A DNA stretch of 64,000 nt. Source: Trichobilharzia szidati (lineage: Eukaryota; Platyhelminthes; Trematoda; Strigeidida; Schistosomatidae). The notes beneath the pieces are model-generated. The model made no database searches. It had not been told where the DNA came from and saw only the letters and a list, made by a program, of their open reading frames with translations. The DNA is taken from contig OX235272.1 of NCBI GenBank assembly GCA_944472155.2, forward strand, positions 82,280,020 to 82,344,019, in the 5' to 3' direction. Shown here one piece after another: positions 1 through 64,000 of this stretch (the stretch's first letter is position 1; each line of letters begins with the position of its first letter). Both the position numbers and the translations under genes were made by a program.

Positions 1-170
1 GGCAAGCGAGCTCGTAGACCATTAAGCCACTGGGACACGATCCAATGGCCAGCCCATGAATCCTAAATTCTGCCAGTTCATAACATAGCGCAACCCCTTC
101 GCAATGTCTTCTTCGATGAAGTACTGCTGCACCCTATTGGTCACGGCTTCCCACTAGAACCCACTGAAAT
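1..170 (-). repeat. SINE-A copy, cut by the window edge
   Basis: On the reverse strand this holds the 5' (pre-tRNA) part and the start of the tRNA-like head of the SINE-A family seen repeatedly below. The 'ccactgggac' box-A side and the 'cactagaac' upstream block match the other copies. The hammerhead and tail lie outside the window. Confidence 0.75.
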
Positions 171-360
171 GAACGTTTACTACCGGTTGCTTATTACAAA
201 TGCGATGGATTACTTTCTAATATACTCTTCTGTACGAGCGTATTTCGCGTATATTCTATACCTCACCTACTTCAAGCTGAAAATATAAGAGGTAGGGGGG
301 CTTAACTTAAGAATCGTATACTTCAGTTAAATATTAATAGTGGTAGGCATCCACTGTTCG

Positions 361-593
361 TGCGTCGGTGGCATAGCGGCTAGGATGCTCGCCGACCATG
401 CACATGGTCTGGGGTTCGATCCCCGGCCACGGCGCACTCCTTTACCTCACTAAGCCAGAAATAAAGCTGGTGAAGAGGAAAGGTTGGGTATGAGGTTAGC
501 AACCCCATCCTGTAAAACTGAACACTGCTACAGAAACTTCAAGACTCTAGTTTGAAGCCCTATTTTCCACTGGGAACGTGAAGGAATAAAAAA
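361..593 (+). mobile_element. SINE-B copy with target-site duplication
   Basis: A tRNA-like head (361-436) has a 7-bp acceptor pairing between its first and last bases and a B box 'ggttcgatcccc'. A body with the family motif 'agccagaaataa...gaagagg' follows, and it ends in 'aaggaataaaaaaa'. The 12-bp direct repeat atccactgttcg flanks it at 349-360 and 594-605, so this is a retrotransposed insertion. The tRNA-derived Pol III promoter is inferred from the boxes. Confidence 0.85.
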
Positions 594-605
594 ATCCACT
601 GTTCG

Positions 606-1739
606 GTAAACAACCCGCGGGGTAACATTTACCGACTAATTTCTTGAACTTTATTTTACACATATCGGTAAATTTTGTTCTGGTAGTAGTATATTATCCT
701 TCTACTAAAGATTTTTAATCAATCATTTGAGATGTGAGAAAAAAACAACAAAATAAACACTCCGACAAAACAATGCTATAATGTCACCGTAACAACATGC
801 CATGCACAATATGCCATTAAATAAGTGTAAAAGCCAATAAAGTTATCAAACAAAAGAAATTCCATATAATGTGTGTGTGTAATGAAATGTTTTCACGCTA
901 TATGTACAACACACAATACATTGTATGTCTATTGTTGTGATCAAAAAAGAAGGGGGAAGTTGAAAAGCCGATGAATGATAAAATGACTTGTCATCAATTG
1001 TTCTTGTCTTATTGTTTATTTTTGTGTTGTTTTTTTTCACTGTGTTTACGTTATTTCTATCTAATATTATGACTATACAAGCAAAATGTGTTAGATAGAT
1101 TGACTTTCACACTTTCACACTTTTACACGTCGGTTTAAGGAATCATGAAAGAAAAAATTTTTGGGGAAATAAGAGTCCACTCCTATTGTTTACTTTGTCT
1201 TTGTGTGTGTGTGTGTGGTCATGTAAGGGTGAATGAACAGTGTTCACTTTCTAAGCCTTACTTACCCATTCATGATATTATCTTGTTAACATATTTTATT
1301 TAACTTTCTTACACCATAATAAGGGTTTGATGTAGGTATCAAAATACAAGACACACATCACACATACACACAAACACTTACATGTGTGTATTTATATTAC
1401 TGCAAAGATTTGCCGTCGATATTGTTGTCATTGGCCTCTATATATATGTATCAACTGTTTTTGTTTATTTTCTTATTATTGTCTTGTATACTGGAGATTC
1501 TTGCTATCTGATGGTATCTTTGTGTGTTTGGTTGTTTGTTTGTCTTTGATCGGATGAGGTTGATGATGGTGACAAGTGAAAAGTAAACAGTTCATTGACA
1601 CGATTTTCTTCCTTTTCCTTTTTTCCCCCACTTTTATTTACCTCATCATGACATGTTAAGTCTGTTTAATTATTTCCCTCCCTAATATATTTTTAAATTC
1701 TTATCTGTGAATTGAGAGGTTATTATCATGAACTAAAAA
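606..1739. other. AT-rich non-coding stretch
   Basis: No supported gene. It contains a short (TG)n run near 1202-1216 and homopolymer-rich sequence. The short open frames here show no recognisable protein. Confidence 0.6.
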
Positions 1740-2175
1740 GCAGTTATGGGTCATTGGATTGGGTCCCAGTGGCTGAATGGTATATGAGCTTACCTGGTAA
1801 GGTCCTGGATTCGAGACCCAGTGGGTGCGTACTGATGAAGAGCCCCCAAACTAGGCTGAAACAGTTGTCCAGTACTCCCAGCTGGTTTTCCAATGGTTCT
1901 CTAACTGATGTCAGCTCATGATGAAATCCTCCAACCAATCGAACAAAACCCCTACAAAAACCAATACTTGAAAATTGATCTGATGCTCACTAGTGATTGG
2001 CCCTATTCAGGCAGTGATCTGGGTTTCTAGTGGGAGGCCGTGACCAGTAGGGTACAGCATGTTGAAGGTGAGGACAGTTACTCATCGAAGAAGTCATGAA
2101 TTGGCAGAATTTAGAATTCATGGGCTGGCCATTGGATCTAGTCCCAGTGGATTAATGGTCTATGAGCTCGTCAAC
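1740..2175 (+). repeat. SINE-A, one unit followed tail-to-head by a partial unit
   Basis: The tRNA-like head is at about 1765-1828, the hammerhead fold at 1829-1875 and the tail to about 1968. A second unit then starts with the family's upstream block ('gatgctcactagtgattggcc'), continues through 'gaattcatgggc' and stops inside its tRNA-like head. The junction shows the family can exist as tandem units. Confidence 0.75.
1829..1875 (+). ncRNA. Degenerate hammerhead fold in SINE-A
   Basis: Stem I gtactg/cagtac pairs fully. Stem II pairs in part (gccc/ggct side) and GAAA follows. The catalytic box is atgaaga instead of CUGANGA, so self-cleavage is unlikely. Confidence 0.6.
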
Positions 2176-2189
2176 CAACTCATTGTGGT

Positions 2190-2830
2190 CTGGAGCACAA
2201 GAAACCAATCTCTGTGTTCTACTATACAGCTGTCCGAAACTTCCTTGAGATACGCACAGTCACGAAATACACCAAAGACAGCAAAAAGACAATTATTACC
2301 TCAATAGTCCTGTTAGGCAGCTGTACAGGCTACATAACTTTCTAAGGACAAAACAAGTATGGAAAAACAAAATTATTTAAGTAAAATTCAACCCTAAGAA
2401 GTACCTGAGAATCAACTAGTATATTCCCAAAAATGTGGGATCAAAACTCTGTCAGCAAGAATCACACACCAGCCCTTTCCGCAGACAACCCAAGGTCAGA
2501 ATGACCTTGATTTACTCAAAAAAAATCGAAGTCGCAAAATAACACATCAGTATCATCATACAACCACAAGGAGAAGCATTGAAATTAGAGATTAAATAGG
2601 GACAAAGACAAATAATAAGGACTAAGTCAATAAACGATATGCAAATGTCGAAACAGTGATATACAGTCTAGGAGAAAACGGCTTATGATTACAAAGTTAG
2701 TTGAAACATTCAAATAATTATCACAATTGTAACAGGATAGTTCAGGGGGGGATTTTCAAAACAATTTTTCCGATAGAAACAGTACTATATGAGTGTTTCA
2801 AAGTGGTCCGAGACGCTTCAAAAGAAAAAA
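2190..2830 (+). repeat. Family D copy (unclassified dispersed repeat)
   Basis: It shares long similarity with copies at 42.7/44.2, 46.2-46.7, 58.1-58.6 and 60.8-61.35 kb. Conserved stretches include 'gggatcaaaactctgtcagc' and 'atatacagtctaggagaaaa'. One frame gives a conserved peptide, GIKTLSARITHQ, also seen in other copies, which suggests an old coding sequence. The family is not recognised; an N-terminal PLE segment is possible. Confidence 0.6.
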
Positions 2831-3590
2831 AGCACATAATTCCATGAGAAATCGAAACAACGACTGTCAATTCACCTGGTAAATGAGTTGACATACAGTA
2901 AATACATTGGAGTTTAGTGACCTGTGTAGCGTTGAGTGATATCATTGCTGGACAATAGGGTAAGGTACATAACTATCACCCTAAACAATAATACCCAATA
3001 GCATATATATTTATTATCTCCTTTTAGCGGTAGACAGTTAACTTACATATTTGTTGGCGATCATGTAACACTTATGGTTTAGGTGCTGGCACTTCCTGAG
3101 TACTGATTATTTGACATTATATAAGTCGACTGAAATACACGGAAAACTATGGGGAAGGGGAGAAGAAGAATAGTTGTGTGGAACATTCTTAATTCTAGCT
3201 ACTTTTTTCGACTGGGAAGATGGGATATATTCCGTTGCTTGTTGAGTATTTTCTCAAACTTTGGGTAAATAAATAAAAAATAAAGTGAAAAAAATAGAGA
3301 CTACAAGTAAGTGATTGCGAAAATTAAAGAAAATGACACTTAGAACTAATTTACTCTCTTTAATTGAACTTAATTTATCATCAAAATTACTACCAAAGAA
3401 ATTATCTTTCAAGTAAAAATCAAGTAATTGAGTGAGACATTTTTCTATATACTCCTAATTTTGCATAATTCTTATTTAACGGTAGGCTATAGCCCTAAAA
3501 TTCTTCTAATTTACTGTTTTTACGCATTCATGACATCTTTGTGGAGACTTTTTTTTATTTTTTCACCCTACAAACTTCTCAGGATTTGTC
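2831..3590. other. Non-coding AT-rich interval
   Basis: No exon-like frame, RNA gene or repeat with a second copy in the window was seen. Confidence 0.5.
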
Positions 3591-3594
3591 GAAA

Positions 3595-3745
3595 TCATTT
3601 AAAACGCATATTCGGCATAGGTCACAACTGTTTTGACTGTTGTCTGAGACTATGAAAGCTCCTTTTCAGCAGTTCATCTTTTGTTTACCCATGGTATTGT
3701 TATTATGATGGTTGACGTTGTGATTAGGGAGCAGAGTAGTTTTCT
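3595..3745 (+). repeat. Weak repeat with a second diverged copy
   Basis: The block around 'gtattgttattatgatggtt' and 'gtgattaggga' has a diverged partner at about 33380-33540. Its family is unknown, and the match was made by eye. Confidence 0.3.
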
Positions 3746-3794
3746 TAACTCATCAAGAGCGAGAGACAGGAATACATTGGACCGATAATAAGAG

Positions 3795-4585
3795 TGTAGA
3801 AGATCCGGACTTCGAGGACGACTTATATATCTAATGTCACAAAATCTTGAAGACTTACAGGCGAAAACCAACAAACTGACAGAAGAAGCACCAAAGATAG
3901 GACTTCAAATGAACATAGAGAAGACGGAAGTGATGAAAATAACCAACCAGAAACAACATGTGGCCACCACAGTCAACGGAAGAAATTTGAAGGATGTCAT
4001 TTCCTCCACTTATCTAGGCAGCATCGTCTCAACCACAGACAGACAGCACGGATGGGGATCGGAGAGGGAGTGCAGACATTCATCACTCTCAAATGAGTTT
4101 GAAAATCTGCTCAACTCAGTATAAACAACAAATTAAGGATTTCAACACGAATGTTATGCCAGTCAGTGCTTCCATATGGGTCAGAAACTTGGCGCTCGTG
4201 TCACAAAAAGCATTTTCCAACAGGCCACAGGCTTTTAACAACAACTGCCTTCTCTGGTCCCGTACTGAAGATTAGATGACCGACCAGAGAGAATTAGCAA
4301 CAAGGAACTCTGGGAAGGAACCGACCAAATATGTCAAAAAAGAAGGAGATGAATCGGACACACGCTGAGGAGACTTTTGGGCCATCGCTCGAGTGGAACC
4401 CGAATCGGAGACGACGAGTTGGGCTGTAGTCCTAGGGTGAGATGGATAAGATCGTGTGGAGAGGTGATGAAAGCCTATAGGAAATCATGGGGTTAGCAAG
4501 AGAGGACTGCAGAGAACAGGGTGAAGTGGAGATGAGCTGTTGAAGCCCTATCTTCCACTTGGAACCCGTAGGAATAATAATGATA
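3795..4585 (+). pseudogene. 5'-truncated RTE-like non-LTR retrotransposon, 3' end
   Basis: The remnant begins at the reverse transcriptase active-site region (the frame reads DFEDDLY where DFADD is usual). It continues through the EAPKIGLQMNIEKTEVMKI block and the C-terminal NRRRRVGL stretch. Several frameshifts and stops break it. The end reads 'agccctatcttccacttgga...aataataatgat', the usual 3' end of this family in the window. It is dead, and similar to the copies at 10.7, 19.3, 29.9, 39.3, 50.7, 54.6 and 63.8 kb. Confidence 0.8.
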
Positions 4586-5130
4586 TTGTAGGTACACGGG
4601 GTGAATTTGAAATCTCGAAATTTTTTAGTTATTTATGCATCATTACTTTCACACTAAGAGTATTTGGGATGATAAGTTGTTTTTATACACCTTAGTCAGT
4701 TCTCTTCGCCGAAGTTGAATGTCAGTTTCGCATCAATAAGTACACAAAAATCAAATAATTTAAATTTATTTTATTGGTATGTACTTTTAAAATGGAATAG
4801 TTATAAGTTCTGTCTGGAGATACCACCCACCTTTTAAATACAGTTTGTTGACTTCCGAAGTAATCCGAAATTCGTCAGCTTTCCAGCAAATAACGCACTT
4901 CAGATTGACTTAATAAGACTATCCAACATGTAGGACTTTGTCTACTAATAAAAATGGGAATTTTAATTTCCCAGTGTTTTATTAAGAATAAATACACCAG
5001 TTTCTGACTCTTTCCTCTTTTTCATTATACTGATTGAACGTTCATAAAAAGACTTTCCACTGAATAACTTGCACTTAGTCCTTGAGACCTGTCTCCGTAT
5101 TGCTGCTAAAGTTTTATATTTTCAGAGATA
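4586..5130. other. Non-coding AT-rich interval
   Basis: No gene or recognised repeat seen. Confidence 0.5.
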
Positions 5131-5432
5131 AGTTTGTAGGGATTTGGTTTATTACAAGGTTGATCACGGATTGATCTCATTTAGAGGGCCATTGAAAACC
5201 AGGGAGAACTGGACAGCTGTTTCATCCTAGTTTGGGACTCATCGGCAGTACTCACCGACCACCAGGAGTCGAGCCCAGGACCTCCCGGTTAAAAGGTAAG
5301 CTCGTAGATCATTCACAGACAGTGGGATACGACTTAATGTCTTATGAATTCTAATGCCTACCACTTTGTGATTTTAACGCGACCACCACCAGCCTATGTC
5401 ACCGGCGAGTATTTGTCTTCAGTCCCAACCGG
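5131..5432 (-). repeat. SINE-A copy (subfamily 2)
   Basis: In reverse orientation the order on the + strand is tail ('gtttgtagggattt'), hammerhead, tRNA-like head, upstream block ('cgagtatttgtc'). The sense-strand hammerhead box reads ccgatga, a single C for U change at the conserved U4, with stem I shortened. Confidence 0.8.
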
Positions 5433-6299
5433 ATAAGCCTAAACAGCTTAACTGTTTACTTACGTTAACAGGAGAACAACTAAGCAGTTCATTCCTACAG
5501 AAAGAACAACAGCAACAACAACTGAAGTATATATATTTGCAATCTATACGAACTGACCTAGAAAGTACATCAATGTGGTAGAGATCTTTTTATTCGAATA
5601 TCTTCCCCCAGGGAATCAACTTTCTTTGTACCCATGAAAAATTTACTTTACTAAACTTAATAAACTATCCTACAGGAAAGCACTGCTATTTTAAGTCTGA
5701 AATCGACAATGATGATAACTAGGATATTGCTGAAATCTTTGAAGCAGAAAATGCCACCTAGAAATAATAATTTCGATTCCCAACATCTTAGATTTTTGTA
5801 CAGACTGTCTTTTGATAAGTCAAGGTATCAATTTCCAAATTTTAAAATGAAATTATAAGTATTTTAATCGCATGACATTAACAATTCATGAATATGTAGG
5901 GAAAAATCCACATTTAGACATTTAGAAGGCAAAAGGATTGAAAGGAGAATTATTTACTTTTCAGTTAGATCCTCATTTCTGGATTTATATATTTCCTTTT
6001 TTAATAAAATACAAATTTTTTCTATCAATCTGGAGGCGATAAGTTTGTTAGCAATAATTAATCAGTATCTACTTGTCAGGGAGGTGATAAATAACCAAGA
6101 AAATTAATAGAAACAATTAAAGGGTAGAAGTGATTACAACAAGTGGATTGTATAATGCATAATTTTGGAAAAAAGTAAAGAGTAATTAAGGAATAAGTGG
6201 GTGTTCAAGTTGGTTACGTACTATGCGATTAAATATGAAGAAATTCGGAAAAATAAAGTAATTTGGACAATTATAATTTTTTAAAGGTGTAAGAGTAGG

Positions 6300-6750
6300 G
6301 CGAAATAGTCATGTTTTTGCATTCATGTAATGATGGCCAAGGTAAGGAAAGTGGCTGCACGAATTTCTTCTGAACACATTGGTGGCTTCAACTGCATGTA
6401 GGATACGAACTCGCAAAGTAGAATTGATATAAGTCGGAATACGATAAATAAATTCAAATGCTTTATTAACATCAACTTTATACTGACTGTCTACAAGGTG
6501 TGCTAAAACACAGCTACGAATAGATCTTGTTTTTCTGTTGCTTAAATATGTAGAATGATGTTTGGAAATACAACGGTGAATCTGACTAATTGTATGTCCA
6601 ATGTGAATAGCTGTGCACGAGAAGTCAAACTGGTGGATACACATGGAGAAGGTGAAATTAGGTAGTTTGTCCTTATTTCTTGAACGTCAAATCCGAGTGG
6701 CTGTGAAGAATGGAATTAAAACAGTATTCATTGCAGCAGTAGTACGCTGT
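6300..6750 (-). pseudogene. Penelope-like element (P3 lineage), C-terminal GIY-YIG fragment
   Basis: The reverse strand encodes about 111 residues resembling the PLE endonuclease end: CIHQFDFSC, then HIGHT (usual YIGRT), SKHHSTYLS (usual EH-x-P-x-WL), VDVNKAFEFIYRIP, and a LHAVEATN end. The same block recurs at 21.2, 36.4, 38.1, 41.2 and 49.3 kb. Changes at the YIG motif and the lack of an upstream polymerase domain make it a relic. Confidence 0.65.
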
Positions 6751-6902
6751 CTCCTAAAAATGTTATATATATATATATATTAGAGTAGAGCTAGAGATGA
6801 GGATTTAACTGAAAAGCAAATATTTCTTCTCTCAATCCTTTTGTCTACTAAATTAATCATGAATACTCCCTTAAAAGGTAACAATGAAGAAACAAGTTTT
6901 AA

Positions 6903-7244
6903 GTGTTAGTTTGTAGGGATTTGATTGGTTTCAGGATTTCATCATGAGCTGACATTAGTTAGAGAACCATTGGAAAACCAGCTGGGAGTACTGGACAGCT
7001 GTTTCGTCCTAGTGCTTGGGACTCTTCAGGGGTCGTGCCATGTCGTGAATTGGCAGAAGTTAGAATTCATGGGCCATTGGATCGGGTCCCAGTGGCTTAA
7101 TGGTCTACTAGCCCGCCTGGGTTCCGACCTTGGTGGTGGATGCGTACTGATGAAGAGTCCCAAACTAGGACGAAACAGCTGTCCAGTACTCCCGGCTGGT
7201 TTTCCAATGGTTCTCTAACTGATGTCAGCTCATGATGAAATCCT
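6903..7244. mobile_element. Fold-back SINE-A (inverted dimer) with 14-bp TSD
   Basis: The left part is reverse-strand tail plus hammerhead. It joins a forward copy that runs from the upstream block through the tRNA-like head, hammerhead and tail. Arms of about 98 bp (6932-7029 against 7147-7245) pair almost fully around the tRNA-like loop. gaaacaagttttaa flanks the whole unit at 6889-6902 and 7245-7258, so the inverted unit inserted in one step. Confidence 0.85.
7144..7189 (+). ncRNA. Hammerhead fold with altered catalytic box
   Basis: Stem I gtactg/cagtac is perfect, stem II gtcc/ggac is perfect, and GAAA, acagctgt (stem III) and the GUC cleavage triplet are all present. The catalytic box is atgaaga, so conserved C3 is A. 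The literal string CTGATGA exists three bases out of register with stem I. Activity is doubtful. Confidence 0.65.
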
Positions 7245-7258
7245 GAAACAAGTTTTAA

Positions 7259-7755
7259 TTTTTAAAGATGTTAAAACTCATGAGGTTAAAGTTTCTTACT
7301 GTGATCATTTCAGAATATTCTTTGTGAGTGACTGATTATAAAAAAGCACTTTTAAAATGTACCTCTGTAGCCACTAATCAATCGTCACAATCGTACACAT
7401 ATGACAATGTAATACGTTATCAATAATCAACGTCATCATATCACACATCTTATTAACCAATCTCTTTAATAATAAATAGCATGAATCGATACTGTTATTG
7501 TTGATATAAGATTCAAGATAGGTGACTCCCTAGTTTACTAATGGACACAATGAAATATGTATAGCTTGTACAGTCACAGGAAGTTACCAGTCTAAATTTC
7601 TGTTAAATGTACACAGAATTTTCACTTTTGAAGTTATTTTTCACTTATTTTTGTTTTAAGCTGGAACATTCTGTCGACAAAGCTGAAAAGACGGGATAAA
7701 AACTGGACTGTTTTCGCCGTATCCTTCATGATTCTTAGTTCAATTCAAATTAACA
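7259..7755. promoter_or_regulatory. 5' flank and probable 5' UTR of the zinc-finger gene
   Basis: No repeat recognised. An in-frame TGA lies at 7729-7731 upstream of the chosen ATG. No TATA box or initiator can be assigned with confidence, and the transcription start is unknown. Confidence 0.35.
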
Positions 7756-8604
7756 ATGTCTGTTAATCACGATGGTTTCAAGCTATCCTCATTAATACCT
7801 GATATCAGTTCTCATAATCATGAGAAAAGCTGGACACGATTATATGATCCTGATGTAAAAAAGACTAAAAGTGCCGCTGGTAATCCAGTTGATTATTCTA
7901 TGCATTCCCCGACGCATGAATATAAAACCTCAGCGTTTACATCGGTTACCTCATCTGTTTTGTCAAGATCAAATTATAATTATGGTGTAATTCAACCTCA
8001 GAGCTATCAGAATGACTGCAGTAATTCGACAGCGTCGTGTAATTTACGAGTTATACCTAAATGCTTAGATTACAATTTGAAATCTGGAGCTAATGATGAT
8101 GAGCGTCCGTTGAAACGTAAATATTCTAGAAGTACTTCAAATATTTCTGGAAAATATAATGCGAAGTACGTAAGAACAAAAATTGGTGATAACAATGAGT
8201 CAAATTATAACAAATTGAATGACACTGACCAATCTACTGGCAGTGAGACAAATAATTATAATACCGATACCACGAGTAAATTGCTAAGTGAAACATATCT
8301 GTTAACAAAACATCCTTCTCATAAAAATATGAATACATCAGTGAGAAAAGATACGAAAATGGATAAAATGAAGACGTCAGAGTCTGTATCTTCATACTCA
8401 AAATCAAACACACAGACTAAAGAACAAGAAGAAGATGGAACAGTAATCAATACTTCTAGATGTAATACAAATGATAAAGAAAAAGGTACAACAGTTTCTG
8501 GTGCAGCTTATAAATATTTAACTTGGCGTGAAAAAGATCGTAGACGAAGATTTCGTGAAGAATGGAAACATTTATGGCTTGTTATACCACATGGGCTATA
8601 TGAG
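7756..8604 (+). CDS. Spin-doc-like zinc-finger protein, exon 1 of 4 (residues 1-283)
   Basis: The ATG at 7756 is the first after an in-frame stop (7729-7731). The exon gives 283 codons and ends in phase 0 at GAG, followed by the donor gtgggt (8605). Joined with exons at 22432-23739, 25308-26349 and 28948-29009 it predicts 1086 residues. This exon is Ser/Asn/Thr-rich and probably disordered, with a likely nuclear signal RPLKRKYSR (117-125). A basic block at 258-271 ends in FREEWKHLWLVIPHGLYE, which matches the segment just before the first cysteine in Spin-doc-type fingers. Family membership is inferred from the W/F-spaced lead-in and the finger spacing. Other BED-like domesticated transposase fingers are possible. 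A chromatin or transcription role is plausible but not shown. Confidence 0.82.
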
Positions 8605-8780
8605 GTGGGTTGAAGATATTGATTAAATGTATTTTTGATTATTTTTGCATACATGCTTTGATGACAAACATTTCTAGTGAATATGGTTTCTTTTTGAATG
8701 TTAAGTAACTGGAAGGCATAGATAAGGATTCAGTATACAATATTTGTGGTTTCCATTAACTCTGTCCATGAGGTGCAAAC

Positions 8781-9017
8781 GTGCTTCAATGGTTCAGAGG
8801 TAGAATAACCGACAACCAGGCCTCATGTGGTCCGGAATTAGATTCCCCGCCCGTGTGCACCTTTATCTTCTTTAGCCGGTTGTAAACCCGACAAAGAGGG
8901 AAGGCTGGGTGTGAGGCTGGTGAACCCACCCTGTAAAAATAAAACCACTGCTACTGAAATTTCACAGCTGAAGCTTGAAGCCCGATGTTCGACTCAGAAG
9001 GTGAAGGAATAAAATAA
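8781..9017 (+). mobile_element. SINE-B copy with TSD
   Basis: A tRNA-like head ('gcttcaatggttcagagg', diverged) precedes the family body with 'aaagagggaaggctgggtgt' and the end 'ggtgaaggaataaaat'. Near-identical 13-bp repeats atgaggtgcaaac and atgaagtgcaaac flank it at 8768-8780 and 9018-9030. Confidence 0.8.
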
Positions 9018-9118
9018 ATGAAGTGCAAACAACATTATGATTGAAAATTATTTATTTCTTGTTCAGTGACATATTTTCCTACTCGGAATTATAATATCAG
9101 GATAAATGGGAATAAATT

Positions 9119-9182
9119 ATAGTGGAATCCAGAATGCGCATTTCGTCCTATTTGGGACTCGTCATCTGGATGCATCTGCATT
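9119..9182 (-). ncRNA. Sm-alpha hammerhead ribozyme, core altered
   Basis: On the sense (reverse) strand the long stem I (catccag/ctgga and gca outer pairs), stem II gtcc/ggac and GAAA are intact. The catalytic box is atgacga, C3 to A. The cleavage triplet reads AUU. The fold is clear but full activity is unlikely. Active hammerheads of this family are established for schistosomes. Confidence 0.7.
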
Positions 9183-9465
9183 CCCCAATGCGTGAGTGAT
9201 GATGTTCCCACCGAGGCTCGAACCCAGTGCCCATAGTTTCAAACCCCAGAGCGCTATACACTAGACCACTTGGGCCACGAGAGTCACCTCTTGTGCAACG
9301 GGTCATATTAATTTAATTGAATTTTAGATTTTCCCGTCGATTGATTGGACCGAAGTGCTCAGTCTCAGGTTGACATGTCGGCTTCTTGTGCAGATGCTTC
9401 GATGATGTCTGGGCATGTAATTAGAAGTTAATTGGTGGGTTTGAGCCTCAGTGGGAACATACTAT
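9119..9465 (-). repeat. Sm-alpha hammerhead repeat, permuted unit
   Basis: On the reverse strand the tail block (9460 down to about 9311, 'gaccgaagtgctc' on the + strand) precedes the tRNA-like head (about 9300-9190) and the hammerhead (9182-9119). The unit at 55.1-55.3 kb has the tail after the hammerhead. The two orders agree only if the family is tandem or circular in origin, as known for the schistosome hammerhead satellite. Confidence 0.7.
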
Positions 9466-9518
9466 TGTGTGTAAACTATTGAAATGTAATTATAATTTAT
9501 TTGATGTAATCCACAATA

Positions 9519-9747
9519 TGTGTCGGTGGCTCAGTGGTAGAACGCTCGCCAACGACGCATGTGGATGGAGTTCAATCCCTGGCCAACGTACTTCTTTCCC
9601 TCGCTAAGCCAGTAATACGACTGGTAAAGAGGGAAGGTTGGGCATAAGGCTAGGAACTTCATCCCGTAAAAACAAAAACCACTGTTACCGAAACTTCAAA
9701 CCTCTAGTTTGGAACCCTATGTTCCACTGGGAATGTAAAGGAATAAA
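9519..9747 (+). repeat. SINE-B copy
   Basis: The tRNA-like head 'gtcggtggctcagtggtaga' is followed by 'agccagtaatacgactggta', 'agagggaaggttgggc' and the end 'gtaaaggaataaaa'. No clear target duplication was found. Confidence 0.75.
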
Positions 9748-10017
9748 ACTGGAAAAAAATTCAAATTGCTCAAGCTTTTTACTGACATTAATAAATAGGA
9801 ATGTTGATGATATTTGGTACCATTTTAATTTGGCAATAAAATACTGCAATTCTTCTGAACTATTCTACACTTAATGATAACAGAAATATTGCTGGTATCT
9901 GATTTGTTCAAGGTGCGTTTAGAAACTCCTCTTCTCTTTCCTTCTACTTAAGAAAGAGGTTCACTGATCACTTTCACTTGGTTAGAAGACAGCGAAAATT
10001 ACTGTTACTAAATATTT

Positions 10018-10470
10018 CAGCCTCTGTGGCTCAATGGTAGAATGTTTGCTAGCCATATAGGCGTTCCGGGTTCGATTTCCAACTGGTACACTCTTAAACC
10101 TCACCTAATTTACCACTTGGTAGTGCGTCAGTAGCACAGCTCTAGAATGCTCGCCGACCATGTACAAGGTTCGGGTTTCAATCATCAGCCGACGCACTCC
10201 TAAACCTCGCAAAGCCAGTAATAAGACTGGTAAAGAGGGAAGGTTGGACTTGAGGCGTGCAACCCCATCCAGTAAAAATAAACATCACTGCTACCGAGGC
10301 TTCTAAGTTCTAGCTTGAAGCCATATGTTCCATGGGGAACTTAAAGAAACAAAAAGAATGCAGCCGAAAAGAGGATAGGTTGTGCTTGTGAGGCAAATAA
10401 CAATACCACCGCTACTGAAACTTAGAAACTTGAGGCCCTATGTTCCACTTGGAGAACAAAGAATGAAGAA
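10018..10470 (+). repeat. Nested SINE-B pair
   Basis: An outer SINE-B begins at about 10018 (head 'cctctgtggctcaatggtag') and is interrupted after about 10125 by a second full SINE-B (10126-10345). The outer body then resumes ('aaagaggataggttg' to 'ccctatgttccacttgg'). Confidence 0.65.
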
Positions 10471-10674
10471 ATTTCTCATTTATATGCCAGTACATAAATT
10501 TTTGCTTTAGTCTGTGAAGTATAATCAAATTAATACAATATAGAAGAAAGTTAAACTACTTCACCACAATCCATTGCCGTCATAATTAATTAAGTGATTG
10601 GATTTTCAGTAAAAGTATTCATATGAATATAGCTCATTGGTAAAGTAGATTTCATGAATGTGAGAATAGAATTT

Positions 10675-11225
10675 GGGTACTTTATATTATATTATTATTC
10701 CATTGGGCTCCAAATAGAATACAGGGCTTTAACCCCACCTCTCCATTTCTTCTTATTCTTCGCTGTCCTATTTAGCTGGCCACACTAATGCCCATTAGCT
10801 CGTATCTCCTCCATATCATCCTAAGACGCCTAACTCGTTGTTTCTCACTCAGGTTCCATTCGAGCTATGGCCTGTCGCGCTATGTCATTCAACGATGTCC
10901 TCAGAGTATGTCCAATCCATCTCCATTTTCTTCATTCCTAGAGTTTCTTTTTACTAATTCTTTCTGACTGACCATAGTGAAGAGCATGGAGCCGGCGAAA
11001 CCAATTGTTGATGAGAGCCTGCAGCAGACTTTTAGGAATTCTTTTCGTGATGCGAGCGCCAAGTTTCTGATCCACATAGAAGAAGTGACTGACTTAATAT
11101 TGGTGGTGAAAAATAGAATTTTTTTGTTTATGCTGAGTACAGTGGATTTCCACACTGATATCAGTTTGAGGAAGGTTCATCCCGCCTTTCTGTTTCCACT
11201 TTTGAAATACTCATCCTAGTGGCCT
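10675..11225 (-). pseudogene. RTE-like retrotransposon 3' fragment
   Basis: The reverse strand matches the 3' coding end and terminus of the RTE-like family, with an (ATT)n run and 'ccattgggctcca' at the element's 3' edge. Residual peptide reads SVTSSMWIRNLALASRKEF, equivalent to the SVLLYGSETW region. It is frameshifted. Confidence 0.75.
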
Positions 11226-11810
11226 GTAGTTGGAACGGTACTGTGGTAGAATGTAAATTTCCAAATTAGATAAGATTATTTCATATAACACAGAGTGACA
11301 CAGTATTAATAAATGGATAAACCTCCGAGCACAATACTTTGCTCATATTCATATCAATGTATTCACATGGCTTCATAATTTGCTTTATGCAGTTTGTTTA
11401 ATCCTTCTTTTGCTTTATTGCAACACCTTTCCGGGACATATGAAGACTTACACTAAAAAAACAAGGAGGATTACAAAAACTGTATAAACCAACTTAGGAA
11501 GTTATGGGAATACATCGATATATTCATGGACAATAAATCGTGTTATAAACATGATCTGGTCGTTAATACTTTATTACTCTGTGTTATATCAAGTAAAGTG
11601 AAACGGTAGCTTTCTCAATACACACTTCATTTAGGCGTCGTTATTATGTTCATCTCCTAGGAAAGACAGTTATCCACTTGAAGAGGTAAATTTCTATCAT
11701 CCAAGTGGTGTCAACTGAAAAGTACTGAAAATCAGTGAAACTCACATACTGTGATCTATCTGATACTATAAATAGTAATCAAGAAAGCGAGCATATTTGC
11801 GTAACCCTAT

Positions 11811-12192
11811 ATACTACTGACAGACTGAAATGAGTAGTTATATACTACTCATAACAAGTGGTAGTGCTTGTTAGCCAGCCAGATTGAGGTGATCTAAACG
11901 CCGGATGGATGTTTCGCTTGTTTGAAAATGAGCTGTATGCATTGCAGATTTTGTGAATTTGCTTTATGGTAATAACAGTTCGTCCAAGTAACTAGCCAGA
12001 TATCGAGTGATTTGACCTGATTCGACTAATCGAGCCGAGTCGGACCGAGTATACTGCTAGTAAGATAGACCCGAAACGAGCGACATGACCGTCAGGTATT
12101 TAGATCACCTCAATTTGGTTGGACAGCAAACACTACTGGTTGACTGATACGAGTGGTATGCGACTACTTATTTCAATCAGTCAGTAGTACAT
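11811..12192. mobile_element. MITE-like palindrome
   Basis: Long terminal inverted repeats of roughly 110-120 bp (11811-11922 against 12070-12192, about three quarters matching by eye) surround a short centre rich in 'cgag' words. No protein is encoded. The structure fits a non-autonomous inverted-repeat element, possibly with a TA-type duplication at its ends ('tatata' / 'tacata'). Confidence 0.6.
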
Positions 12193-12504
12193 AGTTCCTT
12201 TAGTAATACTGACGACGTTAAGACATTCTCTAAAGCATGTATATAAATTCGCAAAAATGGGCACATTTACTCCCTACTTCCGACTGATATTTCTTTCTAC
12301 AAACATATTCCAAAACATCGAATTCCAACAGCAAGTCGATAATGTTATAGAATAAATACCGTGTCAATGCGTTTGGTTGTGAATTGCTGCTGAATACAAT
12401 GAAGAAAATGGCTAACTTCCGTGATAGGCACCTTCATGCAGCTGTAGTTTATTACGAAAAAGGTACTGAGCATTCCGCAATCTGTTATCAAAGAAACTCA
12501 GTCT

Positions 12505-12694
12505 CACTTGTTAGATTTTCGTTATGAGCCAACATCAGTTGGAGAGACAAATGAAAACCAGAGGACACTGAAGAGCTGTTTCGTCCCATGACTCTTCTTT
12601 AGTACACATCCATAACCACACCAGGGATTGTACCGACGACCTTCAAGTTATGAAAACGAACTCGTTGACCATTGAACCATTTGTTGGGCAATCG
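12505..12694 (-). repeat. Diverged SINE-A copy
   Basis: Reverse orientation, with tail-like 'ttatgagccaacatcagttg', hammerhead relic ('gagctgtttcgtcccatgac') and a tRNA-like head decayed to 'cgttgaccattgaacca'. It abuts the P1 PLE. Confidence 0.6.
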
Positions 12695-14012
12695 GCGCAA
12701 TGTTCAACTTGGATGGAACTCATAGAATTATGTCTTACAACATACTTCCATTCCACTAATCAAATATACGAAGAGATAAAAGGAACACCAATGGGATCGC
12801 CCATATCAGGATTACGCAAAGATTACAATTAATAGCTCTACCTATAATTAAACCAAAAGTATGTTTACGTTACGTTGATGACACATTTGTAATAGTTGAA
12901 AGAAATGATTTGGAATATACCCACAAATTAATAAACAACATATTTGAAGACATCAAATTCACAAGAGAAGAAGAATTAGACAACAAAATTCCATTCTCAC
13001 ATGTCTTAATCAAGAGAACTAACACAGGAAATTTAGAAACACAAGTATATAGAAAATCAACGCACACAGATCAAATGCTCAAGTATAATAGTAATAACTT
13101 GATTACCCACAAAAGAAACTGTGTGCAGACACTGTTTAGAAGAGTTCAAACACACTGTAGCACTCCAGTGTTGAGGAGAATGGAGGAAACATACCACCTA
13201 CTAACCGTCTTCAAAAAGAATGGATATCCTCACAATTTCATCAAAAAGTGTTTAAACTAGAGTCATAACACCAACAACAAGCCAACATCAAAGACCACAA
13301 TAAAATTCATCCTACTATATATAAGATAACATATCTCTGGAAAAGCAGCTAGAATATCAAGACCGTTTGAAATCGACATAGCACACAAGCCAGCCAGTGA
13401 GCCAACCAGCACAATCACTTCATTCGATATTTTGCGACACCAAAGCAGCCAAGTGAAAAAGAAGATAAAATTAATACCATTTACAAAATAAATTGCATGC
13501 ATGAACTGCAATAAACATTACATCGGTGGTCGAAGTGGGTGTCCCCTTCGAATCCGAATCCAAGAACACAAATTGGCTGTAAGAGGACATGATGTATATT
13601 CTTTCGTATCAATACATGTGGATAAATATGGACAGCAATTTGACTGGGATAATGTAGAAATTTTAAATAGAGGAAACACCCGAAAGTAATGCCAGGGAAT
13701 TCCTAGAAGCCTGGTACTCAAGTGAATCAGCCAGCGATTAACAAACACATTACTATAGACAAAATTTACCACCAGCTAATAAGAAATGAATCACATGACG
13801 AGAAATTTCGAATTCCAAGTCAATAAAAATGATCAATAGAGGCGAAAATTAACAACCAGTTACGATAATGGTTGCCAGGAGATACAATTACATCATTCAT
13901 GAAGAATTTAAATAAGTCCATTTTTTTTATTAAAGGCCTACTGTGAAGACGTTGTGTCTAGAAAGGGGACGACGGAGGCTTCTCAATTAACTCAACCAGC
14001 TCAGACAACACA
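12695..14012 (+). pseudogene. Penelope-like element P1, 5'-truncated, frameshifted
   Basis: In order: IYEEIKGTPMGSPISGL (polymerase motif B) at about 12765-12815; YVDDTFVI (motif C, catalytic aspartates present) at about 12871-12894; EYTHKLINNIFEDIKFTREE; then the GIY-YIG region NCNKHYIGGRSGCPLRI...EHKL from about 13505. The terminal block 13670-14012 matches the terminal repeats of the P1 copies at 42.9-44.2 and 56.2-58.1 kb. The frame is interrupted several times, so no intact protein is made. PLEs move with a reverse transcriptase joined to a GIY-YIG nuclease; the family is clear, the subfamily name is not asserted. Confidence 0.85.
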
Positions 14013-14114
14013 ACTAATTCAGTGGTGTACCCCACTAGGCAAGACTTCCCATTGAAGCTTCAGGAAGTTCATCCATTGGCCACCAGTGAGCCAGAGGTCA
14101 ATCTTCAGATTACA

Positions 14115-14275
14115 GGATTCGTAGGGATTCGATTTCTGTCACAAACCAAAATCAGATAAAGAGATCATTGAAAATCTCGGAGTGCTGGACAGCTATTTCT
14201 TTCTCTTCCATGACTCTTCATCAGTGTGCGGGGGTCGAACTCAGGACCTTCAAGTTACGAGATCAAGCTGAAGTT
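14115..14275 (-). repeat. Diverged SINE-A fragment
   Basis: Tail 'attcgtagggattcga', 'ggagtgctggacagct' and head remnant 'gggtcgaactcaggacc' follow the reverse SINE-A order. It is eroded. Confidence 0.6.
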
Positions 14276-15262
14276 GAAAATCCAAAAATTCCCACATAAA
14301 TATGTTTCTTATTGACTTAATTACTTACTGAGATTGTGTTTAAAATTATTCAAAATATACATAAGACTTAATTTTCATGATATCAGGAAGAGAATGACTT
14401 TTCACTTTTAACACTAATAATGATAAAACTTCTTTACATCAGGGAGTGGTGTGATGAAGTGATGCGAGGAGGAGGGAGAGGACGAAGAGGAGAGGCGTCA
14501 ACTCTACAACGTGTTATTTTTCTTTCTGTCTCTTGTATAATTTATTATTCACACAGTTAATCAACTTCATCATTGCATATTGACGTATTTAATTGCGCAT
14601 TCTACTTCTTGTGTATTTTTTTTTTACCCTTCTTCCTACTAATCTGTCTTATTATAAAGTAAAGAGTCAACAATTTTCAACTAATAATTTATTTGTCTTA
14701 AAGGTGCAAAGATATTTTGCCACTTACTTTTTGTGTCACTATCGTCACCAACACATCACGTGTAATCATGCATAAACAAGTAGACATCAGTCTGATTTTT
14801 TTTGGTGTGTGTTTTAGGCTGAAGTGTTTCACAATCAGGTAAAAGTGATGATAATAATTCCTGTGGGTCTTGACATTTTTATTTATTTATTTTATAGGCA
14901 TAGAAGTGACAGTAATAATAAGTAATGACAATAAAAGGTTGTTTTTTTAATATGCTAGCATAGTGTCGGACATCTTTTGACGTGTTCTTCTCTTCTTCTT
15001 CTGAGAGTTGTTCAACTTATCTATACACAGGCACGCACGCACATGTTAACACAACATACAGACAACAGCCAGTGTCTTCATTTTTGCCGACAGTTTAAAC
15101 ATTTAACATAAAAGCAGAGAGACAGTCATAATTTAATACATACATATAACTGATTTTGGTGACAAAATTCAATAAGGTGTATGGCGAAAGTGACAAGAAG
15201 AAGAATAAAAAGTAAGATTAAGGGATGAAATAATTTTGCTGGTGAAAATTTTACTGTTTATT
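14276..15262. other. Intronic non-coding interval
   Basis: No gene or repeated unit recognised. A purine-rich patch (about 14453-14505, 'gcgaggaggagggagaggac') stands out in base composition only. Confidence 0.5.
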
Positions 15263-15274
15263 AAAGAATACAAG

Positions 15275-15386
15275 AATACTGATGAAGAGTCCCAGACTGG
15301 GACGAAACAACTGTCCAGTACTCTCAGCTGGTTTTCCAATGGTTCTCTAACTAGTGTCAGATCATGATGAAATCCTCCAACCAATC
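15275..15386 (+). mobile_element. SINE-A truncated at the hammerhead, with TSD
   Basis: The copy begins at the 5' strand of hammerhead stem I and runs to the tail end. aaagaatacaag flanks it at 15263-15274 and 15387-15398. The tRNA-like head is absent. Confidence 0.8.
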
Positions 15387-15445
15387 AAAGAATACAAGTA
15401 TCATGTGCTCTTTTTTGATATACACAATAAAAAAACAGGTATTGA

Positions 15446-15745
15446 TTTGTAGGGATTCGATTGATTTCAGTTTTGATCACGAAGTGACTCAAGTTAGAGA
15501 AAGAATTACTGAAGATCAGGAGGTACTGGACAGCGGCTTCGTCCTACTATGGGACTCATCAGTTACGGACACACTCAGCCCCACCAGGGATCTAACCCAG
15601 AAGATCGTATACCATTGAGTCAGTGGGACGGAGTTCAATAGCCCGTCACTTCTAACTTTTACCAATTCACGATATACCGCAACCCCCTAGTCACTTTTAT
15701 CAGGGAATATCCGTTGCTCATGCCTAATTTGTTGGACTGTGCAGA
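15446..15745 (-). repeat. SINE-A copy with CTGATGA box
   Basis: The copy is complete and reversed. Its sense hammerhead has a literal CTGATGA followed by intact gtcc/ggac, but GAAG replaces GAAA and stem I no longer pairs. Confidence 0.75.
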
Positions 15746-15832
15746 TCATGACATCCCACCAGATTAAAAATACTGTCAATATATGTGTCATAACTTCTAC
15801 TGTCACATTATGAAGAAATTTCCAAGAGTTTT

Positions 15833-15967
15833 TTTGTAGGGATTTGATTTATTTCAAGTTTTGATCATGGATTGATATCAGTTAGAGAATCACTGAAAAC
15901 CAGCAGAGAGTACTGGACAGCTGTTTCGTCCTAGTTTGGGACTCATTGGCAGTACACACCCACCTTA
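15833..15967 (-). repeat. SINE-A tail plus hammerhead
   Basis: A reversed partial copy that ends at the hammerhead/head boundary ('cagtacacaccca'). Its sense box is ccaatga. Confidence 0.75.
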
Positions 15968-16086
15968 CTTGAGAAAAAATGGAGTTTTATTGAAACTGAT
16001 GTGGACTGCTAGAACTTTTGAATAATACCTTGCAGCTGGTCACTTAACAACAGTTTCTCCCTCTTAATGGTTGTTTGTTTCACTTA

Positions 16087-16180
16087 GAGTATCCAATAAT
16101 AATAATAATCTTTATTCTGGACAGTATTTATGAAATGTACGGAATTTTCAGAGGAGTTCATTGCATGATATTTACCCTTC
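16087..16180 (-). repeat. CR1-like 3' terminus fragment
   Basis: (AAT)n followed by 'ctttattctggacagtatt' and 'gaattttcag' matches the terminal sequence of the CR1-like copies at 46.8 and 51.2 kb. No coding part is left. Confidence 0.55.
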
Positions 16181-16660
16181 CTACAATATCTTCAAGTAAA
16201 ATACTAACTGACAGTATATCCTGTGACACAGTGGTCTCTCAGCTGAAGCAAAAACCATTCCATTATGACATATCTGCTTTTTCTCCTTCAAGAAATCCAC
16301 GATATCTAGCTGAAAGCCAATTGTAAGATGTTCAGAAGTAGATTTTGAGACCCAAAAACATAACTGAAGAACAGTTATCTGATGTATTGGGATACGTTGC
16401 CACCCGCAATCAGGCCATTCCTCAAGTTTAGTAGGAACTTGGGAATCAGGAGTTTGTAAACATTTTCAATACACACAAGAGTAGATAATGTCATTAGAGG
16501 TCATATCTTATTCGATTAAAACAAACCGAACGAGAGAAAATATATGCAATAGAGTGATGTAAGTTTTCGGTAGGCCAAATTTTAAACAGGCCGCTCTTTT
16601 ATACAAAATCATTTCATTCAAGCACTGTTGAACTTTCTCCAATATTTCTGAGCATTTGAT

Positions 16661-16683
16661 CTGTGTGTGTGTGTGTGTGTGTG
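16661..16683. repeat. (TG)n microsatellite
   Basis: An uninterrupted run of TG dinucleotides in intron 1. Confidence 0.9.
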
Positions 16684-16765
16684 GGTTGACTTACCGTGTA
16701 GTCGTGTTTTCATATTGTATGCAGTTATTCTCCTGACCATTAGAATTCTCCATCATTAAAATATC

Positions 16766-17037
16766 TGCTGTCCAGTACTCCCTGGTTTTCAACAGTTCTC
16801 TAACTAATATCGCATTCGAAACAAGTCGAATCCCTACTAACAAATTTTTGAAAATTAATCTGATGCTCACCAGTGACTGGCTGTAGTTCCAGTAGGGTCC
16901 CTCACGTCATGAATGGGGAGAACTACTCACCGATGACATCGGCTAGTGGTGGTCAGGCTAAAATGACGAATTGGTCGAAGTTAGAATTCATGTCGTGGCC
17001 ATTGAGTCGGGCCCTAATTGGCTGAATGGCTTACTAA
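16766..17037 (+). repeat. SINE-A, circularly permuted copy
   Basis: It starts inside the hammerhead (gctgtccagtact), continues through the tail, then crosses a tail-to-head junction into the upstream block, and stops within the tRNA-like head. A tandem or circular template explains this order better than a simple truncation. Confidence 0.65.
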
Positions 17038-17219
17038 GAAATGTTAATTCATCGCCAATATACTGACAAATTTCCATTTAATTTAACAAGTCCATTTTTG
17101 GCTAATTTTATTATTATTTTTTTCGCCTATGAAATCACCATACAACACATCTGTAAACATTCAAAGCAAAATGATATCAGACATTGAAAATTGAAATCAT
17201 TAACAACACCGGGAAAATG

Positions 17220-17251
17220 TTTATTATTATTATTTTTATTATTATTATTAT
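17220..17251. repeat. (ATT)n microsatellite
   Basis: Triplet run with one interruption. Confidence 0.85.
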
Positions 17252-17649
17252 CATACCTGTCACCAATTGTGTTTGATAATGATAACAATTATCAAGACAT
17301 GGTGAATAATCTAAATTCTTAATATTATGTAAGCCAGACAGGAATACAGTGTTAAAAAACAATGTAGTTATCATAAACAAGGCAGTGTGCCATAACATAT
17401 AACAATTTCGCAAACAATGGTGTCATTTTTGAAAGAATTTCAATTTTGTTATCCAATTTTATCTACAAAAGAAGAACAGACAGAAATCGGTATACAAGCC
17501 GTCGTTTGACATTTGCTTTGATATTTATAACAAATAAATTAGTGTATAAGAGTGCCAGTCGTTCAGTATAATAAGTGGGGGAATTAAACAGTTTTAGTTG
17601 ATAAAAGGCACTATAACATCTGGAATTACATTCCTTTAGATTATCTCTG

Positions 17650-17790
17650 TAAGCATCTAGGGCATGGATTTCGTCCTGTTTCGAACTCATTATCTAGATG
17701 TCTCAGTATCTGGTGTGTTGGTGTTCCCACCGAGACTAGAGCACAGGAATCCATGATTCCAAACGCCAAAATGTTATTTATTAGGTTACT
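17650..17790 (-). repeat. Degraded Sm-alpha fragment with hammerhead relic
   Basis: The reverse strand has the tRNA-like end ('ctcggtgggaac', altered) and a hammerhead relic at about 17652-17705. Outer stem I (gcatctag/ctagatg) and GGACGAAA survive, while the box is ataatga and stem II is weak. Confidence 0.55.
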
Positions 17791-17854
17791 GAGTGAGTGC
17801 CCATTAAAATCCACTTGCCTAATCATTTGAATGTATTCTTGGATATCAAGTATC

Positions 17855-18311
17855 GGTTTGCAGGGATTTGTTTGGCTACTGGTCTTATCACGAACTGATA
17901 TCAGTTACAGAAGCAACTGTTTAGTCCTAGTTCAAGACTTTTCAGGAGTACGCATCCACTGGGGTTCGAACCCAGAACCTTCCGGCTACAAGGTGAGCTG
18001 TGAGACCATTCAAACACTAGGAGCCGATTCAATGGCCTGCAAATTCCGACTTCTTTCGGCTCGACCACCAGCGCGGTCCATCAAATCAGGTAAGAGAACA
18101 GTTACTTGATGATGAAATTGTCTGATAGTTACAATATGCGTCACGAACTGGCAGAAGTTGGAATTCATAAGCCACTGAACCGGGTCCCAGTGGCTGGATG
18201 GTTTATAGGCTCGTCTTGTAAATGGAAGGTCCTGCGTTCAAACTCTATACTTCTGGAGAATCGCAAAGTGGGGCTAAACCACTGTCCAGTACTCCCTAAT
18301 TTTCCTTAATT
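17855..18311. repeat. SINE-A inverted pair (tails outward)
   Basis: A reversed copy (17855 to about 18088) is followed directly by a forward copy (to 18311). The order matches the fold-back insertions elsewhere in the window, but this pair is older and no flanking duplication is visible. Confidence 0.7.
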
Positions 18312-19315
18312 GGTTAATCGTTTAACTTGTTTGAAGTTGTCTCTGTCACTGATATGAAGTTTGTTATTTACTAAATTTCCGTATGCTATTACTCTTAAAA
18401 GTGAATATTTTCTCAAGGAATAAAGCAACTTTCTGCCTAAATGGTTTGAGGTGGTCATTTTGTTTCAAAATAAGGGTTGTTAGACGCATTATTATTGTAT
18501 GATGTGGTTCAAGAGATGGCTGAAACGGTTATTTAACTCACATCCTACCAGTTATAATACTAATTAAAACTATATAATTCATAAAATTACTTCCATGTGT
18601 CCTTTACACACGTACACCAGTTAAGTTGGTGAACGACCCGATGAGACCAAATAATAATACTTGGTCTATTCTTACTTCAGCGACTTGATAGTAGCCGTAG
18701 TCTTCATGCTACAGGTAAATACAACTACGCAAATTGAAGTCTGTTTGTTAAATTCAACATCAGTCTGTCTATTACATGCACAGAACTTGAATCTATACGG
18801 AATTCCACCCAAACTTTCGTCAGTCATTGTGGTATAAAAGTGAGAACTCAAGGAGTTCAACCAACAACATAACTGATAAGAATAAGCGGTGAACATTTTG
18901 TTGTTATGATCGATTCTAGAGATGATACTTGACGTCATTAGAGATCCCTTTCATTTGAAATTAGGAAAACAAAGAAATTTCTCTGAAGCAAATGAACTTT
19001 CCACAATCACCATAAATGTTTGTTTTTACAGTTGTTCTGTAACTGTGAGATAAATGGATTCGTGTCTTTTAGTGTCTAACTTAAATCTCCCATCATCTAG
19101 GTCTGAAGAGACTGAATAGAAACACGGATATCTTCATATTTTCTGACAGGCATCTATTTGTTCACTTTAGATATTACTGAATAGTGTAGCCTTTGCAACT
19201 TTCAAAATATTTTTACGGATGACTTTTAATGTCATTTCCATTACTTACAAAAGGCTGACTGAAAGAATATTAATCTACCAAAAGGGGAGGCACTTCATTA
19301 TTGATCAGGATATAT
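18312..19315. other. Intronic non-coding interval
   Basis: No supported exon, RNA or repeat. Confidence 0.5.
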
Positions 19316-20552
19316 TATTATTCCTTTAGGTTGTGAGTAGAAAATGGAACTTCAACACCACATTTTTATTTTGTCATGTTCTTTGCGATCCTATTTGGGC
19401 AGCTACATTATTAGCTACAGGCTCTCATCTTCTCCTAACACAATCTCCTCCATTTCACCCTCAGACTCATATTCAACTCTTCGTTCCCAACTGAGGTTCC
19501 ATTCGAGTTATGGCCTATTGCGCTATATCACCCAGTGGTCTCCTCAATGCGCGTCTCATTAATCTCCCTTTTGCTGTGGAAAATTTTTTGAGAGATAGGT
19601 TCTAGTTAGGTTAGTTGCTAATTCTTTCTGGTTCGCTGTCTGATCTTCAGTGTGGAGTCGACAAGTCAGCTGTTCACAAAGGTCTGAAGTGGGCTGTTAG
19701 AAATGCTTTTCGTGGCACCAGCGTTAGGTTTTTGACAAATATAGAAACAGTGACTGACTTAAGATTGGTGTTGAAAATTTGAATTTTGTTCTGCATGCTG
19801 ATTGTTAAAGATTTCGAAACTGATTTCAGGTTATTGGTGTTGACAACCTCATCTGTGCCATATGTCTGTCATTGAAACGATGCTTCCTAGATAAGTGGAG
19901 GAAGTGACCTAATTCACATTTGTTCCGTTGATAGTGACTGGTGCTTGTTGTTGTTGTTGTGTGGTTATCTTTATCACACCAGTCTTCTATATGTTCATTT
20001 GAAGTCCTGTCTTCACTGTCTGTTTCCTCTGCCAACTTGCTGGTTTCCGTGTGTAAGTTCCGAATTTGTGTGACATTAAACGTAAACCGTCCTCAAAGTG
20101 CAGATCCTCTAGAGTCCTCTTATCGGTTCAACATATTCCTATCTTCTCGCTACCCACGCACGGTCTCCGCATAATCCAGTCCACCACAATTAAGAATATA
20201 ATCGGTGATAATAGGCAGCCAGCCTTGTCTTACTCCTGTCTTCACTTCATACGCTTGTCTGAGTTTCTGTTGTGGATCACCTGACACGTGACACTGTCAT
20301 ATAGCCAGCTGTTGAATGAGTTTGGTAAAGATTTGTGACGTTGCATTCCATAGTGTTGAAGTAGTTTCCAAATCGCGGTCAATGCTATCGAAGGCCTTTT
20401 CGAAGTCGATATTGCTGAGGTAGAGATTTGACTGTTATTCTATGCTCTGCTCAATGATGATGCGTCGAGTTGCAATTCGATCCTAACATGACTTGCTTTT
20501 CCTGAATCCAACTTGTTCCGTGCTGGCGGAATTCTGCATCCAATGCATCCAT
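19316..20552 (-). pseudogene. RTE-like retrotransposon, 3' half
   Basis: The reverse strand runs from near reverse transcriptase motif A ('aaggccttttcgaagtcgat' on the + strand equals the DFEKAF region) to the 3' terminus. The terminus abuts 'ttattattcctttagg'. It is multiply frameshifted. Its closest partner here is 29.9-31.3 kb, with the same orientation and break at the 5' side. Confidence 0.8.
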
Positions 20553-20924
20553 TTCTAGCCACTTCTAAGTCATAGAGAAAGGAGGGTTGGGCATGGAACC
20601 CTGGGAAATCAGTTCAATCGCTGCAGCAAATTTAAAGCAGATCAGGGATCAGGATAGTGGGATGCTTAACTGTAATATAACTGAATAATGAAAACAGTCA
20701 GAATGTCCTTGAAATAATGAGACAAGATATAAAATTGGTTAAACGTTCTTTTTCTATTTTTCCATAGTAAGTTCATATGAAAAGTACATCTGTGTGGATA
20801 AGAAATCTACATTAAGTCCATCAGATGCATTCTATCAATGAATCTGTGTTCATATTGCCCTCTTTTTGGTAGTCTTTTACGACAACTTTATTTTCAGAAG
20901 AATGACTACTGAACAAAGAATAGT

Positions 20925-21620
20925 ATTTTCGATGATTCCTTCTTCATCAGGTTCTACAGTTATATATACATAATAGTGAATGAATTAGTGTTATTATCAA
21001 CATTAATGTTGCTTAAATAACATCAAATCAATAATAGTAATAATAATATCAGTGGATTACCGTTTTATTGCATCAACATAACACTACACACTGAATATCA
21101 GAAAAATTAGGAAAGATAATAATACGAATTCATTAATTTATAGTCTGCACTGAAGGCCAGCCAGGGCAGAGTAGTGTCTGGCTGGGCTTGCTTCTTCTGT
21201 ATTTAGAGCACTGGTTGTTTCACGCGAATTGCGATAGCCTCTGCTGTTTGGAGTATGCGGTACCTGGATGCTTTCGGCAATTTATTTGGTACCCGATAGA
21301 TGATAGAGAAGGATTCTTCAGTGTTGGCTTTGTGGCCAGTTTGGACCAGGTGGTCTAATATCGAACTGTTGATGGTTTTTACTACACCTTTACTTAGCCA
21401 CACTGGTAGATGTTCCCGAGTGAGCACGAAAAATCAAGTTCCTAGAGCAACGACCAATATAACTCGCAGTTGAATTGGTAGATACAATTAGAAGTGTCTA
21501 GTCCAGAATACTTCATCTTTCAGTTGGGGAATCACCATCGGTTGTGTAGCAAATGAGAGTTATAGTTTACCAGCATTAAAAGTTCTTTGATGAATAGATT
21601 TTCTTCCTTCTATGTATATA
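20925..21620 (-). pseudogene. Penelope-like element P3 fragment
   Basis: The reverse strand encodes a GIY-YIG-type tail: REHLPVWLSKG, ILDHLVQTGHKANTEESFSIIYRVP and ILQTAEAIAIR. The terminal block at 20925-20960 contains, on the reverse strand, cctgatga...cgaaaa, a hammerhead-like arrangement shared with the copy at 40.9 kb. Confidence 0.7.
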
Positions 21621-22410
21621 TATATGTCAAGTAAGTTAAATAGGGAAACCCGATTAGTGTTCATTTGAAGGAACACATGTGCATGTCCTTTGTCTACACT
21701 AGTTTCACTTTTTTTTACCTAGATAATATTTTTGTTACTGTGTACATCATTTACAACGGTAGTATTGTTATTCTTCTTGTTCTGATAGATCATTTCTATG
21801 ATTGACAGTTTGTATATATACATATAAATATACACGGTAATTTACGTGTATATTATTAAGCTACATTGATAAGAATGTGAATACAAAGGTTCTTTTGCCT
21901 GTATATATCCGTATCTACAGACTCATTATAAGCGTCATTCAATTATCGACACAAAACTGTCATTTTAACATACAAAGTAAATAAAAGTAATACGTATAAA
22001 GAACGAAAATACATTCTACTATTTGAATCTATCGTAAATATTGTATTAGAAACAGAAATATACTGAGAGGAAGAAATTGATGCACACCGTTTTTAATTAA
22101 TCGTATGTGATGATTTATTGTACGTATTGTAGGTGACATACTTAAACATACACACACACATATAATGTGGAAACATACAGCAAGTATATTTGCTGTCTTC
22201 ATCCTTGAAATAACATTCTCTACTAATTTAGACACCATTCGATTGAAACTTTCATTCTTTTTATCACTTAAAGGTAGGTATATTACGCGGGGTATGCGTG
22301 TCTTTGTAATAGTGAAATTAGCGAATATAATTGATTATATTTTGTTACTACTGGCAAATTTGTAAGTAGTTTGTTTATATTAAGCCAAATTAAATACATA
22401 AATTCGATAT
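21621..22410. other. Intron 1, 3' part
   Basis: AT-rich, with short TA and TATG runs. No repeat or exon recognised before the acceptor. Confidence 0.5.
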
Positions 22411-22431
22411 TTTATGGTTATTTTTCAACAG

Positions 22432-23739
22432 GTGATGTGTCTCGTCTGTCATAAGGTAATGACTCAAAGGAAAGTGGACACAATCAAACGACATACAGTC
22501 AGACGGCATTCAGAATTGATTGGCCTTTCTGAATTAGAAAGAGAACATTTATTCAACGAGTTGATGAAACAATATAGTATGCTGGAAGCTAATAATAATT
22601 ATAATCCATCATCTGATGTACATACTAAGAGATCACGTAAATCGAATGAGATCCATTATTCTACAAGGGATATATGTAGCATACCGAGCACAGAACAATT
22701 TGAACGTCTGCCTAACACTTCTTGTTGTCTAGATAGTCAGTCTTCAGAAATGAACACAGTGAAAAGTTCGAGTGTATCTAGTGATAGTGGCATGAATGAA
22801 ATATCTGCTTTCCGATCAACATCTTACAGAAAGAGTAAGAATTCATTTAACAAACCCTTTCAAAAGGTAAGCCCAACTTCCAAACCTACGACGAATCTTT
22901 CCAATTATGGAAGAGAAGACTTACTGAGAATTCCACATGACAGTAGTACTGTTGAAAATGTTAAAGTCTTACAATCAAACATATCAACAAACACATACAA
23001 CACTCCAAACTTTATTGTCAACTCACCTACTTTTGAGAAGTCTCCCAGAGCAAGTAATTCTTGCTACTCATCAGATCATTCAATATTTGAGAATAAATCT
23101 TACAACACAACATTTACTTCAAAAATAGGACCATGTGTTCCTTCTTTTCCAACTTCACTAATTTCACCATTGTCACCAATTTCTATGGATCCTTCAAGTA
23201 CAATGAATTCTTCGCTTTCCCCAGGTTTTTCCTGTATAAGTCCACATAATGATAACGAAAAACAATCCTTTGATTTAAAAAGTGCAATAAATTTCCAATC
23301 ATTTGCATCAACACTATTGTCACCGTCATCTTCATCACTATTTTTACCCGAACTCTTATCAACATTCAGTAATATCAACAAATTATGTACTTCTTCTAGT
23401 TTGAATAAAGACAAGCATATGTACATGAGCGATAAGAGTGCTATTTATGGTTCCCCTGAAGGGAATATGAATTATTCACCAATTAAAACACATGAAAACA
23501 CACAGTTTAAAAATATAGCTGCTAAGCAAATAATACTGAATAGTGATCACAATGTCAATTGTGGTAAAACCAGAGAATCATTGTTAACTCCAAGGACATT
23601 GATTACAAATCAAACCTTAGACAATAAGAATCATAATGTGAGTATGCTACAGCCTATTTCTTCAAATGGAGATAGCAGTTTTCAACACACATCACCATTG
23701 TCATCAGCATCTACATCAACATATTTACAAAACAGTTTT
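22432..23739 (+). CDS. Spin-doc-like zinc-finger protein, exon 2 (residues 284-719)
   Basis: The acceptor 'tttttcaacag' precedes GTG ATG TGT, and the perfect donor gtaagt follows at 23740. The exon is 436 codons, phase 0 at both ends. It opens with the finger C286-x2-C289-x14-H304-x4-H309. The motif around it, VDTIKRHTVRRH, is typical of fingers in the SPINDOC, EPM2AIP1 and ZBED5 group. Residues ELEREHLFNELMKQY just after the finger look helical. The remaining 400 residues are Ser/Thr/Asn/Pro-rich, with two compact segments (SPLSPISMDPSS and TLLSPSSSSLFLP). The upstream ATG at 22414 is intronic and only reflects the open frame. Confidence 0.85.
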
Positions 23740-23783
23740 GTAAGTTGTCTTTGTCACACATGGTTTTAGACAGTTTTGTATAT

Positions 23784-24079
23784 TTTCAAACATTGGTTTT
23801 GTAGGGATTTTGTTTGATTAGATGGGGGATTTCATCATGATTTGATATCAGTTAGAGAACCATTGGAAAACCAGCTAGGAGTATTCGACAGCTGTTTCGT
23901 CAGCCTAGTCTGAGACTCCTCCGCAGTACGCACCCACAGCAATGGTTCGAACCCAGGACCTTCTGGTTACAAGGCTGGCAAACTTGTAGACCATTGAGCC
24001 ACTGGGACCAAATCCCAGATACTCCCAGGTTTTCCAGTGGTTCTCTAATGGATGTCAGCTCATGATGAAATCCTCCATC
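23784..24079. mobile_element. Fold-back SINE-A in intron 2, with 13-bp TSD
   Basis: A reversed tail, hammerhead and tRNA-like head (to about 24015) join a short forward tail (about 24017-24079). cagttttgtatat and cagttctgtatat flank it at 23771-23783 and 24080-24092 (one mismatch). It lies only 44 bp after the exon 2 donor. Confidence 0.78.
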
Positions 24080-24189
24080 CAGTTCTGTATATGTCATATT
24101 TCATTTTCATTGCTAAACCATGTTATTCAAAACTATTTAGAATTTAAAACGTGGGAGATTGTGGCTTTATCGTTATTAAAACACAAATC

Positions 24190-24620
24190 TGGGCTATTAA
24201 GGAGAACAAGGAATGCACCATCCCAAACCTCATAGTTCGTGCCAGGTCTAGGACTCCCACACTGAGACAGGTGATTGTCTGAAGGGACCACATCCTGAAC
24301 CTTTCACCTGAAGCCTGATGCACAAAGCACTAGATCAGCGTCAGGAGCTGCGTCCCCATGGTTGAGGGGGACCAAAGCAGATTCATATGTCATTCGATCC
24401 TTGTAGATTCTGGAGCCTGTGTACACCATCAGTTTGGAATCAGAGTTTCTTAAGCTCCCCTAGGTAAACCTGCTCGTCCAACAATCTGGTTGTAAGCGCC
24501 AGACTTTCATATTTGCCCTTTCGTTATTGTGAAGAATAGCCCTACCACGTGAAGGCTATGAACCCGTGGCCAAAGGAGAGCCTTTCAAGAGGAAGACCAC
24601 CATCGATCGTATCAGGTCGT
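24190..24620. repeat. GC-richer block, probable repeat, unclassified
   Basis: Its base composition differs from the intron around it, and tRNA-B-box-like words occur. No second copy lies in this window, so repeat status is inferred from composition only. Confidence 0.3.
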
Positions 24621-24870
24621 TGTTGCGGGTTACCGTTTATTTGTTTCTTCTCGTCAGGTAAATGGGAGAAAATTCTTCGAATTACAAAGGGCAAAATGAT
24701 GATCAATTAGAAAAAAACTATCAGTTCATTTACATTATGGATTAGTAAATTTCACTTAATTATTTCCACCACTATATACCTAGAAGATGTTCTAATTTGT
24801 CACAACTTTGTATTGGTGTGCATGACACTTAAAGATGATCACATCAATGGTAAAATCAGCACTGAGTGGA

Positions 24871-25045
24871 ATACAGGGCTTGAAGTTTAAGCTTTCAAAT
24901 TTTACTAGCGATGGATTTTCTAGGGCATGAGGTTTCTAGCTTCACACCCGACCTTCCTTCCTTACCGGCTTACTATGTGCTAAGCGACGTTTAGAGGTGC
25001 GTCGGCGGGGAATCGAATCCATATACGCGTATATGTCAAAGTAGG
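24871..25045 (-). repeat. SINE-B copy, reversed
   Basis: The reverse strand has the head ('aggtgcgtcggcgggg' on +), 'cccgaccttccttccttacc' and the body end. It is diverged. Confidence 0.65.
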
Positions 25046-25307
25046 ACATATCTGGCGAATTGAATGCATGAAATTCAGTCATAACCATACTTCCATGTTT
25101 CCCTATATGATAATCAATAATTTGAAATAGTTCGTTGTTTAAAAGTGTTATTTGACGTAACTTAAACGACTGGGATTCACAGATTGATCAGCTAGATAAC
25201 AAGATTTGTAATGAGTAGCAATTAATATCTCATTTTTAGTATATCAGAACTTTGCAGCCTGATAATTATTTGGTTAATTTCTTTTCCCTACATTCCTTTC
25301 GAAACAG

Positions 25308-26349
25308 AACTTCCTAACACCACCGCCACCACCGTTTCTGATGAATGCACTGACAAAAGCTTTGATGAATAATGTTCCAATGTCAAATCAGGAAATCGCT
25401 GACATACTATCACAGGGCTTTTGTAAAACCGCTTTAAATGCTTCATCAAATATAGAAAAGTCATGTGAATCTGATGAACCCCTAAGCCATGAGGTGTACA
25501 GAAACTATTCAACCAGTTCTAATCCATGCATTCAAGGAAATAGCTCCAGTTTACAGGAGAAAGAATCAGGCATTAGCCCATCAAGTTGTACTGATCCCAA
25601 GCGTCTTCATCGACCAACAGTTACTACTACATCAGTTTGTCCCAAAGATCCTATATGTCAAGCTAAATCAAGTAAAAATTTAAACAAATTTACCATTTCA
25701 TCTTTATTGGATACAGAAAGTTCTCCAACGACAAGAAAAGTTACAAAAACAAAAACAGGAAGTAGTAGTCAGGTAGCCCATAGTAATTCAAAGAAACACA
25801 AAACCTCTCCTATCAGTGATTGTAATCACCCGCCTCCTCGACAAAATGGTTTACAGGAGAATTTCACATTTGCACAAACTCCCAAGTATCACCCATGTGT
25901 TCTTTGTAGTTTAGAAGGAAAGAATCCAGGTGTTTGTGAGGCGGCAGACACAATGTTTTCAGCAGACAACTTATGCCGAACAAGCGCCAACATATTTCAT
26001 CAAGACTTGTACAATTTACATAACGAGAAACAACAGGTTTTCAATAATTGTTTGGAATTACCCAGCTCCTCTGTTAATGCAGGAACACTAGAACACAACA
26101 GGAGTCTTTACGGGACCTGTCATTCGAATAAAGATATATGTAATAGCATTTATAATCATAAAGATCAAGTGAAATTCGACGCTTTGTCGAATTTAAACAA
26201 TTTCAAAAACCAGGATTTCAGTACATTTGAAGCTTGTATGAAATTTTACTATCTTGAGTTACTACGACACCATTATGATAATATTGCAAAGGCAAATCAT
26301 TCCACACAATTTGGATTAATGTCAGAATGTGCGCCTATTGTTGAAAAAA
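25308..26349 (+). CDS. Spin-doc-like zinc-finger protein, exon 3 (residues 720-1066 plus one base)
   Basis: A long pyrimidine tract and 'cgaaacag' acceptor precede AAC TTC CTA. The donor gtaagt at 26350 leaves phase 1. The exon begins NFLTPPPPPFLMNALTKAL with five prolines, then NNVPMSNQEIADILSQGF, which looks like a short helical motif. It continues Ser-rich with SKKHKTSP as a second basic patch, and has several cysteines near its end (HPCVLCS and CEAADTMF). The function of this region is unknown. The cysteine spacing does not make a second standard zinc finger. Confidence 0.82.
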
Positions 26350-26448
26350 GTAAGTCTTGCCCTTTAAATTGTCATAGCTGTTTTCTTTAAAATTAAATAC
26401 TAATACACTTTCAGTTTCTAATAAGGGTAAGATAGACTGATAACATTC

Positions 26449-26573
26449 GAATTGAAATTTACAGAGATATTGAAGAAAGCATAGGTATTGTGACCACTTA
26501 ATTTTGACAGTTTTAAAGGACTCTATACAGCTAGATTTCATCACGAAAGGACATCAGTTGTTGAACTACTGGA
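26449..26573 (+). repeat. Block duplicated at 28447-28572
   Basis: About 125 bp starting 'cgaattgaaatttaca' recur about 2 kb downstream in the same intron at roughly 90% identity by eye. Confidence 0.7.
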
Positions 26574-26712
26574 ATTCAGACAGTACTAACCAGCTACTTC
26601 TTACTAGTTTGATACTCCTTAATAGAACCCATCCATGATCCTGCCGAGAATCATACCCAAAAGCTTCAGGTCTCAAGGTGATCACGTTACCATCCAACCA
26701 CTGGAATGGATT
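26530..26712 (-). repeat. Old SINE-A copy
   Basis: Reversed tail ('gatttcatcacgaaagg'), hammerhead relic and tRNA-like head ('atcatacccaaaagctt'), all eroded. Confidence 0.5.
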
Positions 26713-27114
26713 TGCAATTGAATTGGAGATAGTGGAACATTAGAATAATTGAACACGTATTTTTCTGGACAAGTAGGAAAGACGGTTTCTTTGGTAACGG
26801 ACTTAAGGCTTTGGTTTAGTTTCATAATAACATCATCTGTTCTTTTCTTTGTAACCGTATTGGAGTAGTTTTCGAATGATGTTCTTTCATCTTCATCTAC
26901 GAAAACTTAAGATAGTATTCGTGACAGGGGTATTTGCAACAGATTTTATACATCTATCTTGTTGATGAGTGCCAAAAAACCTGTAACCTGGCTTCAGGGC
27001 ATTTTAATAACTGACTGGTCTGTGTTCACTCATTCTGATGGTATCCATATACGTCATTCTTATTATATGCGAGTGCTTTTAGCAACCGAAACATACTTAA
27101 AGATCCATATAAAG

Positions 27115-27331
27115 TGTCGGTGGCTTACCGGTAGAATGCTCGGGATTTGATCCCCGGCCACAGACGCACTCCTTTACCTCGCTAAGCCGCTAATAAGGCC
27201 TGTAAAGAGGGAAGGTTGGACTTGAGGCATGCAACTCCACCCCGTATAAAAATAAATACCACTGCTACCGGAACTTCAAAGCTCCAGCTTGAAGTCCTAT
27301 GTCCCACTGGGAACGTAAAGGAATAAAATAG
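27115..27331 (+). repeat. SINE-B copy with deleted anticodon arm
   Basis: The head lacks about 20 bp between box A and box B. Body and end ('gaacgtaaaggaataaaat') are typical. Confidence 0.75.
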
Positions 27332-27748
27332 TAATATATATATCATAAATACGCATGGGAACATACCTTAGGCCTAGATTTGATGTTTGATGAGACTCAT
27401 CAGAAAGGCATATTTGCGATTTTAAGGAATTTCCACTTTGGCAGTAAATGAACCTGTGTAATCCTGTCTAGAATTTGCAGAATGATGACTGGTTCATTTC
27501 TAAGCGTACTCGCTGAAGTCTACTAATTAAATGTGTAATAACACCATTAAGGTAAGTACAACAAGACTGCTGTTCACTATAGTGTGATATAATACGATAC
27601 CAAGTTACATAATATAGCTTCTAGCGCCAGCGTGGGTTCATTGGAGTCGTAACGGCTTATTGTTGAGGTTTGTGGTTTCTGATACTGATTGACACAAGTT
27701 ATAATTATGGGATGGGGTGGGGAAACATACATCTTCTATTGCTGTTAT

Positions 27749-28125
27749 TAGATGGTTGAAGGCAATCGGCAGGAAGCCTTCGACCTAGGTTGACACTCAC
27801 CAGCAAAGCTTTCTGCCGATTGCCTCCAACCATCTAATAACAACGACCCACAGTGCACTCTGATGGCGAGACACCCAGCATGGTGGTCACATTGCAAGCT
27901 TGACTGATAGAATTCAGTCCACACCGAAGATAGGACTGGATACATTGCACTAGTTAATGACTAGTGTCCAATCAAAATATCCAATACAGTCCCACAGGAG
28001 GTCAGTCGCGAGCCCGAATAGCTCAGTGATAACGTCTGAGACTGACTGCAGCACTGGACGACGCGGATTTGAATCTAGAAAGCGATATGAGTTCCTTCGA
28101 GGTTGCGAATACGCCTTGTTGATAC
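27749..28125 (+). repeat. Family C copy (tRNA-like unit with terminal inverted repeats), rearranged
   Basis: 'ttagatggttgaaggcaatc' and its inverse 'gattgcctccaaccatctaa' lie close together (27749-27838). The tRNA-like part ('gaatagctcagtgataacgt', B box 'ggatttgaatc') appears after the second repeat. In the 45.2 kb copy it lies between the repeats, so this copy is deleted and permuted. Confidence 0.65.
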
Positions 28126-28132
28126 ATTCTAT

Positions 28133-28705
28133 ACTTGGTTTGTAAGGATTAGTTTTGTTTATACGAGTTGATCACTGATTGATATCAGTTAGAGAACCAT
28201 TTGAAACCAGCAGGGAGTACTGGACATCTGTTTCACAATAGTTTGGGAATCATCGGCAGTACACACCCGCTGGGGTTCTTACCTAGGACCTTTCACTTAC
28301 AAGGCAAGCTCGTATAACATTCAGCCACTGGAACCCACCCAACTCAATGGCCCATGAATTCTAACTTCTACCAATTCGTGATTTAGTGTGACCACCAACC
28401 AATGTCATGGACGGGACAACCAATTGACTGGATGGACTTCATTGGTCACGAATTGAAATTTACATAGATACTGAAGAAAGCATAGGTATTGTGACCACTT
28501 AATCCTGACAGTTCTAAAGTACTCCATATAGCTAGATTTCATCACGAAAAGACATCACTTGTTGAACTACGAGCTTGCTTTGTAACCGGAAGGTCCTGAG
28601 TTTGCACCCTGGCGGTGGATGCGTACTAAACTAGGATGAAACAGCTGTCCAGTACTCCAGTGCTGGTTTTCAATGGTTCTCTAACTGATATCAATCCATG
28701 ATCAA
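28133..28705. repeat. SINE-A inverted pair (tails outward) interrupted by the duplicated block
   Basis: A reversed copy (28133 to about 28447), then the 26.4 kb-like block (28447-28572), then a forward tRNA-like head, core-deleted hammerhead and tail (to 28705). Confidence 0.65.
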
Positions 28706-28947
28706 CTCGTAAAAAACAAAACATAAACTTCCCAAAATTCACTGATAATTCCCAATGAGCACGAAAGCTAGATTTTGGAAGTTATAATACACTATAAAGA
28801 AGGAATTCTTGAATATACCTAGATTCACTATACTTTGCAAAAGATCAATATTTTATCTATCATACCCTTCTATGAATTATTTTTTATGAAATAATTATTT
28901 TCCACTATTTAACATGAATAACATTTTGTTTTACTTCTTCTGTCAAG

Positions 28948-29009
28948 ATGGATCAACCGGTTTCACGGATCCCTCAGAGGATTACAATAAATTATCCAAT
29001 AAAGATTGA
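28948..29009 (+). CDS. Spin-doc-like zinc-finger protein, last exon (residues 1067-1086)
   Basis: The acceptor 'acttcttctgtcaag' opens an exon whose first two bases complete the split codon (A|AT, Asn). It then reads GSTGFTDPSEDYNKLSNKD and a TGA stop at 29007-29009. Phase, acceptor and stop all fit exon 3. It is short, so it rests on splice logic rather than on homology; transcript data could show another 3' end. Confidence 0.65.
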
Positions 29010-29930
29010 AGTTCATGGAATAATGAAAAACTATCATTCAACATCACAAAAACACTGAATACTAACAGAAAGACAATCAGTTAGAAATGCAAGATAAATA
29101 ACATCAAATTCAGGTAATATGGAGAACTTTTGGATATTTCATCAATATACATTTATTTGTCGTAAGTGAAAACAACGAGTCATCTTGAATTGATCTAAAA
29201 CTAGAGATTACTTATAAGTAATATATACTTATGTACACAGTCACTTTGTCAAAAAGTTGCAATTGGTGAACGAACCCAAATTACTTTACAGTAATCAACT
29301 TGAAAAAGACGGAGAGGAATGTACAAACTTAAATGATGTATTTCAGCAGGTCATTTATTCGTTGAATAATAAATAATACAGTGATACAAAAGACGCGGGT
29401 TTTTTGTTTTTCCCTAAAGAATCTGTGATTTTGTCATATATTTCATTCAAAATAAATTACCAAAAGATTAGGGGATACGTTATTTTGAAAAACAAACAGA
29501 TATCTTTCCGCATTGCATCATTTCCTTCTGATTACGTAATTTCTACTTTTATTTTTCCTTCAACTAGAATGACTTAGTTTACAAACGGTGTTTTTATCTA
29601 TCTCTTTCTCTCTCTTTCATTGAAATGTTGTCATGTGTTGTATGATTCTTTATCTGTTGTACATTGTTAAGTGTATTCTATTCATTGTAATGTACTCTCA
29701 TGATGCAAATATTATATTCTGTGATTAATAATGTGTATAGAATGACTATTGTGGTAATTTTTAATTTTTGTATATTTTAATTTTTATTCCTTTTTACCAG
29801 AGACTCTGTTACATAATTTATATACAGTGATGTTAATTTCACTAGTTAATGTATGTCATATATATGTATTTGTTGTATATTCATTAAAAGGTCGTTATTG
29901 AAGTATCAGATGTGGTGAAGTTCTCCTGTG
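29010..29930 (+). other. Probable 3' UTR and downstream flank
   Basis: Very AT-rich and repeat-free. Candidate polyadenylation signals include AATAAA-type words near 29366 and 29450. An RTE end begins at about 29935, which bounds the unit. Confidence 0.45.
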
Positions 29931-29934
29931 GTTA

Positions 29935-31345
29935 TTATTATTATTATTATTCTATTGGGTTCCAAGTGGAGTACATGGCTATAGCAGCACATCTCTACAT
30001 TGTTCTGTTCTCTGCAGTCCTCTTCGGATGACTCCACGGTTGTCCATAGGCTCTCGTCTCCTCCTCAAACAGTCTCCTACATGTCACCGTAGGACTAACA
30101 CTCAACTCATTGTTACCTACTTAGGTCCCAGTCGACCGATGGCCTCGCGTTCGATGTCACCTAACGATCTCAGCATGTGTCTGATCAATTTCCGTTTCCT
30201 TCAGAATATTTCTCTAGCAATAGGTTGTTGATTGGTTCATTTTCAGAGTTTCTTGTTGTTAATTCTTCCTGGTCATTTGATTATCAGTATGTGGCCATTG
30301 AAGGCAGCTGTTGAAAATGTTTTTCGTGACGCGATAAATCTCCAATCCATATTGAAGCAGTGACTGATTTAACATTGGTGTTTAAAAAATCTGAATCTTG
30401 TTCTTTATTGTGAGCTAAGCAGATTTCTACATTGATTTCAGAGTGATAAATTTCTGCCCTGCCTTTTCGATTCTGGTTTTGACATTGTCATCCGTGTTGT
30501 CTGCCTTTAGTTGAAACGATACTTCCTAGATAAGCGGAGGAATTGACCTAATTCAAATTTCACCCATTGATAGTGATTGGTGCTTGTTGTTGTTTCTGTT
30601 GGTTGGTTATCTTCCTCATCTCTGTCTTCTCTATGTTCACTTGAAGTACTGTCTTTGCCGCTTGGTTCTCCTACCAGATTGTTGGTGAATTTATACGACA
30701 TTAGAAATAAATCCTCCGTTAATTCAAAATCTTCTAGAGTCCTCTTATCAATTCAGTGTATTGCTGTCTTCTCACTCCCTGTCCAGAGTCTGAAGTATAA
30801 TCCATCCCGCCATAGTCAGGAATACCAATGTTGATAGTAGTCAGCCTTGTCCTATTCCTGTCTTCACTTCATAGTTTTCTGTTGTAGATCGCCTGATACG
30901 TGACACTGTCATAAAGCCAGCTGTTAAATGAGGTTGATAAATATTTAGGCACTGCACTTTATAGTGTTGAAGTAGTTTTCAAATTACTTCGTGGTTAACT
31001 CTGTCTGTCGAAGGCCTTTTCAAAGTCGATGAAGCTGAGGTAGAGATTTGACTGCTATTGTATGCTCTGCTAGATGATGATGCGCAGGGTTGCAATTCGA
31101 TCTTCACACGACTTGCTTTTCCTGAATTCAGCTTGTTCTGGCTGGAGTTCTGTATCCAATGCGTCTTTTAAGGTCTCTAGGAGGATACGAATTAGTATTT
31201 TGCTTGAAGTGGATTACAGTATGATTCTGCACCAGTTCTTGCAGAGGTGTAAGTCGCCCTTCTTCGGTAGTTTGAAAAGATGGCCTTTCTTACAACTATT
31301 AGGTATCTTTCTTTCCTTGCAAACATTTCCAGTGGTAATTAACCC
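29935..31345 (-). pseudogene. RTE-like retrotransposon, 3' half
   Basis: The element's 3' edge is an (ATT)n run plus 'ctattgggttccaagtgg'. The reverse strand extends upstream to the motif A region ('aaggccttttcaaagtcgat' on +) and the CVRIELQP block. Frameshifts throughout. Confidence 0.8.
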
Positions 31346-31494
31346 ATCAGTAATGCGAATTCACCTTATATAAATAACTTCCCATAAAAATCTTTTTTGT
31401 TATTGGCTTGTCGGTACTCAGTCAAATAAGAATTATGGAAAATATTTTACATTTTCTAAAATCTCGGTTTGAAAGTAATTAATTGATTTTAAGA

Positions 31495-32095
31495 CTGACT
31501 GTAAAGTAACTTCAGTTAGAGGACAACTGAATTCCAGGGATAACTGGATAGTCATTTCGTTCCAACCAGGGGCTCTTCAATAGTACACACCCATGACTCC
31601 CCCAGGGATCGAACCCTGGACCTTCAGGTCACAAGACCAGCTTCTGCACTATTCAGCTACTGAGATGGAATCCCGTTGCCCATCAACTCTAACGTTTGCC
31701 CACTCATGATATAGCGCAACTACCAACCAATGTCATTGGCGAGTATCTATCCTCAAATCCAACCTGATGGACCTAGCTGGTCACGACTTCCCAAAACGGC
31801 TTCAGGCAGCTCCGTCAAACTGAGTGTGTGAGGAGGAATACTTACCGATGACACTGACTAGCAGTCGCACCATAAATGGTAGAAGTTATAATTCATGAAC
31901 CATTACATTCCATCCCAGTGGCTGAATGGTCAAGGAGCTCGCCCTGTAACCCAAAAGATCCTGAGCTCGAGCCCTGGTTGGTTAATAGGCGCATACCACT
32001 CGAGAGTCCCATATAAGGAGGAAACAGATGTTTAATACCACTTAGTTTTCAACAGTTCTCTAACTGAAATCAGTTCATGAACAATCTTGAAATAT
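31495..32095. repeat. Old SINE-A inverted pair (tails outward)
   Basis: A reversed full copy (31495 to about 31800) is followed by a forward full copy (to 32095) with its tRNA-like head ('atcccagtggctgaatggtc'). Confidence 0.7.
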
Positions 32096-33930
32096 TCGAT
32101 AGTTTGACAGCATGAAAATTGTCTTTGTCTTACTGAGAGAAGGGGTCAGTTTAGAAGAGACTGGCTTTTGCCAAGCTCTCAACAGTAAGAAATTATGAAC
32201 ATAAAATTATTCTTATATTAAGGAACGAAGTGAAATTCAATTTTTACATCAAGAATAAATGAATACTTTGGAAATTAGGAAAGTATTCATAAATAGTTGA
32301 GGGAGAATAAAAAGTTAAATGACAACCGTTTGAGATAAAATTACTCATTTTCTGATTTGATGTGCATATGTAGTTCAAGTCACTTATCCTGACAATACAA
32401 ACACGACTTTATCCGAATGTGAAAGTCAACAACTTTCCCTACCGCTTATTAGATGAAGTTAATGCAACACATGTCAAATACAGACACATACCATTGAGTA
32501 GTAGTAATGTCATTAATCTGATTAAACCTTTTTGTATAAGTCTCTCTGAATGTTGAAAAACTTAAGGCTCCTTATTCAGATACACTCGATTAATCGATTT
32601 TTAGCGTACAGTCTTCAGAACTGAAAAAGTAAAATTGCCTTACAGACAATAAACTGTATGAAAACAGTAACATCTATTGAAAATATTATCTGCAAATATG
32701 ATTTTACCATTATTTTAATTTGCCGTGGAGATTTTATACACTATTGGTATAAAAACTGATCATTGTTAGACTCATTTCCAGTTCCTATGAATGTTTCCTA
32801 TTAGGAAGGACCTAAGACCAGTGGGTGGTCTCACACTAACCCTTCTGTGAAGCACCATCGAGATAACTAAGAGAAAAGGACAGCAGAAGACACCAATTAA
32901 CTCACTGGTTAGTGAACAGAAAGACATTATTACTCAATTTTTATCCGAAAGTCTTGGCATCTGACAGTTTGAGGACATAAATACGGGGCATTGGATTACT
33001 GATTTAGACTGATTTTCCGAAGGTTCAAAAAATGAAGTGCCATATCCACCATAACGGGTTTTTTTCGGGTAATCCACTCAAAGATTTTCAATAAGTTGGA
33101 AAGTCGAAATAGAAGAATGAGATATTCAGGATTACCAACCACAAACAAACATTCATTAGAACTATGACAAGCATATCATTGTAGGTGTTCAGTGAATAGC
33201 GTTTTGTTTCAAAATACTACATTCATTTTTACAACATAGTGTTGCTTGTATTCACCCCCGCCTCACCCCTACTAGTGACCTCTAAACCCTGTTGACTGTT
33301 GGCTGTTTTAGTTCATCATGTGAAGGTCAGTTAAGTCAAAGTCATTTGGGCCTATATGTTTGGAACTGTTGTCAAGTTTTTCTCTGTTCATCTGAGACAG
33401 TGAAAACTCTCTAATCAACGGCCTGTCTCCTTTCTCTCTTCTTTGCCTCACGTGCCAGTGGTATTGTGTTGTGGTGGTTGTCTTTGCGAATAGTGATTAG
33501 GACAGTAGGCTGTCAAATCTACTAGTCAGGAAGTTTTTTAGCGCAAGCAACGCATAAACTACTAGGTTGTATTCGTGGGCGTATCAGGTTGAGGTTGGTA
33601 TATACTACTATTATACAGTGTTTCCGTACTTAGCCTTATTTCGCAGTGGGAGATACTTCTGATTGCTCCTAATAGGATGGCAAACACTACCTGTCTCACA
33701 GTATTCAAGAAGTAGCAGTCCCGTATAGCAGTAACAATAGCAGTAGAGAAAGCAGGGAAATGAAAGCATAGGACTCAGAAAGTTATTGCTATATATCCTG
33801 TCAAGCATACAATACAAATGAACTACTTTGAATTCAGTAGGAATGTGTTAATGGTATATATAGCATCGGCGTAGATAGACAGTGCTCCAGTATATCGTAA
33901 ATGAGCAATAAGTTTGTCAGAAGCATTTAA
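32096..33930. other. Intergenic stretch with no supported gene
   Basis: AT-rich. The only internal similarity seen is a weak repeat at about 33380-33540, shared with 3595-3745. Open frames are short and unremarkable. Confidence 0.5.
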
Positions 33931-33932
33931 CG

Positions 33933-34760
33933 ATAATAATCTACTTTATTCCAAAAACAATACTTATAATACATGTTTTACGAGTTGATCACGGACTGAT
34001 ATCAGTTAGAGAACCATTGAAAACCAGGGAGTACTGGACAGCTGTTTCATCCTAGTTTGGGAATCATTGGCAGTACGCACCCACTGGGATTCGAACCCAG
34101 GACCTTCCGGTTACAAGGCAAACTCGTATACCATTCAGCCACTGGGACCCGGTTCAATGGCTCTTCAATTCTAACTTCTACCAATTCGTGATTTTAGCGC
34201 GACCCCAACTATTGTCCTTGGTGGGACATCCATCCACACACGTTAGAATAATTTTCTGATGCTCGCTAGTGACTTGCTACAGGTTGGAGCTTCCTGGAGT
34301 TCTAGTGAGAAGTCGTGACCAGTGAGGTCCAATTAGAAGTCACGTGTGTGGATGGATGTCCCACCAACGACAATAGTTGGGGTCGCGCTAAAATCACGAA
34401 TTGGTAGAAGTTAGAATTGAAGAGCCATTGAATCGGGTCCCAGTGGCTGAATGGTATACGAGCTTGCCTTGTAACCGGAAGGTCCTGGGTTCGAATCCCA
34501 GTGGGTGCGTACTGCCAATGATTCCCAAACTAGGATGAAACAGCTGTCCAGTACTCCCTGGTTTTCAATGGTTCTCTAACTGATATCAGTCCGTGATCAA
34601 CTCGTAAAAACATAACTAATCCTTACAAACCAAACTATAGAAAACTTATAATACAGCTTGGAATTTTCGGCATTTGTCTCATTATTACATCTAATATAGT
34701 GAAAATATAAATAAAAGTAACCACAGGAATTTATCCACATTCACAGTAGGAATAAAGTCA
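33933..34760 (-). repeat. CR1-like 3' UTR split by a SINE-A fold-back
   Basis: 'aataatctactttattccaa' to 'acttataataca', then after the insertion 'acttataatacagcttggaattttcggcattt'. Joined at the duplicated 12-mer, it aligns with the CR1 3' UTR at 46.80-46.86 kb. Confidence 0.75.
33974..34643. mobile_element. Near-perfect palindromic SINE-A insertion, 12-bp TSD
   Basis: Arms of about 270 bp (33974-34242 and 34343-34613) differ at only a few positions and are separated by 100 bp of SINE-A upstream sequence. Each arm holds a complete tRNA-like head, hammerhead and tail, with tails outward. acttataataca flanks the unit at 33962-33973 and 34644-34655. Confidence 0.92.
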
Positions 34761-35099
34761 AAAGTGTGCTAAGTACAAAAAGAGAATAATAACTCTAATA
34801 TTACTATCGTCGATACAGTATGGAAATTTTTTAACATGTTATAGAGTATTGAATCAAATTTTCTCTTGATATTGTATAGTGAAGGGAAAAACAAAACAAT
34901 AAAAGTTATTACAGAGCTTAAATGATGTTTACACTTATGAGAAAATAAACAAAAAAACACACGAGAGGACTATAAATATAAGAATAATAATAATGACAGT
35001 GAGGCTTGGTGGTACAAGGGTGAGGGAAAATTGTTTATCTACTATCCGTGCATTGAAACGAAAGCATATATATCATGTCTTTTTAAGGATAATTTGTGT

Positions 35100-35960
35100 T
35101 CTTCGAATCGGATTCGAAGGGGACACCCACTACGATCACCGATGTAATGTTTATTGCAGTTCATGCTTGCAAATTATTTTGCAGATGGTATTAATTTTAT
35201 CTTCTTTTTCTGTTGGATATTCTAGTTTGCACAATATCGAATGAAGTGATTGTGTTGGCTGACTGGCTGGCTTGTGTGCTATATCGATTTCAAACAGTCT
35301 TAATATTCTAGCTGTTATTCCAGAGATATTTTATCTTATATGTGGTAGAACGAATCCTCTTTTGGTCTTTGATGTTGGCTTGTTGTCGGTGTTATGACTC
35401 GAGTTTAAACACTTTTTGATGAAATTGTGGGGATATACATTCTTTTTGAAGACGGTTTGTAGGTAGTATGTTTCTTCCATTCTCTTCAACACTGGATTGC
35501 TACAGTGTGTTTGAACTCTTCTAAACCATGTCTACACACAGTTTCTTTCGTGGGTAATCAGGTTATTACAATTATAGTTGAGTATTTGGTCTGTGTGCGT
35601 TGATTTCCTATATACTTGTGTTTCTAAATTTCCTGTGTTAGTTCTCCTGATTAAGACATGTGAGAATGGAATTTTGTTGTCTAATTCTTCTTCTCTTGTG
35701 AATTTCATGTCTTCAAATATGTTGTTTATTAATTTGTGGGTATATTTCAAATCAGTTCTTTTACTTATTACAAGTGTACCATTAACGTAACATACATAGT
35801 TTTTGGTTTAATTATAGGTAGGGAGGGCTATTAATTCTAATCTTTGCATGACGGCTTCAGCTACTAATCCTGATATGGGCGATATTATTGGTGTTCCTTT
35901 TATCTATTCGTATATTGTATATTCCTTTTCAAATAGTTCCTCATCATCCGCTCTACACTA
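35100..35960 (-). pseudogene. Penelope-like element P1 fragment
   Basis: The reverse strand carries motif B (KGTPIISPISGL, altered), the KYTHKLINNIFEDMKFTREE block, KSTHTDQILNYN and, near 35110-35165, the GIY-YIG part. Stops and frameshifts break it. It is the same lineage as 12.7, 42.9 and 56.2 kb. Confidence 0.8.
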
Positions 35961-36310
35961 GTATATAATTTTTTACATCAAAATCATGCCAGTCATGTGG
36001 TTAGCTTAAGTTAGCAAGAACTATCAGTTTTAGGTGTAGCGGAGTTGAAAATAAGAGATTGCAAGTCATCAAAACAGTTAACTAGTATATATATGTTAAC
36101 AACAAGATATCTAACTTTTAAGGGAGAGTTGGAAATAATTTCGTAGGGGTTAGCAACAAGTTTTTAAGCAAATGAAGAATTATTTGAAAAAATGGTGAAT
36201 AAGGAGAGTAGAATGACTAGGTAGAATTACGCAAGAATACCAGAATACAAACAAATTGTAGTCACAATAAAATAAAAAGTCAAACAACAATTACGAGTGG
36301 AGGAGAAAAT
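35961..36310. other. Short intergenic stretch
   Basis: Nothing recognised. Confidence 0.45.
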
Positions 36311-36317
36311 CGTTTTT

Positions 36318-36780
36318 AAAAATTTAATACATATTATATAGTTGTCTACGACAAAGAAAGGGGCTACACAAACTTCTTCTGAACACACAGATTTGGCTTG
36401 TCCAGACAGATTCCAATTGCCTCTGCTGTTTGTAAAAGTCACACTCGTACAGCATGCGAAAGGTTGGGTGAAATGCGATAAACAACTTTGAAAGCTTTGT
36501 TAGAGTCAATCTGATGTTCACTATCGACCTTTTCCAGACCAAGCTAGGAGGTGTTCAAAAAATTCGACGATGAACGTGCCTGATCGTACGCCTGTTGTAA
36601 CCAGTTGCACAGAAGCAGTTAAACTGGTGAATGCACATGGAAGAGGCAAAACAAGGGAGTGTGTCTTTATTTCTTGAACTGAGTATTGGTTGACCAGTGA
36701 ATAAACAGTACAGCTTAGCTGCATTAGAAGTCAAATCAATGTAAAACAAAGTATTTGAATACATCGGTTCATAAAACTAT
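36318..36780 (-). pseudogene. Penelope-like element P3, GIY-YIG end
   Basis: The reverse strand reads CAFTSLTASVQLV (equivalent to CxxQFxCSCxAxY), EHLLAWS and, in another frame, NKAFKVVYRI. It is frameshifted between blocks. Confidence 0.65.
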
Positions 36781-37065
36781 ACTGATTCAATGATTTCAAA
36801 TCCAGAAGCTGAAATTCTGTAAAAATCTAATAATGCATAACCAATTTGAGTCAGTAGAAAAAGACGCAAATAGTGAAGAAAATTTGTTTTGGCAATTCAT
36901 TTTTATAAGCTGCACAATCAAAAATTATATTTAATAAAGAATTCATAAGACCAATCAAATACTCGTAAAATCTGTCCTCGGAAGCGTATTACGTAGTGCA
37001 AGGTGCAGTCTAGAAGGGGTGACTGATCAGAAATTAGAAAAGGGGGCAGAAGTTGGCATGACGTA

Positions 37066-37758
37066 TTAATATATGTGTAACGTTTCGAACAAAATTTATT
37101 GTTCATAATCATATCAATTGTGATCACACGACTTTGACACTTGAGTTTTATAGCTTTCTTTGTTTTCTCCTATTTGTCGTAGGGGTAGTAGAATTTTCCA
37201 TATATCTGGGACAGGTGATTAATCATTCCTATTACATGTATTTGCAGTTGATTCGATAAACAAAGCTTCTGTTATCAATCTCTCCCTATATCCTGTGACA
37301 TTAGATTTTAAAACTGTCATCCTATCCCATCCTATTGTATGGTTGTGTGTGACTGCATGTAGTGCTATAGCTGAGCTATTCTCTAGATTTCTTATCTTAT
37401 TCGGGTCAGCCAACCTAGATTTTGCTAAGTTTTTATGTTCAGCTAGTCTGACTGCCCCTGTTCTACTAGTTTGACCTATGTATTTGACCTGACAATCATT
37501 CCACCAGGGTATTAGATAAACTAAATTGTTTTGTTTTAAAGGTTCTACAGGATCCTTTAACCGAAAAAGCTTGTTTCCGATTGATTTTGTGGGTTTGAAT
37601 GTCAGCCACTTTTATTCCTGCCTTGTTAAGAATTCTGCGTAAGGCTTCCGAGGTTCCTTCCTTGTATGGAATTACTACTGACTAATTTATCCGGGTAATT
37701 ATTAAGTTTCAAGGCTTCTTTTATGTGTATCAGTTCCTGTTTTAGATTTTCTTTTTTT
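37066..37758 (-). mobile_element. Penelope-like element P2 fragment inserted in P3, 12-bp TSD
   Basis: tggcatgacgta flanks it at 37054-37065 and 37759-37770. The reverse strand encodes LKQELIHIKEALKLNNYP, then a GIY-YIG C-terminus with HNHTIGWDRMTVLKSN, ITEALFIEST and NTCNRND, with several stops. It is 5'-truncated. Confidence 0.75.
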
Positions 37759-37939
37759 TGGCATGACGTAATAAGTGTGAGAAAATGACTAATCAATATG
37801 ATTGTGTAGAGTGGACAAGAACCAGTGGAAAGATGATAAACTGTTTTTATAAAATCTGTATGAAAACGCAATGTTAGTAATAAACACTAATAGAGTGATA
37901 ATAAAGTAATAGTAGTAAACCTACATAATAAAAAGAAGC

Positions 37940-38401
37940 AAAGTTATAGTAAGAACGTTACTCTGGCCACGGTAGGGTCAGTGGGTGTATATATTGCTTT
38001 TGAATGCCAAGATCCTATTTTCAGATCCCTAATAGTGAATGGTTCAGCTATGTACAGATGGTTTATTCGAAGTGCCTTTGTACGATATTGAGAGACTCTG
38101 TGTAGCCCTGTGAAGCATTCATGAGGAGGTGCTCGATGTCCACAGTTGACGAGGTGTTCTTCTTTTCTCCTCTGGCTAACCAAGCTGGACAATGTTCCAG
38201 GATACGTTTGTGGACTTGACGTTGCGTACGGCCAATATACTTTGCTCCACACGAGCAAGTAAACTGATATGCACACACTGAGGTGGCCAAAAGCGATATC
38301 TTTTCCTTAGCGTCAGACTGGACTAACTGTCTGCTGGAGAACGTGATGCGTAAGGTGGATGCTTGAACTTCTACCCCCTTTTCTAATTTCTGATCAGTCA
38401 C
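37940..38401 (-). pseudogene. Penelope-like element P3, GIY-YIG domain
   Basis: The reverse strand reads CAYQFTCSCGAKYIGRTQRQVHKRILEHCPAWLARGE, split here as CAYQFTCSCGAKYIGRT and QRQVHKRILEHCPAWL. This is the best preserved GIY-YIG motif in the window (Tyr, Ile, Gly, Arg and the EH-x-P-x-WL glutamate all present). A frameshift follows near residue 80, and no polymerase domain is attached. Confidence 0.75.
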
Positions 38402-38526
38402 CCCTTCTAGACTACACCTTGCACTACGTAATACGCTTCCGAGGACAGATTTTACGAGTATCTGACTGGTCTTATGAATTCTTTATTAAATATAATTATG
38501 ATTGTACAGCTTACGAAAATGAATCG

Positions 38527-39289
38527 TTGAAGAGAACATTTTCTTCACTGTTTTTGATCCTATTTCTTATGACTCAATATGGGAATATTTCGTTCATTGA
38601 AGAGCATATCGATTTATTTAAACCCATCAGCACTGGTCATATTCCGTTTCATTTTCAACTACTTTTGATTCAATAGCCCATAATACTTCAACATTTCTGT
38701 CCAGTTTGGCAGTAAAGTCAGTTAAACGTTTCTCCATGTTAAGACTCAGAGTGGAAGAACAAAGTATTTTTGAAAAATGGGATTATTTCTCATCTTATAA
38801 CTCGATTTGATAGCTTATGTTTTTTATGGTGAATGGGCAGCCATGAAATCTGTTCCAATGTAACATAAGGATTGCATTTTCTAGTAGTCTTTGTGATACA
38901 TCGTGCTTCCCCTGATAAGATAGAATCTTTTCAGCAGATATCATATTTAACTGGTCGAGTTTTGCTGTGCATTTAGCAGAAAAACAGATGATAACTGCTA
39001 AGAGGTTAGAAAAGCGGTATTAAGTTTCATTTTGGAGACTACTTAAAAGCCTTGTTTATTTTCACTTTTGTTACAATTATGTTCAGTCACAAAGTATATT
39101 AATTTAACTGAATATCTTTGGATGAGTAAAAAGCATTACTAATTCATTTCTCTATTACATTACCATAATTAGAATTGTTCTATTGTTGTTTTAACCGACC
39201 TGTCAATCAGTAAAAGTAATTAATTAACCCTTCTAATTAAATTAGAATCAGTAAGGCATCATTATAAATTATACGCATGTATAAACATA
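38527..39289. other. Intergenic stretch
   Basis: No supported gene or repeat. Confidence 0.5.
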
Positions 39290-40725
39290 AACATCACTAG
39301 TGGAAAAGGTGTGGAAAGAGGGCAAAGTATTTGTGGATTGGAAGAAAGACTACCTATTCAAACTGTCAAAGGAAGGAGACTTAAGTCAATGCAAGAACTG
39401 GCGCAGCATTATGCTTCTGTCCATCCCAAGCAAAATATTAAGCCACATCATTGTGGAGAGAATCAAACACACCCTGGATGAAGAAAATTCGATCGGAACA
39501 GGCTGGATTCAGGAAAAACAAGTTATGCATCGATCAAGTCGCAATATTACGGATCATCACTGAACAGAGCTTAGAATGGCAGTCAGCTCTCTGTCTTAAC
39601 TTCATTGACTTTGAAAAGGCCTTCAACTGCGTCGCTCGAGAGGAGATTTGTAAACTATTTCGCTACTACGGGTTGCCGCCAACAATTATAACCCTCATCC
39701 AACAGTTGTACGACAATGCTGCATGCCAAGTAATCCACAACGGGGAGCTCACGGAATCCTTCGGACTGAAGACGGGAGTAAGGCAAGACTGGCTGACTGA
39801 CTACTATCTCCAATGATTTCTCTGATTGCGGTAGACTGGCTAATGCTACAGACAGTTAGTGGGTAGAGAGGAAACATGCATGAAATGGACCCACACAAAA
39901 AAACTTGGAGGATCTGGACTTCACCGATTATATATGTCTGATTTCCCACAAACTGCAAGATATGTAAGTGAAAAGCAACAAGTTGGCAGAAGAAGCATCA
40001 AAGATATGACTTCGGGTGAACATGGAGAAAACAGAGGTGATGAAGATTCCTGGGCAACACCAACAGCAACAACAACAACAGACAACAATCAGCACAAATG
40101 AAAGAAATCTGAAAGAAGCAACTTCCAACCTACCTATATGGGAAACATCGTTTCAACTACAGGCGGAACTGACGAGGTTAACAAAATAAGGATCGGGAAA
40201 GCAAGGCAAGCTTTTATCACTCTCAAGTCTGTGTGGAGGTCAATAGGATTTTCAACTCCAATGTTAAGTCAGTGCTACTATATATATCAGAAACTTGGCG
40301 CGTCATGAAGAGCACCTCATACAAACTACCGACCTTCATCAACAGCTGTCTTCGCTCAATACTCAAGATCCGATGGCCGACCAGAAAAGATAAGCAACAG
40401 GGAGGGACCTCTGGCAATGATCGAACCAACCCAGAAGGAATCGATTGTGCAACAAATATGCAGGAAGAAATGGTGGCGGATTGGTCATGGTCTGAGAAAA
40501 CAAACTACCAAGTGACATCACACGACAGGCCAATGCTCGAGTGGAACCCGAATGGGAAGCGGCAAGTTGGTCGGCCAAGGGTGATATGGAGGTGGTCAAG
40601 TTAAGAGGAGATGAAAGCATGTGGGTAGGCGTAGAGCCAGGTGAAAACGTTGGCAGAGAACCGATCGCAATGGAGACGTGAGGCTGAAGCCCTATGTTCC
40701 TCTAGGAATTAAAGGAAACAATAAT
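39290..40725 (+). pseudogene. RTE-like retrotransposon with most of the RT domain
   Basis: In order: VDWKKDYLFKLSKEGDLSQCKNWRSI (39340-39415); QAGFRKNKLCIDQ; motif A NFIDFEKAF (about 39600); GVRQDW where GVRQGC is expected (about 39775); a damaged active-site region (the frame gives GLHRLYMSDF around 39915, no YADD); SVLLYISETWRVM (40271-40310); and EWNPNGKRQVGRPRVIW near 40540-40590. Frameshifts and a lost motif C show it is dead. The 3' end reads 'ccctatgttcctctaggaat', with an AAT-rich terminus. Confidence 0.85.
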
Positions 40726-40879
40726 AATAAACTATGAGATGGATAGCAAATACACATAAAATAAAATAAAATTCTACGTGAGAACTGTAATGCAGAGAGA
40801 ATTCTTCAGTTTATGGAGGTAATTTGGGAGACTAAACAGACGTAAAATATTACCCAGCTTATTGAAGATACCCATTAAA

Positions 40880-42290
40880 TATTGTAAAAGATTGATTAAT
40901 GAACAAAGAATATTCTTTCCAACAATCTCTCCTTCATCAGGTTCTACATTTATCCGACAATAATAATTAAAGAATCATCAGTATTAACAACATTAATGCG
41001 GTTTTAAATTACATTGAATCAGTAATGTCGATATATATCACATTTCAAAAGCATCTGTAAAGGATAATATGTATTGATGTAGCAAACAAAAAACTGAATA
41101 TCAGATGGATTAAGGGAAGTGACACAGGATTTATGAATTTCTAGGTTCGACAGCAGGCCAGGTTAGCTAGTGATAGTAGCTGAACTTGCTTCTTTCGCAC
41201 ACATAGCTCCGGTGTATTGATGCGAATTGCAATGACCTCTGCTATTTGGAGTGTTAAGTATATAGAGGCGTTTGGTAATTTGTTCGACACCTGATAGAGG
41301 ACAGAGAGAGACTCTTCAACGTGGCTAGCCTTGTGTTCTGTTTAGACGAGATGATCTAATATCAAACTGTTGATGGTTTTGCTATAAGAATAGAACTTGT
41401 GCACTGTGGTAGAGTATAATTCCACTGTGGATAAAATTTATATTGATAAAGTCTCACATTTTATACGGTAATATTTACTGAAGACCAACTGTGAGGTCAG
41501 CTACACAGGTCAAACTAGTAGATCGGGGGTAGTCAAATTGTCAGAACGTGAGGATTTAGCTGAAGTTAGAATGAATGACTCTGCAAAGATGAGTAATTTA
41601 GAAAAAAGGTCAGCAACAGCACTGCATGCATAAATACACAACCACACCATACGGTGGAGAGGATTAAAATTCTAAAAAGTAATCTAGGTAGGTGGAGACA
41701 GAGAGAGGTTGATTACTGAATCTTTGTTCCTGGAATCTACGCTCAACACGTGCGACAGGAATGACTCATCACTCGTACTAAAAATACGGAAAATACTGCT
41801 ACCAATCAAATCAAGAGATGAGAAGTAGTGGAACCGTATAAACGAAGTTGGAAAGTTGTGTGAGTAACTTGATATGATTATGAGCAGTAATAAATTGTGC
41901 TCTAAACGTGGTCATCAGTAGATATTACTGTATAACAAACAAACACTGTGAGACTTTATGAAAATAAATTTTATCCACAATGCAATTAATGATGGTTTTA
42001 ACAACACCTTTGCTTAACCACATTGGTATGTGTGGCTGAAGTTCCCAAAGCAATAGCCGATATAACTGACTCCAAAGGAGCAGTTGAATTGGTAGATAGA
42101 ATTAGAGATGGGTAGCCTAGCCTACTTCATCTTACGTTTTTGGGATCACAGCCGCTTGTGTGGAAAATATGAGCTTCAGCTTTCCGAAATTAAGTCCTCT
42201 TTGAATCAATTTTCTCAACTTGTTTGTTATTATTTCACTTGCTACATTACGCTTCTTGTCAATAGGTACATGGCCACGTGTTTAGGGATG
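40880..42290 (-). pseudogene. Penelope-like element P3, interrupted
   Basis: It matches the 20.9-21.6 kb copy on the reverse strand and is split at 41381/41990 by a 608-bp insertion. The terminal block near 40900-40940 carries cctgatga and ggaaag on the reverse strand. Confidence 0.7.
41382..41989 (+). mobile_element. Small PLE-type insertion with inverted ends and 10-bp TSD
   Basis: tgatggtttt flanks it at 41372-41381 and 41990-41999, and the uninterrupted site is seen at 21.37 kb. The inner ends 41422-41458 and 41944-41982 are inverted repeats ('gtggataaaattta' / 'taaattttatccac'). The forward strand encodes decayed P2-type endonuclease words (ILKSNLGRWRQREV and a later FVPGIYAQHVRQE). Confidence 0.75.
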
Positions 42291-42679
42291 AAGTTTTCAG
42301 GGTAGTTGTCTTCAATTAACGTGTCGTATGTATCCTTAAGTTGTTAAATCAGTAGATCAAACATATTTTAGTATTTTTCATTCAAAATTTCCTCATGTTT
42401 TGCGAGTTTTGTGAAACACCTTAGAATATTCTACTTTTTGTACTAAATTTCTTCAAGTATTAAAATAAAGTTGTGAAAATTTTACAGTAATCATTCTTGT
42501 TCACCTATAAAGTTTTAGTATTAAGAGTATTTGTAAGCATTGTGTCCTGTCTGTTCACCCGCTTCTTGAAATTACGGCTGTAGATGCAAACTTTTGTTTG
42601 TTTCTTTTTCTCATTAAGACCAATCGAGACAAACAGCGTTCTTACCCCTACTCACTTAGTTCATCCTAAAACTACCTTA

Positions 42680-42892
42680 TCAAGCAAGAAGACAGAATTA
42701 CTATACAACAGAATTATTTAACCAAAATTCAACCTTAGGAAGTACCTGAAAACCAAGTAGAATATTCCCAACCACCAAGTGGAATCAAAACTCTGTCAGC
42801 AAAAATCATACATCTAACGATTCTAGCACACTGTTTCAAGCCAGAATGACATCCATTCACTTAGACAAGGATCACACTGTAGAACAACACAT
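42680..42892 (+). repeat. Family D copy, left part (split by the P1 element)
   Basis: It matches 2380-2560, including 'tggaatcaaaactctgtcag'. The rest of this copy resumes at 44165. Confidence 0.65.
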
Positions 42893-44164
42893 TGCCAGTG
42901 TAGATATGTGTGATGGAGAAGATTTGTAGTTCAGGTGGATGATTTTGATGTGCTTGTGTTCTCTGAGCGGGATAGTTTATTTGTGAAGCTTTCATTGCCC
43001 TACTAGGCAACATCTTCAGCGCATACTTCATTCTGAAGTGCTTTTAGATTTATCCACGAGTTTGTGAGTCATCTCTCCTAGTGACCTTGAAAGTCATTGG
43101 TTGTTTTCGTGTTTTTTCAGACCTTCTAGGCTACTTGTATTAGTACTGATTGTTTCCTTGACTTGAACTTTGGACGTCTTAGTCAAGCAAATAACCACAG
43201 GGGAATTAAAAACTAAAGTATATAGAAAATCAACTCACACGGACAAAATACTGAATTACAACAGCAACAGTCCAATAACACACAAAAGGAATTGTATAAA
43301 AACATTATTCAAGAGGGCCAGGATTCATTGCAGCACTCCCACCTTAAGGAAAAGTAAAGAAAGATATCTCATGGACGTCTTCCAAAAGAATGGATATCCA
43401 CGGAATTCCTTCAGAAGACATATACCCCCAGCCAACCTATCAGATCAAAGGCCCACAAGGAAAGCACAAAGAAAATCACCCTACCATATGTAAAGAACAT
43501 TTCAGAAATCACCGCAAGACTCTTCAAACCTTTAGCAATTGACGTCGCACACAAACCAACAAATTCAGTTCACTCAGTTCTATGTCAACCAAAAGACTGA
43601 ATAACGAAAGAAGATAAAACCAACATCATCTACAAAATAAATTGTAACTAGTGCGAAAAACACAACATTGGTCAAAGTGGATGTCCTCTTCGTCTCCCTA
43701 TCCATGACCATAAACTAGCCGTCAAAAAGAGATGATATCCACTCCCTCATATCAGTGCAAACAGACAACCATGGACATCAATTCGACTGGGACAACTAAC
43801 GTTCAGATATTAAACAGAGGAAACGCCAAGAATGCTAGAGAATTTTTGGAAGCCTGGCATTCCAATGAATCGTCAATCAATAGACACATTGACACAGACA
43901 AAAATTATCAACCGATAAGAAGGAAATCTCATACACAACGGGTTAAATTTCAGGTCAGAGAAACAACCAATACCAAATCAAGTAGCCTAGATGTTGTGGA
44001 AACACAAAAAAACAACCAATCACGTTCCAGGTCACCAGGAGAGATGACAAATAAACTCGTGAAGAAATCTACAAGCGCTTCAGAATGAAGTATGTGCTGA
44101 AGATGTTGCCTGGTAGGGCAATGAAAGCTTCGCAAATAAACTATCCTGCTCAGAGAACACAGCC
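42893..44164 (+). mobile_element. Penelope-like element P1 with inverted terminal repeats
   Basis: The left end (42893-43165) is the reverse complement of the right end (about 43850-44164). The centre encodes TKVYRKSTHTDKILNYNSN, KRNCIKTLFKRARIHCSTP and, after frameshifts, NCxxCEKHNIGQSGCPLRL from about 43640 (GIY-YIG region, YIG changed to NIG) and VQILNRGNAKNAREFLEAWH. Motifs A to C are missing, so it is an internally deleted copy. It interrupts family D. Confidence 0.8.
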
Positions 44165-44385
44165 AAAAAGAGAAGCTTTCAAATCAGAGATTAAACATGA
44201 ACGAAGACAATTGATAAGGATCTAGTCAACAGATGGTATGCGAACGTCAGAACAATGTTATACAGTCTAGGAGAAAAACGGATAATTACAGAGTTAGTTA
44301 TAATGTCTAAATAAGTAGCAGCGTCGTGAATAAATCGTCTAAGAGGGATTTTCCAAACAATTATTCCGTTACAACTATTTAAAAA
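44165..44385 (+). repeat. Family D copy, right part
   Basis: It matches 2575-2760: 'aggatctagtcaacagatgg' and 'ttatacagtctaggagaaaa'. Confidence 0.65.
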
Positions 44386-45221
44386 TAAACTCTCTCCTTC
44401 TCTTATTCTTATCACTAGTGAAAAAACACGAATTATATCAAGAACAGGTTATTTAAAGACACCACAGCTCACGAGTGAAAGAGGAGAATGCTAGACTAAA
44501 ATAATAATATAGGCAGAAGTGACATAATCACTTAGTTTTCGAGTCAGCTTATTCGGTGTCATTGTGTTCCACGCATTTGTAGTAAGAACAAAAACAACAT
44601 AGTATTTGTTTTTCCTCACTTGAAGTTTCTTTTGTTCTCTTAGCCGAACTTTCGCAAAAATGAAGAATTCAAAGGACAGAATTGTCGAGACAGCATGGGT
44701 GGCGGGGTGGGCAGTGGGGCGATATTTGTTTGATAATAAAAACTTCAATTCCATTTATATCATGTTTCCTTTTATACTACTACTCCAAGTATTTATTTAT
44801 ATCTTACAAGCATATTTTATGGTTGACTGAATCATTTATTCCACACACTGACGTATATGTCTCAACAATTTTTGGAATTTTTCTACTGAATGAATAAAAA
44901 CAGTAGTTTATGCGGTAAACATTTCACAGATACTTTTTGTTACTTATGCGAATGTTGTGAATACAAGACCATTTTGTATTTATATTGAAATTAAAGCATC
45001 GAGTGTATTTCAGCTAAACAACTTTGGACAGTGGACACAGTTAATTATTATTAGGGAATACAGAAAAGGAACTGAAACAAAATGGTGAAGTTCGTAAAAG
45101 TGCTCATCGGTTACCTTAACTTACGTGGTAGTTAACATTTGCTTGGTACTAGTGTCGTATTACGCATGTATATTATACCACTAGTTTATATGTACTTATA
45201 ACTATCGAGCAGTGGGATTGA
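44386..45221. other. Intergenic stretch
   Basis: No convincing gene. An 87-codon reverse frame at 44491-44754 has no recognisable features. Confidence 0.45.
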
Positions 45222-45612
45222 TATTAGATGGTTGGGGGCAAAAGGCAGGAAGCCTTGGACCTAGGTCTCGTTCTAGTTCACTACAGTCCTACAGAAGGTC
45301 AGTCGAGAGCCCCAACAGCTCAGTGGTAATGTCTTTGACTGCACTACACACTAGATGACGCGGGTTTGAATATCAGAAGAGACATGAGTTCCTTGAAGGT
45401 TGCAGATACGCCTTGCTGACTGGTGAGTGGCAACTAGCACGAAATCTAGGTGCAAGGCTTCTTGTGGCCGATAGCCTCCAACCATCTAATATCATCAAAT
45501 CAATGTGCACCTTGGTGGCGAGCTACCTAGAATGGTGGCCACATTGTCTGATAGAATTCAGTCTGCAGGAAAGAAAGGACTAAACACATCACACTAGTTA
45601 CTAGTGTCCATA
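45222..45612 (+). mobile_element. Family C element: tRNA-like unit inside terminal inverted repeats
   Basis: 'attagatggttgggggcaaa' near 45225 is inverted as 'gatagcctccaaccatctaa' near 45490. Between them is a tRNA-like head ('caacagctcagtggtaatgt', B box 'gggtttgaat'). A further 120-bp block shared with 27.84-27.97 kb follows and ends in the palindrome cactagttactagtg. Confidence 0.7.
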
Positions 45613-46034
45613 TCACACATATGTGATTTTGGAAATCGCGAGATAAAACTTCATTCTACCTGAAGGAAATTATAACCCTAGTAATGGTGACAGGATAAGC
45701 ATATCAGAATTGTATCAGTCAAGCGATGCATCAATGAAAGGAATTCATACTGGGTTGAAGCAATTTCTTTCATTTACAAGTGTAGAAATTTAGCCAACTA
45801 TATATCAGTATAGGAGATTTGTCAACATTTAAAACTTACTTCTCACAAAGCTCATTTTATACGAAGCTTTAAAAGACATTTGTGATTCTCAGACAGGGAT
45901 ATTTGTGCTCATGAATAATATCAACCATATTTACCTTATATTACGTGTTACGTAATGGAATAGCTGTCTAGAAAATCTTCACTGGACTACTTAATCTCAT
46001 CACAATATTTATACTTATTTGGATGTTTCAGATA

Positions 46035-46190
46035 ACAGGGTTCGAACACTGTTTGGTGCGTACTGACGAAGAGTATCAAACTAGGAAAAAACAGCTGTCC
46101 AGAACTCCCAGGTTTTCCAATGATTCTCTAACCAATGTCAGCTCGTGATGAGATCCTGTAACCAATCAATCAAATCCCTACAAACCAACA
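46035..46190 (+). repeat. SINE-A, 5'-truncated in the tRNA-like head
   Basis: From 'gggttcgaacactg' through a damaged hammerhead (actgacgaagagtatc) to the full tail 'aatccctacaaaccaacact'. Confidence 0.8.
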
Positions 46191-46194
46191 CTTG

Positions 46195-46735
46195 AATAAC
46201 TTTGTAATTATCATCCCTTTTTTCTGACGTTTGCATATCACCTATTGATTTATTATTTGTCTGTGTTTCTGCTTAATCTCTTATTTTGATGCTTCTTTCT
46301 CTTTATGATTGGTTGATGATAATGGTAATGAGTTGTTTTACGACGGCGATTTTGTTTGAGTGAATCAAGCTGATTCTGGCATTGGACTGCCTTCGGGAAT
46401 TGTTGGCATGACTCTTGCTAATAGACTTTTGATCCCACCTTGTTGGGGATATTCTACTTGGTTCTAATGTAATTCTTACAGTTGGATTTCGGTTAACTAA
46501 ATTTTTTTCTCCAATAACTGCTTTGTACTTAGAAATCTGCCTTATATGTATAGAGGTCTAACGGCAGTGTTGAGATAATTTTATTTTTTAATGTTATAAT
46601 TGTTAAATGGAACCAATTAGATTTATCGATCGTTTTTTGACTGTGTTTCTCTCAAGGAAGCTTTGGACAGCTATGTAGTAGGGCACAGAGGTCGGTTTTC
46701 AACATTCAGACCGCATTGAGTTGGTTTTGGTTGTT
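46195..46735 (-). repeat. Family D copy, reversed
   Basis: The reverse complement matches 2190-2830, including the 'gggatcaaaagtctattagc' block. Confidence 0.65.
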
Positions 46736-46783
46736 ACATCCTATTCGACTCATGTATAGCCTGTTGACTAAAACAAATAATAA

Positions 46784-47722
46784 TAATAATAGTTTGCTTT
46801 ATTCCAAAACAGTACTTGTGATACAGACTGGAATTCTCAGCATTTCACTACAGTATTGCATCCAGTTTGTACATTAACAATGAATAAAATTCTACATAGA
46901 TTATGAGTAGTCTCAGTTAATTTTGACAACAACATATCAGCATATCGGTAGCAAAGCCAAAAGTGAACAGAATGTTTGAAGGTGTTAGAAAAGTAGATAC
47001 TAGCACACTTACTGGCGTATGCTGTAGCAAAAAGGTCGAAAAAAAGAGAAAAGGAAAAGGAAGAAAGAAAACGTCGTACTTATAAATGATATGAGTTGGA
47101 AAGACGAGATCCAATTGTTCTACTGACTATTTAATAAGTTATAAGTTTCACACCTAATGCTTTCTTTATCACACAGAACACGAGCTAAGTAGGGTCTGGT
47201 TGAGTTTTTGTACTTGCTAGTGCGAGCATATAGCTTTCCAAATAGGCTTCTGGTCCTGCCTGAGATACAAGAGGAGAGTTGTGAATGAGTAGGGTGTCGT
47301 GAGTTAGATAGAATGGATTTGGCCCATTTTTCACATGAGTCCAAGTGCCTGCCGACCAGAATATTAACAAGCTGGTTAAGTGGCACATTGCTTACCCTGC
47401 TGACAACCTTTAACACCCTACGTAATAAGACGTAGTCCTTCTTTAGTAGCTCTGGAAAAACTAAGGGGGAACAATAGAGAATAATCGTCAGCATGCAAGA
47501 GTATACGAATCGTAATAGTAAGGGTTGGGTTATTCCAGAATGTCTTAACTTCTTGATGTAGAAGGTGAGACGGAATATTTTCTTAGAAATCATCAAGATA
47601 TGAGACGACCAGGAAAGATCAGCAGATAGAATGACGCCAAGATATTTAATTTCCGACTTGGTCTCTATTTCAGAGCCGTCTATGTTGCACACCTCGTGAG
47701 TGCTAACCAGTTTGTTTAGTTA
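46784..47722 (-). pseudogene. CR1-like retrotransposon, 5'-truncated
   Basis: The reverse strand has a 190-codon frame (47692-47120): CNIDGSEIETKSEIKYLGVILSADLSWSSH, IFRLTFYIKKLRHSGITQPL and LYCSPLVFPELLKKDY. This is the region after the RT active site, followed by a 3' UTR ending in 'ggaataaagcaaac' and an (ATT)n run. The frame is open here, but the polymerase motifs are missing. Confidence 0.8.
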
Positions 47723-48302
47723 AAATACATTTCGCCAACCAACCGCAATTTATTATGAGTTCTCACAATCCATCTTTCATTACGGAATATCTTTTGGCTT
47801 ATTGGATATCAGTTATCAAACTTGGAAACACTGAATCCCTGTCTGGGTTGAAAATCTCGTCAGTACTGATTCAAGTATGGAGATGTTGTGAAGTTAACCA
47901 TCTTGACGACATATGTAACCTGCGGAACACACCAGACAAAATTATCTCACTCAATCGAGAAAAAACGTTTAATCATAAGAATAGTTCTTGTTGTCTATCT
48001 TTTAGAAGTGGATGACTTAGTTGCTTGAATGTTAGACTCTCAGACAATGGGAATCTGTTTACTCAATCCCTCGTTCTGTACAGCATTTACGACCACAAAA
48101 ACATGAAATTTGTTGTTAATATCGTAAAGAAAGCAACGATAATTAGCAAATTCACATATCACTTTAAGCTGCACCAAGATTTAAGTCCGTGCTTACGAGG
48201 AAACATTCAAATATTTATATATATGATTAAAATAAACGCCAGGTGACTCAGTTTGATTGCTTCAATTCATGTTTTTTCTCGACCTACCTCTTTTCGTGGA
48301 CT
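47723..48302. other. Intergenic stretch
   Basis: An 86-codon forward frame at 47755-48015 has no recognisable features. No repeat seen. Confidence 0.4.
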
Positions 48303-48314
48303 AAAGTATTTGTT

Positions 48315-48695
48315 ACAGGATTTTCATCATGAGCTGACATTAGTTAGAGAACCACTGGAAAACCTGGGAGTACTGGACAGCTGTTTCGTCCTAGTTTGGG
48401 ACTCTTCATCAGTACACACCCACCGGGATTCGAACCCAGGACCTTCTGGTTACAAGTCTAGCGAGCTTGTATACCCGATCCAATGGCCCATGAATTCTAA
48501 ATTATGCCAATTCACGACATAGCGCCAGTGTCTTTGGTGAGTATTTGTCCTCACACCCAACCTGCTGCACCCTACTGGTCACGACTTCTCACTAGAACTC
48601 CAGGTAACTACCTAACTGAGTAGGGCAAGTTGCTAGAGAGCATCTCATTGATATTCAAGTGTTGGTTTGTAGGTATTAGTTTGATAAATTAAAGA
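48315..48695 (-). repeat. SINE-A full unit plus tail of the next unit (tandem)
   Basis: Reversed tail, hammerhead, tRNA-like head and upstream block, then a head-to-tail junction ('gagcatctcattgatattca') into 'agtgttggtttgtaggtatt'. Confidence 0.75.
48370..48415 (-). ncRNA. Hammerhead fold with altered box
   Basis: On the reverse strand stem I gtactg... (gtgtactg side) and cagtac pair, stem II gtcc/ggac is perfect, and GAAA and GUC are present. The box is atgaaga, as at 7150. Confidence 0.6.
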
Positions 48696-48699
48696 AAAA

Positions 48700-49195
48700 G
48701 TATTGTCAATTCTCCGAGGTTTATTTCCTTTTTGCAAGTGAAAATGTTGATTTAGTCTCGATTTTCATCAATTTAGAAGGTGACATCTCTCTCTTTTTAT
48801 TTTACTCACTAAAGTCACTCAGATGCTGCGTGCTGAATCTTTCTGGAGAAACTAAGAAGAAAGTTGCAGCGAAAAAATTTCTCCTTTCGACGAAGTTATC
48901 AACCAGGCTGTACATTCTTCTGTACATAGTAAATGAGTCAGGAAATTCCAGAACTATTTTCTGTCGAGGGACAAACTAACAAGATTAAAATGTAATAATA
49001 ACAAAGTAAACAGAAAGATAGGATAAAAACATAATTGGAGAAAACTGATTTAAAAACGTGGTAATAACAATAAGGCAGAAAGTTCGAATAAGAAATGTAA
49101 TAGGATAATGACTATTGAGAGAATTGACTGTTTATCATTGCCATTGTTAAGACAAAGGTTTTGAATACACGACATCAGCTTAACCTCTAAGATCG
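48700..49195. other. Intergenic stretch
   Basis: No supported feature. Confidence 0.45.
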
Positions 49196-49199
49196 CTAG

Positions 49200-49850
49200 T
49201 GCCCTAGCCTTCCCGAGAAACCTTGATTTCGTTCCTTTTGAAATGTTTGGTCAGACCTTGTATATGACTTTGAAGGACTTTACAAATGGAATTGACTGTC
49301 TTGAGTTTATCAGATTTCCTATTACCGATCTGCATATATAACAACGGTCTCCACTTGCTATCCAGACTGGATAGTGTTCTCGACGGCATTTTACAAGTGG
49401 ACACATGGTACAGACAATGTACTCAGCTCTACAAGAGAAAGTAAACTGGTATATGTATGTTGAAGTCTCCGAATGCAACAGTTTGTGTTTCACTTGCTGG
49501 CTCAATTGTTTCTTTCAAGAAAATGTCCCTTGTAGGCTGGCGGAGAAGTATGTTTTACTGAGAGATTTTGAAAACCGTTTTTGGAGAATCTCTGCTTCAG
49601 TGTCACTTTTTAATTCAGGATTAATTAGTAGAATCTTTTAGGGGTGACCTGAACCTGTTTAGAAGCTTTCTTTGATTTTATATCCTTGTCAATGAATCTT
49701 AATGGGAGACCATTTGCAATCAAGATTCCTTGGAGGTTTTGCAGTCCTCTGTCAATAGATTCCTCAGTACATATTTTCAAGATCCTTGAGGATAATAGGC
49801 GGAAGAAGATCGGAGTAAGTTTCACTATAATTATCAGCATCCCACTGTTT
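49200..49850 (-). pseudogene. Penelope-like element, P3-type C-terminus
   Basis: The reverse strand reads SIDRGLQNLQGILIANGLPLRFIDKDIK, then, after a frameshift, STYIYQFTFSCRAEYIVCT (YIG changed to YIV) and REHYPVWIASGD. It is non-functional. Confidence 0.7.
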
Positions 49851-50689
49851 CTGTATTTATGTCACTTGTTAACTTATTTCCTGCATTTTGAAGGATAACT
49901 ACTCAGTAAGCATTTGATGATCTCATTTTATAGTTGTTAATTCTCATCAAAACGTATCAAGTGAAAACACAGAGTAACTAAGGTTTTCTTGGAGAACCAA
50001 AGCCTCCATGGTAAATGAGAAAACAGAGTCAAGATCTAGGTAACATAATTCTATCTGACCGCACCTGCTGATCACAGTGATACTAGTCAGGAAGATCATA
50101 AATAAAAGGTGGTTAGGCAAGTTTAGAAGGAACCGTTATTGTAAAAATATCGGTGATAATGCTATCAATACAAATTATAGGCAATCTTCACAACTATGCA
50201 GTTGGATGCTGCAATCACAGAACTATAAAGAATGACCAGCCTATTCTAAAAACTTCCATGTATTCTATTTTAAGCATCGTCAAACAAGATACTTAGATCT
50301 GAACGCATCTGTCAGGTGAAACCCTATAAAAATACATGTTTGTTTTCTGTTTCCAGTGCTAGTAATTTTGCTTTCCCATACTACCTATAGGCTAAATAAG
50401 ACTGACTTGAATTTAGGTTAGTTTTAGATTTTCAGCGTATCTAAAGGCTGTCAAAAATAATTAAGCTTACAGGTATACATAATAGAGGCTATAATATGTA
50501 TCCTAAGAGGATTTATTAATGTTTCTAGGTTAAAATGTATTTCATTGCCGAAGAAATTACGTTTCCACAAGAAAATTACATTGGTTTATCCAGATTAAGT
50601 AGGGAGGAAATTAATTATTTCGGTTGAAATAGGGATCTTTTTGTGATACGTTTTAAAACCTGAACAAACCAGAAAAGGAGTATAGCCTA
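49851..50689. other. Intergenic stretch
   Basis: No supported feature. Confidence 0.45.
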
Positions 50690-50965
50690 ATTTATGTTGT
50701 AATTCTCTTGGGCTCCGAGTGGGACATAAGGCTTCAACAGCACATCTCCACTTTGTCATGCTCTTTGAAGTCTTTTTTAGCTGACTCCAAGACTGACCAT
50801 AGGTTGTCATCTCCTCCTCCGCATACGATCACCTCTCTGTCACCCAAGGAACCACACCCAACTCGTGGTTTCTCATTCGGGTTCAACTCGAGCTGTAATC
50901 TGCAGCGTGACTTCACCTAACGGTCTCTTCAGCGTATGTGTAATCCATCTCCATCCTTATTTAGA
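50690..50965 (-). pseudogene. RTE-like 3' terminus fragment
   Basis: The reverse strand has the LELNPNEKPRVGCGS remnant of the EWNPNGKRRVGRP block and the terminus 'cccactcggagcccaagaga'. Confidence 0.7.
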
Positions 50966-51156
50966 AGTATCAAAATTAAGTATTTAGAATTACCAAAGAA
51001 AATCAAGTTTTTTTACTAAACTGCCTTTTGAATTACTTTTTACACTGGCATTTGAATGCCTCACAATCCTGTCAGATGAATATTTTATAGAATGAGACAA
51101 TTTGAAATACAACCTGGAAACAAATAACCTACCTTTATGCTAGTCTACAATCGTCT

Positions 51157-53402
51157 TCAATAATAATAATAATAATCACTTTATTCCACAACGATAACAA
51201 CTTACAGCATGGAATTTTCAGCGTTTCACTTTACATATTGCTTTGGTTTAGCTCTTTTTATAATTATATAAATGTATGAAATATTAAAAATATTGGTAAT
51301 TAATAGGAAAAAAATAAAAACCCTAACAAAATCACACCATTTCTAGGTGATAGTGAATAATAAATAAATAATATAACAAATCACACATGCAATAATATGC
51401 ATCATTACATTTTATAGTTTAGTTAATGATTTAAAAGTTGCAAAAGTTCTTTTCTGATATTCGTCTCTTCACACAATACTCGTGCCAAATATTGCACGGG
51501 TGAGTTTTTATATTTTGTAGTACGAGCATAAATGTTTATGAAATTTCTTCTGTTCTTACCCGAAGAGATACAAGGAAACAAATGTGAGTAAAGAGGATGT
51601 TCACTATCAGACAAAATAACTTTAGCTAAGTGTTTACAAGAATTCATGTGCCTATTGACAACAGTGTCAGTTAGTTGAGTCAAAGGGATAGCACTGACCC
51701 TACTTACAGCCCTCAATGTTCTTCGTAGTATTATATGGTCTTTCTTGAGTAGCCCAGGGAAGAATAATGGAGAACAATAAAGAATGATGGGCAAAACACA
51801 TGAATTAATAAATTGCATGAGAAGAGACTGGGTTATACCTGAGTGCCTCAACTTCTTTATGTAATAAGTCAGACAGAAAATCTTTTTAGAAACTATAAGA
51901 ATATGAGACGACCAGCAAAGGTTTGAAGAGAAACTAATGCCAAGATAAGAAGCACTTGACTTACTCTCTATCATGTTACCATCAATATTACAACAATCAT
52001 GAGATTGGATCAATCCATGCACGTCTTTTTCAATTCCCAAGCTGAAATCAACAGTATTACATTTAGTTGGATTTAGTTTAAGACCATTTGAGCCAGACCA
52101 ATCATTAACTTCAGCTAAGAAGCCATTCATATGGGAACAATCCGATGTGGAAACTACAGGGACAGAAACGGTCAGATCATCAGCATACTTAATGAAGTTA
52201 ACTTTGGGTGAGTTCGGAAGGTCATGCAAAAACAAAGAGAAAAGAAATGGAGAAAGTACTGCACCTTGAGGCACACCACTTTCAGTTAACTGAGAGGTGG
52301 AGCGCTTTCCAGCCGAAACAGTATGCTGTTTCCTATTCTTAAAATAAGAAGACAGCCATCTAGTTGCCCAGGTCTCTGTCTGTGCTGAAATCATCTTTCC
52401 TAATAAAAGTGTCCTAGGAACAGAGTCGAAAGCTGCAGTATAGTCTAAAAAAACTGTTCGAACGAAATTAGCACCCTTATCAAGGCAGGAAACAATATTG
52501 TGGTGTAGTACGACGGCTGCATCTAATGTATCTAATGTATTTCTTCCACACTTATAAGCAAACTGCTTAGGGTCACTAAAAGCTTTTAAAGAAGGTTTAA
52601 GAATGTTCAAAAGAAGTTTCTCCATAGTTTTCAAAAACGGAGATGTTATAGCGACCGGTCTAAACTTTAAACCCGCTCCAGAAGATGATTTCTGTACAGG
52701 TACAACCTTGATTTCTTTCTAGTCAGCAGGTACCGTTTCCTTGTTAAATGATGCATTAAAGATTTGAGTAAGAGGATGACACAAGATGTCTGCATACTTT
52801 TGAAGAAGAATGCCTGGTACACCATCTGGACCAAGGCTGTGTGTTGGATTTAAAGTTTTCAAACATAATAGTATATCCTATTCTTTAAAACCCGGAAAAT
52901 GACCATTATCTTGACTAGGTACATCAGGTACAGGCATATTAATTTGTTTCATGATAAATGATTTGTTTAAAGCATTAACATCAGAATAAGCATCAACAGA
53001 CATTTGTTTTTTACTTGTAGGTTTATTGAAAAGTTTCCAAATGTTTGAAGGATTTTTACATGATAAAAATTTTTCATTATATAGTCTGTTCAACCTTTCT
53101 ATTTCAATTTTTATAAGGGTGTTTATTTTACGGACACCAATATTATCACAATTCTTATACAACCTCTCTTTTTGTCTTCTAAGTTTTTTCAGCTGCAAAG
53201 AAGAGATTCTGTCAAATCTCGAAAACAGTGTTTCATATGGACAGCAAATATCCAAACAAAACTTCAGATAATCGGTTATATTAGAGACAGTAGCATCCAA
53301 CTTATCGTCAGTAAATAGTTTCCAGTTGGTATCATACAAAATGCTTTTTAGTGCTAGAATGTTGTCATGGGAATATGAACGTTCATGGAAAATTTTCCCA
53401 GT
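51157..53402 (-). pseudogene. CR1-like non-LTR retrotransposon, near-open RT frame with two amber stops
   Basis: A single reverse-strand frame runs from about 53402 to 51423. It is broken only by TAG at 52878-52880 and TAG near 52720. In order: GRNTLDTLDAAVVLHH; motif A FLDYTAAFDS; motif B SGVPQGAVLSPFLFSLFLHD; motif C FIKYADDLTVSVP; NGLKLNPTKCNTVDFS; and a C-terminal segment matching 47.1-47.7 kb. The catalytic aspartates are intact. The 3' UTR (51157-51422) ends at an (ATT)n run. The 5' endonuclease part is absent. This is the best preserved polymerase in the window. Confidence 0.88.
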
Positions 53403-53512
53403 CTACGGTTTATTTGATAGTACTACTTTTTGTGCTAATAAGCCAATAACTAGTATGAACAAGTAATTGTGAGAATAAGCAACAATAAGCAAACAGATAT
53501 ACCGTCAACAGT

Positions 53513-54100
53513 TTCAAGTTTGGCCACTGATTGATACTAGTTAGAGAACAATTGAAAACCAGAGAGAACTAACTGGACAGCTGTTTCACGCTAGTTGGGA
53601 ACTCATCGGCAGTAACCACCCACCAGTGTTCAAATCCACAATCTTCCGGTTACAAGTCAAGCTCGTGAACCACTCAGCTACTGGGACCCGATGTAATGGC
53701 CCATGAATTTTAACTCCCTACAAACTAACTCTTGAAAATTAATCGGATGCTCGCTGTTGACCGGCTACGGGACGAACCACTGCATGACCAGTGGGGTCCT
53801 TCCAATCGGGAGTGAGGACGAATATCCTCCGATGACAGTGGTTGATGGTACCGCTGAAATCCCGAATTTTCGGAAGTTAGTATTCACATAACGTTAAGTT
53901 GAGTCCCATTGGTTGATTGGTCTACAAGCTTGACTTGTAACAGGATAGTTATGGTTTCAAAACCCGGTGGGTGGGTACTTCCAGTGAATCCCAAACTAGG
54001 TTGAAACAGCTGTCCAGTACTTCATGGTTCTCTAACTGATATCAATCCGTGGTCAAGCTTGAAACAAATCAAATTCTTACAATCTAACTCTTGAAAATCT
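53513..54100. repeat. SINE-A inverted pair (tails outward)
   Basis: A reversed copy (to about 53715), then a forward tail/upstream junction, tRNA-like head, damaged hammerhead (ccagtga box) and tail. No clear target duplication. Confidence 0.7.
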
Positions 54101-54569
54101 TCAGTAATTCACAGGACACATGTGATGCACTGAATTCGGACTACAGAAACTAGCTATTTAACTGAAACTGGAAAAGTTTGATAATAGGAAAACAGTGATT
54201 TGGAAAGTTAGAGAATCAATGAGAAATGACACATAAATTCCAAATACCTGAGTAAAACCAGGATAAAACAAAATCTTTTTACATCATAAGTATCTAATCA
54301 ACTGTTAATAATTTGAAATGCTAAAATTTACAGTTATATTACGAATTAAAAATGCTTCATTTCACTCCGAAAAAATCCATAGTTCATCACCCCAGACCGA
54401 TAGAGTGTCACAGCTACCTGATAAGGTATAATAAACAGTCCGAGGGAAATCAACAAAGTACAATAAACTGTCAGAATTTTTCTCATGATTAAAGTTTCTT
54501 GGCAAAGAAGACTTAGTAACATGATACTGAGGCGTACTACATACAGTTACTTAAGTTTTCTAAAAACTT
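54101..54569. other. Intergenic stretch
   Basis: No supported feature. Confidence 0.4.
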
Positions 54570-55064
54570 TACGGATGAGGATGTCAAAAGCAGTCAGAAT
54601 CGGAAAGGCAAGATAGACATTTATTACTCTCAAATCAGTTTGGAAATCTGCTGCACTCAGTCTAAGGAATAAGATTTGCGTCTTCAATACCAGTGTTAAA
54701 TCAGTCACTCCTTCTGCATGGGTCAGACTTTCATCAACAGTGGCCTTCAGTAGCTCTGTGCTGAAGATCAGATGGCTGGTCAGGAAGAATTAGTAATGAG
54801 GAACTTTGAGAACGACTTAATCAAGAATATACCAAAGAAAATGAAGATGGATCATACATACTCTGAGGAGACCATTGGGTGACATCACATTTAAGGGAGG
54901 CTCTGCAGTATAGCCCGAGTGGGAAACGACGAGTTGGGCGTTGGTCCAAAGGTGACATGGAGGAGATCGTGTGAGTTGGAGGAGATGACAGCCTATGGGC
55001 AATAGTGAAGCCAGTCAAAGAGGACTGCAGAGAACAGAGTGAAGTGGAGAAGTTCTGTTGAAGT
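54570..55064 (+). pseudogene. RTE-like retrotransposon, 3' coding end
   Basis: Words equivalent to IGKARQAFITLKSVW, SVTPSAWVRL and EWNPNGKRRVGRW appear in shifting frames. It ends abruptly at 'gttctgttgaag', where the Sm-alpha repeat starts. Confidence 0.75.
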
Positions 55065-55308
55065 CTTGGGTTCGAGCCTCGGTAGGAACACCATCACTCA
55101 CTGAAGAATGCAGGTACATCCAACTGATGAGTCCCCAATAGAACGAAGTGTTCATCCTGGATTCCACTGCTAGTCATCACACACCAATCGATTTCAAGTT
55201 ATATAACCAGAAATCGTCGAAGCACATCCACTAGGCGCCGACTTGTCAACCTGAAACCGAGCACTTCGGTCCAATCGATTGGCGGGAAAATCTAAATTGA
55301 ATTAAATA
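55065..55308 (+). repeat. Sm-alpha hammerhead repeat
   Basis: The tRNA-like 3' half ('gggttcgagcctcggtagg'), hammerhead (55110-55170) and tail to 'ggcgggaaaatctaaattga'. The 5' half of the tRNA-like head is missing and the repeat is fused to the RTE fragment. Confidence 0.8.
55110..55170 (+). ncRNA. Sm-alpha hammerhead ribozyme with intact CTGATGA box but damaged stems
   Basis: Box ctgatga (55124-55130) and GAA (55145-55147) are intact, and the long stem I pairs. Stem II has a C/A mismatch (gtcc/gaac). Position 15.1 is G, not A, and the cleavage triplet is AUC. It is probably weak or inactive. Confidence 0.7.
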
Positions 55309-55438
55309 TGGTTGCATGTTTACAAAAATAACAGAGAGATTTAATCCTAAAAAAATACTGTTCATAATGCCTTTATTTATTACCACCTGTCATGTTATTA
55401 TTATTATTATTTATATTATAGGACAAAAGCGAGTGAAA

Positions 55439-55516
55439 ATGATCTTTACATCCATGTTAGTGGTGATAGTAACCGTTCACACCTTTAAGTGTCATCAGCA
55501 CTCTCAATTACAGCTA
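55439..55516 (+). CDS. Candidate signal-peptide exon of a small secreted protein (partial)
   Basis: An acceptor-like 'tttatattatag' precedes an ATG at 55439. The exon encodes MIFTSMLVVIVTVHTF and ten more residues, with a hydrophobic core typical of a signal peptide. It ends in phase 0 before a strong donor gtaagt (55517). A downstream acceptor 'tctcttcatcttacag' (55768) continues ICKNPKMYFNKDQ and a stop. Signal-peptide first exons with phase-0 borders are typical of schistosome micro-exon genes, but no set of micro-exons is proven here. It could be chance. Confidence 0.25.
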
Positions 55517-55599
55517 GTAAGTACACTACACAGAGTTTTTAAACAACTTGCCTTTTTCAACAAAAAGAAAAGTATTCAGAACATCTGGTTCATTCTAAG

Positions 55600-55633
55600 A
55601 TAGACGTAAACATACAAATTTGTTTACGTCTAT
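55600..55633. repeat. Perfect 13-bp hairpin
   Basis: atagacgtaaaca (55600-55612) and its exact reverse complement (55621-55633), separated by 8 nt, lie in the putative intron of the peptide candidate. Confidence 0.8.
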
Positions 55634-55861
55634 ATTACCCAGTGTTTAGACAAAAGAAAGTACCTTCAAAAATAATTAATTTGTTTTTTTAATTGAAATT
55701 CATACATCATAATACTAAAAATATCTGGTGTTTACACCTTTCTCCCGGCATTTCTCTTCATCTTACAGATTTGCAAAAACCCGAAAATGTATTTCAACAA
55801 AGACCAATGATATTGATATTTCTCCTGGGGGCATTGAACCGTTTCGCCCATATGCGATTGG

Positions 55862-55884
55862 CATGCACACACACACACACACAC
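55862..55884. repeat. (CA)n microsatellite
   Basis: About ten CA repeats. Confidence 0.85.
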
Positions 55885-56167
55885 CAATATTCGCCGCTAA
55901 TTCAATCTAACACCTGTATGACTTCTTAACTCAGACCCCATATGTCTTTAATCAACTGTGCAGTTGTGAAGTGCTAAAGTGTCACAGAAGGAACAAACAG
56001 ACATACTGTCTGAATACTTTTCTTCTCTCTTTTCTATTTGTGTTTTAGGCATTTAACTGTGGCAGATGTTTTTACTTTTTTGTATATGAAATAAAGCGCA
56101 GTAGACTATTGTCATATTGTTAAGTTTTCAACTACCTGGAAAACTGCAATAAAGAATTGACTGTTAA

Positions 56168-58060
56168 TTTGTAATTAGTAGTGTTCTCTGAGCTGGTTGG
56201 TTTAGTTGCAGGGCTTTCGTCGTCCCCCTGCTGGACAACATCTTCAGAGCAATTTTTAGCATAAAGTGAACTGATTTAAATCTTCCATGAGTGATAGAAT
56301 TGCGTCTCCTGGTAACCATCTTTACATCTGTATTGATCACTTTTTATTGACTTCGATTATAAACTTTCTCGTCACATGATTTACTTTTTATTAGTTGATA
56401 GATTTGGTCTATATTAACATGTTTGTTAATCGCGTATTCGTTTGAGTACTAGGCTTCCAGGAATTCTCTGGCACTTTTGGTGTTTCCTCTGTTCCAAAAC
56501 TACACAAACCAAACATTCCGTTACGACCAATCGTTTCCCTTCAAGGAACACCAACACTACTCTATCTAAAGAACTTTTCATGAAATTAAAATGCCTAACA
56601 GAATCATGCGACCATTCCATCAATTCGTCAATCCAATTTTTAGAGAAAATCAAAAACATTCAAGTGGACAACAATGAAATAATGGTGTCCTTTGATGTCA
56701 CAGCATTATATACTTCAATTAGTCCAAAACTAGCAACAGAAACTATGCAACAATTACTCTATAGTGATGAAAACATAAAAACGAAGTGTTCAATTTGAAT
56801 GGAACTCATAAAATTATGTCTTACGACATACTTCTAAATCAGTAATCAAATATACGAAGAGATAAAAGGAACACCAATGGGATTGCCCGTATCAGGATTA
56901 AAAGCTTAAGCCGCTATGAAAATATTAGAATTAGTAACCCTCCCTACCTATAATTAAACCAAAAAAACTAGGTATGTTACGTTGATGGTACACTTGTAAT
57001 AATTAAAAGAAATGATTTGGAATATACCCACAAACTAATAAACAACATATTTGAAGACATCAAATTCACAAGAGAAGAAGAATTAGACAACAAAATTCCA
57101 TTTTTAGATGTCTTAATCAACAGAACCAACACAGGAAATTCAGAAACACAAGTATATAGAAAATCAACGCACACAGATCAAACGCTCAAGTATAATAGTA
57201 ATAACTTGATTACCCACAAAAGAAACTGTGTGCAGACATAGTTTAGAAGAGCTCAAACATACTGTAGCACTCCACTGATGAAGAGAATGGAGGAAACATA
57301 CCATCTACAAACCGTCTTCAAAAAGAATGGATATCCTCACAGTTTCATCAAAAAGTGTTTAAACTCGAGTCATAACACCAACAACAGGCTAACATCAAAG
57401 ACCACATAGGATTCGTCCTACGATATATAAAAAATATCTATGGAATAACAGCTAGAATATTAAGACCGTTTGAAATAGACATAGCACACAAGCCATCCAG
57501 TCAGCTAGTCAGCACAATCACTTCATTTGATACTGTGCAAATCAAAGGATCCAACAGAAAAAGAAGATAAAATTAGTACCATTTACAAAATAAATTATAT
57601 GAACTGTAACAGACATTACATCGGTGAAAGTAGGCGTCCCCTTCGAATCAGAGTCCAGGAACATGATATATATTCTTTCATATCAATGCATGTAGATAAT
57701 TAGAGACATTAGTTTGATTGGGATAATGTCGAAATTTTAAACAGAGGAAACACCAAAAGTGCAGTCAGGGAATCTCTAGAAGTCTAGTACTCAAACGAAT
57801 ATGCTATTAACAAACATGTTAATATAGACCAAATCTATCAACTAATAAAAAGTAAATCATGTGACGAGAAAGTTTATAATCAAAGTCAATAAAAAGTGAT
57901 CAATACAGATGTAAAGATGGTTACCAGGAGACGCAGTTCCATCACTCATGAAAGATTTAAATCAGTTCACTTTCTGTTAAAAATTGCTGTGAAGATGTTG
58001 TCCAGCAGGGGGACGACGAAAGCCGTGCAACTAAACCAACCAGCTCAGAGAACACTACTA
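56168..58060 (+). mobile_element. Penelope-like element P1, full layout with inverted terminal repeats
   Basis: The left end (56168 to about 56490) is the reverse complement of the right end (about 57740-58060), extending outward through 'taattagta'. Interior: VPKLHKPNIPLRPIVS (56491-56538); motif A SFDVTALYTSI (about 56688); motif B KGTPMGLPVSGL (about 56868); motif C YVDGTLVI (aspartate 2 lost, about 56976); EYTHKLINNIFEDIKFTREE; KSTHTDQ; and the GIY-YIG part NRHYIGESRRPLRIRV near 57605. Many frameshifts and stops break it. Layout and order are complete, but it is not functional. Confidence 0.85.
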
Positions 58061-58139
58061 ATTATAAATCACCCACCTGAGCTACAAATTCTTTCTATAA
58101 TTTCAAAATTGACTGTTAATGTTTGAAAGAAAGGAAATG

Positions 58140-58645
58140 TAATGCGATAATTGTCTGGAAAATCTCTGATCAACGATCTAATTAACAATATTCATGCTTA
58201 TTTGGATATATGTGTTAACTAACTTTGTCTTTTTCCAAGATCGTGTGTCATTGTGCTGACGTTTGTATATCATCTGTTGAATTAATCCGTATTATTTGAC
58301 TTCGTCACCCTCTAGTCTCTAATTTTAATGCTTCTCTTTGTGGTTGCGTGGTGATACTGATAATGCGTCATTTTACGACTGAGGGTTTTTGTTTTAGTGA
58401 ATGAAGATGATCCTGACCTTGAACCGTCTGGCGTAAACTGTTTGGTGCGTGGTTCTTGAGGATAGAATTTCGATCCCACCTTGTTGTGAATACTCTACAT
58501 GATTTCGAGGCATTCCATACGGTTGAATTTCGTTTAACAGATTTTACTCTACAGTACTTGTTTTGTAATAGAAAATTAGCTAGCCTGTATAGCTTCCTAA
58601 CAGCATTGTTGAGGTAATTTTGAGTTTTTGATGTCATTATTGTTG
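58140..58645 (-). repeat. Family D copy, reversed, with 89-codon frame
   Basis: Reverse frame 58637-58368 reads [19 protein letters not shown] and VFTTRWDRNSILKNHAPNSL. The same words (shifted) occur in the other family D copies, which argues that the family once coded for protein. Confidence 0.6.
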
Positions 58646-59020
58646 AGATTAGGACAAGTGTTACGCATACCTAACCATCGCCCTCCTCGACCGGCAATGT
58701 TAGCTGATATAGGGTCAGGTTGGAAAAGAGCTAGTGACGGTCAATCCAAAACATGGCATCATTCAATGAAATCCACAGCAGTTAGTTTGAGCCAGCCATG
58801 TGGGGAGGTGTAGACTTCCTGACTGGTTGGGGCCAATGGCTGGAGATAGTCGGTGATATGACTCAAAATCGTTCTCAGTGACGCAGGTGCATTCAATTTG
58901 TGTGATTTATAACATCCAATAGAATTCTACTGTTCTTCCGTATTACTGTTCTTTTTGCCTCACTCATACATCTGATTACTACTTCTCTTTTAAATCTATC
59001 TTTAGCCTTTTCTGTTGCTT
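58640..59020 (+). pseudogene. 3' end of a second non-LTR retrotransposon family
   Basis: The forward frame reads [32 protein letters not shown] and VSLSQPCGEV, a C-terminal tail I associate with schistosome endonuclease/reverse transcriptase proteins. A 3' UTR follows. The parent clade is not certain. Confidence 0.55.
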
Positions 59021-59021
59021 T

Positions 59022-59410
59022 ATGTGTTACATGGAGTGTGGCAACTTAAATTGCTGCCCATCTCTGCAAGGTTCTACGTTGAAACCCATCAGTCAGTCAT
59101 TACTGTTGAAAAGAAGCATAGCTTATATGGTGAATAACGGTCTTGCGAAGTTTCGTCAGCTGTTCAGCAGTACACAAAGATCGGCTCACTGCGTCCAGAC
59201 TACAAATGGACGGTTATAGTCATTACAGGAAGCTCGAAGGTGAACGTTTAAAAGCCTTCGTGATGCTATCTGGAAGAAATCAAACTGTTGCTGTGCTTAT
59301 TGGACATTACAGAAGTCTTTCAGAACAATTTATTCTCAAAGTAGTGCAAAAGTTGGCATGTATTGATTACCCTGATACCAGTTCACTTGATTAGCAGAAA
59401 GTGAATTTAG
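59022..59410 (+). pseudogene. Possible decayed coding remnant
   Basis: Two overlapping forward frames, LLLKRSIAYMVNNGLAKFRQ and LEGERLKAFVMLSGRNQT with VAVLIGHYRSLSEQFI, look protein-like, and a single frameshift would link them. The family is not recognised. Confidence 0.25.
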
Positions 59411-60078
59411 CTGTTTTGAATGAAGAGTCGTTTAGTGAGTTTAATAATATCAAATATAACCTGCAAGACATGGGACAGACATTTAACTAATTGCTTACAT
59501 CGATTTAGAATTCTATTAAGTTATTTCATTAAATTCAGTGAGTATTTGATGCTTCCCATTCCGTATCTTTTTGGAGTCCTTAATAAATTATCCACTTTTA
59601 TTCAATGAAAAGGGTAGTCTCACTGTTATTATTATTATTGTTCACCAAACCTATGATTGTCATGTACTGATTTGAAATCCAGAGGTCATTGAATATTGGT
59701 AGAAATCATTCAATGTAAAATGTGCGGCTCCCTTATATTATCAATTATCTAAAGAAAATACTTCAAAGTATCGAAAGAGCTCAAAAAGAAGCATAATTTC
59801 AGAAAACTTCATCATTTTGAAAACGGAAGTTTACACATCGGTAGAGCAGATGAAGAAATATTTGCTTCTCATCAAGTTCGTCGTCGTTAACGGATGGATA
59901 TAGCCACATATGTAGCCTATTTAAAAGAAAGCTCATTTTGATTGTAATTTATTAGTATCAAGATGGTAAAGAGATAAACATTTACCAAGAAACATTATGG
60001 AGGCAATTAACGATTAGCAGATTAGTTACAGGGTGAAAAAATAAGTAGTATTTGTGTGACAAGCGTGCTGAGTAGAAT
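59411..60078. other. Intergenic stretch
   Basis: A short (ATT)n run near 59623; otherwise no feature. Confidence 0.45.
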
Positions 60079-60090
60079 ACACTGTAACTT

Positions 60091-60759
60091 CAAGTGTTGG
60101 TTTGTAGGGATTTGATTGATTTGTTATAGGATTCCATCATGAGCTGACATCGGTTAGAGAACCACTGGAAAACCTGGGCGTACTGGACAGCCGTTTCGTC
60201 CCCCTTCTTCTGGAATCTTCAGCATTGTGCACCCGCCGCCAGGGTTCAAGCCCAGGATCTTCTGTTCGCGAGGCTAGCGAACTCGTAGACCATTAAGCCA
60301 CTGGGACCCGATCTGACCGATTTTGGCTAAAGATGAAATCCTGTAACTAATCAATCAAATCCCTACAAACCAACACTTGCATATCAATGAGATGCTCACT
60401 AGTGACTGACCCTATTCAGGTAGGTGGTTACCTGGGTTCTAGTGGAAAGCCATGATCAGTGGGGTCCAGCACGTCGGGTATAAGGACAAATACTCGACAC
60501 TGATGAGATTCACTAGTGCTTGCGCTATGTCTTGAATCGGCAGAAGCTGGAATTCATGGGTCAGCCATTACATTGGGTCCCAGTGGCCTAATGGTCTACG
60601 AGCTTGCTAGCTTTGTAACCAGAAAGTCCTTGGTTCGAACCCTGTCGGTGGTTGCATAATGCTGAAGAGTCTTAAACTAGGACGAAACAGCTGTCCAGTA
60701 TTCCCAGTGGGTTTTCCAATGGTTCTCTAACTGATGTCAGCTTATGATGAAATTCTGCA
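60091..60759. mobile_element. Fold-back SINE-A with 12-bp TSD and an intact hammerhead core
   Basis: A reversed tail, hammerhead and tRNA-like head (60091-60318) are followed by a forward tail/upstream junction (about 60330-60400), upstream block, tRNA-like head (about 60576-60650), hammerhead (60656-60701) and tail. acactgtaactt and acactataactt flank it at 60079-60090 and 60760-60771 (one mismatch). At 669 bp it is almost the same length as the palindromic unit at 33974-34643. Confidence 0.82.
60656..60701 (+). ncRNA. Hammerhead ribozyme with consensus core
   Basis: Stem I ataatg/cagtat (5 of 6 pairs), box CTGAAGA (60662-60668, fits CUGANGA), stem II gtct/ggac (one G-U pair), GAAA (60684-60687), stem III acagctgt and GUC (60693-60695, predicted cleavage after 60695). 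All conserved core bases are present. This is the only SINE-A copy in the window with a complete core. Confidence 0.72.
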
Positions 60760-60789
60760 ACACTATAACTTGGAAAATTGATTGGAAAA

Positions 60790-61350
60790 TTCCTCCTGAA
60801 GAATTTAATCACGATGTTTATACTTATTTCGGTGCTTAAGCTAACTTTATACTCATTATCCCTTTTTTCTCCTGGACTATGTATCATTGTTCTGACGTTT
60901 GTATATCATCTATTGGCTTGATCCTTATTATATGTCTTTGCCACTGTTTAATCCTTAGTTTAAATACTTCTCTTCGTGGTTGTCTGCGTTGTTTAACGAC
61001 TGAGATTTTGTCTGAGTGAATCAAGGTAATTCTGACCTTGGATTGCCTAGGAGAATTGTTTGGTGTGTGATTCCTGCTGATAGAGTTTTGATCCCACTTG
61101 GTGGTTGGGAATGCTCTTCTTCATTTTCTTGTATTGTATCTTTTTTTACCTGAGAGGGAATCGGATCTGTATGGCTATCCAAGGCCGTTGTTGAGGTAAT
61201 TTTGCATTTCGATATATTATGACTGTTGAATGGTACTGGAAATAACTCTTTCTTTTTTACTTCCTTGAAACATTTTCTTACTATGCACAACTCAAGGGGG
61301 TTTTGATCAGCTATACAGTAGGACGTAAAGATCGGTTCCTTGAGTTGAGA
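60790..61350 (-). repeat. Family D copy, reversed
   Basis: Reverse frame 61374-61021 includes PPSGIKTLSAGITHQTILL, the best preserved version of the family's conserved peptide. Confidence 0.65.
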
Positions 61351-61799
61351 ACATAATACGTTGATTTTGAACATCGTACTAGATATAGTAACTATCTCAA
61401 TTTATACATTTATTCCCTTTTATGAATTTGAATAAAGCAAGAACAACTGTTTTTGCAAACGAGAGATGCATAAAATGACGAGTACCTAATAAATTGGGTA
61501 ACAAGGTAGTGAGTTCAACTCAAAACATGCAAACAAGAGACAAGCAAAACTACACTAAACCAAAGGCGGGATAGATTAAAGCCAAAGATTATATAATCAA
61601 ATGGGTTTTGTTCAAATAGCTTTAAACGGTTACGCTCAGAGATTCCTTAACAAATATGGAAGATGTAAGGGCTCAAACAGCAAACAAATCACAGTGGAAA
61701 AAAGCCTGTCTTCATTTAACTCAATTTTAAAGGTGAAAATATTGCAGCAATAGTCAACAGAAGATTGAGGATGACACTAACTACAGCCTATCCTGCAGC

Positions 61800-62245
61800 T
61801 TAGCTCGTGTTCGTCTATCAAACAACTTGCTCTTTGGTGCCATCAGAGGTCGACAGATACTCTCCTTATGTTAATTCTAATTGCGTACACAAATTTACAT
61901 GTATCTGCAAGAACAGTTACATTGAGAGAACAGAAAGAAGGGTACACCTTCGATTTTCTAAACATGTGCCGAAAAGCCTACGTCTCAAGAGGACAAGCCC
62001 TTACAATGACGTCATTACCAGGCATCTCCTTGATATGGGTCATAAGGTGGAAATCGCGAAATCCTTTAAAATTATCAGTAGACAGAAAAGCTCAATTCTC
62101 CTCAAGTTTACTGAAGCAATCTCTATCAAACGCCTTAAACCTCATTTATGTGTTCAGAAAGAAGCAGCTATCAGTCTTTCCTTGCCCATGATGGTAACTA
62201 GATGTCTTTATTCTCTCCTTCATTTGGTTATGTAGTCTTTGGCTT
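61800..62245 (+). pseudogene. Penelope-like element, GIY-YIG C-terminus, 142-codon open frame
   Basis: NSNCVHKFTCICKNSYIERTERRVHLRFSKHVPKSL is seen as CVHKFTCICKNSYIERT followed by ERRVHLRFSKHVPKSL. Then come RHLLDMGHKVEIAKSFKIIS and EAISIKRLKPHLCVQKE. The domain resembles the PLE nuclease, but YIG reads YIE and the usual EH is KH, so catalysis is doubtful although the frame is open. It is more diverged from P1 to P3 than they are from each other. Confidence 0.65.
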
Positions 62246-63712
62246 TTTCTTTTGGCGCAAGGAGATTCATCGTGCTGAAGTTTCTGTAGCAGCTTTGTTT
62301 ACAGGCTTTGGCTTTAACCTCACCCCCCCTCTGATCTAGTTTAGTTTTACTTGTCTCTTGTTTCTTTGATTTGCGTGGAACTCAGTACACTGTCATCCAA
62401 TCTATTAGTTACTCATCATCTTACGCATCTCTCGTCCTTATTATGTAACTCCTTTACCATTGTATGAATGCATTTACTTTGTTTAAACTTGAACTCCCTG
62501 TGCAAAATCAATATAAGCGTAATTTTCTGAGCACTGTTCACTAAGTCCAGAATCTCCTGTCAACTGATATCATGCAAAATTTGCAAGTATGTTGAAACTT
62601 TTTTATACACAAACTTAATAATTTATTTAGGCAGTAAGCAGCTGATGAGAAGCTAACAAAATAAGTGATGATACCATATTATTCTGCAAAAACCGTTGTT
62701 GTTCTTGCTATATCTCCATTCAATGAAATCCTTTTTATGAATATTCTATGCAGCTAAAAAAGGCAAATACTGCGTTTCACAGATCCGGATAAATTGTACT
62801 CCAAAAGACGCTATTCAACAAGTATTTCCTTAAAAAGAAAGTACAATCTCATTTTTTTCTTCTGGTGTATACTCAAGTCGTTTATTGCATTTAACTTAAA
62901 TACAAAACTTTGTCTACACTCTTAAGAGTTTAACCTGATTACCTACCACCGTGCATAATAAAGCAGAAAGTGAAAATATTCATCAAAAAGGATGCTTCAA
63001 AATACGCGCGGCATTTTCTTACCACTTATTTCTTCTTTTTAATTCTCCTATGACAATGTTTCACTGATTTTCACTGCATTTCTGTGTTGCGCTACAATTG
63101 CTTACTACACTCATCATCATCATTGATAGGATTCCTTATTCACTGAATAATTGTTTCAAGTAATTGAAGAACAACTTGTTGTTGTTGTTGTTGTAATTTA
63201 TAACTTACTCCACACGTTGTTTAACCTACCTGACAGTTGAAGAAAAGAACGCATAGATGACACAAAGAGAGATATATTGAAAGTAATATAGAAGATTGAA
63301 TACGTTGAATAAAGGCCTTCATATTTCTAATGTAAATAGATGTACACAAAAATAACAACTAGTTTCTACATGTCTTAGTATTACTATTATTATTATTTGA
63401 AAATGAAACGTTTAACTACTCCTCAGACTTGTCTCACTTGAAATTTTAAACTGAATACACTCATTTTTATATAGTGTAGTCATATTCACTTGAATAAGTG
63501 AAAGAAATTTATTCAAAGTGATTGACATTTACTTCGGTTCAAGTTAAACAACAAAAAAGTGTGTATGAATGACAGAAAGTGTTTTGAAGATTTAACAGGA
63601 AAGCTTTTTTAGTTTTGAAACTTTTAATATTGAATTTAACTGAAACACATTTCTAGATTTTAGTTAATTAATCAGTTTTGAAGGATTAGAAGAACCAGAA
63701 TCATTTTGATTT
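62246..63712. other. Long AT-rich interval without a gene
   Basis: (TTG)n near 63178-63195; no exon-like frame or known repeat seen. Confidence 0.5.
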
Positions 63713-63786
63713 GGTTGTGTTCTCTGATCTGGCTGGTTGGTTGGTTGTTATTTAATTACGAAGCTTTTGTTGTCCTACTAGACAAC
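63713..63786 (-). repeat. P1 Penelope-like terminal repeat fragment
   Basis: 'gtgttctctgatctggctgg' and 'gaagcttttgttgtcctact' match the left terminal repeats at 56168 and 42950. It is cut at 63786 by an RTE 3' end. Confidence 0.7.
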
Positions 63787-64000
63787 ATTATTATTATTGT
63801 TTCCTTTAATTCCTAGAGGAACATAGGGCTTCAGCCGTGCGTCTCCATTGCGTTCGGTTCTCTGCTAAAGTTTTCACCTGGCTCCAAGTCTGCCCACATG
63901 CTTTCATCTCCTCTTCACATGACCTCCTCCAAGTCACCCTCTCACCGACGACCAACTCGCCACTTCCCATTCGGGTTCCACTCAAGCAATGGCTTGTCTA
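63787..64000 (-). pseudogene. RTE-like 3' end, running off the window
   Basis: 'attattattattgtttcc' and 'cctagaggaacatagggctt' match, inverted, the 3' terminus at 40.69-40.73 kb. The coding tail (FRVGSEWEVASWSSV region) follows to the edge. Confidence 0.75.

What the first reader, a model, noticed from the sequence alone, without database searches (positions are those of the whole stretch)
33962..34655. A near-perfect inverted SINE dimer inserted as one unit into a CR1 tail
Two complete SINE-A copies, tails outward, form about 270-bp arms around a 100-bp spacer. One 12-bp duplication (acttataataca) brackets the pair, and the paralogous CR1 tail at 46.80-46.86 kb shows the empty site. Two independent insertions would leave two duplications. 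The direct reading is that an inverted dimer was the integrated molecule. I know of no described mechanism for this in hammerhead SINEs; template switching during target-primed reverse transcription or snap-back second-strand synthesis are candidates.
Basis: partly seen in the sequence, partly recalled or inferred. Interest (0 to 1): 0.85.

Follow-up and report, generated by a model that had tools for sequence, protein, structure and literature searches.

The report
Two-armed insertions of a hammerhead SINE
A small mobile element in a fluke-like genome often lands as two mirror-image copies joined at their heads, and one copy nearly always ends about 34 bases later than the other, which suggests that its copying machine reverse-transcribes RNA from both cut strands of the target at once.

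Summary
The inverted pair is real: arms 33976-34243 (-) and 34342-34609 (+), 268 nt, 99% complementary, one 12-bp duplication around both, and two paralogous tails in the window show the empty site. The left copy is 5'-truncated; the 'spacer' is the right copy's own 5' end.

It is a common insertion form of this family. Head-to-head composites are 19 of 48 insertions in the window plus 13 blind 10-kb regions, and sit at 15 of 20 rank-ordered young loci. Of 52 composites examined, 35 had both 3' ends classifiable: 34 have one arm with a 34-nt A/C-rich tail and one without; 1 has two tailless arms. In a validation set under the same rule it was 15 of 15. Of 21 clean duplications 19 are 12 bp; both cut sites share an N^R-N-Y motif.

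This matches the published signature of Penelope-like elements (head-to-head pLTRs, tail on one arm, one target duplication); one at 56167-58106 in this window shows it too.

Best reading: bilateral target-primed reverse transcription by Penelope-type machinery, each cut strand priming at one of two adjacent start sites, the cDNA heads then joined. Known for Penelope elements; my searches found no report for a hammerhead SINE.

The parts
33962..33973 (.). target-site duplication, left copy (ACTTATAATACA)
33974..34243 (-). left arm: SINE-A unit positions ~87-360, 5'-truncated, tailless 3' end abutting the left duplication
34244..34254 (.). head-to-head junction, ~11 nt, matching the tandem-unit linker or its inverse (quasi-palindrome)
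34255..34643 (+). right arm: essentially complete 396-bp unit, ending in the tail
34610..34643 (+). 34-nt A/C-rich tail present on the right arm only
34644..34655 (.). target-site duplication, right copy
34031..34076 (-). degenerate type I hammerhead (30.1 bits, gathering 34; core CUGA reads CCAA), left arm
34509..34554 (+). degenerate type I hammerhead (30.1 bits), right arm
34437..34509 (+). tRNA-like region (20 bits, below gathering 29), right arm; the left arm's is 34076-34148 (-), 22.4 bits
46786..46862 (+). paralogous tail with the site empty
51169..51226 (+). second paralogous tail with the site empty
6906..7264 (.). another head-to-head composite (left tailed, right tailless; outer repeat CAAGTTTTAA)
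17852..18311 (.). another head-to-head composite (left tailed, right 3' end truncated, so unclassified)
23793..24078 (.). another head-to-head composite (tailed/tailless; 13-bp outer repeat with one mismatch)
31463..32092 (.). another head-to-head composite (tailed/tailless; outer repeat not significant)
53511..54087 (.). another head-to-head composite (tailless/tailed; no outer repeat recognisable)
60097..60767 (.). head-to-head plus tandem composite (tailed/tailless; 12-bp outer repeat with one mismatch)
56167..58106 (.). Penelope-like element with the same architecture: left arm (-) 56167-56493 tailless; right arm (+) with RT/GIY-YIG-like remnants, ending at 58069 and followed by a ~37-nt tail; outer repeat AATTGACTGTTAAT

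Best explanation
Insertions of this hammerhead SINE are commonly made by bilateral target-primed reverse transcription carried out by Penelope-like (PLE) machinery. A dimeric endonuclease nicks both strands of an A+T-rich target, usually 12 bp apart, at the same short motif (inferred from the duplications and flanks). Each of the two free 3' ends primes reverse transcription near the 3' end of SINE RNA. One strand uses the distal start site (giving the 34-nt tail), the other the proximal start site (no tail); this division is shown by the sequences, its cause is inferred. The two antisense cDNAs run inward, stop at varying 5' positions, and are joined head to head, probably over a few bases of microhomology (no chance control was made for the overlaps). 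The arms of one pair are usually alike, which fits copying of one RNA or of RNAs from one locus (inferred, moderate support). The W34 pair is a young, nearly complete example.
For: Head-to-head 18, tail-to-tail 0 among neighbours within 30 bp in window + 13 blind regions (one of the 18, L020:2318-2606, is a cross-hit on a Sm-alpha-like pair). 34 of 35 classifiable composites have one tailed and one tailless arm, 17 of 52 unclassified; chance about 1e-5 for the first 19 of 20 if ends were independent; 15 of 15 in the validation set. Outer duplication score >=9 in 34 of 52 composites against 3.3% of 600 mismatched flank pairs. Among 21 clean duplications 19 are 12 bp; 82% A+T against 63% in the window. 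Symmetric nick motif: first base beyond the duplication is a purine in 20/21 and 19/21, third a pyrimidine in 19/21 and 20/21 on the two strands. Two Penelope-like elements in the window have one tailed and one tailless inverted arm, one of them with an intact outer repeat. Literature: the architecture in Penelope elements; both-strand cleavage and extension and two adjacent start sites in vitro.
Against: No PLE sharing SINE-A's 3' end was found; the two PLEs compared show no similarity to it beyond chance, so the mobilising enzyme is not identified. 29 of 48 insertions in the unbiased set show no second arm (old copies, short arms and other products cannot be separated), and 5 of 20 young rank-ordered loci show none. 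One composite has two tailless arms. Only 8 of 19 composites in the unbiased set keep a recognisable outer repeat. A decayed tail would be read as tailless, which could inflate discordance in old pairs. Arms are more alike than the average other copy in 11 of 13 young pairs, but more alike than the single closest other copy in only 4 of 13. Across all loci 3 tail-to-tail neighbours lie within 110 bp, one abutting (L011). The published in vitro work saw no difference in start site between strands, compatible only if the choice is made per event. Some rotifer Penelope copies have no duplication (passages).
Confidence: 0.78

Rival explanations
1. Snap-back (self-priming): a single cDNA or antisense RNA folds back on itself and is copied, giving a hairpin that is integrated. 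Proposed for head-to-head Penelope repeats in PMC3846280 (passage read).
For: Arms within a pair are more alike than the average other copy in 11 of 13 young pairs. L033 is an almost perfect palindrome of three units per arm, all six units differing by at most one base.
Against: It predicts the same 3' end on both arms; 34 of 35 classifiable composites have different canonical ends, L033 included. A snap-back on target-primed cDNA would also copy the flank in inverse orientation, whereas the outer repeats are direct.
Confidence: 0.07
2. A pre-formed inverted dimer (RNA or DNA) is a stable source form and is integrated as one unit.
For: One outer duplication. One junction (tailless arm at unit 119, tailed arm at 361) recurs in two loci, L031 and L053.
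Against: Junction positions otherwise differ among 31 pairs. A search with the W34 junction found no second copy among the 40 candidates scored; of four other matches that span the query (83-87%), the three fetched (L030, L031, L034) have other junctions and the fourth was not examined. Tail asymmetry is unexplained.
Confidence: 0.05
3. Two independent SINE insertions, later made alike by gene conversion.
For: High copy density in the window (35 profile hits in 64 kb).
Against: No tail-to-tail counterpart among neighbours within 30 bp in the unbiased set (18:0); single outer duplication; empty site without a second duplication.
Confidence: 0.02
4. The same bilateral priming, but by a LINE enzyme (CR1/RTE type), as a variant of L1 twin priming.
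For: RVT_1-type reverse-transcriptase ORFs are present; twin priming is known for L1 (recalled).
Against: A near-constant 12-bp duplication, a 34-nt tail on one arm and the one-tailed rule match PLEs, which show it in the same window. L1 twin priming yields parts of one copy, not two arms each started at a canonical 3' end (recalled).
Confidence: 0.08

Closest known systems
Penelope-like elements (Penelope/Poseidon, flatworm Perere)
   Same: Head-to-head inverted terminal copies, 8-10 bp duplications in rotifer cases in the passages read (some rotifer copies have none), optional 31-bp tail on one inverted pLTR; A/C-rich start region, two start sites, both strands cleaved and extended in vitro; type I hammerheads in PLEs.
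   Different: SINE-A has no reverse transcriptase or endonuclease gene; 396-bp tandem unit with a tRNA-like region; duplication of 12 bp; no sequence similarity to the two PLE ends compared here.
Non-LTR (metazoan) retrozymes
   Same: Non-autonomous, type I hammerhead, tandem repeats; PLEs already proposed as their mobilisers (PMC7761336, section 8 read).
   Different: 396-bp unit against the stated ~150-300 bp; the hammerhead core of the W34 copies is altered; circular RNA not tested here.
SM-alpha family of Schistosoma
   Same: Hammerhead SINE-like element of schistosomes (PMC8490949 passages). A Sm-alpha-like family (so named by recall of its hammerhead) also occurs in the window at 9127 (-) and 55118 (+).
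   Different: The SINE-A consensus aligns to those two copies mainly over the hammerhead and a short tRNA-like stretch.
Twin priming of human L1 (recalled)
   Same: The second target strand also primes reverse transcription, giving an inversion within one duplication.
   Different: There the second priming is internal and the two pieces together make up one copy; here both arms start at canonical 3' ends.

Membership tests
Penelope-like element (as the mobilising machinery) | head-to-head inverted terminal copies within one target duplication | tested here: met
   52 composites; outer duplication score >=9 in 34 of 52, null 3.3% of 600
Penelope-like element (as the mobilising machinery) | tail of about 30-40 nt on one arm only | tested here: met
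   34 of 35 classifiable composites, 17 of 52 unclassified
Penelope-like element (as the mobilising machinery) | A+T-rich target, both strands cut | tested here: met
   duplications 82% A+T; same motif beside both cuts; cutting itself is inferred
Penelope-like element (as an element) | ORF with RT and GIY-YIG domains | tested here: not met
   no ORF of 110 aa or more inside the W34 pair; it is non-autonomous
Penelope-like element (as the mobilising machinery) | autonomous partner sharing the 3' start region | tested here: inconclusive
   PLE-type gene remnants abundant but no shared 3' end with the two compared; the genome-wide protein search did not complete
Non-LTR retrozyme | type I hammerhead in tandem repeats | tested here: met
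   7 of the 9 hammerheads above gathering in the window lie in SINE-A copies; 396-bp arrays on C688 and C4
Non-LTR retrozyme | repeat size of about 150-300 bp | tested here: not met
   396 bp
Non-LTR retrozyme | accumulates as circular RNA | not testable with these tools
   needs RNA
tRNA-derived SINE | tRNA-related head with A and B boxes | tested here: inconclusive
   Rfam tRNA 22.4 and 20 bits, gathering 29; ARAGORN none in the window

The most novel reading that the evidence does not exclude
Penelope-type insertion is inherently two-armed and asymmetric: one RNA is copied twice per event, once from each target strand, by the two subunits of a dimeric RNP bound at two adjacent start sites, so that an insertion is born as one tailed plus one tailless arm. 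Hammerhead SINEs use this route, and their inverted pairs are its ordinary products.
Probability: 0.4. Interest if true: 0.85.

Novelty: new variant of a known kind. Interest (0 to 1): 0.68.

Why it matters
How Penelope-like elements insert is open: self-priming was proposed (PMC3846280), and later both-strand extension was seen in vitro (PMC11167929). A small, abundant, non-coding element that keeps both arms, both 3' ends and a near-constant 12-bp duplication offers many natural end-products to read. The one-tailed/one-tailless rule is a direct test against self-priming and ties the two start sites to the two target strands. It also supplies sequence evidence for the published suggestion that PLEs mobilise hammerhead retrozymes.

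Tried and rejected
Transcript-start idea: several arms end near unit 386, but over 62 arm ends there is no clear peak there (6 against 4.2 expected); dropped.

Hammerhead cleavage as template 5' end: dropped; some arms run past the site (unit ~292) to 242-289, and the W34 hammerhead core is altered.

Special RNA fold at the two start sites: none seen (z 0.47 and 0.22).

SINE-A 3' end shared with window PLEs: not seen (shuffles reach the score in 259 and 302 of 500).

PLE type by Pfam: no PLE match to the short ORFs. The PLE assignment rests on similarity to trematode RT proteins and one S. haematobium protein that joins RT and GIY-YIG-like motifs; those motif names are recalled. Solved-structure searches gave no meaningful hit.

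Third inverted repeat (36846-37054 / 38366-38577): no outer repeat or tail recognised.

Hammerhead in the PLE at 56-58 kb: none found at E <= 1.

Rfam MIR827 match across the two arms: far below its gathering score; it reflects the inverted arms.

One search (3'-end query) returned nothing, probably because its words are too common; uninformative.

Full report
Observation. The window holds an inverted pair with 268-nt arms (99% complementary) bracketed by ACTTATAATACA at 33962-33973 and 34644-34655. Joining the flanks with one repeat copy gives a sequence that aligns across the site to 46786-46862 and 51169-51226. So it is one insertion. Against a 396-bp unit taken from a tandem array elsewhere in the genome (22 of 24 units identical), the left arm is positions ~87-360 and the right arm about a whole unit. 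The apparent spacer is the right arm's 5' end plus ~11 nt of the inter-unit linker or its inverse. The right arm ends 34 nt later than the left.

The genome. The window lies in a 1.11-Gb, 907-contig assembly without a name. Among the named relatives of two of its RT and endonuclease-like ORFs the closest are from Trichobilharzia regenti, with other flatworms such as Schistosoma haematobium also listed, so a schistosome-like fluke is likely; the species is not known.

How common it is. I surveyed the window plus 13 blind 10-kb regions at round coordinates (L016-L028; four of them, L018, L021, L023 and L024, gave no hit). Neighbours within 30 bp are head to head 18 times, head to tail 8 times, tail to tail never. 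One of the 18 (L020:2318-2606) is a cross-hit on a Sm-alpha-like pair. With head-to-head joining up to 110 bp, 19 of 48 insertions there are head-to-head composites and 29 are not (18 of 49 at 30 bp). Over all loci used, neighbours within 110 bp are 52 head to head, 36 head to tail and 3 tail to tail. Among 20 young loci taken in rank order from a search with a 5' region (L045-L064), 15 carry a head-to-head composite at the query copy and 5 do not (L046, L047, L048, L060, L062). L041-L044 were picked by eye, where some showed inverted neighbours, so they are not used for frequencies. Left out of the counts: the arrays L010 and L015, L001-L008 (arrays or places already held) and L029 (W34 itself).

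One tailed arm, one tailless arm. With a rule set (best match to a 15-nt tail word: >=11 tailed, <=9 tailless; random stretches reach 11 in 1.9%), 19 of 20 classifiable composites of the first sets were discordant; 10 of 30 were unclassified. In the validation set (L041-L064) the same word rule gave 11 of 11 with 4 unclassified when arms were joined up to 40 bp, and 15 of 15 with 4 unclassified when joined up to 110 bp. At 110 bp overall 34 of 35 are discordant, 17 of 52 unclassified; the exception is L020:1878-2117, a diverged pair with two tailless arms. Single-copy insertions in the unbiased set whose 3' end could be scored are 13 tailless, 9 tailed, 1 unclear, so independent choice would give about 48% discordance; the chance of 19 of 20 is then 1e-5.

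Duplications and cut sites. Outer direct repeats scoring >=9 occur in 10 of 14 (discovery), 8 of 19 (unbiased, mostly old) and 16 of 19 (validation) composites, against 3.3% of 600 mismatched flank pairs; >=11 in 9, 3 and 11, against 0.17%. For lengths I used 21 of the 23 composites scoring >=11 (L013 and L020:9377 left out): the repeat is 12 bp in 19, 13 in 1 and 16 in 1, and 82% A+T (window 63%). Eleven composites scoring 9-10 were not used, so shorter duplications are under-represented in that count. The base just outside the repeat, read on the cut strand, is a purine in 20/21 (tailed side) and 19/21 (tailless side), and the third base a pyrimidine in 19/21 and 20/21. Both cuts thus obey one motif, as expected of a dimeric endonuclease (inference).

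Junctions and arms. In 31 young pairs the head ends lie at many different unit positions; the two alignments overlap by 1-6 bp in 20, by 10-13 bp in 3, and are blunt or gapped in 8; no chance control was made, so microhomology joining is an inference. The W34 junction was not found elsewhere among the 40 candidates scored; of four other matches spanning the query, the three fetched have other junctions and one was not examined. Arms of one pair are more alike than the average other copy in 11 of 13 young pairs, but closer than the closest other copy in only 4 (L009, L019, L031, L033). Some pairs share variants seen in none of the other young insertions compared (L031 four, L033 five, L034 four); W34's shared 3-nt difference from the array unit agrees with the family consensus and is thus probably ancestral. 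L033 has three units in each arm, all six differing by at most one base, and still one tailed and one tailless end.

What it works like. In Penelope elements the adjacent inverted pLTR, one target duplication and a 31-bp tail on one of the inverted pLTRs are described, with self-priming suggested as the cause; some copies there have no duplication (PMC3846280, passages). A lizard Penelope-like protein cleaves and extends both target strands and starts at two adjacent internal sites that account for the tail (PMC11167929, parts 1-2 of 4). In this window a Penelope-like element has arms 56167-56493 (-) and 57740-58069 (+), a ~37-nt tail after the right arm only, and AATTGACTGTTAAT outside both ends; a second one (42943-43171 / 43945-44168) has its tail on the left arm only and a decayed repeat. 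A third inverted repeat near endonuclease-like ORFs showed neither. SINE-A therefore inserts in the Penelope way. Self-priming predicts equal arm ends and does not fit; bilateral target-primed reverse transcription does.

What is shown and what is inferred. Shown: one event for W34, the prevalence in the sampled loci, the tail rule, the 12-bp duplications, the symmetric motif, the shared architecture with PLEs. Inferred: dimeric enzyme, RNA template identity (one RNA copied twice, or two RNAs from one locus), microhomology joining. Not found: the partner PLE; SINE-A shows no similarity to the two PLE 3' ends compared.

Novelty. The architecture is known for Penelope elements. A review names PLEs as likely mobilisers of non-LTR retrozymes on grounds of shared ribozymes and co-occurrence (PMC7761336, section 8). 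My ten searches of the held open-access library (result listings read, plus passages of PMC3846280, PMC7761336, PMC7229834, PMC8490949 and PMC6515669 and parts of PMC11167929) gave no report of this architecture in a hammerhead SINE, nor of the one-tailed/one-tailless rule as near-obligate; papers outside that library were not seen.

Noticed in passing
window 56167-58106: Penelope-like element with inverted head-to-head arms, a one-sided ~37-nt tail and outer repeat AATTGACTGTTAAT.
   Followed up: yes
window 42943-44168: Second Penelope-like element with inverted arms and the tail on the left arm only; duplication decayed.
   Followed up: partly
window 36846-37054 / 38366-38577: Inverted repeat (132 nt, 97%, 1.3 kb apart) around endonuclease-like ORFs; no tail or outer repeat recognised.
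   Followed up: partly
L015 (contig C688) and L010:3017-5946: Homogeneous 396-bp tandem arrays of the SINE unit; the 10 kb read of C688 (10,765 bp) is array throughout, 22 of 24 units counted identical.
   Followed up: partly
L033:412-2743: Inverted trimers: three near-identical units (393-bp spacing) in each arm, a near-perfect palindrome about 2.3 kb long.
   Followed up: partly
window 9127-9171 (-) and 55118-55162 (+): Hammerheads of a second, Sm-alpha-like family; head-to-head neighbours of it at L020:2301-2623 and L022:5321-5503.
   Followed up: partly
window 15276-15384: Single short SINE-A fragment (hammerhead to 3' end only) with a 15-bp direct repeat bearing one mismatch.
   Followed up: no
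L031 and L053: Same junction (tailless arm at unit 119, tailed arm at 361) in two insertions with different target duplications; possibly a microhomology hot spot.
   Followed up: no
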